Below are positions 1-40,841 of a stretch of DNA of 40,841 bases, in pieces (within the stretch, counting starts at the first letter, position 1; every line of letters begins with the position of its first letter). Source of the DNA: Halomonas sp. (GTDB taxonomy: Bacteria > Pseudomonadota > Gammaproteobacteria > Pseudomonadales > Halomonadaceae). The stretch spans positions 1 to 40,841 of the forward strand of contig NZ_JACUUD010000017.1 in assembly GCF_014859505.1 (NCBI RefSeq), in the 5' to 3' direction. The notes beneath the pieces are model-generated. The model did not search any database. It was not told where the DNA came from and saw only the letters and a program-made list of their open reading frames with translations. The position numbers were made by a program, and so were the translations under genes.

Positions 1-5
1 CTCTG

Positions 6-788
6 ATGGCTACCACAACCCTGGTCCTGCTCCATGGTTTCATGGGTCGCGGCAACGACTGGAACGAGGTCATCAAGCACCTGCCGCCGGCAATCCGCTG
101 CCTCGCCCCCGACCTGCCCGGACACGGCGATGCCCCTCTGGACCCAGCGGATGAACACCTGCCGTTCGACGCCTACTGTGAGCGGGTCTGGGCCGGGCTG
201 ACCGAACAATTGCCGGAACACATCGCCCTGGCCGGGTACTCCATGGGCGGGCGCATCGCCGCCTGGCTGGCCGTGAGACATCCCGAAAGGGTCAATGCCC
301 TGATACTGGAAGGTGCCCATCCCGGGCTTGCGTCGAGCGCCGAGCGCCAGGCCCGCCTGGACCATGACGAAGCCTGGGCCCGGCGCCTCGAACAGGGCCC
401 CTGGCCCGATGTCCTGGAGGCGTGGTACCGTCAGCCGGTTTTCGCGTCGCTGGATGACGCCCGTCGCCGGGCCTTCATCGCCGCTCGCGCCTCACAGGAT
501 CCACGGCAGCTGGCCCGAGTCCTGCGTGCCGCCAGCCTGGGGCATCAGCCCGCGCTCATCCCCGGGGTGGCGGCGCTGGGTATGCCGTGCCGCTTCATCG
601 CCGGGCGGCGGGATGAAAAATTCTGCGCCCTGGGCGAGCGCTGGTCCCGGGGCTGCCCCGGCCTCGAACTTGTCAAACTGGATGGCCTGGGGCATAACTG
701 CCACGCCGAGGCCCCGAAAACGGTGGCCTACCTCATTCATCGCACCTGCCGCGACACGCAGGCCGTTGCCAAGAGCCGTGACCGTTAA
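6..788 (+). CDS. menH: 2-succinyl-6-hydroxy-2,4-cyclohexadiene-1-carboxylate synthase MenH
   Basis: An alpha/beta hydrolase of 260 residues that eliminates pyruvate from SEPHCHC to give SHCHC in menaquinone synthesis (cytoplasmic). Visible are the oxyanion-loop motif LLHGFMG (about residues 8-14), the nucleophile elbow GYSMGG with Ser79, Asp203 in AGRRDE and His230 in GLGHNCH, a complete catalytic triad. The ATG overlaps a TGA at 4-6 (TGATG), as expected if menD lies just left of the window; only its stop would be visible. The stop overlaps the menB start (TAATG). The order H-B-C-E matches the enterobacterial men operon. A generic hydrolase is the alternative, but the neighbours make MenH very likely. 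Confidence 0.93.
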
Positions 789-1639
789 TGACTACAGCCA
801 CCACCTCCCGGATCATTTCTGCCGCCGACTGGCAGGATCACAGCGGCGCCTTCCAGGATGTGCTCTATCACAAGGCGGAAGGGATCGCCAAGATCACCAT
901 CAACCGCCCCCAGGTGCGCAATGCTTTCCGTCCGCTCACCGTCAAGGAGATGCAGCAGGCCCTGGCCGATGCCCGTTTCGACGAGACCATCGGCGTGGTG
1001 ATTCTCACTGGCCAGGGAGACCTGGCCTTCTGCTCCGGCGGCGACCAGCGGGTACGCGGCGACTCCGGCTACCAGGATGATCAAGGCGTGCATCACCTGA
1101 ACGTGCTGGATCTGCAGAAAGAGATCCGTTCCTGCCCCAAGCCGGTGATCGCCATGGTGGCCGGTTATGCCATCGGCGGCGGGCATGTGCTGCATCTGAT
1201 CTGCGATCTGAGCATTGCCGCCGAGAATGCCCGCTTCGGTCAGACCGGTCCCAGGGTAGGCTCCTTCGATGGCGGCTTCGGTGCCAGCTACATGGCCAGC
1301 GTGGTGGGCCAGAAGAAGGCCCGCGAGATCTGGTTCCTGTGCCGCCAGTACAACGCCCAGGAGGCCCTGGACATGGGCCTGGTCAACACCGTGGTGCCGC
1401 TGGAGCAACTGGAACAGGAGACCGTGGCCTGGTGCCGCCAGATCCTGGAACATTCGCCCATCGCGCTACGCATGCTCAAGTCGGCCTTCAATGCCGGCAC
1501 CGACGGCCAGGCCGGTATTCAGGAGCTGGCCGGCAATGCCACCATGCTCTTCTACATGACCGGAGAGGGACAGGAAGGGCGCAACGCCTACCTGGAAAAG
1601 CGCAAACCCGATTTTGACAAGTTCAAACGCCAGCCCTGA
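788..1639 (+). CDS. menB: 1,4-dihydroxy-2-naphthoyl-CoA synthase MenB
   Basis: A crotonase-fold enzyme of 283 residues that cyclises o-succinylbenzoyl-CoA to 1,4-dihydroxy-2-naphthoyl-CoA. Diagnostic MenB signatures are SGGDQ (83-87), the [11 protein letters not shown] segment (126-136) with the glycine of the bicarbonate-dependent class, and [13 protein letters not shown] (151-163) carrying the catalytic-site aspartate. The C-terminus [16 protein letters not shown] is also typical. Length and sequence are very close to the E. coli protein as I recall it (285 residues). The ATG overlaps the menH stop by one base, so translation is probably coupled. Identification is secure. Confidence 0.97.
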
Positions 1640-1664
1640 TGCCCCTCACGTGGCACAGGACGCC

Positions 1665-2684
1665 ATGATGTCGTGCCAGGTTCCGCTCATCGGACTTACC
1701 CTCTGGCGCTATCGGGTTGCCCTGCGCCAACCCCTGTCCCTGGGTCAGTTCACGCTCTTTCATCGAGAGGGCCTGCTTCTGGAATGGCAGGTTGAGGATC
1801 AGCGCATCATCTGGTCCGAGGTCAGTCCGCTGCCCGGCTTCAGCACCCATGGCCTCGAGCAATGCAGCCGGCAACTCCAGGATCTCCTCCAGGGGCCTGG
1901 CACTCTGGAGCAAAGGCTCGACACGGATCGGCTGGATCGGGCCGAACTCTGCCCCGAGGTACGCTTCGGGCTGGAAAGCGGTCGACTGCAAGGATCGACC
2001 CCGCTGGCCCCGGCCCGCGACCTGCCACGCTGCCGGTTGCTGCGCCACGACGCCGACTTGGACACGCTCCCCCGGGACCCCTGCATCAAACTCAAGGTCG
2101 GTCGCGCATCAGTGGCGGTGGACGGGCAACGCATCCGGCACTTGACCGGACGCCTGCAAGGCGACCAGCGGTTACGGCTGGATGCCAACCGCAGTTGGAC
2201 ACTCGACCAGGCCCGCAGCCTGAGCGACACGATGGATGCCCGGCGGGTGGAGTTCATCGAGGAGCCCTTGCTGCCCGGCAGCGACTATGCAGGCTGGTTC
2301 GCCGCCACTGGCCTGCCCTTCGCCTGGGACGAGACCCTGCGGGAAGCCTCCCCCGAGACCCTGGACAGCCGGCTGGACACCCCCGGACTGGCGGCCCTGG
2401 TGATCAAGCCCATGCTCACCGGCCTCGAGCGCAGCCAGGCCTGGGTGTCCGCGGCACGCCGCCGGGGGCTCGTCGTGGTGCTAAGCGCCGCCTACGAGAG
2501 CAACCTCACCCTGGACCTCTACGCCCGCCTGGCCGACCACTGGGGGCTGACCGGCCCCCAGGGCCTGGACACCTTCGCCCCCTTTACCCACGCCCTGATC
2601 GAACCCATACGCAGCCAGCCCGAACATGCCCGACGGCCAGTGCTGAGGCGTGACGATCTAGATTGTCTGGGACACTGGACATGA
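1665..2684 (+). CDS. menC: o-succinylbenzoate synthase MenC
   Basis: An enolase-superfamily enzyme that dehydrates SHCHC to o-succinylbenzoate. With the start used here (339 residues) the active-site set is complete: KLK lysines 142 and 144, metal ligands Asp173 (RLDAN), Glu199/200 (FIEEP) and Asp222 (AWDE), and the general base Lys248 (VIKPM). The frame is open from a TTG at 1614 that would overlap menB by 26 bases. I prefer the ATG at 1665 (or the next codon, 1668), because an AGGA lies just upstream at 1657-1660 and the extra N-terminus looks unlike the family. The stop overlaps the menE start (ATGA). Confidence 0.93.
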   Translation: MMSCQVPLIGLTLWRYRVALRQPLSLGQFTLFHREGLLLEWQVEDQRIIWSEVSPLPGFSTHGLEQCSRQLQDLLQGPGTLEQRLDTDRLDRAELCPEVRFGLESGRLQGSTPLAPARDLPRCRLLRHDADLDTLPRDPCIKLKVGRASVAVDGQRIRHLTGRLQGDQRLRLDANRSWTLDQARSLSDTMDARRVEFIEEPLLPGSDYAGWFAATGLPFAWDETLREASPETLDSRLDTPGLAALVIKPMLTGLERSQAWVSAARRRGLVVVLSAAYESNLTLDLYARLADHWGLTGPQGLDTFAPFTHALIEPIRSQPEHARRPVLRRDDLDCLGHWT

Positions 2685-4114
2685 CCGCAGCACCTAGTGA
2701 TTTCCTGCCCTGCCTGCTGAGCGAGGCGGCCCGCCGATGGCCCGGGCAAACGGCCCTGATTCGGCCGGGACAAAGCGACCTGAGCTTCGCCCAATGGTCG
2801 GATCGGGTCACCGAGCGGGCCCTGTCACTCAGTGAACAGGGCGTGGCACCCAACCAATGGGTCGTTCTCGGCGCGGAGCGCAGCTTGGAGACCCTGGTGG
2901 ATCTCTTCGCCGTGTTGCGCGCGGGGGCCCGCCTACTGCCGGTGAACCCGGCCATGCCTCCGGCGTCTGTGAAGGCGCTGATGCAGGTTCATGCCATGGC
3001 CTGGCGGATCGCCACCCCCGGGGACGCGGTCTTCGCCGGTCCTGGCACCCAAACTGACGCCAACACGCCTGGGCGCCCCTCGGGCCCGGAGCGCACAGGA
3101 CTTGCACTGCAATTCCCGACGGACGACATCCGCACCGGCGTTCTCACCTCAGGCACCACCGGTCAACCCAAGGTGGCGATGCATAGTTACGCCAACCACG
3201 TGCTGAGCGCCAAGGGGGCCAATCGGGCGATCCCCCTGGCCCAGGGGGATCGCTACCTGCTCTCCCTGCCGCTGTTCCACGTGGGCGGGCTCGCCATCCT
3301 GTTTCGCTGCCTGCTGGGGGGTGCCTCCCTGGTACTGGGGGAGCGGGCCGAGGACGTAGACCATCTGGCAGCCGCCGGCGTGACCCATCTCTCCCTGGTG
3401 GAAACCCAGTTGCAGCGACTGCTGGAGCAGGACTGCGCCCTGCCCCGACTCAAGGCGATCCTGCTGGGCGGCGGTCCGGTGCGCGCCTCCCTGCTGGAGA
3501 CGGCCCGGTGGCGGGGGCTGCCCTGCTGGATGAGTTATGGCCTCACCGAGATGAGCTCTCAGGTGCTGAGTCAGTCCCCCGAAGGCAGCGTCAAGGTGCT
3601 GGACCATCGCACATGCCGGGTGGACGACAACGGCGAGATCCTGGTGCGGGGTGACACCCTGTTCAAGGGCTATCTGCGCAACGGCGAGACGGACCCGGCC
3701 ACCGACGCCGAGGGGTGGTTCCACACCCGCGACCTGGGCCACTGGAGCGACCACGCCTTCGAGATTACCGGACGACTCGACAACCAGTTCATCAGCGGTG
3801 GCGAGAACATCCAGCCCGAGATGGTGGAAAAGACCCTCCATCAGCATCCGCAGGTGGTGCGGGCGATTGTCGTGCCCCGCCCGGACCGGGAATTCGGGCA
3901 ACGCCCAGTGGCCTTCATTGAGGTGCGGTCAGTCGTGGAAACCGAGGCGCTCAGGAGCTGGTTGCGCGAGCGCCTGCCGCCCTTCATGGTGCCCGTGGCC
4001 TTTCAGCCATTGCCCATCCAGACTGGACTCAAGATCAGGCGCCTGGACCTGGCACAGAGGGCCGAGGCCGATGGCGTCGCGGTGCTGTATCCTGACGATC
4101 GAACACCCTCTTGA
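2681..4114 (+). CDS. menE: o-succinylbenzoate-CoA ligase MenE
   Basis: An ANL-superfamily adenylate-forming ligase (477 residues) that activates o-succinylbenzoate with ATP and CoA, supplying the MenB substrate. Motifs in order: the P-loop-like TSGTTGQPKVA (near residue 156), YGLTEMSSQV, and the hinge/C-terminal motif GRLDNQFISGGENIQPEMVE. The catalytic lysine region near the C-terminus reads TGLKIRRLDL. The ATG overlaps the menC TGA (ATGA), the usual sign of translational coupling; a TTG 18 bases upstream is less likely. It is the last intact gene of the cluster. Men-specific assignment relies on context as well as the ANL motifs. Confidence 0.94.
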   Translation: MTAAPSDFLPCLLSEAARRWPGQTALIRPGQSDLSFAQWSDRVTERALSLSEQGVAPNQWVVLGAERSLETLVDLFAVLRAGARLLPVNPAMPPASVKALMQVHAMAWRIATPGDAVFAGPGTQTDANTPGRPSGPERTGLALQFPTDDIRTGVLTSGTTGQPKVAMHSYANHVLSAKGANRAIPLAQGDRYLLSLPLFHVGGLAILFRCLLGGASLVLGERAEDVDHLAAAGVTHLSLVETQLQRLLEQDCALPRLKAILLGGGPVRASLLETARWRGLPCWMSYGLTEMSSQVLSQSPEGSVKVLDHRTCRVDDNGEILVRGDTLFKGYLRNGETDPATDAEGWFHTRDLGHWSDHAFEITGRLDNQFISGGENIQPEMVEKTLHQHPQVVRAIVVPRPDREFGQRPVAFIEVRSVVETEALRSWLRERLPPFMVPVAFQPLPIQTGLKIRRLDLAQRAEADGVAVLYPDDRTPS

Positions 4115-4125
4115 GCGCGCGGCCC

Positions 4126-4329
4126 ATGTGGAAGCGCCCCGTCGACATCGATGCGCTGAATGACGCCAGCCGAGACACCCTGATGCAGTCGCTGGGTATA
4201 CGCATCACCCAAATCACCGACGACACGGTCTACGGCACCCTGCCCGTGGATAGCAGCACGGCGGGTCAGCGCAGCCAGATCACACTGGCCATGCGGCCGG
4301 TGCGGCCGTCGTCGCGGCGGTGGGAGTAG
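4126..4329 (+). pseudogene. menI: truncated 1,4-dihydroxy-2-naphthoyl-CoA thioesterase (MenI/YdiI-like) remnant
   Basis: The first ~46 codons (MWKRPVDIDALN through LPVDSST) match the N-terminus of YdiI/MenI hotdog thioesterases, which hydrolyse DHNA-CoA, the step after MenB. The family normally continues with a QPFGLLHGGAS-like stretch carrying the catalytic region; here the match stops at about 4257-4265 and the frame runs antisense through the end of pgeF to a stop at 4327-4329. About 90 residues of a ~137-residue family, including the active site, are missing, so the product cannot be a thioesterase. It begins 11 bases after the menE stop, as the next operon gene would. The break lies within about 10 bp of the pgeF stop codon. 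Confidence 0.82.
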
Positions 4330-5021
4330 AAGCGCGGCTCGCAGGCGGTGCAGAAGTGGCCGCCGCTGATGTGGGACACGCCCAGGCGCTCGAGGCGCAG
4401 GCGCGCCAGGCGATAGAGGTCCGCCATGTAGTGGCCCAGGCGGTAGGGGCTGGGGTCGAAGGCCTCGATGGCCTCGGGGTGCACCCCGACGAAGGCATGA
4501 TAGACCTCGGGACCCACCTCGAACTGGGCGTTGGAGATCGCCGGCCCCAACCAGGCGAGCTGCTCTTCCGGCGGCACGCCAAGCGCGGCCACCGTGGCTT
4601 CCAGCACGCCGCCCGCCAGCCCGCGCCAACCCGCGTGAGCCACCGCCACCCGGGTACCGCGATAGTCGCTGAAGAACACCGGCAGGCAATCGGCGGTGAG
4701 CACCACGCAGGCATAGTCGCGGTTGAACGCCACCGCGGCATCGGCCTCGGGCGACGTCGGATCGAAGCGCTGCTGTACCCGCGCGCCATGCACCTGGTTG
4801 AGCCACAGCAGCGGCCGTTCTTCATCGACCTGCTTCTGCAGCAGCCGCCGGCACAGGTCCACATGGTCGGCGTTGTCGCCCACGTGGTCCGCCGGATTGA
4901 AACAGGCGAAAGCGCCCTGGCTGGGACCCGTCTCGCGGGTGGTGACGAAGGCGCCCACGGAGGTGGGCACCGGCCAATCGGGCAGGATCAGGGAAGGCCG
5001 CAGGTCGGGGGCGTCGCTCAT
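4266..5021 (-). CDS. pgeF: peptidoglycan editing factor / multicopper-oxidase-like PgeF (YfiH)
   Basis: A DUF152/YfiH family protein, 251 residues, cytoplasmic. Family members in E. coli are linked to removing incorrectly incorporated amino acids (L-Ser) from peptidoglycan precursors, and others show purine-nucleoside phosphorylase or deaminase activity. The zinc-site residues are in place: His78 in NQVHG, Cys112 in TADCLPV and His129 in HAGWRG. The C-terminus (RRDDGRTGRMA...) is complete although it abuts the menI break. The ATG follows a GAGGA. It lies 24 bp after rluD and is probably cotranscribed with it. In E. coli and Pseudomonas the next gene is clpB; here that place is taken by the converging men cluster. 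Confidence 0.92.
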   Translation of the reverse strand: MSDAPDLRPSLILPDWPVPTSVGAFVTTRETGPSQGAFACFNPADHVGDNADHVDLCRRLLQKQVDEERPLLWLNQVHGARVQQRFDPTSPEADAAVAFNRDYACVVLTADCLPVFFSDYRGTRVAVAHAGWRGLAGGVLEATVAALGVPPEEQLAWLGPAISNAQFEVGPEVYHAFVGVHPEAIEAFDPSPYRLGHYMADLYRLARLRLERLGVSHISGGHFCTACEPRFYSHRRDDGRTGRMASVIWLR

Positions 5022-5045
5022 CGGCAGGTCCTCGGCGAAGACAGG

Positions 5046-6005
5046 TCAGCGCATCGTCTCGTGGTCGTGGCGCAGGTAGTCCAGCAGCATCAGAATGTCA
5101 TCCGGCAGCGGCGAGCGAAAGGTCGCCGGCTCGCCGCTGGCGGGGTGCACGAAGGCCAGCTTGCGGGCGTGCAGCGCCTGGCGGGGAAATTCGCGCAGGA
5201 TCTCCTTGAGGGGCTCGGCAGCGCCGGGCGGCAGCTTCAGCCGCCCGCCGTAGGTCGCGTCACCCACCAGCGGATAGCGCAGGTGCGCCAGATGCACGCG
5301 GATCTGGTGGGTGCGCCCGGTCTCCAGCCGGCAACGCACATGGGTATGGGCGCGGAAGCGCTCCACCACCCGGTAGTGGGTCACCGCCGGCTTGCCGGAG
5401 GCCGTCACCGCCTGGCGCTTGCGATCCTTGGGATGGCGACCGATGGGCGCGTCAACCTTGCCACCCGAGGTCATCACCCCCACGCACACCGCGTCATACT
5501 CGCGGGAGACGGTGCGCGCCTGCAGCTGCGCCACCAGAGTAGCCTGGGCGGCCAGGGTCTTGGCGACCACCATCAGGCCGGTGGTGTCCTTGTCCAGACG
5601 ATGTACGATGCCGGCCCGCGGCACGCCGGCAAGCCGGGGAGAGTGGTGCAGCAGCGCATTGAGCAGGGTGCCGTCCGGGTTGCCCGCCGCCGGATGGACC
5701 ACCAGGCCGGCCGGCTTGTCGATCACCAGTACCTCGTCGTCCTCGAAGACCACGTTCAGCGGGATCTCCTCGGGGGCGAAGCGGGTCTCCTCCTCGATCT
5801 CGGTGGCCAGCCGCAGCCACTCCCCCCCGTAGACCTTGTCCTTGGGCCTGGCGGGAGTTCCGTCGAGGGTGAGATCGCCAGCCTTGATCCAGGCCTTGAG
5901 GCGTTCGCGGGAGTAGTCGGCGAACAGTTCGGCGGCGGCCTGGTCAAGGCGCAGGCCGGCCATGGCATCGGGAATGCGTTGCTGGGCTTCCAGGGTCTGG
6001 GGCAT
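5046..6005 (-). CDS. rluD: 23S rRNA pseudouridine(1911/1915/1917) synthase RluD
   Basis: A 319-residue RluA-family pseudouridine synthase that modifies helix 69 of 23S rRNA. An N-terminal S4 RNA-binding domain (roughly residues 17-75) precedes the catalytic domain; the signature HRLDKDTTGL begins at 135, with catalytic Asp138. LETGRTHQIRVHL, also typical of the family, is present further on. Divergent arrangement with bamD and cotranscription with pgeF match the conserved yfiO/rluD/yfiH neighbourhood, which favours RluD over RluC or RluA. A TAGAAT-like -10 on this strand (complement of 6104-6109) lies upstream, but I see no convincing -35. Confidence 0.95.
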   Translation of the reverse strand: MPQTLEAQQRIPDAMAGLRLDQAAAELFADYSRERLKAWIKAGDLTLDGTPARPKDKVYGGEWLRLATEIEEETRFAPEEIPLNVVFEDDEVLVIDKPAGLVVHPAAGNPDGTLLNALLHHSPRLAGVPRAGIVHRLDKDTTGLMVVAKTLAAQATLVAQLQARTVSREYDAVCVGVMTSGGKVDAPIGRHPKDRKRQAVTASGKPAVTHYRVVERFRAHTHVRCRLETGRTHQIRVHLAHLRYPLVGDATYGGRLKLPPGAAEPLKEILREFPRQALHARKLAFVHPASGEPATFRSPLPDDILMLLDYLRHDHETMR

Positions 6006-6146
6006 GGTCGATGGGCTGCCAGTCAGCAGGGTGAAGAAAGGGAGGCACCGCCCGGTGACTGCGTTTTGCCGCGCAGTGCTTTATAGTGAGCGAGTCATAG
6101 CCGATTCTACCACGGCCCGTCCGCGTTGTTTGCCACGAGGATCACG

Positions 6147-6971
6147 ATGCGCGTTTTCCGACCTACCGCCCGTCTTGCGGCCATGCTGCTCGCCTCCAGC
6201 CTGCTGGTGGGCTGCGCCAGCAGCGGTTCCACCGACGAAGAAGAGGACGAGTTCGCCGGCGTTGCCGAGCGCGAACTCTACGAAGAGGCGCGCGACTCCC
6301 TGGAGCGGCGCAACTTCACCGCCGCCATCACCCGGCTCGAGGCCCTGGATACCCGTTTTCCCTTCGGCAACCACGCCGAACAGGCGCAGCTGGAGCTGAT
6401 CTACGCCTACCATGAGAGCGGTGACTGGGAGGCCGCCCGGGCCGCCTCGAGCCGCTTCATCCGCCTGCACCCGAGCCACCCCCAGGCCGACTACGCGCTC
6501 TACATGCGCGGCCTGGCCTCCTGGCAGGCGGGGCGTTTCAGCCTCGAGCGTCTGAAGCTGATCGACATCTCCAAGCGCGACCTGGGCGCCTCCCGCGACG
6601 CCTACACCGACTTCAGTGAACTGGTGCGCCTTTATCCCAACAGCCAGTATGCCCCGGACGCCCAGCAGCGCATCGTCTACCTGCGCAACCTGATATCCCG
6701 CCACGAGCTGCACGTGGCCGACTACTACCTGCGTCGGGGCGCCTACCTGGCCGCCGTGGAGCGTGGCCGCTGGGTGATCGAGAACTATCCCGAGACCGAG
6801 GCGTCCCGGGATGCCCTGGCGGTGATGGTCGAGGGTTACCTGGGCCTGGAGATGCGCGACCGCGCCCGGGAAGTGCTCGAGGTGCTGATCGAGAACGCCC
6901 CTCGCCACGACCAGCTGCGCGGCCGCACCTTCGAACCCAGGCACGTGCGCGCCCAGTCGCTCTCAGCGTAG
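6147..6971 (+). CDS. bamD: outer membrane protein assembly factor BamD (lipoprotein)
   Basis: The essential lipoprotein partner of BamA in the beta-barrel assembly machine, anchored in the outer membrane and facing the periplasm. The start at 6147 has GAGG six bases upstream and gives a short basic n-region, a hydrophobic stretch and the lipobox LLVGC, with Cys23 as the lipidation site. The mature part is built of TPR-like helical repeats (for example FPFGNHAEQAQLELIYAY and a GDWEAA repeat). At 274 residues it is slightly longer than E. coli BamD (245). A TTG-initiated extension from 6126 would spoil the signal peptide. A strong hairpin follows at 7017. Confidence 0.95.
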   Translation: MRVFRPTARLAAMLLASSLLVGCASSGSTDEEEDEFAGVAERELYEEARDSLERRNFTAAITRLEALDTRFPFGNHAEQAQLELIYAYHESGDWEAARAASSRFIRLHPSHPQADYALYMRGLASWQAGRFSLERLKLIDISKRDLGASRDAYTDFSELVRLYPNSQYAPDAQQRIVYLRNLISRHELHVADYYLRRGAYLAAVERGRWVIENYPETEASRDALAVMVEGYLGLEMRDRAREVLEVLIENAPRHDQLRGRTFEPRHVRAQSLSA

Positions 6972-7016
6972 TTAGCGCCGAGCAGGATGATGCCGACGTC
7001 GTGGCAGGCGTCCACA

Positions 7017-7052
7017 AGAAACCCCGCCGGGTCTCGACCCGGCGGGGTTTCT
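7017..7052. terminator. bidirectional intrinsic terminator between bamD and nadE
   Basis: A perfect 16-bp inverted repeat (arms 7017-7032 and 7037-7052, loop CTCG) with a GC-rich core and A/T ends, so it has an AGAAA/TTTCT flank on both strands. It sits between the convergent bamD and nadE genes and should end both transcripts. Confidence 0.85.
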
Positions 7053-7134
7053 GTTTGCGGTCTCGACACCGGCGGCCCATCGCCCACCGGCTTGGCTACA
7101 CGGCGCTTGCCACCGGGCGCTGCCCGAAGGGCGC

Positions 7135-8766
7135 TTACTCCCCCGGCTGCCAGCCGTTGACGATGGGGTAGCGGCGGTCGCGGCCAAAACCGCGTCGGGT
7201 GACGCGCACACCCACCGGCGCCTGACGGCGCTTGTACTCGCAGCGGTCCACCAGGCGAACAACCTGATAGACCTCCTCACGGTCGAAGCCGGCCTCGATG
7301 ATCGCCTCGGCGCTCATGTCGCCCTCGATATAGCTCACCAGGATGGCGTCGAGCACGTCGTAGTCGGGCAGCGAGTCGCTGTCCTGCTGGTCGGGCGCCA
7401 GCTCCGCCGAGGGCGGGCGCTCGATGACCCGCTCGGGGATCGCCGGTGACTGGGTGTTGCGCCAGCGGGCCAGCCGGTAGACCCAGGTCTTGTAGACGTC
7501 CTTGATGGCGTTGTAGCCACCCACCATGTCGCCGTAGAGGGTGGCGTAGCCCACCGCCATCTCGCTCTTGTTGCCGGTGGTCAGCACCATCAGCCCCTTC
7601 TTGTTGGAGATCGCCATCAGCAGCACGCCGCGACAGCGCGACTGAAGGTTCTCCTCGGTGGTGTCGCGCTCGGTGCCCTCGAAGGTCTTGGCCAGGGTGC
7701 TCATGAAGGCCTCCACCATGGGCTCGATGGGCATCACCTCGTAGGCCACCCCCAGCAGCTCGGCCTGCTGCGCGGCGTCCTCCCTGGAGATGTCGGCGGT
7801 GTAGTGGTAGGGCATCATCACCGCGTGTACCCGCTGCGGCCCAAGCGCATCCACCGCGATGGCCAGGGACAGCGCCGAGTCGATGCCGCCGGAGAGGCCC
7901 AGCACCACCCCCTCGAAGCCGCTCTTGTTGACGTAGTCACGCAGCCCGGTCACCAACGCGCAGTAGAGGTTCTCCTCGGGCTCCACGTCGGGTTCGGTCT
8001 CGCCTGGCTGCGGCACCCACCGGCCCTTCTCCCTGACCAGCTGCACCGGCATCAGGCCCACCTGCCAGTGGGGCGCCTGCACCATCAGCTCACCGGCGGC
8101 ATCCACGCAGGCGGAACCGCCGTCGAATACCAGCTCGTCCTGACCGCCGATCATGTTGACGTAGACGATGGGCAGCGCCACCTCGGCGGCACGGGCCTCG
8201 AGCAGGCGCAGGCGCTCGGCAGGCTTGTCCTGGTGGAAGGGCGAGGCATTGAGGCTGACCAGCAGCTGGGCACCGGCCTCCAGGGCCTGGCGCGCAGGTG
8301 CCTCGTCCCACAGGTCCTCGCAGATCATCAGGCCCAGCCTGAGCCCCTTGTGATCGATCACCAGCGGCTGGGTGCCGGCGGCGAAGTAGCGCTGCTCGTC
8401 GAACACCTGGTAGTTGGGCAACGCCTGCTTGGCATATTCGCCGAGCCACTCGCCGTTGTAGAGCGCGCCGGCCAGGTTCCAGGTCTGGCCCTCACGGCGT
8501 CCCGGGTAGCCGACGATCACCAGCACGTCGCGCACCACCTTCTCGGCCATGCGGGTGCGGGCCACGCGCAGGCGAGTCTCCATGGAGGGGCGCAGCAGAA
8601 GGTCCTCCGGCGGATAGCCGGTCAGGAAGAGTTCGGGGAGCACCACGATGTCGGCACCATGCTCGATGCGCGCCTCGCGCACCGACTCGATGGCGCGATC
8701 GGTGTTGCCGGGAATATCCCCGACCAGCGGGTCCAGCTGAGCCATCACCAGCGTCAGGTCTTGCAT
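7135..8766 (-). CDS. nadE: glutamine-dependent NAD+ synthetase NadE
   Basis: A two-domain enzyme (543 residues) that amidates deamido-NAD to NAD with ATP and glutamine. The N-terminal nitrilase-type glutaminase shows its Glu in VVLPELFLTGY and Cys in LMICEDLWDE; the C-terminal synthetase has the ATP-pyrophosphatase loop LSGGIDSALS and the TTGNKSEMAVGYAT motif. The frame is open for 41 more codons, but the family begins close to the MQDLTLVMAQLDP segment, so I use the ATG at 8766. An ATG at 8805 (13 residues longer) is the alternative, since it has a somewhat better GCGGGA upstream. Divergent from the small gene at 8928. Confidence 0.95.
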   Translation of the reverse strand: MQDLTLVMAQLDPLVGDIPGNTDRAIESVREARIEHGADIVVLPELFLTGYPPEDLLLRPSMETRLRVARTRMAEKVVRDVLVIVGYPGRREGQTWNLAGALYNGEWLGEYAKQALPNYQVFDEQRYFAAGTQPLVIDHKGLRLGLMICEDLWDEAPARQALEAGAQLLVSLNASPFHQDKPAERLRLLEARAAEVALPIVYVNMIGGQDELVFDGGSACVDAAGELMVQAPHWQVGLMPVQLVREKGRWVPQPGETEPDVEPEENLYCALVTGLRDYVNKSGFEGVVLGLSGGIDSALSLAIAVDALGPQRVHAVMMPYHYTADISREDAAQQAELLGVAYEVMPIEPMVEAFMSTLAKTFEGTERDTTEENLQSRCRGVLLMAISNKKGLMVLTTGNKSEMAVGYATLYGDMVGGYNAIKDVYKTWVYRLARWRNTQSPAIPERVIERPPSAELAPDQQDSDSLPDYDVLDAILVSYIEGDMSAEAIIEAGFDREEVYQVVRLVDRCEYKRRQAPVGVRVTRRGFGRDRRYPIVNGWQPGE

Positions 8767-8833
8767 GGGCTTGGAAATCTCTCGAGAATCGACGGATATG
8801 CTCATTGTCCCGCAAGGGAAGCCGAGTGGCAAA

Positions 8834-8911
8834 GCCATCCCGCCCCCACCTGCTAGGTGAATCGACCGGCAACGCCATCCTGCCCCCACAACGCCATCAC
8901 GCCCCCTACCT
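8834..8911. repeat. three short direct repeats in the nadE / 8928 intergenic region
   Basis: The word GCCATCNYGCCCCC (approximate consensus) occurs three times, starting at 8834, 8874 and 8893; the first and third copies are followed by ACCTG. They lie in the divergent promoter region. They could be binding sites for a regulator or low-complexity drift; the sequence alone does not decide. Confidence 0.4.
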
Positions 8912-8927
8912 GGGAGTCCCGACTGGA

Positions 8928-9209
8928 ATGAATCTATTGATCATCCGCCTGATCATCTTCGCCGTGCTGTTCTTCGCCGGCCTCAAGCTCTACCGCATGT
9001 ACCGGGAGTGGAAGCTCGACCGCGAGGAATTGCTGGAGAGCGACGACACGCGCCAGGAGGGCGGCCAGATGGTGCGCTGCAGCTGGTGCAAGGTGCATGT
9101 CCCCGAGAGCGACGCCCTGCGCGACCAGGGTGAGTGGTTCTGCTCCACCGCCCACCTCGACCGCTACCTTCAGGAGCAGCAGGAGCAGAAACCGGACGAG
9201 AAGGAATAG
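8928..9209 (+). CDS. PP0621-family small membrane-anchored CxxC protein
   Basis: A 93-residue protein with one N-terminal hydrophobic helix (about residues 2-18, rich in Ile/Leu/Phe), a charged linker, and a C-terminal domain with Cys pairs (RCSWCKVHVP and WFCSTAHLDRYL). The CxxC...C pattern suggests a metal-binding knuckle of the kind seen in the uncharacterised PP0621 family of Pseudomonas and relatives. The function is unknown. The frame is open further upstream, but the ATG at 8928 puts the hydrophobic segment at the N-terminus. In Pseudomonas this family lies near pilS/pilR; here thiO and fimT follow directly. Confidence 0.75.
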   Translation: MNLLIIRLIIFAVLFFAGLKLYRMYREWKLDREELLESDDTRQEGGQMVRCSWCKVHVPESDALRDQGEWFCSTAHLDRYLQEQQEQKPDEKE

Positions 9210-9215
9210 CGCCTC

Positions 9216-10325
9216 CTACCTAGCCTTCGACAAGCGCCCCTCCAGGGCATAGGGCGCCGGGTCGAGGATCGGCTCGCGGCCCAGCAGCCGATCCACCAGC
9301 AGACGCGTCGAGGCCGGCGCCAGCACCAGGCCATTGCGGTAATGGCCGGCGTTGACGTGGAGGTTGTCGATGCCCGGCACCGCGCCGATGAAGGGCACCC
9401 CGTCCGGCGAGCCCGGGCGCAGTCCTGCCCAGTGGTGCTCCACCTCGCAGTCGGCCAGGGCCGGAATGATCGCCGTGGCGCTGGCCCACAGCGACTCCCG
9501 CGCCTGGGCATCGGTCGTCTTGTCGAAGCCGCACTCCTCCAGAGTGGAGCCGGCCAGCACCCGGCCGTCGGCGCGGGGAATCACATAGCGGCCATCCATC
9601 AGCACCACCCGCTGCACCAGTCCCGGCGGCGCCCTGAACAGGATCATCTGCCCCTTCACCGGCCGCACGGGCAGGGCAACCCCTACCGTCTCCAGCAGCC
9701 CCGCGGCCCAGGCGCCTCCGCAGACCACCACCTGGCCGCCGGCCAGGTCGCCGCGGGTCGTCTTCACCGCCAGCACCCGCCCCCCGGCCACCTCGAACCC
9801 CGTCACCTCGACCTCCTCGCGCAGGGTGACCCGGGGCATCGCCGCCAGCCGCGTCCACAGCGAACGCACCAGCCGCGGGTTGCGGATGCTGCCCAGGGTC
9901 GGCATCCACAGCGCCTCCCGGCATCCCGGCGCCGCCTCGGGCTCCCGGGCATAGAGGAAGTCGGCGTCGACGCGCTCGAGCCGCTTGCCCTGCTCTCGGG
10001 CCCAGCCCAGGGCGCGCGCCTCATCCTCCACCCTCAGGTAGAGCAGGCCCCGCTGGCGATACTCCGGATCGACACCGGTCTCCTCCCCCAGGCGCTGCGC
10101 CAGTTCGGGATAGTACCCCTCCGACCAGCGCGACAGTCGCGAGACCGCCGGGCCGTAGCGCCAGGGATAGAGCGGCGAGACGATGCCGCCCCCCGCCCAG
10201 GAGGCCTCCTGGCCGCAGCGGCCACGCTCGACCAGGGTCACCGAGTGGCCCGCATCGGCCAGTTGCAGCGTCGTCATCATGCCGATGACGCCCCCACCCA
10301 CGACTAGGAATTCGCTCACAGTCAT
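9216..10325 (-). CDS. thiO: glycine oxidase ThiO-like FAD-dependent oxidoreductase
   Basis: A DAO-family flavoenzyme (369 residues) with an N-terminal Rossmann motif VVGGGVIGMMTTLQLADAG followed by VTLVERG and the ASWAGGGIVSPL segment typical of ThiO/glycine oxidase. The C-terminal part has AGLRPGSPDGVPFIG and a NAGHYRNGLVLAP motif that closes the FAD site. ThiO oxidises glycine to the imine used for the thiazole of thiamine; a broader D-amino acid oxidase role cannot be excluded. The open frame extends 39 codons upstream, but the ATG at 10325 places the Rossmann motif at residue 8. It neighbours fimT, as in Pseudomonas. Confidence 0.85.
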   Translation of the reverse strand: MTVSEFLVVGGGVIGMMTTLQLADAGHSVTLVERGRCGQEASWAGGGIVSPLYPWRYGPAVSRLSRWSEGYYPELAQRLGEETGVDPEYRQRGLLYLRVEDEARALGWAREQGKRLERVDADFLYAREPEAAPGCREALWMPTLGSIRNPRLVRSLWTRLAAMPRVTLREEVEVTGFEVAGGRVLAVKTTRGDLAGGQVVVCGGAWAAGLLETVGVALPVRPVKGQMILFRAPPGLVQRVVLMDGRYVIPRADGRVLAGSTLEECGFDKTTDAQARESLWASATAIIPALADCEVEHHWAGLRPGSPDGVPFIGAVPGIDNLHVNAGHYRNGLVLAPASTRLLVDRLLGREPILDPAPYALEGRLSKAR

Positions 10326-10413
10326 TGTCCGTTTTGTCTGACAGAGGGAACACGGCGCTTGGCTAGGGTGAAGAGACCACCCATGGCTCAGGGGTCCACT
10401 CCGGGAGGGCACC

Positions 10414-11016
10414 ATGCGTCTCGTCACGCCTTGCCGTACCATCCGTCACCTGGTCACTTCACGCCGTCGCCAGGCAATGCCTCCCGCGCCGCCCTGGCCG
10501 GCACGCCAACAGCAGGGCCTGACGCTGATCGAGCTGATCGTGGCCATCGCCGTGGCGCTTGTGCTGTTTACCACGGCGATTCCCGGCTATCGGCAGTTCA
10601 CCGCCCGCAACGAGGTGGCTGCCGAGGTGATGCGCATCAAGACGGCCCTGGCGCTGGCCCGCAACACCGCCGTGACGCGACGCCATGTGATCGCCATCTG
10701 CCCCGTGGCCAGCCCCGGGGCTACCCACTGCGAGAAGCATGACTGGACGCTGCCCATCGCCATCCTCGACGGCCACGCCACCGCCGGCAACCTCAACGGG
10801 GTCAATGTGCTGAGGGTGCTGGAGCCCAGCGGCGGGCCGACCATCACCTTCAACCGTGACTACCCGATCCGCTACCAGTCCACCGGCTGGAGCCGCGGCC
10901 ACAACGGCACCTTCACCATCTGCGGCCGCCACGGCGATGGCCGGAAGGTGATCGTCAACAACATGGGCAGGGTCCGGGTCGGCAATGACGAGGTCGACGG
11001 CCCTGCCCAGTGCTGA
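10414..11016 (+). CDS. fimT: FimT/GspH-type pseudopilin with prepilin cleavage site
   Basis: A 200-residue minor-pilin-like protein with a type IV prepilin signal: QQQG followed by LTLIELIVAIAVALVLF, with Glu at +5 of the mature protein and Leu rather than Phe at +1. The rest resembles the GspH/FimT domain (LALARNTAVTRRHVIAICP... and a C-terminal Cys pair). The ATG at 10414 has a strong GGGAGGG five to six bases upstream but gives a 35-residue basic leader, long for this class; an ATG at 10477 would leave 14 residues but lacks a good ribosome binding site. No other pilin genes are nearby, so the partner pilus genes must lie elsewhere or be absent. Confidence 0.85.
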   Translation: MRLVTPCRTIRHLVTSRRRQAMPPAPPWPARQQQGLTLIELIVAIAVALVLFTTAIPGYRQFTARNEVAAEVMRIKTALALARNTAVTRRHVIAICPVASPGATHCEKHDWTLPIAILDGHATAGNLNGVNVLRVLEPSGGPTITFNRDYPIRYQSTGWSRGHNGTFTICGRHGDGRKVIVNNMGRVRVGNDEVDGPAQC

Positions 11017-11030
11017 CGTGGTGCTGCGGC

Positions 11031-11648
11031 TCAGCTGACCCCCATATAGCGCCCGGGCTTGTGGTTGAGCGCGATGATCAGGTTGAGCGCCACGGCGCCC
11101 AGCACCGAGAGCCCTACCCGATCCATGGGCAACAGGGCCAGCGCCACCAGCATGATGACGCCATCGATGCCCAGCTGCACATAGCCGGCACGCCACCCAT
11201 GGCGGTCCTGCAGGTAGAGCACCAGAATGTTCACCCCGCCTAGGCTCGCCCGGTGGCGAAACAGGATCAGCATGCCGATACCCACCAGACAGCCCCCCAT
11301 CAGCGAGGCGTAGAGCGGCGCCACCGCCTCGATCAGGATCCAACGGCCGGTCATCTCGGAGAACAGCGACACCAGGCCGATGGCGGCAAAGGTGCGCAGG
11401 GTGAAGGACCACCCCATGCGGCGGATGGCCAGCCAGTAGAACGGCAGGTTGATCAGGAAGAACCAGGCGCCGAAGGGCCAGCCGCTGGCGTACTGCAGCA
11501 GGAAGGCGATGCCGGCGGTGCTCCCCGTCAGCAGCAGGGCCTGGGTGTAAAGGGTCACGCCCAGGGCCACGAACAGCGTGCCGATCAGCATCGCCATCAG
11601 GTCCTCATAGTGGCGATGGGGGTCGGTGGGCCGCTCCTGAAGGTCCAT
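11031..11648 (-). CDS. YitT-family membrane protein
   Basis: A polytopic inner-membrane protein of 205 residues with about five to six hydrophobic segments (for example LIGTLFVALGVTLYTQALLL and WFFLINLPFYWLAI). The motifs GSTAGIAFLLQY and RHRASLGGVNIL fit the YitT/UPF0750 family, whose transport role is unproven. Longer Firmicutes members carry a C-terminal DUF2179 domain; this one does not. ATG preceded by AAGGAG six bases upstream. It lies 10 bp downstream of recJ on the same strand, its Shine-Dalgarno partly overlapping the recJ stop, so it is probably cotranscribed. Substrate unknown. Confidence 0.8.
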   Translation of the reverse strand: MDLQERPTDPHRHYEDLMAMLIGTLFVALGVTLYTQALLLTGSTAGIAFLLQYASGWPFGAWFFLINLPFYWLAIRRMGWSFTLRTFAAIGLVSLFSEMTGRWILIEAVAPLYASLMGGCLVGIGMLILFRHRASLGGVNILVLYLQDRHGWRAGYVQLGIDGVIMLVALALLPMDRVGLSVLGAVALNLIIALNHKPGRYMGVS

Positions 11649-11658
11649 GAAGTGCTCC

Positions 11659-13464
11659 TTACTGTATGGGTTCGGCGTGCTCGACCATCAGTTGCAGGCT
11701 CTCCCGGCCCCGCCAGCGGTTGCGGTTGAGCTTGTAGGCGCAGCGCAGCCGATCACCCACGCCGAAGGCGGGCATCTCGCCGGGGGTCAGCGCCCGGAAC
11801 CAGATCGCCCGGTGGCTCACCGCGCCCGCCGAGAGCTCCAGCATCAGGTGGATGCCGTCGCCGCCCACCGGGCGCAGCGCCTCCACCACGAAGTCGCCCT
11901 GGAACAGCGGCGCCTCGAACTCGCGGCCATATGGGCCCAGCGCCTGAAGCTCGTCCAGGGTCGCCAGGCTCAGCTGCTGCGCCCCCAGCTCGCCGTCGGT
12001 GAGGATCTTCGGATAGAGCGCCGCGCCGCCCAACTGCTCGCCCACCGCCTGCAGGAAGGCCGCCTTGAAGACTGCGAGACGCTCCGCGGGCACCCCGACG
12101 CCGGCGGCGCCGCGGTGCCCACCGAAGCGCGGCAGCGCCTCCGGGGCCAGCGCATAGGTGCGCTGCAGGGCGTCGCGCAGGTGCAGCCCCTCGATGGAGC
12201 GGCCCGAGCCGGTCAGCATGCCCGGCGCCGCGGCCGGGGTCAGCACCAGGGCCGGCCGACCGTAGGCCTGCACCAGCCTGGAGGCGACGATGCCCTGCAC
12301 GCCGGGGTGGCCGTTCTCCAGAAAGACCACCACGGCAGGCTCGTCGGCGGCCAGGGCCGGCAGCGCCAGCGCCCTCGCCTCCTCGGCCATGTCGGCCTCG
12401 ATCGCCTTGCGCGACTGGTTATCCTGATCCAGCACATCGAGGTAGCGGCTCGCCACATGATCCTGCTCGGCGAGCATAAAGTGCAGCGCCGCATAGGGGT
12501 CGTCGAGCCGCGAGCGGGCGTTGATCCGCGGTCCCATCTGGAAGCCCAGGGTCTCGGCGTCGAAGGGCACGCTGTCGGCCCCCAGGCGCTCGGCCATGGC
12601 CCGCCAGCAGGCGGCCTCCATGCGGTTGATCAGCGCCAGGCCGTGGGTCACCACGGCGCGGTTGGCGGGGCTGCCGCCCAGGGAGACGCAGTCCGCCACC
12701 GTACCCAGCGCCACATAGGAGAGCCAGGGCGAGAGCTTGGGGGTGGCCTGGGGCAGCACCCCCCACTCGATCAGCACGCCGCGGGCCAGCGACATGACCA
12801 GCCAGGCCACCATGCAGCCGGCGATGGTGGGGTCGGGGTAGGCACAGTCATCCCGGGTGGGATTGACACAGGCGTGGGCCGAGGGCGGCGGCCCCTCCAC
12901 CGGCAGGGCGTGGTGGTCGCTGACCACCACGTCAATGCCCTGGGCGGCCAGGCGCGCGATGCGCGGCTCGTCGCTGCTTCCGCAGTCGGCGGTGATCACC
13001 AGGCTCGGACGCGGCGATAGCGCCAGGGTGCGCTCCACCAGCGGCAGGCTGATGCCGTAGCCGTCATGGATGCGGTGGCCGATCAGGCTGTGCAGCTTCG
13101 CCTCCGGCACGCCGAAGAGCTCCACCAGGGTGCGCCTTATCACCACGTGGGAGGTAATGCCATCCACGTCATAATCGGTGAGGATGCCGATGTGCTCGCC
13201 GTCGATCACCGCCTTGGCAATGCGCTCGGCGGCGCGGCGCCCGTCGGCCAGCTGCTCGGGGTGGGCGAGATGTCGAAGGCTGGGCGACACCAGCGGTGCG
13301 ATCTCGCCCGTAAAGCCTGCCAGGCGCCCGGCCAGAACCCGCGCCTGCAATTCGGAGAGCCCCTCGCGCTGGGCGCGGGCATAGAGAGCGGCGTCCCGGG
13401 GCCGCGGCAGGATCCGCGGCCTCAGGCGCTCACTCAGATCGATGGGATCGATGACGGCGTTCAA
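11659..13464 (-). CDS. recJ: single-stranded-DNA-specific exonuclease RecJ (divergent motifs)
   Basis: A DHH-superfamily 5'-3' ssDNA exonuclease of 601 residues, acting in recombination and mismatch repair. The expected metal ligands are present: Asp97/99/101 in TDYDVDG, Asp160 in ADCG, DHH at 183-185 and Asp258 in GTVADCV; DHHA1 (GSGRSIEGLHLRDAL, FGGHRGAAG) and OB-type C-terminal regions follow. Flanking positions differ from E. coli RecJ: DVDG for DADG, DCGSSD for DNGISS and NARSRL for NAAGRL. The start is TTG with AGGAG six bases upstream. It lies downstream of thrC after a 187-bp gap, similar to the Pseudomonas arrangement. A RecJ paralogue rather than RecJ itself is possible. Confidence 0.85.
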   Translation of the reverse strand: MNAVIDPIDLSERLRPRILPRPRDAALYARAQREGLSELQARVLAGRLAGFTGEIAPLVSPSLRHLAHPEQLADGRRAAERIAKAVIDGEHIGILTDYDVDGITSHVVIRRTLVELFGVPEAKLHSLIGHRIHDGYGISLPLVERTLALSPRPSLVITADCGSSDEPRIARLAAQGIDVVVSDHHALPVEGPPPSAHACVNPTRDDCAYPDPTIAGCMVAWLVMSLARGVLIEWGVLPQATPKLSPWLSYVALGTVADCVSLGGSPANRAVVTHGLALINRMEAACWRAMAERLGADSVPFDAETLGFQMGPRINARSRLDDPYAALHFMLAEQDHVASRYLDVLDQDNQSRKAIEADMAEEARALALPALAADEPAVVVFLENGHPGVQGIVASRLVQAYGRPALVLTPAAAPGMLTGSGRSIEGLHLRDALQRTYALAPEALPRFGGHRGAAGVGVPAERLAVFKAAFLQAVGEQLGGAALYPKILTDGELGAQQLSLATLDELQALGPYGREFEAPLFQGDFVVEALRPVGGDGIHLMLELSAGAVSHRAIWFRALTPGEMPAFGVGDRLRCAYKLNRNRWRGRESLQLMVEHAEPIQ

Positions 13465-13560
13465 GCCTGACTCCTGCAGATAATGCTGGCAGTTGAGAAC
13501 GCAGAGGCAGCAGCCCGCTCGGGGCTGATCCGGCGACAGGCCTGTTCGGGGGCGCTGTGA

Positions 13561-13600
13561 ATACTTCCCTGTACGCTACTTTTTCCTTCCCTGGAAAAAG
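13561..13600. repeat. paired hairpins with identical TTCCCT loops (recJ-thrC gap)
   Basis: Two inverted repeats 22 bp apart enclose the same hexamer: a short TAC-TTCCCT-GTA (13562-13573, imperfectly extendable) and a perfect 8-bp CTTTTTCC-TTCCCT-GGAAAAAG (13579-13600). The region downstream of thrC is otherwise noncoding. It may be a terminator for thrC or a copy of a dispersed intergenic repeat. Confidence 0.55.
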
Positions 13601-13651
13601 ACCCCCTCCAGACCTGTCCCCGGCGCCCCTCGCTGCTTGCCGCTTCCGGCT

Positions 13652-15040
13652 TCAGCGGCGGTTGTCGACCACGAACCGCTGCACCGCGGAGAGCTCCGCC
13701 GGCAGCACGGTGTAGCGCTCCTCGCGCTCCAGCAGGTCGTCCATGTGCGGCGGCAGCGGCACACCCGGGAAGCCCGCCTTGACCACCGCCTCGGCGAACT
13801 TGGCCGGGTGGGCGGTGGCCAGGGTGATCATCGGCACGCTCGCATCGCCCCGCTCGCGCTCGGCGGCCCGGTAGCCGGTGGCGGTGTGCGGGTCGAGGAT
13901 CTCCTGGGTACGGTGGTGAGCCTCGCGAATCACCTCGAGGATGGTGGCGTCATCCACGCTGTAGCTGGCGAAGAGCTCTCGCAGCCGGGTCAGGGGCGCA
14001 TCGGCCAGGGCGGTCGGCTCGGCCTGGAAGCGCTCCAGCAGGGCCGCCACGGCGGCGCCGTCGCGGTCGTAGGCCTCGAACAGCAGCCGTTCGAAGTTGG
14101 ACGACACCACGATATCCATGGAGGGCGCCAGGGTCGCCTTGAGCTCCTGCTTGGAGAAGTCGTTGGCGGCCAGGGTGCGGTGCAGGATGTCGTTGGCGTT
14201 GGTGGCGATCACGAAGCGTTCCACCGGCAGGCCCATGCGGTAGGCCATGTAGCCGGCGAAGACGTTGCCGAAGTTGGCCGAGGGCACGCAGAAGCTCACC
14301 TTGCGGTGCGGCGCGCCCAGCGCCACGGCGGAGGCCACGTAGTAGACGATCTGGGCCATGATGCGCGCCCAGTTGATGGAGTTCACCGCCACCAGCCGGG
14401 TGCCGTTCAGGAAGGACTGGTCAGCGAAGCTCGCCTTGACCATGGCCTGGGCGTCATCGAAGTTACCCTCGATGGCGACGTTGAAGACGTTGTCGGCCAG
14501 CACCGAGGTCATCTGGCGGCGCTGCACCTCCGACACCCGCTGGTAGGGATGGAGGATGAAGATGTCGAGGTTGTCGCAGTGGCGGCAACCTTCGATGGCC
14601 GCGGAGCCGGTATCGCCGGAGGTGGCGCCCATGATCACCGCACGCTCGCCGCGCTTATTCAGGAAGTGGTCGAGCAGGCGGCCCAGCAGCTGTAGCGCCA
14701 CATCCTTGAACGCCAGGGTCGGACCGTGGAACAGCTCGAGCAGGAAGTGGTTGGCGTCGAGCTGGTTGAGCGGGACGACGGCATCGTGGCTGAAGGTGGC
14801 GTAGGCCTCCGTCACGAGGCGGCGGAAGGTATCATCATCGATCTCGCCGTTGACGAAGGGCTTCATGACGCGGAAGGCGATCTCGGCATACGACAGGCCG
14901 GCCATCTCGGACAGGTCATCGGTCGACAGCTGGGGCACGGTCTCCGGCACGTAGAGGCCGCCGTCGCTGGCCATGCCGGTGAGCACGACCTCCTCGAAGG
15001 AGAGCGCGGGCGCCTGCCCGCGGGTGCTGATGTAGCGCAT
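13652..15040 (-). CDS. thrC: threonine synthase ThrC
   Basis: A fold-type II PLP enzyme (462 residues) that converts O-phosphohomoserine to threonine. The N-terminus MRYISTRGQAPALSFEEVVL and SDGGLYVPE are typical of the long bacterial form; the PLP lysine is Lys112 in GPTLAFKDVALQLL, and a phosphate-binding loop (ATSGDTGSAA) follows. ATG with AGGA upstream, the Shine-Dalgarno overlapping the end of hom, whose stop is 3 bp away, so hom and thrC are cotranscribed. Pairing with hom completes the aspartate-to-threonine branch apart from thrB, which is not in the window. Confidence 0.97.
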   Translation of the reverse strand: MRYISTRGQAPALSFEEVVLTGMASDGGLYVPETVPQLSTDDLSEMAGLSYAEIAFRVMKPFVNGEIDDDTFRRLVTEAYATFSHDAVVPLNQLDANHFLLELFHGPTLAFKDVALQLLGRLLDHFLNKRGERAVIMGATSGDTGSAAIEGCRHCDNLDIFILHPYQRVSEVQRRQMTSVLADNVFNVAIEGNFDDAQAMVKASFADQSFLNGTRLVAVNSINWARIMAQIVYYVASAVALGAPHRKVSFCVPSANFGNVFAGYMAYRMGLPVERFVIATNANDILHRTLAANDFSKQELKATLAPSMDIVVSSNFERLLFEAYDRDGAAVAALLERFQAEPTALADAPLTRLRELFASYSVDDATILEVIREAHHRTQEILDPHTATGYRAAERERGDASVPMITLATAHPAKFAEAVVKAGFPGVPLPPHMDDLLEREERYTVLPAELSAVQRFVVDNRR

Positions 15041-15043
15041 GGG

Positions 15044-16360
15044 TTATTCCTGCTCGTCCAGGGATTCGACGCGGATCCGCATCACCGGACCGGCGATATC
15101 GGCCATGGCCTCGATCTGGCGGATCGCCTCGTTCATCTGCTTCTCGACCGTGCGGTGGGTCATCAGGATGATCGGCACCAGTTCGCCCTCGGTCGCCTCC
15201 TTCTGGATCAGCGCCTCGATGGAGATACCCTGCTCGGCCAGGATGGTGGCCACCCGGGCCAGCACGCCGGGACGGTCCACCGCCAGCAGCCGCAGATAGT
15301 AGGCGGAGATGATCTCCTCCATGGGCATGATCGGCAGCTGGCTGACGTCCTCGCTGATGCCGCTGAAGGCCAGATAGGGCACCCGGTAGTGGTGGTCGGT
15401 GGCGATGTCGCGGGCCACGTCGAGGATATCGGCCACCACCGAGGAAGCGGTGGGCTCGGCGCCGGCGCCGGCGCCGTAGTAGAGGGTCGGCCCTACCGCA
15501 TCGCCCATGATGGCGATGGCGTTCTTGACGCCGTGCACATTGGCCAGCAGCCGCTCCTTGGGGATCAGCGTCGGGTGTACGCGCAGTTCCAGGCCCTGGT
15601 CGGTGCGCTTGGAGATACCCAGGTGCTTGATCACATAACCCAGGTTATCGGCCTGCTCCACATCTTCCGCGGTCACCCGGGAGATGCCCTCGGTGAAGGC
15701 CTTCTCGAACTGCAGCGGTACGCCGTAGGCGATGGAGGCGAGGATGGTCAGCTTGTGGGCGGCATCGATGCCCTCCACATCGAAGGTCGGGTCGGCTTCC
15801 GCATAGCCCAGCGCCTGTGCCTCGGCCAGCACGTCCTCGAAGGCGCGGCCCTCGTCGCGCATGTGGGTGAGGATATAGTTGCCGGTGCCGTTGATGATGC
15901 CGGCCACCCACTCGATGCGGTTGGCACCCAGCCCCTCGCGCAGCGACTTGATGACAGGAATCCCCCCGGCCACCGCGGCCTCGAAGGCCACGATCACGCC
16001 CGCCTCATGGGCCGCCGCGAAGATCTCGTTGCCATGCACGGCGATCAGCGCCTTGTTGGCGGTGACCACATGCTTGCCGTTCTGGATGGCGGTAAGAACC
16101 AGCTCCCGGGCCACGTCATAGCCGCCGATCAGCTCCACCAGCACGTCGATATCGGGGTTGGTGGCCACCTCGAAGACATCGGCGGTGGTCTGGATGCCGG
16201 TGAGGTCGCAGTCGGGGTTGGGCGTGCGATAGGCCACCTGCTCGATGACGATCGGGCGGCCCGCACGCCGGGCAATGTCCTCGGCGTTGCGCGTCAGCAC
16301 GTTGAAGGTACCGCCACCGACGGTACCCAGCCCACAGATTCCTACTCTCACCGGTTTCAA
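15044..16360 (-). CDS. hom: homoserine dehydrogenase
   Basis: A 438-residue NAD(P)-dependent dehydrogenase that reduces aspartate semialdehyde to homoserine, the branch point to threonine and methionine. The N-terminal Rossmann motif GICGLGTVGGGTF (about residues 8-20), the catalytic-domain segment VVTANKALIA and a C-terminal ACT domain (about 350-435, starting near YYLRLLAVDRPGVLA) are visible; the ACT domain suggests threonine feedback. It lacks an aspartokinase domain. The start is TTG with AGGAG seven bases upstream. It is cotranscribed with thrC. A 126-bp gap with a complex hairpin separates it from dsbC. Confidence 0.96.
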   Translation of the reverse strand: MKPVRVGICGLGTVGGGTFNVLTRNAEDIARRAGRPIVIEQVAYRTPNPDCDLTGIQTTADVFEVATNPDIDVLVELIGGYDVARELVLTAIQNGKHVVTANKALIAVHGNEIFAAAHEAGVIVAFEAAVAGGIPVIKSLREGLGANRIEWVAGIINGTGNYILTHMRDEGRAFEDVLAEAQALGYAEADPTFDVEGIDAAHKLTILASIAYGVPLQFEKAFTEGISRVTAEDVEQADNLGYVIKHLGISKRTDQGLELRVHPTLIPKERLLANVHGVKNAIAIMGDAVGPTLYYGAGAGAEPTASSVVADILDVARDIATDHHYRVPYLAFSGISEDVSQLPIMPMEEIISAYYLRLLAVDRPGVLARVATILAEQGISIEALIQKEATEGELVPIILMTHRTVEKQMNEAIRQIEAMADIAGPVMRIRVESLDEQE

Positions 16361-16432
16361 TGTCTCGCTCCTGCTCGCATGATTCTTGAGTGGTCAGGCT
16401 TTGTGTTCAGGCCTCCGGGGCGGCCCGGGGGC

Positions 16433-16487
16433 AGACCCGAGTACCGGCTCCTGGGCCGGCGTCTCTCTGGTATGACTCGTCGGGTCT
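16433..16487 (-). terminator. compound hairpin between dsbC and hom
   Basis: The arms AGACCCGA (16433-16440) and TCGGGTCT (16480-16487) enclose a second stem CCGGC/GCCGG (16444-16448, 16455-16459). It begins at the dsbC stop codon. There is no clear U-run, so its role as terminator, processing site or attenuator before hom is uncertain. Confidence 0.45.
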
Positions 16488-17242
16488 CAGCCCTCGAGGC
16501 CGAGCATGGCGGCCAGTCGCTCCGCCGGCACGTAGCCGGGGACCAGGCGGCCGTCCGGCAGCACGATGGCCGGTGTGCCCTGAACGCCGAGCTCCAGGCC
16601 CAGATGATACTGTGCCTCGACCGGATTGTCGCAGTCGGCGGCCCCGGAAAGCGACTCCTGGCGCTTGGCGGTGCTCATCGCCTCGCTGGGGTTAGCGTCG
16701 CACCAGATCTGTTGCAGGGTGCGGGCGCCCGGAGCGTTCATGCCGGAGCGCGGGAAGGCCAGGTAGTGCACCTCGATCCCCAACTCGTTGAGCCGCGGCA
16801 CCTCCTCGTGGAGCTGGCGGCAGTAGGGGCAGGTAGTGTCGGTGAATACCACCACTTCGGCGCGGCTTTCACCGGCGCCGCGGAAGATCACGCGCTCGGC
16901 CTCGGGCACCTGGGACAGCCGAGCGGCACGCTCGCCGTTGCGAGCCTGCTCGGTCAGGTTGACCAGCCCCTGGTCGCCGTTCTCGTAGAGGTCGCCGACC
17001 AGGAAGTGGCGCCCCTCGGCGTCGCTGTAGAAGCGCTCACCGGTCTCGAGGTGCACCTCGAAGAAGCCCGCCACGGGGGTCTCGCTCACGCTCTGCACAG
17101 GCATCGGCTGGCCGTTGACCGCCAGCCGCTCGGCCAGCTGTTCGGCCATGTCCTGGCGGGAGTCGGCCTGGGCCAGCAGCGGAACGGCAAGGGTGGTGGC
17201 CAGCAGGCCGCCGAGCAGGGTTCGAAAAGGGATCTTCATCAT
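16487..17242 (-). CDS. dsbC: thiol:disulfide interchange protein DsbC
   Basis: A periplasmic disulfide isomerase of 251 residues. Residues 1-26 form a signal peptide (basic start, hydrophobic core, ...LLAQA). The N-terminal dimerisation domain (about 28-85) is followed by a thioredoxin-fold domain with the redox motif CPYC at 138-141. Two further cysteines (in WCDANPSEAM and AADCDN) match the structural disulfide of DsbC; this supports DsbC over DsbG. DsbC would need DsbD for reduction, which is not in the window. It directly abuts xerD (stop and start codons adjacent), as in other gammaproteobacteria. Confidence 0.94.
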   Translation of the reverse strand: MMKIPFRTLLGGLLATTLAVPLLAQADSRQDMAEQLAERLAVNGQPMPVQSVSETPVAGFFEVHLETGERFYSDAEGRHFLVGDLYENGDQGLVNLTEQARNGERAARLSQVPEAERVIFRGAGESRAEVVVFTDTTCPYCRQLHEEVPRLNELGIEVHYLAFPRSGMNAPGARTLQQIWCDANPSEAMSTAKRQESLSGAADCDNPVEAQYHLGLELGVQGTPAIVLPDGRLVPGYVPAERLAAMLGLEG

Positions 17243-18142
17243 TCAGCCTCTGGGATGATGGTCGGCATGCAGGCGCTCCAGGCGCGCCTGCGCCACATGG
17301 GTATAGATCTGCGTGGTCGAGAGGTCACTGTGACCCAGCAGCAGCTGTACGACACGCAGGTTGGCCCCATGATTCAACAGATGGGTGGCAAAGGCGTGGC
17401 GCAGGGTATGCGGCGACAGCGGTCGCTCGATCCCCGCGGTGCGCGCATGAGCCTTGATACGGTACCAGAAGGCCTGGCGGGTCATGCATTGGTCATGCCG
17501 CCCCGGGAAGAGTGCCGGCCGGGTGGCATCGCGCATCAGGCCGCCACGCGACCCGCGCAGGTAGCGTGACAGCCACTCTACCGCCTCCTCGCCCAGGGGC
17601 ACCAGGCGATCCTTGTCGCCCTTGCCGCGCACCCGCACCACCCCCTGACGAAGGTTGACCGCATCGGTGGTCAGGCCGACCAGCTCGGAGACCCGCAGCC
17701 CCGCCCCGTAGAGCACCTCAAGCATGGCCCGGTCGCGCAGCCCCAGGTCCGTGGCAACATCCGGCGCGGCGATCAGCCGCTCCACCTCCGCCTCCTCCAG
17801 GGTGTTCGGCAGCGCCGGCCGCACCCGCGGCAGGCGCACCTCGGCCAGCGGGTCGCCCTCGATGAGCCCCGACTCCAGCGCCCAGCGGTAGAAACGCCGC
17901 AGGCTCGAGAGCAGCCGGGCGTTGCTGGTGAGCCGATAGCCCGCCTCGCGGCGCTCGTCGAGCCAGCCCGGCAGCGCCTCCGGCGCCGGTGCCAGTAGCG
18001 CCTCGCCCCGTCCGTCGAGGCGCCCCGCCCAGGCCGAGAGGTCGCGCCGGTAGGCCGACAGGGTGTGCTCGCTGACGCCCTGCTCGAGCCACAGGGCGTC
18101 GAGGAAGGCATCGATGCGGGAACCGTTGTCGAGCGAGGTCAT
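17243..18142 (-). CDS. xerD: site-specific tyrosine recombinase XerD
   Basis: A 299-residue recombinase acting with XerC at dif to resolve chromosome dimers. The N-terminal SAM-like core-binding domain (about 8-92) precedes the catalytic domain with the full set Arg150 (GAGLRVSEL), Lys174 (RGKGDKDR), His245 and Arg248 (LSPHTLRHAFATHLL), His271 (LLGHSDLSTTQIYTHV) and nucleophile Tyr280. Length and the lack of extra domains match XerC/XerD rather than phage integrases; the xerD-dsbC-hom order distinguishes it from XerC. The Shine-Dalgarno before its ATG is weak. Confidence 0.95.
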   Translation of the reverse strand: MTSLDNGSRIDAFLDALWLEQGVSEHTLSAYRRDLSAWAGRLDGRGEALLAPAPEALPGWLDERREAGYRLTSNARLLSSLRRFYRWALESGLIEGDPLAEVRLPRVRPALPNTLEEAEVERLIAAPDVATDLGLRDRAMLEVLYGAGLRVSELVGLTTDAVNLRQGVVRVRGKGDKDRLVPLGEEAVEWLSRYLRGSRGGLMRDATRPALFPGRHDQCMTRQAFWYRIKAHARTAGIERPLSPHTLRHAFATHLLNHGANLRVVQLLLGHSDLSTTQIYTHVAQARLERLHADHHPRG

Positions 18143-18173
18143 GGCAGGTCAGAAACGCACGGCCCAGATGGCA

Positions 18174-18210
18174 CGAGACCCCGCCCCGCGAAGGCGGTGA
18201 CGGGGTCTCG
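18174..18210 (-). terminator. intrinsic hairpin after rplS
   Basis: A perfect 10-bp inverted repeat (CGAGACCCCG at 18174-18183 and its complement at 18201-18210) in the 112-bp gap between rplS and xerD. The U-tract is poor, so termination strength is uncertain, but the position suits the end of the rpsP-rplS operon. Confidence 0.6.
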
Positions 18211-18254
18211 AAGGGCCGGGCACTGCCCGACCCACCGGCGGTCGAGGCGCAGCC

Positions 18255-18611
18255 TCAGGCCAGCTTTTCCTTGATGCGGGCGGAACGACCGCTGCGCTCG
18301 CGGAGGTAGTACAGCTTGGCCTGGCGCACGTCGCCGCGACGCTTGACGCTGATGGAATCGACCAGCGGGCTGTAGGTCTGGAAGGTACGCTCGACGCCGA
18401 CGCCGTGGGAGATCTTGCGCACGGTGAAGGCGGAGTTGAGGCCGCGGTTGCGCTTGCCGATGACCACGCCCTCGAAGGCCTGGAGACGCTCGCGGGTGCC
18501 TTCCTTGACCTTGACCTGAACGATGACGGTATCGCCGGGGGCGAAGGCCGGAATTTCCTTGCTCATCTGCTCGGTTTCGAGCGCCTGGATCACCTTGTTC
18601 TTGCTACTCAT
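18255..18611 (-). CDS. rplS: 50S ribosomal protein L19
   Basis: A 118-residue ribosomal protein located at the 30S-50S interface. Family signatures [32 protein letters not shown] and the C-terminal [19 protein letters not shown] are all present. The ATG at 18611 has AAGGAG about nine bases upstream; a further upstream in-frame ATG would add ten residues not seen in the family. It is the last gene of the rpsP-rimM-trmD-rplS operon, but a 169-bp gap with a possible stem-loop separates it from trmD, so its expression may be tuned separately. Confidence 0.97.
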
Positions 18612-18780
18612 GACAACTGACTCCTTGATAACCTGATTCATCAGTCGGCTTGGATGGCCGATGAATCGTGATCCCGGCGCCCGAGCGAGCTCGAGAGCGC
18701 GGGAGATGATGGGTGACGCAGGTCCGCGGTGAGGATTGCCCGAAGGCTCGGCCTCTCGCGTCCTGCACCTCCGCCCTGAC

Positions 18781-19542
18781 CTACTCGGTGGACAGGGCGT
18801 GTTCCTCGATGAACTCGGCCAGCAACTGGCGCTGCTCCTTGCTCAGCGTCCTGCCCTCCAGCAGGTCGGGGCGGCGAAGCCAGGTGCGACCCAGGGACTG
18901 CTTCAACCGCCAGCGCCGGATGGCGCCATGGTCGCCGCTGAGCAGAACCTCCGGCACGCAGTGCCCGTCGATCTCCTCGGGGCGCGTGTAGTGCGGGCAG
19001 TCCAGCAGCCCGTCGTTGAACGAGTCCTCGACCGCGGAATCCTGATGACCCAGCACCCCGGGCACCAGCCTTGCCGCGGCGTCGATCAGCACCATGGCCG
19101 GCAGCTCACCGCCGCTCAGCACGTAGTCCCCGATCGACCACTCCTCATCGATGTCCGCTTCCACCACGCGCTCATCGATGCCTTCGTATCGCCCGGCCAC
19201 CACCACCAGGGGGGGACCGGACGCCAGCTCCTGCACGCCAGCCTGGTCGAGTCGCCGCCCCTGGGGCGACAGGTAGACCACCCTCGGGCGCTGCCCGGTG
19301 GCCTGCTCGGCCCGCTCACGTGCGGCATGGATGGCCGCACGCAGGGTCTCGACCTTCATCAGCATCCCGGGGCCGCCGCCGTAGGGGCGATCATCCACGG
19401 TACGATGCCGGTCGATCGCGTAATCGCGCGGGTTCCAGAACTCCAGCGCGATGCGTTTCTTCTCCACCGCCCGCCCGGTGACGCCGTGGCGGGTGATCGC
19501 CTCGAACATCTCCGGGAACAGCGAGACGACGCCGATCCACAT
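18781..19542 (-). CDS. trmD: tRNA (guanine-N1-)-methyltransferase TrmD
   Basis: A SPOUT-class methyltransferase (253 residues) that forms m1G37 in tRNAs, preventing +1 frameshifts. Visible signatures are [16 protein letters not shown] at the start, [11 protein letters not shown], and the trefoil-knot SAM site with [10 protein letters not shown] and [15 protein letters not shown]. The start is ambiguous: an ATG at 19572 overlaps the rimM stop (TGATG) and would add ten residues, while the ATG at 19542 fits the usual N-terminus and follows an AAGAG. I prefer 19542. Confidence 0.96.
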
Positions 19543-19571
19543 GGCCACTGGCTCTTGGGAGCCCTCGACCA

Positions 19572-20123
19572 TCAGAAGTCGGGGTCCCAGTCGACGGTCA
19601 TCACGCCAGCGTCGAGGTCCACCTCGAGGATCACCTCCTCGGGCAGGTAGGGCAGCAGCCGCTCTCCGCCGTCGACGGCATCCGGGGCCAGGGCACCCTT
19701 CACGACCATGACGTCGTTGGCGCCGGTCTCGAAGAGATGGTCGATGCGACCCAGCACGACGCCCTCGCGGGTCACGACCCGCAGGCCCTCGAGCTGGTGC
19801 CAGTAGAGTTCATCGGCGTCGAGCTCGGGCAGCTCGGCCTTGGGCAGCAGGATCTCCGCCCCGGCCAGCGCCTCGGCGCCCTCGCGGGTATCACACCCCT
19901 CGAGCAGCGCGACCAGGCCCTTGCCGTGACGACGCCCCTGTACCAGGCGCCGACGCTCCAGGCTCTCGCCTGACCTCAACACCCACAGGGGGTAGTCGAG
20001 AACGCCCTCCATGGGGCTGGTGTACGAATACACCTTGAGCCAGCCCTTGACACCGAAGGGGCTGGTCAACTTGCCCAGCACCACGTGATCGTCAGCGGGC
20101 TGCACGGTAGCGTGTTCGCTCAT
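19572..20123 (-). CDS. rimM: ribosome maturation factor RimM
   Basis: A 183-residue 30S assembly factor that binds S19 and helps 16S 3'-domain maturation. The N-terminal RimM domain carries the hallmark [19 protein letters not shown] (about residues 17-35); a C-terminal PRC-barrel-like domain contains [15 protein letters not shown] and [15 protein letters not shown] with GAGG six bases upstream. It sits between rpsP and trmD, the canonical order. Confidence 0.97.
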
Positions 20124-20164
20124 CGACGACCTCGGCTTTCCTTCGAGCAGGCGGCAAGTCAGGC

Positions 20165-20413
20165 TCAGGCCTGCTTGCGGGCTTCCTTGACCAGTTCGGC
20201 GACACGATCAGAGAGCATGGCGCCCTGGCTCTGCCAGTGGGCAATGCGCTCGAGATCGACGCGCAGGCGCTCTTCCTGACCGCGCGCGATCGGGTTGAAG
20301 AAGCCCAGGCGCTCGATGAAGCGGCCGTCGCGGGAATTGCGGGAATCGGTAACGGTCAGGTGGTAGAAAGGACGCTTCTTGGCGCCACCACGAGCCAGAC
20401 GAATGGTAACCAT
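20165..20413 (-). CDS. rpsP: 30S ribosomal protein S16
   Basis: An 82-residue ribosomal protein. [19 protein letters not shown] and the following [21 protein letters not shown] are diagnostic. The ATG at 20413 is the family start; an upstream in-frame ATG lies in the leader. It is the first gene of the rpsP-rimM-trmD-rplS operon, with a promoter-like sequence 83-111 bp upstream. Confidence 0.97.
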
Positions 20414-20495
20414 GGCCTGTTCAGTCCTTCGGTTGTGTTGGATTCGGTCACGACAAGGGCCGCGACGTTCGCGGTCCTGCCAGTGAAGAGGCAGC

Positions 20496-20524
20496 ATTCT
20501 ACGGAATACAGCCCCGCTTGGGAA
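20496..20524 (-). promoter_or_regulatory. sigma70-type promoter for the rpsP operon
   Basis: On the minus strand, TTCCCA (complement of 20519-20524, 4/6 match) and TAGAAT (complement of 20496-20501, 5/6) are separated by 17 bp, just after the ffh stop and upstream of rpsP. The predicted leader is about 75 nt. Confidence 0.6.
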
Positions 20525-20536
20525 CCTTTTTCGGGC

Positions 20537-21946
20537 CTACCGCCTGGGTAACCCGCCGGGGCCACCCATCCCCCCCATGCCGCCGGGGCCACCCGGACCG
20601 CCGCCGCCCATCATCCCGGACATGCCGCGCATCATCTTCTGCATGCCACCCTTCTGGCCAGCTTTCTTCATCATCTTCTGCATCTGCTTGTGCTGCTTGA
20701 GCAGGCGGTTGAGGTCGGGCACCTGGAGGCCGGCACCGGAGGCGATGCGCCGCTTGCGTGAACCGTTGATGATCTCCGGACGCTGGCGCTCCTGGGGGGT
20801 CATGGAGTTGATCAGCGCCTCGAGCTTGCCCAGCTCCTTCTCGGGGCCGGGGCCCTGGGCCATCTCGGCCATCTGGCCCATGCCGGGCAGCTTGCCGAGC
20901 AGGCCGCCCATGCCACCCATCTTCTTGAGCTGCTGGAGCTGGTCGCGGAAGTCCTCGAGGTCGAAGCCCTGCCCCTTCTTGACCTTCCGGGCCAGCTGCT
21001 CCGCCTTCTTCTTGTCGACGGTGCGCTCGGCCTCCTCGATCAGCGACAGCATGTCGCCCATGCCGAGGATCCGCGAGGCGATGCGGTCCGGGTGGAAGGG
21101 CTCCAGGGCGTCGACCTTCTCGCCCATGCCCATGAACTTGATCGGCTTGCCGGTGACGTGGCGCACCGACAGCGCCGCGCCGCCACGGGCGTCGCCGTCG
21201 GCCTTGGTGAGGATCACGCCGGTCAGCGGCAGCGCCTCATGGAAGGCCTTGGCGGTGTTCGCCGCGTCCTGGCCGGTCATGGCGTCGACGACGAACAGGG
21301 TCTCCTGGGGAGAGACAGCCCGATGCAGCGCCTGGATCTCGGCCATCATCGCCTCGTCGATGGCCAGGCGACCGGCGGTATCCACGATCAGCACATCGTG
21401 AAACTGGATCCTGGCGTGCTTCATCGCCGCTTCGGCGATGTCGACGGGCTTCTGGTCGGAGCGCGACGGGAAGAAATCGACCCCGACCTCCTTGGCCAGG
21501 GTCTCGAGCTGGTCGATGGCCGCCGGACGGTAGACGTCGGCGGAGACCACCAGCACCTTCTTCTTCTCGCGGTGCTTGAGGTAGCGAGCCAGCTTGGCCA
21601 CGGAGGTGGTCTTGCCCGCGCCCTGCAGGCCGGCCATCAGCACCACCGCAGGCGAGCCCTTGAGGGTCAGCCCCTCGTTGGCCTCGCCCATGGTCGCCTC
21701 GAGCTCCTGCTGGACGATCTTGACGAACTGCTGTCCCGGCGAGAGGCTCTTGGAGACCTCCTGGCCCACCGCACGTTCGCGTACCCGCTCGATGAAGTCC
21801 TTGACCACCGGCAGCGCGACATCGGCCTCGAGCAGCGCCCGGCGCACCTCGCGCAGGGTCTCCTTGATGTTCTCTTCGGTCAGGCGCGCCTGACCCTTGA
21901 TCGACTTGAGTGTCTGCGAAAGACGCTCGCTGAGATTCTGAAACAT
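20537..21946 (-). CDS. ffh: signal recognition particle protein Ffh
   Basis: The GTPase of the signal recognition particle (469 residues), which binds 4.5S RNA and signal sequences and docks with FtsY. N domain with the SKSLSPGQQF region, G domain with the P-loop GLQGAGKTTSVAKLA, VDTAGR and TKADGDARGGAALS, and a methionine-rich M domain ending in a Gly/Met-rich tail. The ATG at 21946 (MFQNLSERLS) follows GAGAGG; an upstream extension is not family-like. The M-domain tail is low-complexity Gly-Met-Pro. Neighbouring rpsP and the divergent ypjD-like gene match Pseudomonas and E. coli gene order. Confidence 0.97.
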   Translation of the reverse strand: MFQNLSERLSQTLKSIKGQARLTEENIKETLREVRRALLEADVALPVVKDFIERVRERAVGQEVSKSLSPGQQFVKIVQQELEATMGEANEGLTLKGSPAVVLMAGLQGAGKTTSVAKLARYLKHREKKKVLVVSADVYRPAAIDQLETLAKEVGVDFFPSRSDQKPVDIAEAAMKHARIQFHDVLIVDTAGRLAIDEAMMAEIQALHRAVSPQETLFVVDAMTGQDAANTAKAFHEALPLTGVILTKADGDARGGAALSVRHVTGKPIKFMGMGEKVDALEPFHPDRIASRILGMGDMLSLIEEAERTVDKKKAEQLARKVKKGQGFDLEDFRDQLQQLKKMGGMGGLLGKLPGMGQMAEMAQGPGPEKELGKLEALINSMTPQERQRPEIINGSRKRRIASGAGLQVPDLNRLLKQHKQMQKMMKKAGQKGGMQKMMRGMSGMMGGGGPGGPGGMGGMGGPGGLPRR

Positions 21947-21983
21947 TGGCCTCTCCAGAGACGACGGCCCGAAAGTGGCGATG

Positions 21984-22012
21984 ATTATACGCGCAGTCGC
22001 CACCAGTCTCCA
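21984..22012 (-). promoter_or_regulatory. sigma70-type promoter for ffh
   Basis: On the minus strand, TGGAGA (complement of 22007-22012, 4/6) and a perfect TATAAT (complement of 21984-21989) are 17 bp apart, giving a leader of about 30 nt before the ffh ATG. Confidence 0.7.
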
Positions 22013-22153
22013 TGCGCCGAGCCTCCCGGCGCCCGGCCGCGACGGCAGGGTGACGCATCCGCCGCGCTGTGCGCTGCCCGGGGGATTGGGTATAGTAGCC
22101 CCACGCCATGAACACCCACGTCATTCATTCCACCGGCGCACGGAACGCAATCG

Positions 22154-22954
22154 ATGCAGGCGCTCTTACTGGCCACCCTGGCCCTTGTTCTCTATCTTGC
22201 CGCCGCCTCCTGGCAGGGCCTGGTGCTGCTGCACAGGGCCTCACCACAGCCGCTGCTGGTGCGCGGCATGGCCCTGCTGGGGCTGCTCTGCCACCTGCCG
22301 CTGGCCATCGGCCTGTTCGGTCACGGCGAGCAGGTGCTGCCCGGCCTCTCCACCAGCGTGATCGTGATAAGTGCCGGCGTGGTCGCGATGCTGCTGCTGG
22401 TCAGCCTGTTCAAGCCGATCCTCAACGCCGCGGTGGGCATCCTGCCGCTGGCTGGCCTTTCGCTGGTGCTGGCGGCGGGACTCCCTAGCCCCGAGCGCGT
22501 CGAGGGGCTGACGCCGGGCATCGCCCTGCATGCCCTGAGCTCGCTGCTGGCCTTTGCCGTGCTGGCCATTGCCGCGGTTCAGGCGGCGCTGCTGGGCCTG
22601 CAGAACCGCGCCCTGCGGCAGCACCATATCCGCGGGCTGGTCCAGGCGCTGCCGCCGCTGACCACCATGGAGCGAGTCCTCTTCGAGCTGATCTGGGCCG
22701 GCATGGGGCTGCTCACCCTGTCGATCCTCAGCGGCTTCCTGTTCCTCGACAGCATGTTCGCCCAGCACCTGGCCCACAAGACCATCCTCTCCCTGGCGGC
22801 CTGGGTGATCTTCTCGGTGCTGCTGTTCAGCCACCACCGGCTGGGCTGGCGCGGCATGCGGGCGGTGCGCTGGACCCTGGGGGGCTACGGCGTGCTGTTG
22901 GTCGCCTACTTCGGCAGCAAGTTCGTGCTGGAAGTCCTGCTGGGCCGTGGCTGA
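22154..22954 (+). CDS. ypjD: YpjD/CcsA-like cytochrome c assembly family membrane protein
   Basis: A 266-residue inner-membrane protein with about eight hydrophobic helices, beginning with LLLATLALVLYLAAASW. It belongs to the cytochrome c assembly (CcsA/CcmC-like) family; the ffh-adjacent gammaproteobacterial form is called YpjD in E. coli. Its specific role is not established. A conserved-looking loop (LIWAGMGLLTLSILSGF) and His residues in ARQHHIRGL-like and SHHRLGWRG segments might relate to haem handling. ATG at 22154; TATAGT at 22091 is a possible -10. Divergent from ffh, as in other gammaproteobacteria. Confidence 0.85.
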   Translation: MQALLLATLALVLYLAAASWQGLVLLHRASPQPLLVRGMALLGLLCHLPLAIGLFGHGEQVLPGLSTSVIVISAGVVAMLLLVSLFKPILNAAVGILPLAGLSLVLAAGLPSPERVEGLTPGIALHALSSLLAFAVLAIAAVQAALLGLQNRALRQHHIRGLVQALPPLTTMERVLFELIWAGMGLLTLSILSGFLFLDSMFAQHLAHKTILSLAAWVIFSVLLFSHHRLGWRGMRAVRWTLGGYGVLLVAYFGSKFVLEVLLGRG

Positions 22955-23031
22955 GGCCGCGCAGGGCGCCTTGACAGCGCGCGCGCCCCTCCCGTCCAAT
23001 CGAGCCTGACACGCAACGAGGACCCTTCGAC

Positions 23032-24303
23032 TTGAGCGACGACTTCCCGCTGGGATTGCTGTTCGGCCTGCTGTTCCTGCTCATCTGTCTCTCCGCCTTC
23101 TTCTCCAGCTCCGAGACCGGCATGATGTCGATCAACCGCTACCGGTTGAGCCATCAGGCCAACAGTGGCGACTCTCGGGCCCAGCGCGTGGTGCGGCTGC
23201 TCGCCAGGCCCGATCGCCTGATCGGCGTGATCCTGATCGGCAACAACTTCGTCAACAACCTGGCGGCCTCCATCGCCACCATCATCGCCATCCACTTCTT
23301 CGGCGAGGTCACCGGCCCCGCCGTGGCCACGGCGCTGCTGACCATCACCGTACTGATCTTCGCCGAGGTCACCCCCAAGACCTACGCCGCGGTCAAGCCC
23401 GAGCGCATCGCCTTCCCGGCCTCCCGGGTGCTGGAACCGCTGCTCAAGCTGCTCTATCCGCTGGTCTGGCTGGTCAATGCCATCTCCAACGGCCTGCTGC
23501 GCGTGATGGGGGTGAAGAACATCGACGGCGGGGCCGACCACCTGACCCGCGACGAGCTGCGCACCGTGGTGCACGAGGCTGGCACCCTGATTCCCCAGCG
23601 CCACCAGGCCATGCTGCTCTCGATCCTCGATCTGGAGAACGTCACCGTGAACGACATCATGGTGCCGCGCCACGAGGTGATGGGCATCGACCTGGATGAC
23701 GACCTGGAAGAGATCCTGACCCAGATTCGCACCAGCCAGCACACCCGGCTGCCGATCTACAAGGGCGATATCAACAACATCATCGGCATGCTGCATCTGC
23801 GCAACGCGGCGCGCTTCCTGTCCCGCGGCGAGGTGACCAAGGCAGCCATCGTCCAGGAGGCCCGAGAGCCCTACTTCATTCCCGAGTCCACGCAGCTCCA
23901 TACTCAACTGCTCAACTTCCAGAAGCAGAAACGTCGCATCGGCATCGTGGTCGACGAATATGGTGACGTTGAGGGACTGGTGACCCTGGAGGACATCCTC
24001 GAGGAGATCGTCGGCGAGTTCACCACCGACGTGGCGGGCATGGAGCAGGACATCCACCGCCAGGAGGACGGCAGCCAGCTCATCGAGGGCACCGCCAACA
24101 TTCGCGATATCAACAAGACCCTCGGCTGGCAGTTGCCCACCGACGGCCCCAAGACCCTCAACGGCCTGATCCTCGAGCACCTGGAGGCCTTTCCCGACGG
24201 CCCCACCTGCTTGCAGGTGGGCAACGTGCGCATGGAGATCCTCGAGGTGCGCGACAACCTGGTCACCGCCGCACGCTGCTGGCAGGCCCCGCGCCGCCGC
24301 TGA
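23032..24303 (+). CDS. HlyC/CorC family transporter-like protein (YfjD type, CNNM + CBS pair)
   Basis: A 423-residue membrane protein with an N-terminal CNNM (DUF21) domain of three to four helices (GLLFGLLFLLICLSAFFSSSETG at the start), a CBS-domain pair (about residues 200-330, containing VPRHEVMGIDLDD and LPIYKGDINNIIGMLH) and a C-terminal CorC_HlyC domain (GIVVDEYGDVEGLVTLEDILEEIVGE region). The family is implicated in magnesium/cobalt efflux or haemolysin-like functions; substrate unproven. The start is a TTG with GAGGA about nine bases upstream. It lies 77 bp after the ypjD-like gene, the same pairing as in E. coli (yfjD). Confidence 0.87.
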   Translation: MSDDFPLGLLFGLLFLLICLSAFFSSSETGMMSINRYRLSHQANSGDSRAQRVVRLLARPDRLIGVILIGNNFVNNLAASIATIIAIHFFGEVTGPAVATALLTITVLIFAEVTPKTYAAVKPERIAFPASRVLEPLLKLLYPLVWLVNAISNGLLRVMGVKNIDGGADHLTRDELRTVVHEAGTLIPQRHQAMLLSILDLENVTVNDIMVPRHEVMGIDLDDDLEEILTQIRTSQHTRLPIYKGDINNIIGMLHLRNAARFLSRGEVTKAAIVQEAREPYFIPESTQLHTQLLNFQKQKRRIGIVVDEYGDVEGLVTLEDILEEIVGEFTTDVAGMEQDIHRQEDGSQLIEGTANIRDINKTLGWQLPTDGPKTLNGLILEHLEAFPDGPTCLQVGNVRMEILEVRDNLVTAARCWQAPRRR

Positions 24304-24316
24304 GGGCGGGCCGGAA

Positions 24317-25054
24317 TCAGGGGCGTTCCAGGGCCTCCACCACCCCCGGCTCGGCCCAGCAGTCGGCCTCGGCCTTGAGCTCCCTCACCCGTCGCTCCAG
24401 CAGCGCTCGGGTGGCCCGCTCAGAGGGGTGTTGCTCGCCGAAGTGCAGCGCCACCCGGGCGCGGAAGCGCCGCGGTCGACCACTCAGGGCCGGGCCATTG
24501 GCGTGAGAGGTCCAGGAGCCCCACAGCCCCGAGAGCCCTGCCGGAACCACCGGCACCGGGTCCCGCGCCAGGATCAGCTCCAGACCACGCCGGAAGGTAT
24601 GGATCTCGCCATCCGGCGTCAGGCGCCCCTCTGGGAAGAGCATCACCACCTCACCCTCGCGCAGGGCGCAGCTCACCTCATGAAGGGCGCGGCGCACATT
24701 GCCCGGGTCGTGGCGCTCCGACTCAACGGGAATCGCCCCCACCAGTCGGAACAGCCAGTTGAGCCAGGGCGAGTCGTAGATCGGCTTGTCCATCAGGAAG
24801 CGCAGCGGGCGCCGGCTGGCGCCGCCGATGACCAGGGCATCCATGAAGCTGACATGGTTGCAGACCACCAGGGCCGCCCCCCGGGAGGGGATATGGTCGG
24901 CGCCATGCAGGCGCAACCGGTAGACGAGACGCACCGTCAGGTACACCAGACAGCGCACAAAGGGACGCGGGCGGTGCGCCACCCGCCAGACCAGTGCCAG
25001 ACACAGACCGGCGAGCACTCCCCAGGCCACCACTCCCCACCCCGATACGATCAC
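24317..25054 (-). CDS. PlsC-like 1-acyl-glycerol-3-phosphate acyltransferase
   Basis: A 245-residue membrane-associated acyltransferase. An N-terminal hydrophobic helix (VVAWGVLAGLCLALVW) is followed by the acyltransferase block I CNHVSFMDAL (the HX4D catalytic motif), a GAIPVES segment, and block III FPEGRLTPDG. It most likely acylates lysophospholipid in phosphatidate synthesis or remodelling; the acceptor is unknown. The start is a GTG that overlaps the stop of the upstream TetR gene (GTGA), so the two are translationally coupled. An upstream open extension lies inside the TetR gene and is not plausible. Confidence 0.87.
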   Translation of the reverse strand: MIVSGWGVVAWGVLAGLCLALVWRVAHRPRPFVRCLVYLTVRLVYRLRLHGADHIPSRGAALVVCNHVSFMDALVIGGASRRPLRFLMDKPIYDSPWLNWLFRLVGAIPVESERHDPGNVRRALHEVSCALREGEVVMLFPEGRLTPDGEIHTFRRGLELILARDPVPVVPAGLSGLWGSWTSHANGPALSGRPRRFRARVALHFGEQHPSERATRALLERRVRELKAEADCWAEPGVVEALERP

Positions 25055-25668
25055 GTCTTGGCGGGCCTCGTCCTGAGGCCCGCCAGGATGGTGCGGAGCA
25101 GCTGGTCGAGCAGTTCCCCCACCTCCAACTGCTGGCCCTGCCAGTAGCCCAGGCGCTCGTTGAGCCCGAGCAGCACCAGGCCGTGGACGCTGCCCCACAG
25201 GGTGCGCGCCAGGCGGCGCGCCTCCAGGTCATCCAGCGCCGGCTGATACTCCTTCAGGGTCGCCTCCACGCGCAGAAAGAGTCCCTCGATCATGTCGCTC
25301 TGGCGCTGGTCCAGCTCGCCCTCCTGGGCCAGAGGGTAGTCGAACAGCAGCTGCCAGCGGTAGGCATCGCGCTGGGCAAACTGCCAGTAGGCACGCGCCA
25401 GGGCGGTGAGCCGCTGCTCCGGAGTGGCTTCGCTGGTCAGCGGCTCGATCACCTCGCGCAGGTGCGCCAGGGTCTCGATGTTGACGTGCTGCAACAGGTT
25501 ATTGAAGCTGCCGTAGAGCTTGAGCAGGGTGCTGGGCGCGCAACCCACCTCCCGAGCCAGGGCGCGCAGGGAGAGGGTGTGCACCGGATTCTCCTGCAGC
25601 CAGGCATCGCAAGCCGCCATGACCTGCGCATGGAGCGCCTCGGGGGCATGCTGTCTGGGACGGGCCAT
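25051..25668 (-). CDS. TetR/AcrR family transcriptional regulator
   Basis: A 205-residue one-component regulator. The N-terminal HTH (about residues 10-55, LSLRALAREVGCAPSTLLKLYGS) is typical; the C-terminal domain contains a WGSVHGLVLLGL motif resembling the TetR_C WHG group. Its GTGA coupling to the acyltransferase gene suggests they work together, for example in sensing fatty acyl or lipid status; that is inference. Upstream (25669-25888) no clear operator was identified. Target and ligand unknown. Confidence 0.9.
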   Translation of the reverse strand: MARPRQHAPEALHAQVMAACDAWLQENPVHTLSLRALAREVGCAPSTLLKLYGSFNNLLQHVNIETLAHLREVIEPLTSEATPEQRLTALARAYWQFAQRDAYRWQLLFDYPLAQEGELDQRQSDMIEGLFLRVEATLKEYQPALDDLEARRLARTLWGSVHGLVLLGLNERLGYWQGQQLEVGELLDQLLRTILAGLRTRPAKT

Positions 25669-25888
25669 GGTTTCCTCGCGAGCCTCGAACGGGCAGTTGC
25701 ATGACAGGACCGACGCGAAGTCGCACCGGCCCGGTGATCAAGGATAGCGCATTTCGAACACTGTTTTCGATACCCGCGCGCTCCTCTCCCGCTTTCCCTT
25801 GCTCTCCTTCCCGCACACAGGACACCCCGCCCTTTCCTCCACCCCTCCGCTTGGTTACCCTGAACGGCCCATCCCCTGCGGAGCGCCC

Positions 25889-26563
25889 ATGGCCGGACGA
25901 CTGCATATCGCCCCCCTCGACCTCGCGCGCCTGCTGCCGGAACTGACCGTCGACGCTCCACTCGTGACCAGTCCCAACCTGGCCCCGCGCCGCATGCTCT
26001 CGGCCATTCGCCTGGAGGCCGGCAGACCGCGTCTGGGCCGGCTGTTCTGGGGGCTTACCCCACCCTGGCTGGAGGTGCTCGACCACGCCCCCCACTGCGC
26101 CCGGGCCGAATCGCTGGAATCGCGCCCCATGTTCCGCGAGGCCTTCCAGGCGAGGCGCTGCCTGGTGCCGGCCAGCGGGATCTACGTCTGGAAGACCCAG
26201 CCGCGCTTCAAGCAGCCCTTCCTGATCACCCGCGTCGACCGCGGCCCGCTGCTGCTGGCAGGGTTGTGGTGCCGCTTCCATACCAGCCTGGCGGAGCATA
26301 CCGACTCCCTGGCGCTGATCACGGTACCGACCAATGGGCTCCTGGCGCCGCTCAGCGACCGCCTGCCGGCGGTGATCGACCCCGCCCGGGCGCGACGCTG
26401 GCTCGACCCCGAGACGCCCCTGGAGGAGGCCCGCGCCCTGCTCGCCCCCGCCCCGCGGGAACTGTTGGGCGCTTTCCCGGTATCAAGACGTGTGAACAAC
26501 CCCGCGAATCAGGACGCCGCCTGCGCCCACCCGGTCGGACCGATGCTGCGCCAGCCCGACTGA
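25889..26563 (+). CDS. SRAP (YedK/HMCES)-fold protein lacking catalytic residues
   Basis: A 224-residue SOS-response-associated-peptidase-fold protein. Fold motifs survive: MAGR start, FWGLTPPW (53-60), ARAES (71-75), CLVPASGIYVW (91-101), SDRLPAVI (156-163) and PVSRRVNN (197-204). Active SRAP proteins use Cys2 to crosslink abasic sites, with Asn75, Glu105 and His160 in E. coli YedK. By alignment these are Ala2, Cys70, Val100 and Ser156 here, so neither crosslinking nor proteolytic self-release is expected; the DNA-contacting Arg (Arg72) remains. The frame is intact and GGAG lies five bases before the ATG, so it is probably expressed. A longer in-frame start (25799) would add 30 unrelated residues. 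Function unknown. Confidence 0.85.
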   Translation: MAGRLHIAPLDLARLLPELTVDAPLVTSPNLAPRRMLSAIRLEAGRPRLGRLFWGLTPPWLEVLDHAPHCARAESLESRPMFREAFQARRCLVPASGIYVWKTQPRFKQPFLITRVDRGPLLLAGLWCRFHTSLAEHTDSLALITVPTNGLLAPLSDRLPAVIDPARARRWLDPETPLEEARALLAPAPRELLGAFPVSRRVNNPANQDAACAHPVGPMLRQPD

Positions 26564-26586
26564 TGCCCAGATCCACAGGAGAGACG

Positions 26587-29421
26587 ATGTTCCCTACCCC
26601 GACTGCCCGATGCTGCGGCCTGGCCGCTGCCGCGGCCCTGCTGATCGCCGGCCCCGCCGCGGCCGAGCGCCCCCTCGAGGCGGACGCCGTCGCCGAGGTA
26701 GCCACGCCGCTGGTCAGCCCCCATGACAGCCGCGACTACCGGGTGCTGACCCTGGAGAATGGCCTCACCGCCCTGCTGGTCAGCGACCCCGAGGCCGACA
26801 AGGCCGCCGCCTCCATGAACGTCTCGGTGGGCAGCGCCCAGGACCCCGAGGACCTCGCCGGCCTGGCCCACTTCCTCGAGCACATGCTGTTTCTGGGTAC
26901 CGAGCCCTTCCCGGAGTCCGAGGCCTACCAGAGCTACATCACGCGCCACGGCGGCAGCCATAACGCCTTCACCGCACCCCAGGACACCAACTACTTCTTC
27001 GACATCGACCCCGACGTCCTGGAGGGCGCCCTGGACCGCTTCAGCCAGTTCTTCGTCTCGCCGCTGTTCAACGCCGACCAGCTGGAGAGCGAGCGCAACA
27101 TCGTGCACTCCGAGTACATGGCACGCATCCGCGACGACGCCCGCCGCGAGAATGACGTGCTCAACGCTCTGCTCAACCCCGAGAACCCCACCACCGGCTT
27201 CTCCGTGGGCAGCCGCGAGACCCTGGCCGACCGCCCCGAGGGCGAGCCGAGCCTGCGCGAGCGGGTGATCGATTTCTACGAGCGCTACTACGACGCCAAC
27301 GTCATGCACCTGGCGCTGGTGGCGCCGCAGACCCTGGACGAACTCGAGACGCTGGTGGCGGAACGCTTCGCCGACATCGCCAACCGCGGGCTCGCCGCCC
27401 CGGAGATCACCGAGCCACTGGTGATCGACGACAGCCTGCCCCAGCGGGTTGCGCTGCAGTCGGTGCGCGACAGCCGCCAGCTGCGCCTGCTGTTCCCGAT
27501 CCCCGACCCCCTCGCCGAATATCGCCACAAGCCCGCCGACCTCATCGCCCACCTGCTGGGCCACGAGGGTGACGGCAGCCTGCTGGCGGTGCTGCGCCAG
27601 GCCGGCTGGGCCGACGGCCTCTCCGCCGGGATCTCTCGCAGCGACGGCCACCACGCCCTGTTCAGCGTCAACGTCAGCCTGACCCCGGACGGCGCCGAGG
27701 CCCGCGACGCCATCGAGGCGACCCTGTTCGCCGCCATCGAACAGCTCCGCGCAGGAGGCCTCGAGGCATGGCGCTACGACGAGAAGGCACGCCTCGCCGA
27801 GCAGGAATTCCGCTTCCAGCAGCATGGCGCGCCTCGCCAGGAGGCGATGCGCCTGGCCATGAACCTCTCGCGCTTCCCGATGGAGGACGTGCAGTACGCC
27901 GCCTACCGCATGGACGGCTTCGAGCGCGAGCGCAGCGAGACCTACCTCGACGCCCTGCGCCCCGATAACCTGATCCGCCTCTACAGCGCCCCGGACGTGG
28001 AGGGCGAAGACACCTCCCCCTGGTTCCACGCCCCCTGGCGGGAGGACGACAGCGGCGAAGCCACGGCGCTGTCCGGCCTGGCCCTGCCCGCCCCCAACCC
28101 CTATATCGCCGAGGACCTCGACCTGCTCGACGATCAGGACGAGCGCCCGCGGCAGCTGGTGGCGGAGCCGGCCTTCGACCTCTGGCACATGGCCGATGCC
28201 ACCTTCAACACCCCCAAGGTGGAGTGGCGCTTCAGCCTGCAGCACCCCGGTGCGGCCAGCTCCGCCCGGGAGGCCGCCCTGGCGCGCCTGCTCGCCGGCT
28301 GGCTGGATGACAGCCTCAACGAGGCCTTCTACCCGGCGCGCCTGGCCGGCCAGCACTTCGAGGCCTATGCCCACGCCCGCGGCATCACCCTATCCTTCTC
28401 CGGCTGGCGCGACCGCCAGGAGCAGATGATGGAGCGGGTACTCGAGCAGTTGCAGGTCGGCGAGGTGGACGACGCCAGCGTGGCGCGGGTGCGCTATCGC
28501 CTTCAGCGGGAGTGGCGCAACGCCCCCCAGGCGGCACTGCATCGTCAGGCCGGCCGCACCCTCGCCGAGGCGCTGGTCCGCCCCCAGTGGCCCAGCGCCG
28601 ACCTGCTGGAGGCGAGCCGGGAGCTGACCGCGGATGACCTGCGCGACTACCGCGACGCCCTGCTCGCCGAGCTGCGCCTGGAGGCCATGGCGGTGGGCAA
28701 CCTGGGTGCCGACGAGGCCGAGACCCTGGGGCGACGGGTCGCCGAGCGCCTGGCACCGAGCCTCGACGCCTCCGCCATTCCCGATCTCACGCCGCTCAAG
28801 GCCGACAGCGAGCTGCCCAGCCTGACCCCGCACACCAGCCGCGAGGAGTCGGTGGTGCTGCGCTACCTGCAGGGCCCCGACCGCTCACTGGCCAGCCAGG
28901 CCCGCCTGGCGGTGCTCGGCCAGCTGATCGACACCCCCTTCTACCAACGCCTGCGCACCGAGGAGCAGCTGGGCTACGTGGTCAACGCCGGCTACTCGCC
29001 GATGCTGGACGCCCCGGGGCTGGCGCTGCTGGTGCAGTCGCCGGACACCGAAAGTGCTTCGATCGATGCGCGCATCGACGCCTTCCTGGACGGCTTCGAG
29101 GAAAGCCTGGCGGCGCTGGACGACGAGGCCCTGGCGCCCTATCGCCGGGCGGTCCACGACCGCCTGACCCAGCGCGACACCAGCCTGGCCGGCCGCGCCG
29201 GCCGCCTGTGGCAGGCCATGTCCTTCGGTGACACTGACTTCGACCGCCGCGAGCGGCTCGCCGAGCGGACCCTGGCGGTCGACGCCGACGAGCTGCGCGA
29301 GCTGTGGCCTGACCTGCGCCAGGCGGCGGTGGCCCGGGTCGCCTTCGACCCGGGTGACAAGCCCGACGACGTACTGGCCCTGGCCCGGCATCTGGAGCCG
29401 CTGCCGGAAGTCGAGGAATGA
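26587..29421 (+). CDS. insulinase family (M16) pitrilysin-like zinc metalloprotease
   Basis: A large M16 peptidase of 944 residues, close to pitrilysin/PtrA length (about 960). Residues 1-27 form a signal peptide ending AAA, so it is periplasmic. The inverted zinc motif is HFLEH (His95, Glu98, His99) with the distal ligand Glu176 in VHSEYM, 77 residues beyond His99 as in pitrilysin. Three further M16 domains, degenerate as expected, fill the rest; EEQLGYVV near the end is the conserved substrate-site motif. ATG at 26587 has AGGAG six bases upstream. It starts 23 bp after the SRAP gene and may be cotranscribed. It likely degrades peptides. Confidence 0.93.
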   Translation: MFPTPTARCCGLAAAAALLIAGPAAAERPLEADAVAEVATPLVSPHDSRDYRVLTLENGLTALLVSDPEADKAAASMNVSVGSAQDPEDLAGLAHFLEHMLFLGTEPFPESEAYQSYITRHGGSHNAFTAPQDTNYFFDIDPDVLEGALDRFSQFFVSPLFNADQLESERNIVHSEYMARIRDDARRENDVLNALLNPENPTTGFSVGSRETLADRPEGEPSLRERVIDFYERYYDANVMHLALVAPQTLDELETLVAERFADIANRGLAAPEITEPLVIDDSLPQRVALQSVRDSRQLRLLFPIPDPLAEYRHKPADLIAHLLGHEGDGSLLAVLRQAGWADGLSAGISRSDGHHALFSVNVSLTPDGAEARDAIEATLFAAIEQLRAGGLEAWRYDEKARLAEQEFRFQQHGAPRQEAMRLAMNLSRFPMEDVQYAAYRMDGFERERSETYLDALRPDNLIRLYSAPDVEGEDTSPWFHAPWREDDSGEATALSGLALPAPNPYIAEDLDLLDDQDERPRQLVAEPAFDLWHMADATFNTPKVEWRFSLQHPGAASSAREAALARLLAGWLDDSLNEAFYPARLAGQHFEAYAHARGITLSFSGWRDRQEQMMERVLEQLQVGEVDDASVARVRYRLQREWRNAPQAALHRQAGRTLAEALVRPQWPSADLLEASRELTADDLRDYRDALLAELRLEAMAVGNLGADEAETLGRRVAERLAPSLDASAIPDLTPLKADSELPSLTPHTSREESVVLRYLQGPDRSLASQARLAVLGQLIDTPFYQRLRTEEQLGYVVNAGYSPMLDAPGLALLVQSPDTESASIDARIDAFLDGFEESLAALDDEALAPYRRAVHDRLTQRDTSLAGRAGRLWQAMSFGDTDFDRRERLAERTLAVDADELRELWPDLRQAAVARVAFDPGDKPDDVLALARHLEPLPEVEE

Positions 29422-29463
29422 AGAGTGAAGGGTGAGGAGTAACGCAAGATAAGCGAGAGGCAC

Positions 29464-29507
29464 CTGTGGGAGACCGGCTGTGCCGAGCGAATGGCGGCGC
29501 AGCCGCC
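29464..29507 (+). repeat. REP-like palindromic element between M16 protease and sbcB genes
   Basis: A CTGTGGGAGACC head is followed by an imperfect hairpin (GGCTGTGCC at 29476-29484 with GGCGCAGCC at 29496-29504, one G-U pair) and a nested perfect palindrome GGCGGC-GCA-GCCGCC (29493-29507). The GTGGGAG head followed by a stem resembles Pseudomonas-type REP elements. A second hairpin (TCGCCCC 29543-29549 / GGGGCGA 29567-29573) follows and may serve as a terminator for sbcB. Confidence 0.5.
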
Positions 29508-29577
29508 CGGCGGTGTTACGGCCTGTGCCGAGGCCACCACCTTCGCCCCGCAGAGAGAGGGCCTGAGGGGCGATACC

Positions 29578-31065
29578 TCAGTCGAAGGCCTGGGGCGGCA
29601 CGATCGCCTCGACGTGCATCACCAGCTCCTCGAGGACCTGGCGGTCGCGGTCGCTCAACGCCACCTGATTGAGTCGCTCGATCTCCCGGGCGAAGCCCTT
29701 TAGGGTAAGGCCGGCCACCGCCGAGTCGTTCATGCGCGCCCAGCGATAGGCCTCCCACTGGGCCAGCTCCTCGCCCTCCAGGGTCTCGGGGTAGCTGCGC
29801 GCCCGATAGCGGAACAGCATCTCCTCCAGGCGCGGGTCCTGGAAGGCGAAGCGTGCTCCCACCAGGTCCCAGGGGTCGGCGTCGCGCACCCGCTGCATCT
29901 GCTGGCGGTCGGCCGGGGAGAAGAAGCCCCCGGCGTAGAGCATCAGGTCGGGGTCCTCGGGGCCCGTCGGCGGCGGGTCGGCGAACACCTCGCTCACCCG
30001 GCGCGCCACTTCGGGGTGGGCGGCGAGGCGCTTCCAGTGCTCGCGACAGGCGACCACGTCCAGCCCGAGGCGGGCGACGATCTCGCCATACTCGCCCTGC
30101 TGAGGACCCTCCACGTCCTTGAGGGCGCTGGCGGGGAAGAGCACCGGGCACCTGTTGATGTGAATCACCTTGAGGGGAATGCGCTCCTCACCCTCGGCCA
30201 GGTCGTCGTTGCTGACGAAGACCCGCTGGCGGATCTGCTCGGCGGTGAGGTCGAAGAGCGGGGTCGGGTCCATCGAGAGGTCGTAGACGATGACCCCATT
30301 GGAATTGGTGGGATGCTCGGCCAGTGGCACCACCAGGGCGGCGCAGCCGCGGCTGGCAGGATAGCGGCGCGAGATATGCAGCACCGGCTTGCGACCCGGC
30401 ACGTCGAGCAGCCGGGCCACCGAACGCTTGCCGCGCAGCCCCAGAAGATAGTCGAAGAGCCTCGGATTGACCTCGCGCAGCCGCTTGGCCAGGGCGATGG
30501 TGGCACGCACATCGGCCAGGGCATCGTGGGCGCCCACGTGGGCGATGCCGTTGGCGGCGGTCAGGTCCTCGAGGCGAAAGCTCGGCGCGCCGTCCTCGCG
30601 GCGAGGCCACTCGATGCCTGACGGGCGCAGGGCATGGAAGGCACGCACCACATCGATCAGGTCCCAGCGGGAATTGCCGTTCTGCCACTCCCGGGCGTAG
30701 GGATCGATCAGGTTGCGATAGAAGAGGTGGCGGGTCACCTCGTCGTCGAAACGCAGGCTGTTGTAGCCCAGCACGCAGGTGCCGGGCGCACTCATCAGCG
30801 CCTCGATCTGACCGGCGAACGCCGCCTCGGGCAGGCCACGACGGCGCGCCTGCTGGGGTGTGATCCCTGTGATCAGGCAGGCCTGGGGATGGGGCAGATA
30901 GTCGTCGGCGGGCTTGCAGAACCACTCCACCGGTTCGCCGACCTCGTTGAAGTCGGCATCGGTGCGGATCGCCGCGAACTGGGCCGGGCGGTCACGGCGC
31001 GGGTCGGCACCGAAGGTTTCGTAGTCGTGCCACAGAAAGGTCAGCGGGGCAGCAGGCGGCGCCAT
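29578..31065 (-). CDS. sbcB: exodeoxyribonuclease I SbcB
   Basis: A 495-residue DEDDh-family 3'-5' exonuclease that degrades ssDNA during recombination and mismatch repair. The first exonuclease motif HDYETFGADPRRDRPAQFA (about residues 13-31) is characteristic, followed by ITGITPQQA, YNSLRFDDEVTRHLFYRN and HDALADVRATI with the catalytic His/Asp. A SH3-like and a C-terminal helical domain complete the normal architecture (E. coli 475 residues). ATG at 31065. Convergent with the M16 protease gene. The window also carries recJ, another ssDNA exonuclease, at a separate locus. Confidence 0.96.
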   Translation of the reverse strand: MAPPAAPLTFLWHDYETFGADPRRDRPAQFAAIRTDADFNEVGEPVEWFCKPADDYLPHPQACLITGITPQQARRRGLPEAAFAGQIEALMSAPGTCVLGYNSLRFDDEVTRHLFYRNLIDPYAREWQNGNSRWDLIDVVRAFHALRPSGIEWPRREDGAPSFRLEDLTAANGIAHVGAHDALADVRATIALAKRLREVNPRLFDYLLGLRGKRSVARLLDVPGRKPVLHISRRYPASRGCAALVVPLAEHPTNSNGVIVYDLSMDPTPLFDLTAEQIRQRVFVSNDDLAEGEERIPLKVIHINRCPVLFPASALKDVEGPQQGEYGEIVARLGLDVVACREHWKRLAAHPEVARRVSEVFADPPPTGPEDPDLMLYAGGFFSPADRQQMQRVRDADPWDLVGARFAFQDPRLEEMLFRYRARSYPETLEGEELAQWEAYRWARMNDSAVAGLTLKGFAREIERLNQVALSDRDRQVLEELVMHVEAIVPPQAFD

Positions 31066-31128
31066 GGGCAGACTCTCCGACGGTCAGGCTGGATGGAGGC
31101 CACAGCCTAGCACAGCACCGCTCGTCGC

Positions 31129-31389
31129 TCAGCCCGGCGAGCCCTTCGGCAGGGTGACGTTGAGCTCCAGCACCGAGCAGTTGTCCTCGCTGTCCAGGCT
31201 GATGTTGATGGCGTCGTCGTCCACCTGGACGTAGCGACGGATGACCTCCAGCAGCTCTTTCTCCAGCATCGGCATGTAGTCGGGCTGGCCACGCTGAGTG
31301 CGCTGGTGGGCCACAATGATCTGCAGCCGCTCCTTGGCGACCGACGCGGACTTCTTGCGCTCTCGCTTCAGGAATTCAAGCAGTTTCAC
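31129..31389 (-). CDS. minE: cell division topological specificity factor MinE
   Basis: An 86-residue protein that forms the pole-to-pole oscillating ring with MinD, stimulating its ATPase. The N-terminal MinD-interacting part (LLEFLKRERKKSASVAKERLQIIVAH) and the C-terminal topological domain with DYMPMLEKELLEVI are present. The start is GTG, overlapping the minD stop (GTGA); coupling keeps the MinD:MinE ratio. Last gene of minCDE. Confidence 0.97.
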   Translation of the reverse strand: MKLLEFLKRERKKSASVAKERLQIIVAHQRTQRGQPDYMPMLEKELLEVIRRYVQVDDDAINISLDSEDNCSVLELNVTLPKGSPG

Positions 31390-32204
31390 CGGCGAACTCC
31401 TCCAAACATGCGGCTGAGCAGGCTCTTCTTCTGGTACTCGTGGAAGCGCAGGGGCACGTCCTCGCCGAGCAGGCGCGCCACCGTATCGGTGTAGGCCTGG
31501 CCGGCATCGCTTGCGGCGTCATGGGTCACGGGCACCCCCTGGTTGGAGGCGCGCAGCACCGCCTCGGACTCGGGGATCAGGCCGATCAGGTCGATAGCCA
31601 GGATCTCGCGAATGTCGTCGAGATTGAGCATGTCGCCCAGGTCGACCCGCTCCGGGTTGTAGCGAGTGACCAGCAGGTGCTCCTTGATCGGCTCCTCCCC
31701 GCGCTCGGCGCGTCGGGTCTTGGAGGCCAGCAGGCCGAGGATGCGGTCGGAGTCTCGCACCGAGGAGACCTCGGGATTGGTGACCACGATGGCCTCGTCG
31801 GCGAAGTACATGGCCAGCTGGGCGCCGCGCTCGATGCCCGCCGGGGAGTCGCAGAGGATGTAGTCGAAGTCCTTGCTCAGTGTCTCGAGTACCTTCTCGA
31901 CCCCCTCCTGGCTCAGGGCGTCCTTGTCGCGGGTCTGGGAGGCCGGGAGGATATGCAGGTTGTCGACCCGCTTGTCGCGGATCAGCGCCTGGCTCAGCCC
32001 GGCCTCGCCCTGGATGACGTTGACCAGGTCGTAGACCACCCGGCGCTCGCAGCCCATGATCAGGTCGAGGTTGCGCAGCCCCACGTCGAAATCGATGACC
32101 ACGGTCTTGTTGCCGCGCAGCGCCAGGCCGGTGGCGATGGCTGCCGCGCTGGTTGTCTTGCCGACGCCTCCCTTCCCGGAGGTCACAACGATGATCTTGG
32201 CCAA
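31386..32204 (-). CDS. minD: septum site-determining ATPase MinD
   Basis: A 272-residue ParA/MinD-type membrane ATPase that positions MinC at cell poles. The deviant Walker A motif TSGKGGVGKTTSAAAI (residues 8-23; Lys11 and Lys16), switch II CDSPAGIERGAQ and a C-terminal amphipathic membrane-targeting helix (KKSLLSRMFGGVRR) are visible. The start is TTG with AGGA eight bases upstream. It follows minC by 59 bp and overlaps minE. Confidence 0.97.
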   Translation of the reverse strand: MAKIIVVTSGKGGVGKTTSAAAIATGLALRGNKTVVIDFDVGLRNLDLIMGCERRVVYDLVNVIQGEAGLSQALIRDKRVDNLHILPASQTRDKDALSQEGVEKVLETLSKDFDYILCDSPAGIERGAQLAMYFADEAIVVTNPEVSSVRDSDRILGLLASKTRRAERGEEPIKEHLLVTRYNPERVDLGDMLNLDDIREILAIDLIGLIPESEAVLRASNQGVPVTHDAASDAGQAYTDTVARLLGEDVPLRFHEYQKKSLLSRMFGGVRR

Positions 32205-32263
32205 GAGTCGCTTCCTGTCTGTCGTCAGATGGTAAAGAAATGACCGCCTCGGTCGCGTCCAGC

Positions 32264-33013
32264 CTAGGCCAGCGAAGTGATGCCGAGCTGGTCTCCCTCG
32301 AGACGCACCTGCACCATGGCACCGAGCAGGCGCGGGTCGATGTCCTCGAGTCGCTTGTAGTTGCCGGCCACCGACAGCAGCTCGGCGTGGAGTTCACGGC
32401 AGAAGATGCCGGCCAGTGGGTCGCCGTGGATACCGGCCAGGGCTCGGCCGCGCAGGGCGCCGTAGACATGCACGCTGCCGGCGGCCAACACCTCGGCGCC
32501 GGCATTGACCGCGCCGACGACCACCAGGTCGCCCTCCGGGGCGGTGATCTGCTGGCCGGAGCGTACCGTGCCCCGGAAGATCCTCCCGCCGCTGGCCACG
32601 CCCGGAGGTGACGACAGGGCGACCTCTTCGTCGGCGCTCTCCTCGACGTCCGTCGAAGGCACGCTCTCGAGGGCCCTGGGGCGGCTCGCCTCGAGGGGCG
32701 GGAACCAGCCCAGGCCCAGCGCCCAGGCCGACTGCTTGACCGGCTCGGCCCCGCCGCGCACCGCCACCGGCAGCAGCTTGTGGGCACGGCATACCGCGCA
32801 GATGCGCTCCAGGGCCAGGTGAGGCTCGTCGAGCTTCTCGACGCTGAGCACAACCGGGGTATGCTGGAAGAAGGCCGGGGACTGGCTGAGCTTGCCGGCA
32901 AGCTGGTGACGGATCTGCTCGGGGTCGGCGCTGGCCAGCTCCATGACCGTCATCGGCAGCATGCCGCCCTTGAAGGTGAAGGCCATGCCGTCCCTGTCCA
33001 CTTTGAGGCTCAT
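32264..33013 (-). CDS. minC: septum formation inhibitor MinC
   Basis: A 249-residue FtsZ antagonist. The N-terminal domain (about 1-105, FTFKGGMLPMTVMEL) and the C-terminal beta-helix (from about 145; GRIFRGTVRSGQQI, GNYKRLEDIDPRL) that binds MinD and the septum are both present, joined by an acidic linker (PSTDVEESADEEV). The ATG at 33013 follows GGAG by seven bases; the frame is open upstream, but the family begins here. A good promoter lies about 75 bp upstream (33086-33115). Confidence 0.95.
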   Translation of the reverse strand: MSLKVDRDGMAFTFKGGMLPMTVMELASADPEQIRHQLAGKLSQSPAFFQHTPVVLSVEKLDEPHLALERICAVCRAHKLLPVAVRGGAEPVKQSAWALGLGWFPPLEASRPRALESVPSTDVEESADEEVALSSPPGVASGGRIFRGTVRSGQQITAPEGDLVVVGAVNAGAEVLAAGSVHVYGALRGRALAGIHGDPLAGIFCRELHAELLSVAGNYKRLEDIDPRLLGAMVQVRLEGDQLGITSLA

Positions 33014-33085
33014 TGCCGAACTCCACATGGATGTTGGTCGGGGTACGCCACCAAAGCTAAGCGAGTGCCGCGCCCCCTGCAACTG

Positions 33086-33115
33086 ATCATACGCCCAGCA
33101 AGCCCCCACTGTCAG
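33086..33115 (-). promoter_or_regulatory. sigma70-type promoter for minCDE
   Basis: On the minus strand, CTGACA (complement of 33110-33115, 5/6) and TATGAT (complement of 33086-33091, 5/6) are separated by 18 bp, giving a leader of about 65 nt before minC. Confidence 0.65.
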
Positions 33116-33280
33116 TGTCTCCAGGTGGCCACAACACGGGCTTTTCCCCAGCGGCACCGCATGCTTAGATACCCTCCATGCCCAAGACCGGCGAGGCGCC
33201 TGACGGCCCTGCCCGGCACCACCCGACAATAATCTATCGGCGCGTCCCGGTGTGTGATGCGCCCTTCATCAGGATCGCCC

Positions 33281-36061
33281 ATGTCAGGACTCCTTCGTCG
33301 TCTGTTCACCCCGCGCTGGCGGCATTCCGACCCCCAGGTGCGGCGCCAGGCCATTGCGCGCCTCGACCTCGCAAACGACGAGCAACGCCAGGCCCTGGAG
33401 CGGCTCGTCCGGGACGAGGACCCGTCCGTCAGGTCCACGGCGCTGGCCCGCCTCGACGACCCCGAGCGGCTGCTCGTCCTGGTCGACGAAGGCGGCGCCT
33501 CCGAAGAGCTCTCCCATCGGCTGATCGCCCTGCTCGCCGGGGGCACCGGCAGCCTGGAGCTGGGCGCACGGATCGCCCTCATCGAACGGCTCCGCGATGC
33601 CGACCTCCTGACCGAGCTGTGCCTGCAGGGCGACAACCAGCAGCTGCGCCTGGCCGCCCTGGCCAGGCTCGAGGGCGAGGAGGCGATGATCCGCCAGGCC
33701 TGCGACAACGGCATCGCCGCCGTGCGCCACGCCGCCGCCGCGCGGGTCGAAAGCGAGGCCGGACTGGCGCTCCTGACTCAGCAGGCGCGCCGCGACCGCC
33801 AGGTGATGCGCCAGGCCCGGGAGCGCCTCAATCGCCTGCGGGCCGACGCCGCCCAACTGGCCGCCGCTCGTGAGCGCCGAGAATCGCTGCTCGCCGACCT
33901 GGAGCGCCACGCCACCGCTCCCTGGGAGCCGCTCTATGCCGGGCGCTTTCGCCACCTGATGCGCGAGTGGGCGTCCCTGCAGGATCTGCCCGACGCCAGC
34001 CAGGAGCGGCGCTACCACGATGCCGGCCTGCGCTGCCGCAAGGTGATCAGCGACCACGAAGCCCAGCAGCGGACCAGCGAAGCCGCCGAGGCACGCCGCG
34101 CGGACGCCGAGCAGGCCAGAGAGGCGCTGGTGGAGGCCCTCGAGGATGGGATCGAGGCCCTGGGTCGCAGCGAGGTGGTCATGACTCAGGACATCGCCAG
34201 CCTGCGTGCCCAGAAGCAGCTGCTGGCCCACCGCTGGCAGGCGCTCTCCGACCAGCACCTGGCCGATCAGGCGCTACGCCATCGCTACGACGCCGTCCGC
34301 GAGGGCTTCGAGTCCATCAGCCAGGCCTGGGTCCGCCTGGAGGAGCGCGCCGATGAGATCGAGCGCGCCCTGACCGACGGCGATGACGAGCGCCTCGCGG
34401 CGCTCCTTGGCGCCCTCGCCTGGCCCGCGGACCTGGCCCCCGCCCCGCTGCTGCGCCGAGCCCGGGAACGCCTGGCGCAGCAGGACGCCCCGGCCGAAGA
34501 CCACCCGGCGCAACTGGAACGCTTCATCGCCGATCTCGACGACCTGGAGAGCCTGCTGGAGAGGGGCGCCTTCAAGGGCGCCAGCCGCCTTCACCAGCGC
34601 CTGCGCCAGACCGCCGACACGCTCGACGCCGGCGCTCGCCAGCCCCATATGGCTCGCCTCCGTCAGCTGGGGGCTAGGCTTGCCGAACTGCGCGACTGGC
34701 GCAGCTTCGTGGCCGGCCCCAAGCGCGACCAGCTGGTTCAGGCCATCGAGGCCCTGGCCGAGGATATCAGCCTCCACGACACCGGCCTGGATCGTCGACA
34801 TCGTCAACTGGTCAAGGAGTGGAAGTCCCTGGGCGACGCCGCCGCCAACCGCGAGCAATCGGCCCGCTTCCGGACCGCCTCCGACCATATCCACACGCGC
34901 CTGGCCTCCTGGCGGGAACGCCTCGATGCGGAGCGACAGGCCAACCTGGCCACCCGCGAGACCCTCTGTGAGCAGCTCGAGACGCTGCTTGAGCAGCCCG
35001 CCGAGGCGGCTGACCCTGATGCCCTGCGCGAGATCCGCGACCGCGCCCGGGATCAGTGGCGACGAGCCGCCCCGGTGCCCCGGGACGAGGCCGAGGCCAT
35101 CGGGCGCCGGTTCGGCCGGATCCGCCATGCGCTACAGGCGCTGATCGACCAGCGCGCCCAGGCGGTCGCCGAGACCAAGCGTGACCTCATCGAGCAGGTG
35201 CGTGCCCTGCTCGGCCAGGCGATTCCCGCTGCCCGGCGCGCCGAGACGGTGAAGGCGCTGCAGCAGCGCTGGCGTGAGCTGGGCCGAGCCCCGAGGGGAG
35301 AAGAACAGGCGCTGTGGCGCGAGTTCCGTGCCCTGTGCGACCAGGTGTTTGCCTCCCGGGAGGCCGAACGCGACGACCGCGTCCGCCAATCCCGGGAACG
35401 CCAGGAGGCCATGCAGACACTGATCGAGCGCATGGACGCCTGGCAACCCGCCAGCAGCGCCGATGAGGCTGAACTCGACGCCGCCGTTGCCGAGGCCGCG
35501 GCGCTGGAGCCCCTCCCGGGCGGGCGTCGCACCGAGGGCATGCGGCGTCGCTGGTCGGGCATCGTGCGCGCCCGCAGAGAACGCCTCGAACGCCTGGCCG
35601 TGGTGGAAGAGATCGAGCGCTGGCGGATCGTGCAGCCGCTGCTGCTCGCCCATCTGGAGGCCGATGCCGAGCGCCTGGCCGGTGGCGAGTCCCGCGAGGT
35701 GGCACTGCCCGAGGGGCTGAGCCTGGAGGACGACATGCGCGGCGCCCATGCCCGCCGCAATGCGGCACGCCAGGAAATCCCTGCCGATGATGAGATGGCA
35801 GAGCGATTGGCCAGGGTGCGAGTGCATCTCTCCCTGCTCGCCGTGGGCAGCGTCAGCCACCGCGACGACCCGCTGCGCCTGGCGATCCAGGTGGAGCGCC
35901 TCAACGAGAGCCTGGGCCGCGAGCTCTCGAGCGCCGAGGAGGTCCACGGCGTGCTGCGCGAACTGCTGGCCACCGGCCCGGTAGCGCCTTCACTGTGGAG
36001 CCGCGAGGTGGGAGAGCTGGACCGCATGCTGGAGCGCCTGACACGCCTGCCACCGCCCTGA
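33281..36061 (+). CDS. DUF349 domain protein with HEAT-like N-terminus
   Basis: A 926-residue, highly charged helical protein with no signal peptide or membrane segment, so cytoplasmic. The N-terminal quarter has short HEAT-like repeats (QVRRQAIARLD, QLRLAALARLE, AVRHAAAARV). It then shows at least five DUF349-like units marked by a Trp-containing helix end, starting near residues 228 (EWASLQDLP), 317 (RWQALSDQ), 513 (EWKSLGDAA), 592 (QWRRAAPVP) and 663 (RWRELGRAP), separated by long coiled stretches rich in Glu, Arg, Ala and Leu. The function of the family is unknown. The ATG at 33281 follows AGGA seven bases upstream. Divergent from minCDE, whose promoter region it shares; any division role is speculation. 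Confidence 0.85.
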   Translation: MSGLLRRLFTPRWRHSDPQVRRQAIARLDLANDEQRQALERLVRDEDPSVRSTALARLDDPERLLVLVDEGGASEELSHRLIALLAGGTGSLELGARIALIERLRDADLLTELCLQGDNQQLRLAALARLEGEEAMIRQACDNGIAAVRHAAAARVESEAGLALLTQQARRDRQVMRQARERLNRLRADAAQLAAARERRESLLADLERHATAPWEPLYAGRFRHLMREWASLQDLPDASQERRYHDAGLRCRKVISDHEAQQRTSEAAEARRADAEQAREALVEALEDGIEALGRSEVVMTQDIASLRAQKQLLAHRWQALSDQHLADQALRHRYDAVREGFESISQAWVRLEERADEIERALTDGDDERLAALLGALAWPADLAPAPLLRRARERLAQQDAPAEDHPAQLERFIADLDDLESLLERGAFKGASRLHQRLRQTADTLDAGARQPHMARLRQLGARLAELRDWRSFVAGPKRDQLVQAIEALAEDISLHDTGLDRRHRQLVKEWKSLGDAAANREQSARFRTASDHIHTRLASWRERLDAERQANLATRETLCEQLETLLEQPAEAADPDALREIRDRARDQWRRAAPVPRDEAEAIGRRFGRIRHALQALIDQRAQAVAETKRDLIEQVRALLGQAIPAARRAETVKALQQRWRELGRAPRGEEQALWREFRALCDQVFASREAERDDRVRQSRERQEAMQTLIERMDAWQPASSADEAELDAAVAEAAALEPLPGGRRTEGMRRRWSGIVRARRERLERLAVVEEIERWRIVQPLLLAHLEADAERLAGGESREVALPEGLSLEDDMRGAHARRNAARQEIPADDEMAERLARVRVHLSLLAVGSVSHRDDPLRLAIQVERLNESLGRELSSAEEVHGVLRELLATGPVAPSLWSREVGELDRMLERLTRLPPP

Positions 36062-36085
36062 TGCCGGCCACCTACCCATGACGAC

Positions 36086-36118
36086 GCAGGAGCGCGAGGG
36101 GTCACCTCGCGCTCCTGC
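36086..36118. terminator. intrinsic terminator between DUF349 gene and phaB
   Basis: A perfect 14-bp stem (36086-36099 with 36105-36118, loop GGTCA) right after the DUF349 gene. A second hairpin, CCCCTGCC/GGCAGGGG at 36133-36153, stands closer to the phaB stop. Together they isolate the convergent genes. Confidence 0.75.
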
Positions 36119-36132
36119 ATTCGGGGGCGTAC

Positions 36133-36153
36133 CCCCTGCCCGGTCGGCAGGGG
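36133..36153 (-). terminator. hairpin downstream of phaB
   Basis: An 8-bp stem CCCCTGCC (36133-36140) and GGCAGGGG (36146-36153) with loop CGGTC, 19 bp beyond the phaB stop on its strand. No clear U-run. Confidence 0.5.
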
Positions 36154-36172
36154 CCACGGAAATTCCGGGCTA

Positions 36173-36919
36173 TCAGCCCATGAACTGGCCGCCGTTGATG
36201 TCGATGTTGGCACCGGTGATGAAGCCGGACTCCTCGTGGGCCAGGTAGGCCACCAGGCGACCGATCTCTTCCGGCTTGCCGTAGCGCTTGACCGGGATGG
36301 TCTCGCGGATGGACTCACGCACCTTCTCGGGGATCTTCATGATCATGTCGGTGGCGATATAGCCCGGCGACACGGTGTTCACGGTGATGCCCTTGGTGGC
36401 GGTCTCCTGGGCCAGCGCCATGGTCAGGCCGTGCATGCCCGCCTTGGCGGCGGAGTAGTTCACCTGCCCGAACTGGCCCTTGCGGCCGTTGATCGAGGAG
36501 ATGTTGATGATCCGGCCGTACTGCTTCTCCAGCATGGTATCGAGCACGCTGCGGCAGGTATTGAAGACGCTGTTGAGGTTGGTATCGATGACCTCGTGCC
36601 ACTGCTCGGGTGTCATCTTCTTCATGGTGCCATCGCGGGTGATGCCCGCGCAGTTGACCAGCACACCGATCGGGCCATGCTTCGCCCCGATCTCCTTTAC
36701 CCCGTTGACGCAGGCATCAAAGTCCACCAGATCCACCCCGGCGATATCGATGTTGCTGTAGCCATCCGCCTGCTGGGCTTCCAGCCAACTCTTGGCCTTT
36801 TCCGGATTGTGGTAGCCAGCGACTACCTGATAGCCCTCATCGGCCAGCGAGCGGCAGATGGCACTGCCGATACCGCCGGTCCCACCGGTCACCCAAGCAA
36901 CGATTGCGTTGTTGGCCAT
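36173..36919 (-). CDS. phaB: acetoacetyl-CoA reductase PhaB
   Basis: A short-chain dehydrogenase (248 residues) that reduces acetoacetyl-CoA to (R)-3-hydroxybutyryl-CoA with NADPH for polyhydroxybutyrate synthesis. The cofactor motif TGGTGGIG (11-18), the Asn in VNCAGITRDGTMKKM, Ser142 (NISSINGRKGQFGQ), Tyr155 and Lys159 (NYSAAKAG) form the catalytic set; NGRKGQFGQVNYSAAKAGMHG and NTVSPGYIATDM are closely PhaB-like. ATG at 36919 with a strong GGAGGT. phaA and phaC are not in the window; distantly it could act as FabG, but the K-G-Q-F and QxNYSAAKAGMHG signature favours PhaB. Confidence 0.92.
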   Translation of the reverse strand: MANNAIVAWVTGGTGGIGSAICRSLADEGYQVVAGYHNPEKAKSWLEAQQADGYSNIDIAGVDLVDFDACVNGVKEIGAKHGPIGVLVNCAGITRDGTMKKMTPEQWHEVIDTNLNSVFNTCRSVLDTMLEKQYGRIINISSINGRKGQFGQVNYSAAKAGMHGLTMALAQETATKGITVNTVSPGYIATDMIMKIPEKVRESIRETIPVKRYGKPEEIGRLVAYLAHEESGFITGANIDINGGQFMG

Positions 36920-37065
36920 TGTAACCTCCCTGATTGTCATGACGCTGTGGCCAGGCCACATCGGCCGGCACACCAATTATTCTCTGAAGCGTTGCCCGTT
37001 TGATGACAACTCCGGTGAGTATGGACCACGAAGTGGTGCCGGGACGAGCGTTTGAACCCCGCCCC

Positions 37066-37093
37066 TTGACTAAAGGGGTAATCCCTGTAGAAT
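37066..37093 (+). promoter_or_regulatory. sigma70 promoter of the initiator tRNA
   Basis: TTGACT (37066-37071, 5/6) and TAGAAT (37088-37093, 5/6) with a 16-bp spacer. The inferred start is near 37100, with a GC-containing discriminator like that of stringently controlled stable-RNA promoters. An inverted repeat CCCCTT-GACTA-AAGGGG (37062-37078) overlaps the -35. Confidence 0.8.
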
Positions 37094-37107
37094 GCGCTTC
37101 ACGTTGA

Positions 37108-37184
<77 letters not shown>

Positions 37185-37191
37185 AACATAG

Positions 37192-37224
37192 AAAAAGTCA
37201 GAACCGACAGGTTCTGGCTTTTTT
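37192..37224 (+). terminator. intrinsic terminator of tRNA-fMet (copy 1)
   Basis: Stem GTCAGAACC/GGTTCTGGC with loop GACA (37197-37218), extended by A/T pairs and ending in a six-T run. It begins 7 bp after the CCA and is the first of three similar terminators. Confidence 0.92.
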
Positions 37225-37290
37225 GTGCCCGATGCCCCGTCATCGGTTCGCTCCTGTTTCAAGGTCGGCGGTCCCCGCTACCAAATATGG

Positions 37291-37325
37291 AAAAAAGTCA
37301 GAACCAACAGGTTTTGGCTTTTTTT
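37291..37325 (+). terminator. intrinsic terminator, repeat unit copy 2
   Basis: Stem GTCAGAACC/GGTTTTGGC with loop AACA, an upstream A-run and a seven-T tail. It is the second of three in series after the tRNA. Confidence 0.85.
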
Positions 37326-37396
37326 GTGCCCGGTGCCCCGTCATCGGTTCGCTCTTGTTTCAAGGTCGGCGGTCCCCGCTACCCAATATCAAAAGC

Positions 37397-37425
37397 AGCC
37401 AAAACCGAGAGGTTCTGGCTTTTTT
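37397..37425 (+). terminator. intrinsic terminator, repeat unit copy 3
   Basis: Stem AGCCAAAACC/GGTTCTGGCT with one A-C mismatch and loop GAGA, followed by a T-run. The third of three in series. Confidence 0.75.
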
Positions 37426-37484
37426 GTAGCTGACGATGGCGTCGGCCGGAGTGCCGTGCAGCACCTCCCAGAGCGAGGCAGGGC

Positions 37485-37653
37485 ATGCTGCGGCTGGAGG
37501 ATATCAATGTGAGCCTGCCGGTGGTCTTCGACCTTCTCTATCGCGAGATCGCGAGGGCAACACCCAGCGAGTGGCCGAGCGGCTCGGCGTGACCCCAGAC
37601 CACCGTCAGCCACACGCCCAAGCGTCTGCGCCGGCTTCCGAGCTTGAGCAGCG
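37485..37653 (+). pseudogene. LysR-type regulator N-terminal HTH remnant
   Basis: Three reading frames together give the start of a LysR HTH: MLRLEDINVSLPVVFDLLYRE, then GNTQRVAERLGVT, then QTTVSHTPKRLRRL. The first frameshift is an 8-bp tandem duplication (ATCGCGAG at 37540-37547 and 37548-37555); the second is an extra C in CCCC (37593-37596). The match stops after the HTH, so the ligand-binding domain is gone. It cannot yield a regulator. It follows the tRNA-fMet repeat array. Confidence 0.75.
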
Positions 37654-37730
37654 CCAGCATGTCCACCCAGGAGTCCGCCGGGGTCTCGGTGTTGTCGAAG
37701 CCCAGCAGCACGCTGATGATCTCGTTATTG
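37643..37730 (-). pseudogene. possible C-terminal fragment of an unidentified gene, minus strand
   Basis: On the minus strand just beyond the BKACE stop, one frame reads NNEIISVLLGFDNTETPADS followed by WVDMLALLKL, with ordinary composition and codon use, but it has no start codon and runs on into the LysR remnant. I do not recognise the family. It may be debris of a gene once downstream of the BKACE gene, or chance. Confidence 0.25.
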
Positions 37731-38564
37731 TCAGGCGGGCTGACCGAGGCCCAGGATCTCGCGCGCCTGCTGCCAGGTGGCCACCGGACGCTCGTACTTC
37801 TCGCACAGCGCTACGGCACGCTCGACCAGGGCCGCGTTGGAGGGGGCCAGGGTGTCGCGGTCGATGCGCACGTTGTCCTCGAGGCCGGTGCGGGTATGGC
37901 CGCCGGCGGCGATGGACCACTCGTTGAGCTTGAGCTGGTTGGAACCGACACCGGCGCCGCACCACTGGGCATCCGGCGCCAGGCGCTTCAGGGTCTCGAT
38001 GTAGAAGTCGAAAGTCGGCTTGTCGGCGGGCATGGCGTTCTTCACGCCCATCACGAACTGCACGTAGAGCGGCGCCTTGAGCTTGCCCTGCGTCGACAGG
38101 TTCACCGCCTGGTGGATGTGCGACAGGTCGAAGGCCTCGATCTCGGGCTTGATGTCGTACTTGAGCATTTCACCGGCCAGCCACTCGACCAGTTGGGGCG
38201 AGTTCTCGTAGACCCGGTTGGGGAAGTTGTTGGAGCCCACCGACAGGCTCGCCATGTCGGGCCTGAGCGGCAGCATGCCGCCACGCTCCTCGCCGGCCCC
38301 GGAGCGGCCGCCGGTGGAGAGCTGGATGATCATGCCCGGGCAGTGCTTCTTCAGGCCTTCCACCAGGCGCGCGAACTTCTCCGGGTCGGAGCTGGGGGTC
38401 TGGTCATCGTTGCGCACGTGGCAGTGGGCGATGGTCGCCCCGGCCTCGAAGGCCGCCTGGGTGCTCTCGATCTGCTCCTCGACGGTGATCGGCACGGCCG
38501 GGTTGTTTTCCTTGCGCGGCAGGCTACCGGTGATGGCGACACAGATGATGCAGGGGTTGGACAT
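37731..38564 (-). CDS. BKACE-family beta-keto acid cleavage enzyme (DUF849)
   Basis: A 277-residue Zn-dependent TIM-barrel enzyme of the beta-keto acid cleavage family, which condenses a beta-keto acid with acetyl-CoA to give acetoacetyl-CoA or another CoA ester. The start MSNPCIICVAITGSLP, the metal motif AHCHVR (residues about 46-51), STGGRSGAGEERGG and GSNNFPNRVYENSP are family features. The substrate cannot be told from sequence; dehydrocarnitine and 3-keto-5-aminohexanoate are known family substrates. GAGG precedes the ATG. Its neighbours (a gutted hydrolase, a PcaR-like regulator, a lost transporter) suggest it is the last intact gene of a catabolic cluster. Full length and no disruptions. 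Confidence 0.85.
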   Translation of the reverse strand: MSNPCIICVAITGSLPRKENNPAVPITVEEQIESTQAAFEAGATIAHCHVRNDDQTPSSDPEKFARLVEGLKKHCPGMIIQLSTGGRSGAGEERGGMLPLRPDMASLSVGSNNFPNRVYENSPQLVEWLAGEMLKYDIKPEIEAFDLSHIHQAVNLSTQGKLKAPLYVQFVMGVKNAMPADKPTFDFYIETLKRLAPDAQWCGAGVGSNQLKLNEWSIAAGGHTRTGLEDNVRIDRDTLAPSNAALVERAVALCEKYERPVATWQQAREILGLGQPA

Positions 38565-38633
38565 GGTGACCTCATTCCACGCCGTGGCGTGACTGGTTGA
38601 GTGGTTCTTGTGTGTTGTGGCCGGGCGGCACGC

Positions 38634-38846
38634 CTAGGCCTGTTCGATCACCGCCAGCAGCCTCTCGGCGAAGAGGCCGGGAAGATCCCAGGTCAGCACC
38701 CGGTAGCGCGGCAGCAGCGCCGGCAGGACGTCGTCCCATACCGCTTGACTCATGCCCAGCGGATGCGCCAGCACCACCAGAGGGTTGTTTTCACTGCCGA
38801 GCAGCCGATAGGCGACGCTGCGGCCCTTGATGCTCAAAAATGCCAT
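38634..38846 (-). pseudogene. alpha/beta hydrolase (PcaD-like) with large in-frame internal deletion
   Basis: A 70-codon open frame. Residues 1-57 match the start of enol-lactonase-type alpha/beta hydrolases (VAYRLLGSENNPLVVLAHPLG, AVWDDVLPALLPRYRV, LTWDLPG); after DLPG it jumps to LFAERLLAVIEQA, which resembles the family C-terminus. About 180-190 residues including the nucleophile elbow, acid and His are missing, so the product cannot be active. The junction is near 38675 and in frame. It lies 69 bp upstream of the BKACE gene on the same strand and may be its first cistron. Confidence 0.75.
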
Positions 38847-39003
38847 AGGAAAACTCCGCTAATACCCGCTCAATCAAGAGAGCAGCCCCTGGTCCGCGCA
38901 CCTTGCATATGGTGCTCAGGCCGAAGTGCTCGCTGCTCATGGGCCGCGCTCTCCGCCAGGCGCGCGCAGGACATGCTCAGCGAGCGGCCAGGTCGAATGA
39001 ATG

Positions 39004-39031
39004 TTGACAAAGTTCGTATAGCGAACATAGT
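39004..39031 (+). promoter_or_regulatory. promoter of the IclR-family gene
   Basis: A perfect TTGACA (39004-39009) and CATAGT (39026-39031, 4/6) with a 16-bp spacer. The predicted transcript start is near 39038, leaving a ~145-nt leader before the preferred ATG at 39184. The spacer contains the operator-like palindrome 39012-39026. Confidence 0.65.
39012..39026. promoter_or_regulatory. operator-like palindrome GTTCG-N5-CGAAC
   Basis: A perfect inverted repeat (GTTCG TATAG CGAAC) inside the promoter spacer. A second CGAAC half-site lies at 39041-39045 behind a degenerate left half. IclR-type regulators of the PcaU/PobR group bind sites of this general form, so autoregulation, and perhaps control of the divergent genes, is inferred. 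Confidence 0.6.
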
Positions 39032-39099
39032 TTTGCATTGCGAACAATTTAACCCGCTTTTCGCCCACCGTCAAATTCCGGGCCACTTCAATGGCCAAC

Positions 39100-39141
39100 A
39101 TAAAGCCGCATGCCGAACCAGAGTTCGCCATGCGGCTTTAT
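39100..39141. repeat. 42-bp near-perfect palindrome in the IclR gene leader
   Basis: Outer arms of 13 bp (ATAAAGCCGCATG at 39100-39112 and its complement at 39129-39141) and inner arms CGAAC/GTTCG (39114-39118, 39123-39127) around CAGA; only position 39113/39128 is unpaired, so each arm is 18 paired bases. It may be a leader hairpin, a second operator (the inner CGAAC/GTTCG is the half-site sequence of 39012-39026) or a recombination site. Confidence 0.8.
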
Positions 39142-39183
39142 GATAGAGTGCCGAAAGATGGTCATTCCAAGGAGAGAGAACTG

Positions 39184-39975
39184 ATGCCACAAGACGAAAG
39201 GGATGACGCACTGGCGCCCGATAACCGCGATTTTGTCACCGCCCTGGCCAGCGGCCTCGAGGTGATCCTGGCCTTCGACGAGGCGCATCCGCGCATGACG
39301 CTCAGCGAGGTGGCCGCCCGTACCGGCATGAACCGCGCCCGTGCCCGGCGCTTCTTGCTGACCCTGCATGCGCTTGGCTACGTACGCAAGCAGCAGCGCT
39401 ATTTCGAGCTGGCCCCCCGGGTGCTGCAGCTCGGCTACGCCTTCCTCTCCGCCAACGACTATCGCAGCGTGATCCAGCAGGTGCTGGAGGATATCACCGA
39501 GGCCTGCGGCGAATCGTCATCGCTGGGGGTGCTGGACAGCGACGAGGTGATCTACGTGGCCCGCTCCTCCTCGCGCCACCGGCTGATGGCCATCACCCTC
39601 TCGGTGGGCACCCGCCTGCCGGCGGCCCATACCTCCATGGGTCGCGTGCTGCTGGCCCAGCTGCCGGACGAGGAGCTCGACGCCTGGCTCGAGCGAGCGG
39701 TGCTGGAGAAGCATACCGAGAAGACCATCACCGACAAGGCCGAGCTCAGGAAGTGCATCCTGAAGGTGCGCCAGCAGGGCTACGCCATCGCCGACCAGGA
39801 GCTCGACTCCGGGCTGCGCTCCATCGCCGTGCCGGCCTTCGACGCCAACGGCAAGCTGCTGGGCGCCATCAACATCAGCACCAATGCCGCCCGGATCAGC
39901 CACGAGACCCTGATGGAACAGTACCTGCCGCTGCTGCAGGAGAAGTCACGGCTCATTCGCACCAGCATCAGCTGA
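39184..39975 (+). CDS. IclR-family transcriptional regulator, PcaR/PcaU/PobR-like
   Basis: A 263-residue regulator. The winged HTH (about residues 18-75: FVTALASGLEVILAF, MTLSEVAARTGMNRARARRFLLTL, LGYVRKQQRYFELAPRVLQLGY) and the effector domain (YVARSSSRHRLMAITLSVGTRLPAAHTSMGRVLL) fit the PcaR/PcaU/PobR group that controls beta-ketoadipate pathway genes. I use the ATG at 39184, which follows AAGGAG; an ATG at 39091 would put the 42-bp palindrome in coding sequence. Probable target genes beside it are gutted or missing, so its remaining regulon is unclear. Confidence 0.88.
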   Translation: MPQDERDDALAPDNRDFVTALASGLEVILAFDEAHPRMTLSEVAARTGMNRARARRFLLTLHALGYVRKQQRYFELAPRVLQLGYAFLSANDYRSVIQQVLEDITEACGESSSLGVLDSDEVIYVARSSSRHRLMAITLSVGTRLPAAHTSMGRVLLAQLPDEELDAWLERAVLEKHTEKTITDKAELRKCILKVRQQGYAIADQELDSGLRSIAVPAFDANGKLLGAINISTNAARISHETLMEQYLPLLQEKSRLIRTSIS

Positions 39976-40006
39976 GACTCTCCCCCGCTCCAAGGAAGGC
40001 AACACC

Positions 40007-40137
40007 GTGCTGGAGATACTGGCCATTACCTGCCGATCTTCCTGCTGATCGGCAAGCAGTATGGCCAGGGCGAGGTCAGCGCCGCGGGCCTGATGGTCAG
40101 CACTCAGGCCTCCTTTACCTCCCTGGCAACCCGGTGA
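40007..40137 (+). pseudogene. AEC-family transporter remnant, internally deleted and frameshifted
   Basis: A GTG at 40007 starts VLEILAI; after one lost base in a C-run near 40028 the next frame gives LPIFLLIG and then, after an internal deletion near 40053, KQYGQGEVSAAGLMVSTQAS, ending at TGA 40135-40137. The two ends match the N-terminal and C-terminal regions of auxin-efflux-carrier-type permeases; the ~250 residues between are missing. It follows the IclR gene by 31 bp and was probably the regulated transporter. It is nonfunctional. Confidence 0.65.
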
Positions 40138-40196
40138 CCCTGCGCACCGGCATCGAGGCCATGGCCGCGGGGGCACTGGCCTGGCTGGCCCGCTGA
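40125..40196 (+). pseudogene. short C-terminal fragment of an unidentified membrane protein
   Basis: Overlapping the transporter remnant, another frame reads GNPVTLRTGIEAMAAGALAW and ends at TGA 40194-40196. It has no start. It looks like the last helix of a second membrane-protein gene joined by deletion, but I do not recognise the family and the signal is short. Confidence 0.3.
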
Positions 40197-40220
40197 AGCC
40201 AAGCTCATACGCCACCATGC

Positions 40221-40249
40221 AGAAAGGCCGCCCAGGGGGCGGCCTTTCT
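40221..40249. terminator. bidirectional intrinsic terminator downstream of the serine ammonia-lyase gene
   Basis: A perfect 12-bp stem AGAAAGGCCGCC (40221-40232) and complement (40238-40249), loop CAGGG, with A/T-rich ends on both strands. It lies 33 bp beyond the lyase stop. Confidence 0.85.
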
Positions 40250-40281
40250 CGTCGGTGATGCCGAGTGTGACGGCGCTGGCC

Positions 40282-40841
40282 TCAGCACTCGATGGCGCTG
40301 ACGGCGAGCCCGCCCCTGGAGGTCTCCTTGTACTTCGCCTGCATGTCGGCGCCGGTGTCGCGCATGGTGCGGATCACCTTGTCCAGGGAGATGAAGTGCT
40401 CGCCGTCGCCGCGCAGCGCCATCTGGGCGGCGTTGATCGCCTTCACCGAGGCGATGGCGTTGCGCTCGATGCAGGGCACCTGAACGAGGCCGCCCACCGG
40501 GTCGCAGGTCAGCCCCAGGTTGTGCTCCAGGCCGATCTCGGCGGCGTTCTCCACCTGGGCCACGCTGCCCCCCATCACCTCGGTGAGGCCGGCGGCGGCC
40601 ATGGCGCAGGCGGAGCCCACCTCGCCCTGGCAGCCCACCTCGGCGCCGGAGATGGAGGCGTTCTTCTTGCACAGGATTCCCACCGCCCCGGCGGTGAGCA
40701 GGAAGTTCACCACGTCGCGCTCGCTCGCCCCCTTCCGGAACTGCATGTAGTAGTGCAGCACCGCGGGAATGATCCCCGCCGCGCCGTTGGTGGGGGCGGT
40801 GACCATGCGCCCGCCGGCGGCATTCTCCTCGTTGACCGCCA
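40282..40841 (-). CDS. L-serine ammonia-lyase, C-terminal part (gene runs off the window)
   Basis: The frame is open to the right edge at 40841; the 186 or so codons seen are the C-terminal alpha-domain portion of an iron-sulfur L-serine deaminase (SdaA/SdaB type), which converts L-serine to pyruvate and ammonia. The [4Fe-4S] cysteines are in [20 protein letters not shown] and [37 protein letters not shown] at the left of this part is also characteristic. The C-terminus ends ...[10 protein letters not shown], the Cys tail that caps the cluster in this family. A paralogue choice between sdaA and sdaB cannot be made from the fragment. Confidence 0.95.

Follow-up and report, generated by a model that had tools for sequence, protein, structure and literature searches.

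A SRAP-fold protein kept across Halomonadaceae without the residues of the abasic-site crosslink

YedK of Escherichia coli is a crosslinker of abasic (AP) sites in DNA and belongs to the SRAP proteins, whose second-residue cysteine is called absolutely conserved in the part of the source available to us (PMC3765255). In the accessible portion of a study of YedK chemistry, Glu105 is the residue that drives formation of the Schiff base, ring opening is aided by His160, and the N75A change affects internal AP sites only modestly (PMC9436759). The same portion reports that the C2A protein shows Schiff-base formation and AP-lyase activity in place of a stable crosslink while still binding AP DNA, bent in the same way, that the lyase rate is 0.002 for C2A E105Q compared with 0.05 for C2A, and that Cys2-blocked E105Q and H160Q proteins retain DNA binding (PMC9436759). 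In the literature searched, in which the coverage of subscription journals is small, we found no description of a SRAP protein without Cys2.

Here we analyse such a protein, encoded in a stretch of 40,841 nucleotides from Halomonas sp. (contig NZ_JACUUD010000017.1 of assembly GCF_014859505.1), hereafter the window. The original prediction, made from the letters of this stretch, held that all four catalytic residues of YedK are replaced in an otherwise intact SRAP protein, and that this pattern suggests selection for a non-catalytic role instead of decay.

Fold and catalytic positions

The gene occupies positions 25889–26563 of the forward strand, from an ATG start at 25889 to a TGA stop at 26561–26563, and encodes 224 amino acids beginning MAGRLHIA. 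A GGAG at 25880–25883 on the same strand is the likely ribosome binding site, and CGGAG-like sequence stands ahead of the ATG in most of the upstream regions inspected, as judged by eye and not by count. Both the intact frame with its putative ribosome binding site and the scaffold motifs MAGR, FWG, ARAES, SDRLP and PVSRRVNN are present as predicted. The protein belongs to the Pfam SRAP family (PF02586), which it matches with 145.1 bits (E 2.9e-42) against a cut-off of 27.1, and the sole NCBIfam model matched is PRK09951, the YedK subfamily, at 64.5 bits and so far below the model's cut-off of 349 bits. An AlphaFold model calculated with 12 relatives as input (pLDDT 92.4, pTM 0.91) has as its nearest solved fold the SRAP domain of human HMCES (5ko9, Z 27.3, rmsd 1.9 over 214 residues), and lies close to YedK (6kcq, Z 26.4, rmsd 2.2 over 208 residues) and to the Schiff-base complex of YedK C2A (8d2m, Z 25.9). 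Fifteen SRAP entries are listed in the structure search at Z 20.6–27.3, with the following rows at 2.4 or lower, and in the predicted structure the SRAP fold is intact.

Residues were mapped by a MAFFT alignment with E. coli YedK (NC_000913.3), and the four replacements fall where the original prediction had placed them: Ala for the crosslinking Cys2 (codon 2, GCC, 25892–25894), Cys at the position of Asn75 (codon 70, TGC, 26096–26098), Val at that of Glu105 (codon 100, GTC, 26186–26188) and Ser at that of His160 (codon 156, AGC, 26354–26356), all on the forward strand. None of the four residues that define the crosslinking enzymes is present, and we class the protein as a SRAP homologue, not as a SRAP enzyme. 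For these genes the names given by automatic annotation, "SOS response-associated peptidase" among them, are misleading.

The same pattern runs through the whole family, as a count over 128 family rows shows; these represent 127 distinct proteins, the window protein being counted twice, and from them L174 and L179, belonging to other families, were left out. Position 2 is A in 103 rows, T in 15, S in 6, P in 3 and V in 1; the absence of Cys2 here is partly due to sorting, because Met-Cys rows, being separate canonical copies, were removed before the count. Position 75 is C in 117 rows and I in 5, with a single row for each of L, A, M, S, T and V; position 105 is V in 81, A in 23, L in 12, I in 8, E in 3 and Q in 1; and position 160 is T in 62, S in 50, G in 11, A in 3, V in 1 and N in 1. 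Hence Glu105 is retained in 3 of 128 rows, and Asn75 and His160 in none of them. In these alignments the conserved feature is the loss of the catalytic residues and not one particular set, Ala/Cys/Val/Ser being one of many combinations, so that the conservation check proposed with the original prediction holds for the catalytic loss and fails for the exact residues. The free variation of positions 105 and 160 among small or hydrophobic residues is as expected of a pocket that no longer serves chemistry.

Conservation, constraint and distribution

The contrast between catalytic and other positions was examined in 33 columns that are at least 80% identical in 51 Cys2 rows, compared with 129 Cys2-less rows (the window twice and L174 included). 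The commonest residue differs in all four catalytic columns and in 2 of the 29 others, namely 84 (Arg in place of Ser) and 167 (Ile in place of Leu), giving a Fisher p of 3.7e-4; this becomes 2.0e-3 without position 2, the column by which the rows were sorted, and 0.011 when three drifting columns (91, 149, 152) are counted as changed. Between 97 and 100% of the weight is kept at G3, R4, N37, P40, W61, P65, W67, R77, R95, W106, R162, P164 and W175, in YedK numbering. R77, W106 and R162 are R72, W101 and R158 of the window protein, and presumably correspond to R98, W128 and R212 of HMCES, which we take to be DNA contacts.

The median dN/dS of the gene is 0.28 (quartiles 0.24–0.32, largest 0.52) among 81 genes of the genus and 2,900 pairs, calculated by the Nei-Gojobori method for pairs with dS of 0.1–1.2, which are not independent of one another. 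The corresponding medians for neighbouring genes are 0.15 for TetR, 0.19 for SbcB and 0.38 for PlsC. Given the conservation test and a dN/dS of about 0.28, the protein is retained under moderate constraint with its chemistry alone gone, and the gene, in its fixed place, is subject to purifying selection. Much of the original prediction thereby stands: close relatives with the same kind of substitutions occur throughout the family, dN/dS is not near 1, and change is confined to the catalytic columns, which together support selection over decay. Its term "non-catalytic" holds for the thiazolidine crosslink only; since Schiff-base formation and AP-lyase activity are both properties of YedK C2A, in the portion of the study available (PMC9436759), the free N-terminal alpha-amine may yet make a slow Schiff base.

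A match to P0001 is found in 247 of 250 genomes of the family, and the three exceptions (G106, G112 and G160) contain no SRAP match of any kind, so that the gene is dispensable in those genomes. PF02586 is matched in 90 of 90 genomes of the genus. The genome of the window itself (3.36 Mb, 99.79% complete, 272 contigs) holds a single match to PF02586, and the second, normal MCGR copy whose presence the original prediction had left to be checked is absent from this assembly. By a hand count, in which the place of the match is not listed for G060 and G064, 35 of the 90 genomes, the window's own included, have one SRAP match. Canonical Met-Cys copies are patchy in the genus, with up to eight SRAP matches in one genome (G042), and some SRAP matches in the genus carry internal stops.

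The Cys2-less group spans Halomonas, Billgrantia, Vreelandella, Modicisalibacter, Salinicola, Litchfieldella, Aidingimonas and others, and is found in Oceanospirillum, Marinospirillum and Terasakiispira as well. A further set of 80 loci was found with a pattern built from Cys2-less proteins and shares many genomes with the set of 101 flanked loci described below; because of that pattern, its 0 of 80 loci with Cys2 is not a frequency. One record in this material, L272, is titled as a Pseudomonadaceae metagenome-assembled genome, carries a Marinospirillum-type copy and gene order, and may be wrongly labelled. Outside the window's family Cys2 is the rule among the best-scoring loci read, being present in 18 of 20 in the order search, in 25 of 27 in the class search (of the other two, L240 has Leu2 and L226 yielded no start) and in 14 of 17 in family f37 (two lack it, and the start of L258 was not found). 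The Cys2-less exceptions outside the family are two f37 genera (L242, L243), one locus of genus g76, and L240. The last, at about 1501–2103 of G556 and outside the order, encodes a SRAP protein that starts MLGR, keeps Asn75 and has Thr at the position of Glu105, and is a separate case of Cys2 loss. No SRAP match was found in 44 of the 60 f37 genomes searched. With regard to mobile elements, no DNA match exists among 72,556 plasmid records, and carriage on plasmids was rejected on that ground; 52 phage records give a match, all below 60% identity, the eight listed being at about 31–35%.

Gene neighbourhood and regulation

The gene is flanked by a divergent TetR-type regulator (TetR_C_33 by Pfam; 25051–25668, reverse strand) and, directly downstream, by a pitrilysin-like M16 peptidase (by Pfam and NCBIfam; 26587–29421, forward strand) with a signal-like N-terminal sequence and an HFLEH that we take to be its zinc motif; an ATG at 26563, which overlaps the SRAP stop, may be its start instead. 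The order TetR, SRAP and M16, the first on the opposite strand and the SRAP copy lacking Cys2, recurs in 101 of 101 flanked loci of the family. The outer conserved neighbour is the convergent exodeoxyribonuclease I gene sbcB (29578–31065, reverse strand; PRK11779, 666 bits), seen in 95 of the 101, and the remaining six stretches may end short of it. SbcB, two genes away, is the only hint of DNA repair in the gene order. On the far side an acyltransferase frame, listed at 24317–25198 on the strand of the TetR gene, runs into that gene, and its true start probably lies further in.

In the 80-locus set SRAP is followed by M16 in all 80 and accompanied by TetR in 70, the ten loci without TetR being those of Oceanospirillum, Marinospirillum and Terasakiispira together with L272; a GGDEF-like frame, named by reading, lies upstream in L259 and L266, the two such loci inspected. 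Two f37 loci (L348, L349) have SRAP, M16 and SbcB in the same order as the window, and M16 stands beside 26 of 26 further short Cys2-less loci, as against 1 of 76 loci of other SRAPs, with a weak match (58 bits). Of 12 SRAP-less genomes tested, 11 have nevertheless kept M16, one of these with a weak match (51.6 bits), whereas G918 has none; SbcB is its neighbour in four or more of these genomes. In L383 M16 and SbcB, side by side, follow a DUF6586-like gene, and no SRAP was found in between. An obligate pair of SRAP and M16 is weakened by these cases, and because M16 persists where SRAP is absent the pairing may be an inherited order only. In the SRAP-less locus L382 (G106), TetR and M16 are still neighbours in divergent orientation, several hundred bases apart, an arrangement suggestive of an in-place loss of the SRAP gene.

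The region that separates TetR from SRAP contains a conserved 17-base near-palindrome, TCGAACACTGTTTTCGA (25754–25770), which is likely the operator of the TetR regulator. With at most two mismatches it is present in 82 of 101 upstream regions and in 0 of 101 shuffled ones; in the window's own genome the pattern gives one site (at most one mismatch) and a backward control pattern gives one as well, for which reason the case for an operator rests on conservation. A recurring block closer to the gene, CTTGGTTACCCTGA (25850–25863, forward strand), noticed by eye in many of 20 regions, may hold a promoter -10 element. The LexA box CTGT-N8-ACAG is absent from all 101 upstream regions, ten of which have it with one mismatch (raw counts), and the neighbours are TetR and M16 and not genes of an SOS operon; SOS control was rejected for want of a LexA box in these regions. 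Expression of the SRAP-like gene would be set by the divergent TetR regulator and the local promoter, jointly with the M16 gene, and not by LexA.

Origin, possible function and comparison with known systems

The relatives include SRAP proteins with partial loss. Genus g76 (family f21), which we take to be Pseudomonas-like, carries the g76-type SRAP throughout (59 of 59 genomes). The rows of this type have Glu at 105, either His or Gln at 75, and Cys or Ser at position 2, with Ser2 in 5 and Cys2 in 25 of 30 loci (in the range L339–L347, L351–L380); His160 is apparently lost, though the column lies in a gapped stretch where the letter is unsure, and likewise in L243. In this genus a GPAT-like acyltransferase lies ahead of the SRAP gene and an M48-type peptidase lipoprotein gene often follows it at varying distance (as in L342, 4763–6321), both named by reading. 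The Cys2-less rows of two f37 genera (L242, L243, L348, L349) have Ala or Thr at 2, Thr at 75 and Asp at 105; those of Oceanospirillum have Thr or Pro at 2, Leu, Ala or Ser at 75 and Glu at 105; and the Halomonadaceae rows have none of the four catalytic residues.

In a careful maximum-likelihood tree of 72 rows with chosen sampling and the four catalytic columns masked, the second of two trees, all Cys2-less rows join (99/95), the two f37 genera with Asp105 included, and these in turn join the g76-type SRAPs (98/90), with the canonical rows split off from them in 98% of bootstrap trees. In an earlier quick tree of 96 rows, which carried a long-branch warning, the three g76-type rows fell outside the Cys2-less group, at a weak support of 78. 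The residues at each stage suggest that Asn75 and His160 were lost first, then Cys2 (repeatedly within g76) and then Glu105; as the g76 link is present in one of the two trees, stepwise loss is kept as a working model. It is possible, albeit doubtful, that this was a dismantling within one lineage of the order in which every stage has survived (g76; Oceanospirillum with the two f37 genera; Halomonadaceae), the order of loss following the measured importance of the residues with Glu105 last. The g76 stage would have given up Asn75 and His160 while keeping Cys2 and Glu105; the Oceanospirillum and f37 stage, without Cys2 and with Glu105 or Asp105 kept, would resemble YedK C2A in its chemistry and might be a naturally occurring AP lyase; and the Halomonadaceae stage would be chemically silent, reading AP sites or junctions without reacting.

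What the Halomonadaceae protein does may be approached from the residues it has kept. We envisage a vertically inherited SRAP paralogue that gave up its chemistry: the four residues on which the formation, ring opening and stability of the AP-site crosslink depend are gone and the other canonical columns are kept, and the latter may still form a groove for single-stranded DNA or a single-/double-strand junction bent at the abasic site. Since the equivalents of R77, W106 and R162 are retained, we propose that the protein caps AP sites or junctions reversibly and non-covalently, as a reader or shield that would not lock on. This reading, a non-crosslinking binder of AP sites or single-stranded DNA junctions, we put at a probability of about 0.5. 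Against it count the lack of repair neighbours besides SbcB, the absence of a LexA box from the 101 upstream regions, the three family genomes that do without the gene, and a dN/dS above those of TetR and SbcB and below that of PlsC only. Given the YedK chemistry, the absence of Cys2, His160 and Glu105 should exclude a crosslink and makes a lyase unlikely. Slow lyase action at AP sites or transient formation of a Schiff base, in which the alpha-amine of Ala2 (Thr, Ser, Pro or Val in relatives) attacks AP sites after removal of Met1 and cleaves or briefly holds the DNA, is accordingly given a small share of our belief, although the YedK C2A protein behaves in this manner in the portion of the study available (PMC9436759) and its complex 8d2m is among the closest folds, and Glu105 is kept in 3 of 3 Oceanospirillum relatives with Asp in its place in the two f37 genera. 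Glu105 is needed for this activity, by the C2A E105Q rate in the same portion (PMC9436759), and in 124 of 128 rows its position holds V, A, L or I. All five residues seen at position 2 in the 128 rows, A, T, S, P and V, permit Met removal; we reason that this pattern is weak evidence, since most single changes from an Ala codon do so too.

A somewhat better case, still an unlikely one, can be made for re-use of the fold for another ligand, be it a peptide, a protein or a small molecule, for example as a partner or regulator of the neighbouring M16 peptidase. The M16 gene directly downstream in all loci of the 101, 80 (largely the same genomes) and 26 sets and almost never beside other SRAPs speaks for it, as does the dedicated-looking TetR site upstream; its persistence in SRAP-less genomes speaks against it, and so do, on reading, an M16 protein that looks exported beside a SRAP protein without signal sequence, and kept columns that are those of the SRAP DNA groove, judged by the HMCES contacts. 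It is very improbable that the protein regulates canonical SRAP copies in the same cell, through competition for AP sites or mixed oligomers: Met-Cys copies do occur in many genomes of the genus, yet the single SRAP match in 35 of 90 genomes makes such a partnership unlikely. That the gene is a decaying pseudogene, or that its start codon is misassigned or its sequence erroneous, is hardly credible at all. Such an origin could draw on a dN/dS somewhat above that of two of the three neighbours and on the three genomes that miss the gene, but the frame is open with a Met-x-Gly-Arg start across 128 rows, independent assemblies carry the same kind of start, and the family-wide pattern of substitutions, the conserved place and the dN/dS led us to reject it.

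That a selected form devoid of each of the four catalytic residues runs through the family shows that the SRAP fold serves some purpose besides the crosslink, and the Cys2-less SRAPs offer natural material for telling AP-site binding and crosslinking apart. Compared with the described systems, the window protein has in common with E. coli YedK the fold and the residues G3, R4, N37, P40, W61, W67, R77, W106, R162, P164 and W175, and differs from it in all of Cys2, Asn75, Glu105 and His160 and in its gene neighbours. The closest solved fold, the HMCES domain, has the N-terminal Cys and the catalytic Asn, Glu and His that the window protein is without, whereas equivalents of HMCES R98, W128 and R212 are, as we take it, kept. 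The g76 SRAP is like the window protein in being without Asn75 and, in this alignment, His160, and in having Ser2 in place of Cys2 in 5 of 30 loci; it is unlike it in keeping Glu105 in the rows read, in having Cys2 in the other 25, and in its GPAT-like and M48 neighbours. The likeness to the YedK C2A mutant (8d2m) lies in the fold and in Ala2, a small residue leaving a free alpha-amine; the mutant keeps Glu105 and His160, of which the window protein has neither, and with respect to AP-lyase activity the Cys2-less relatives offer natural counterparts of this mutant.
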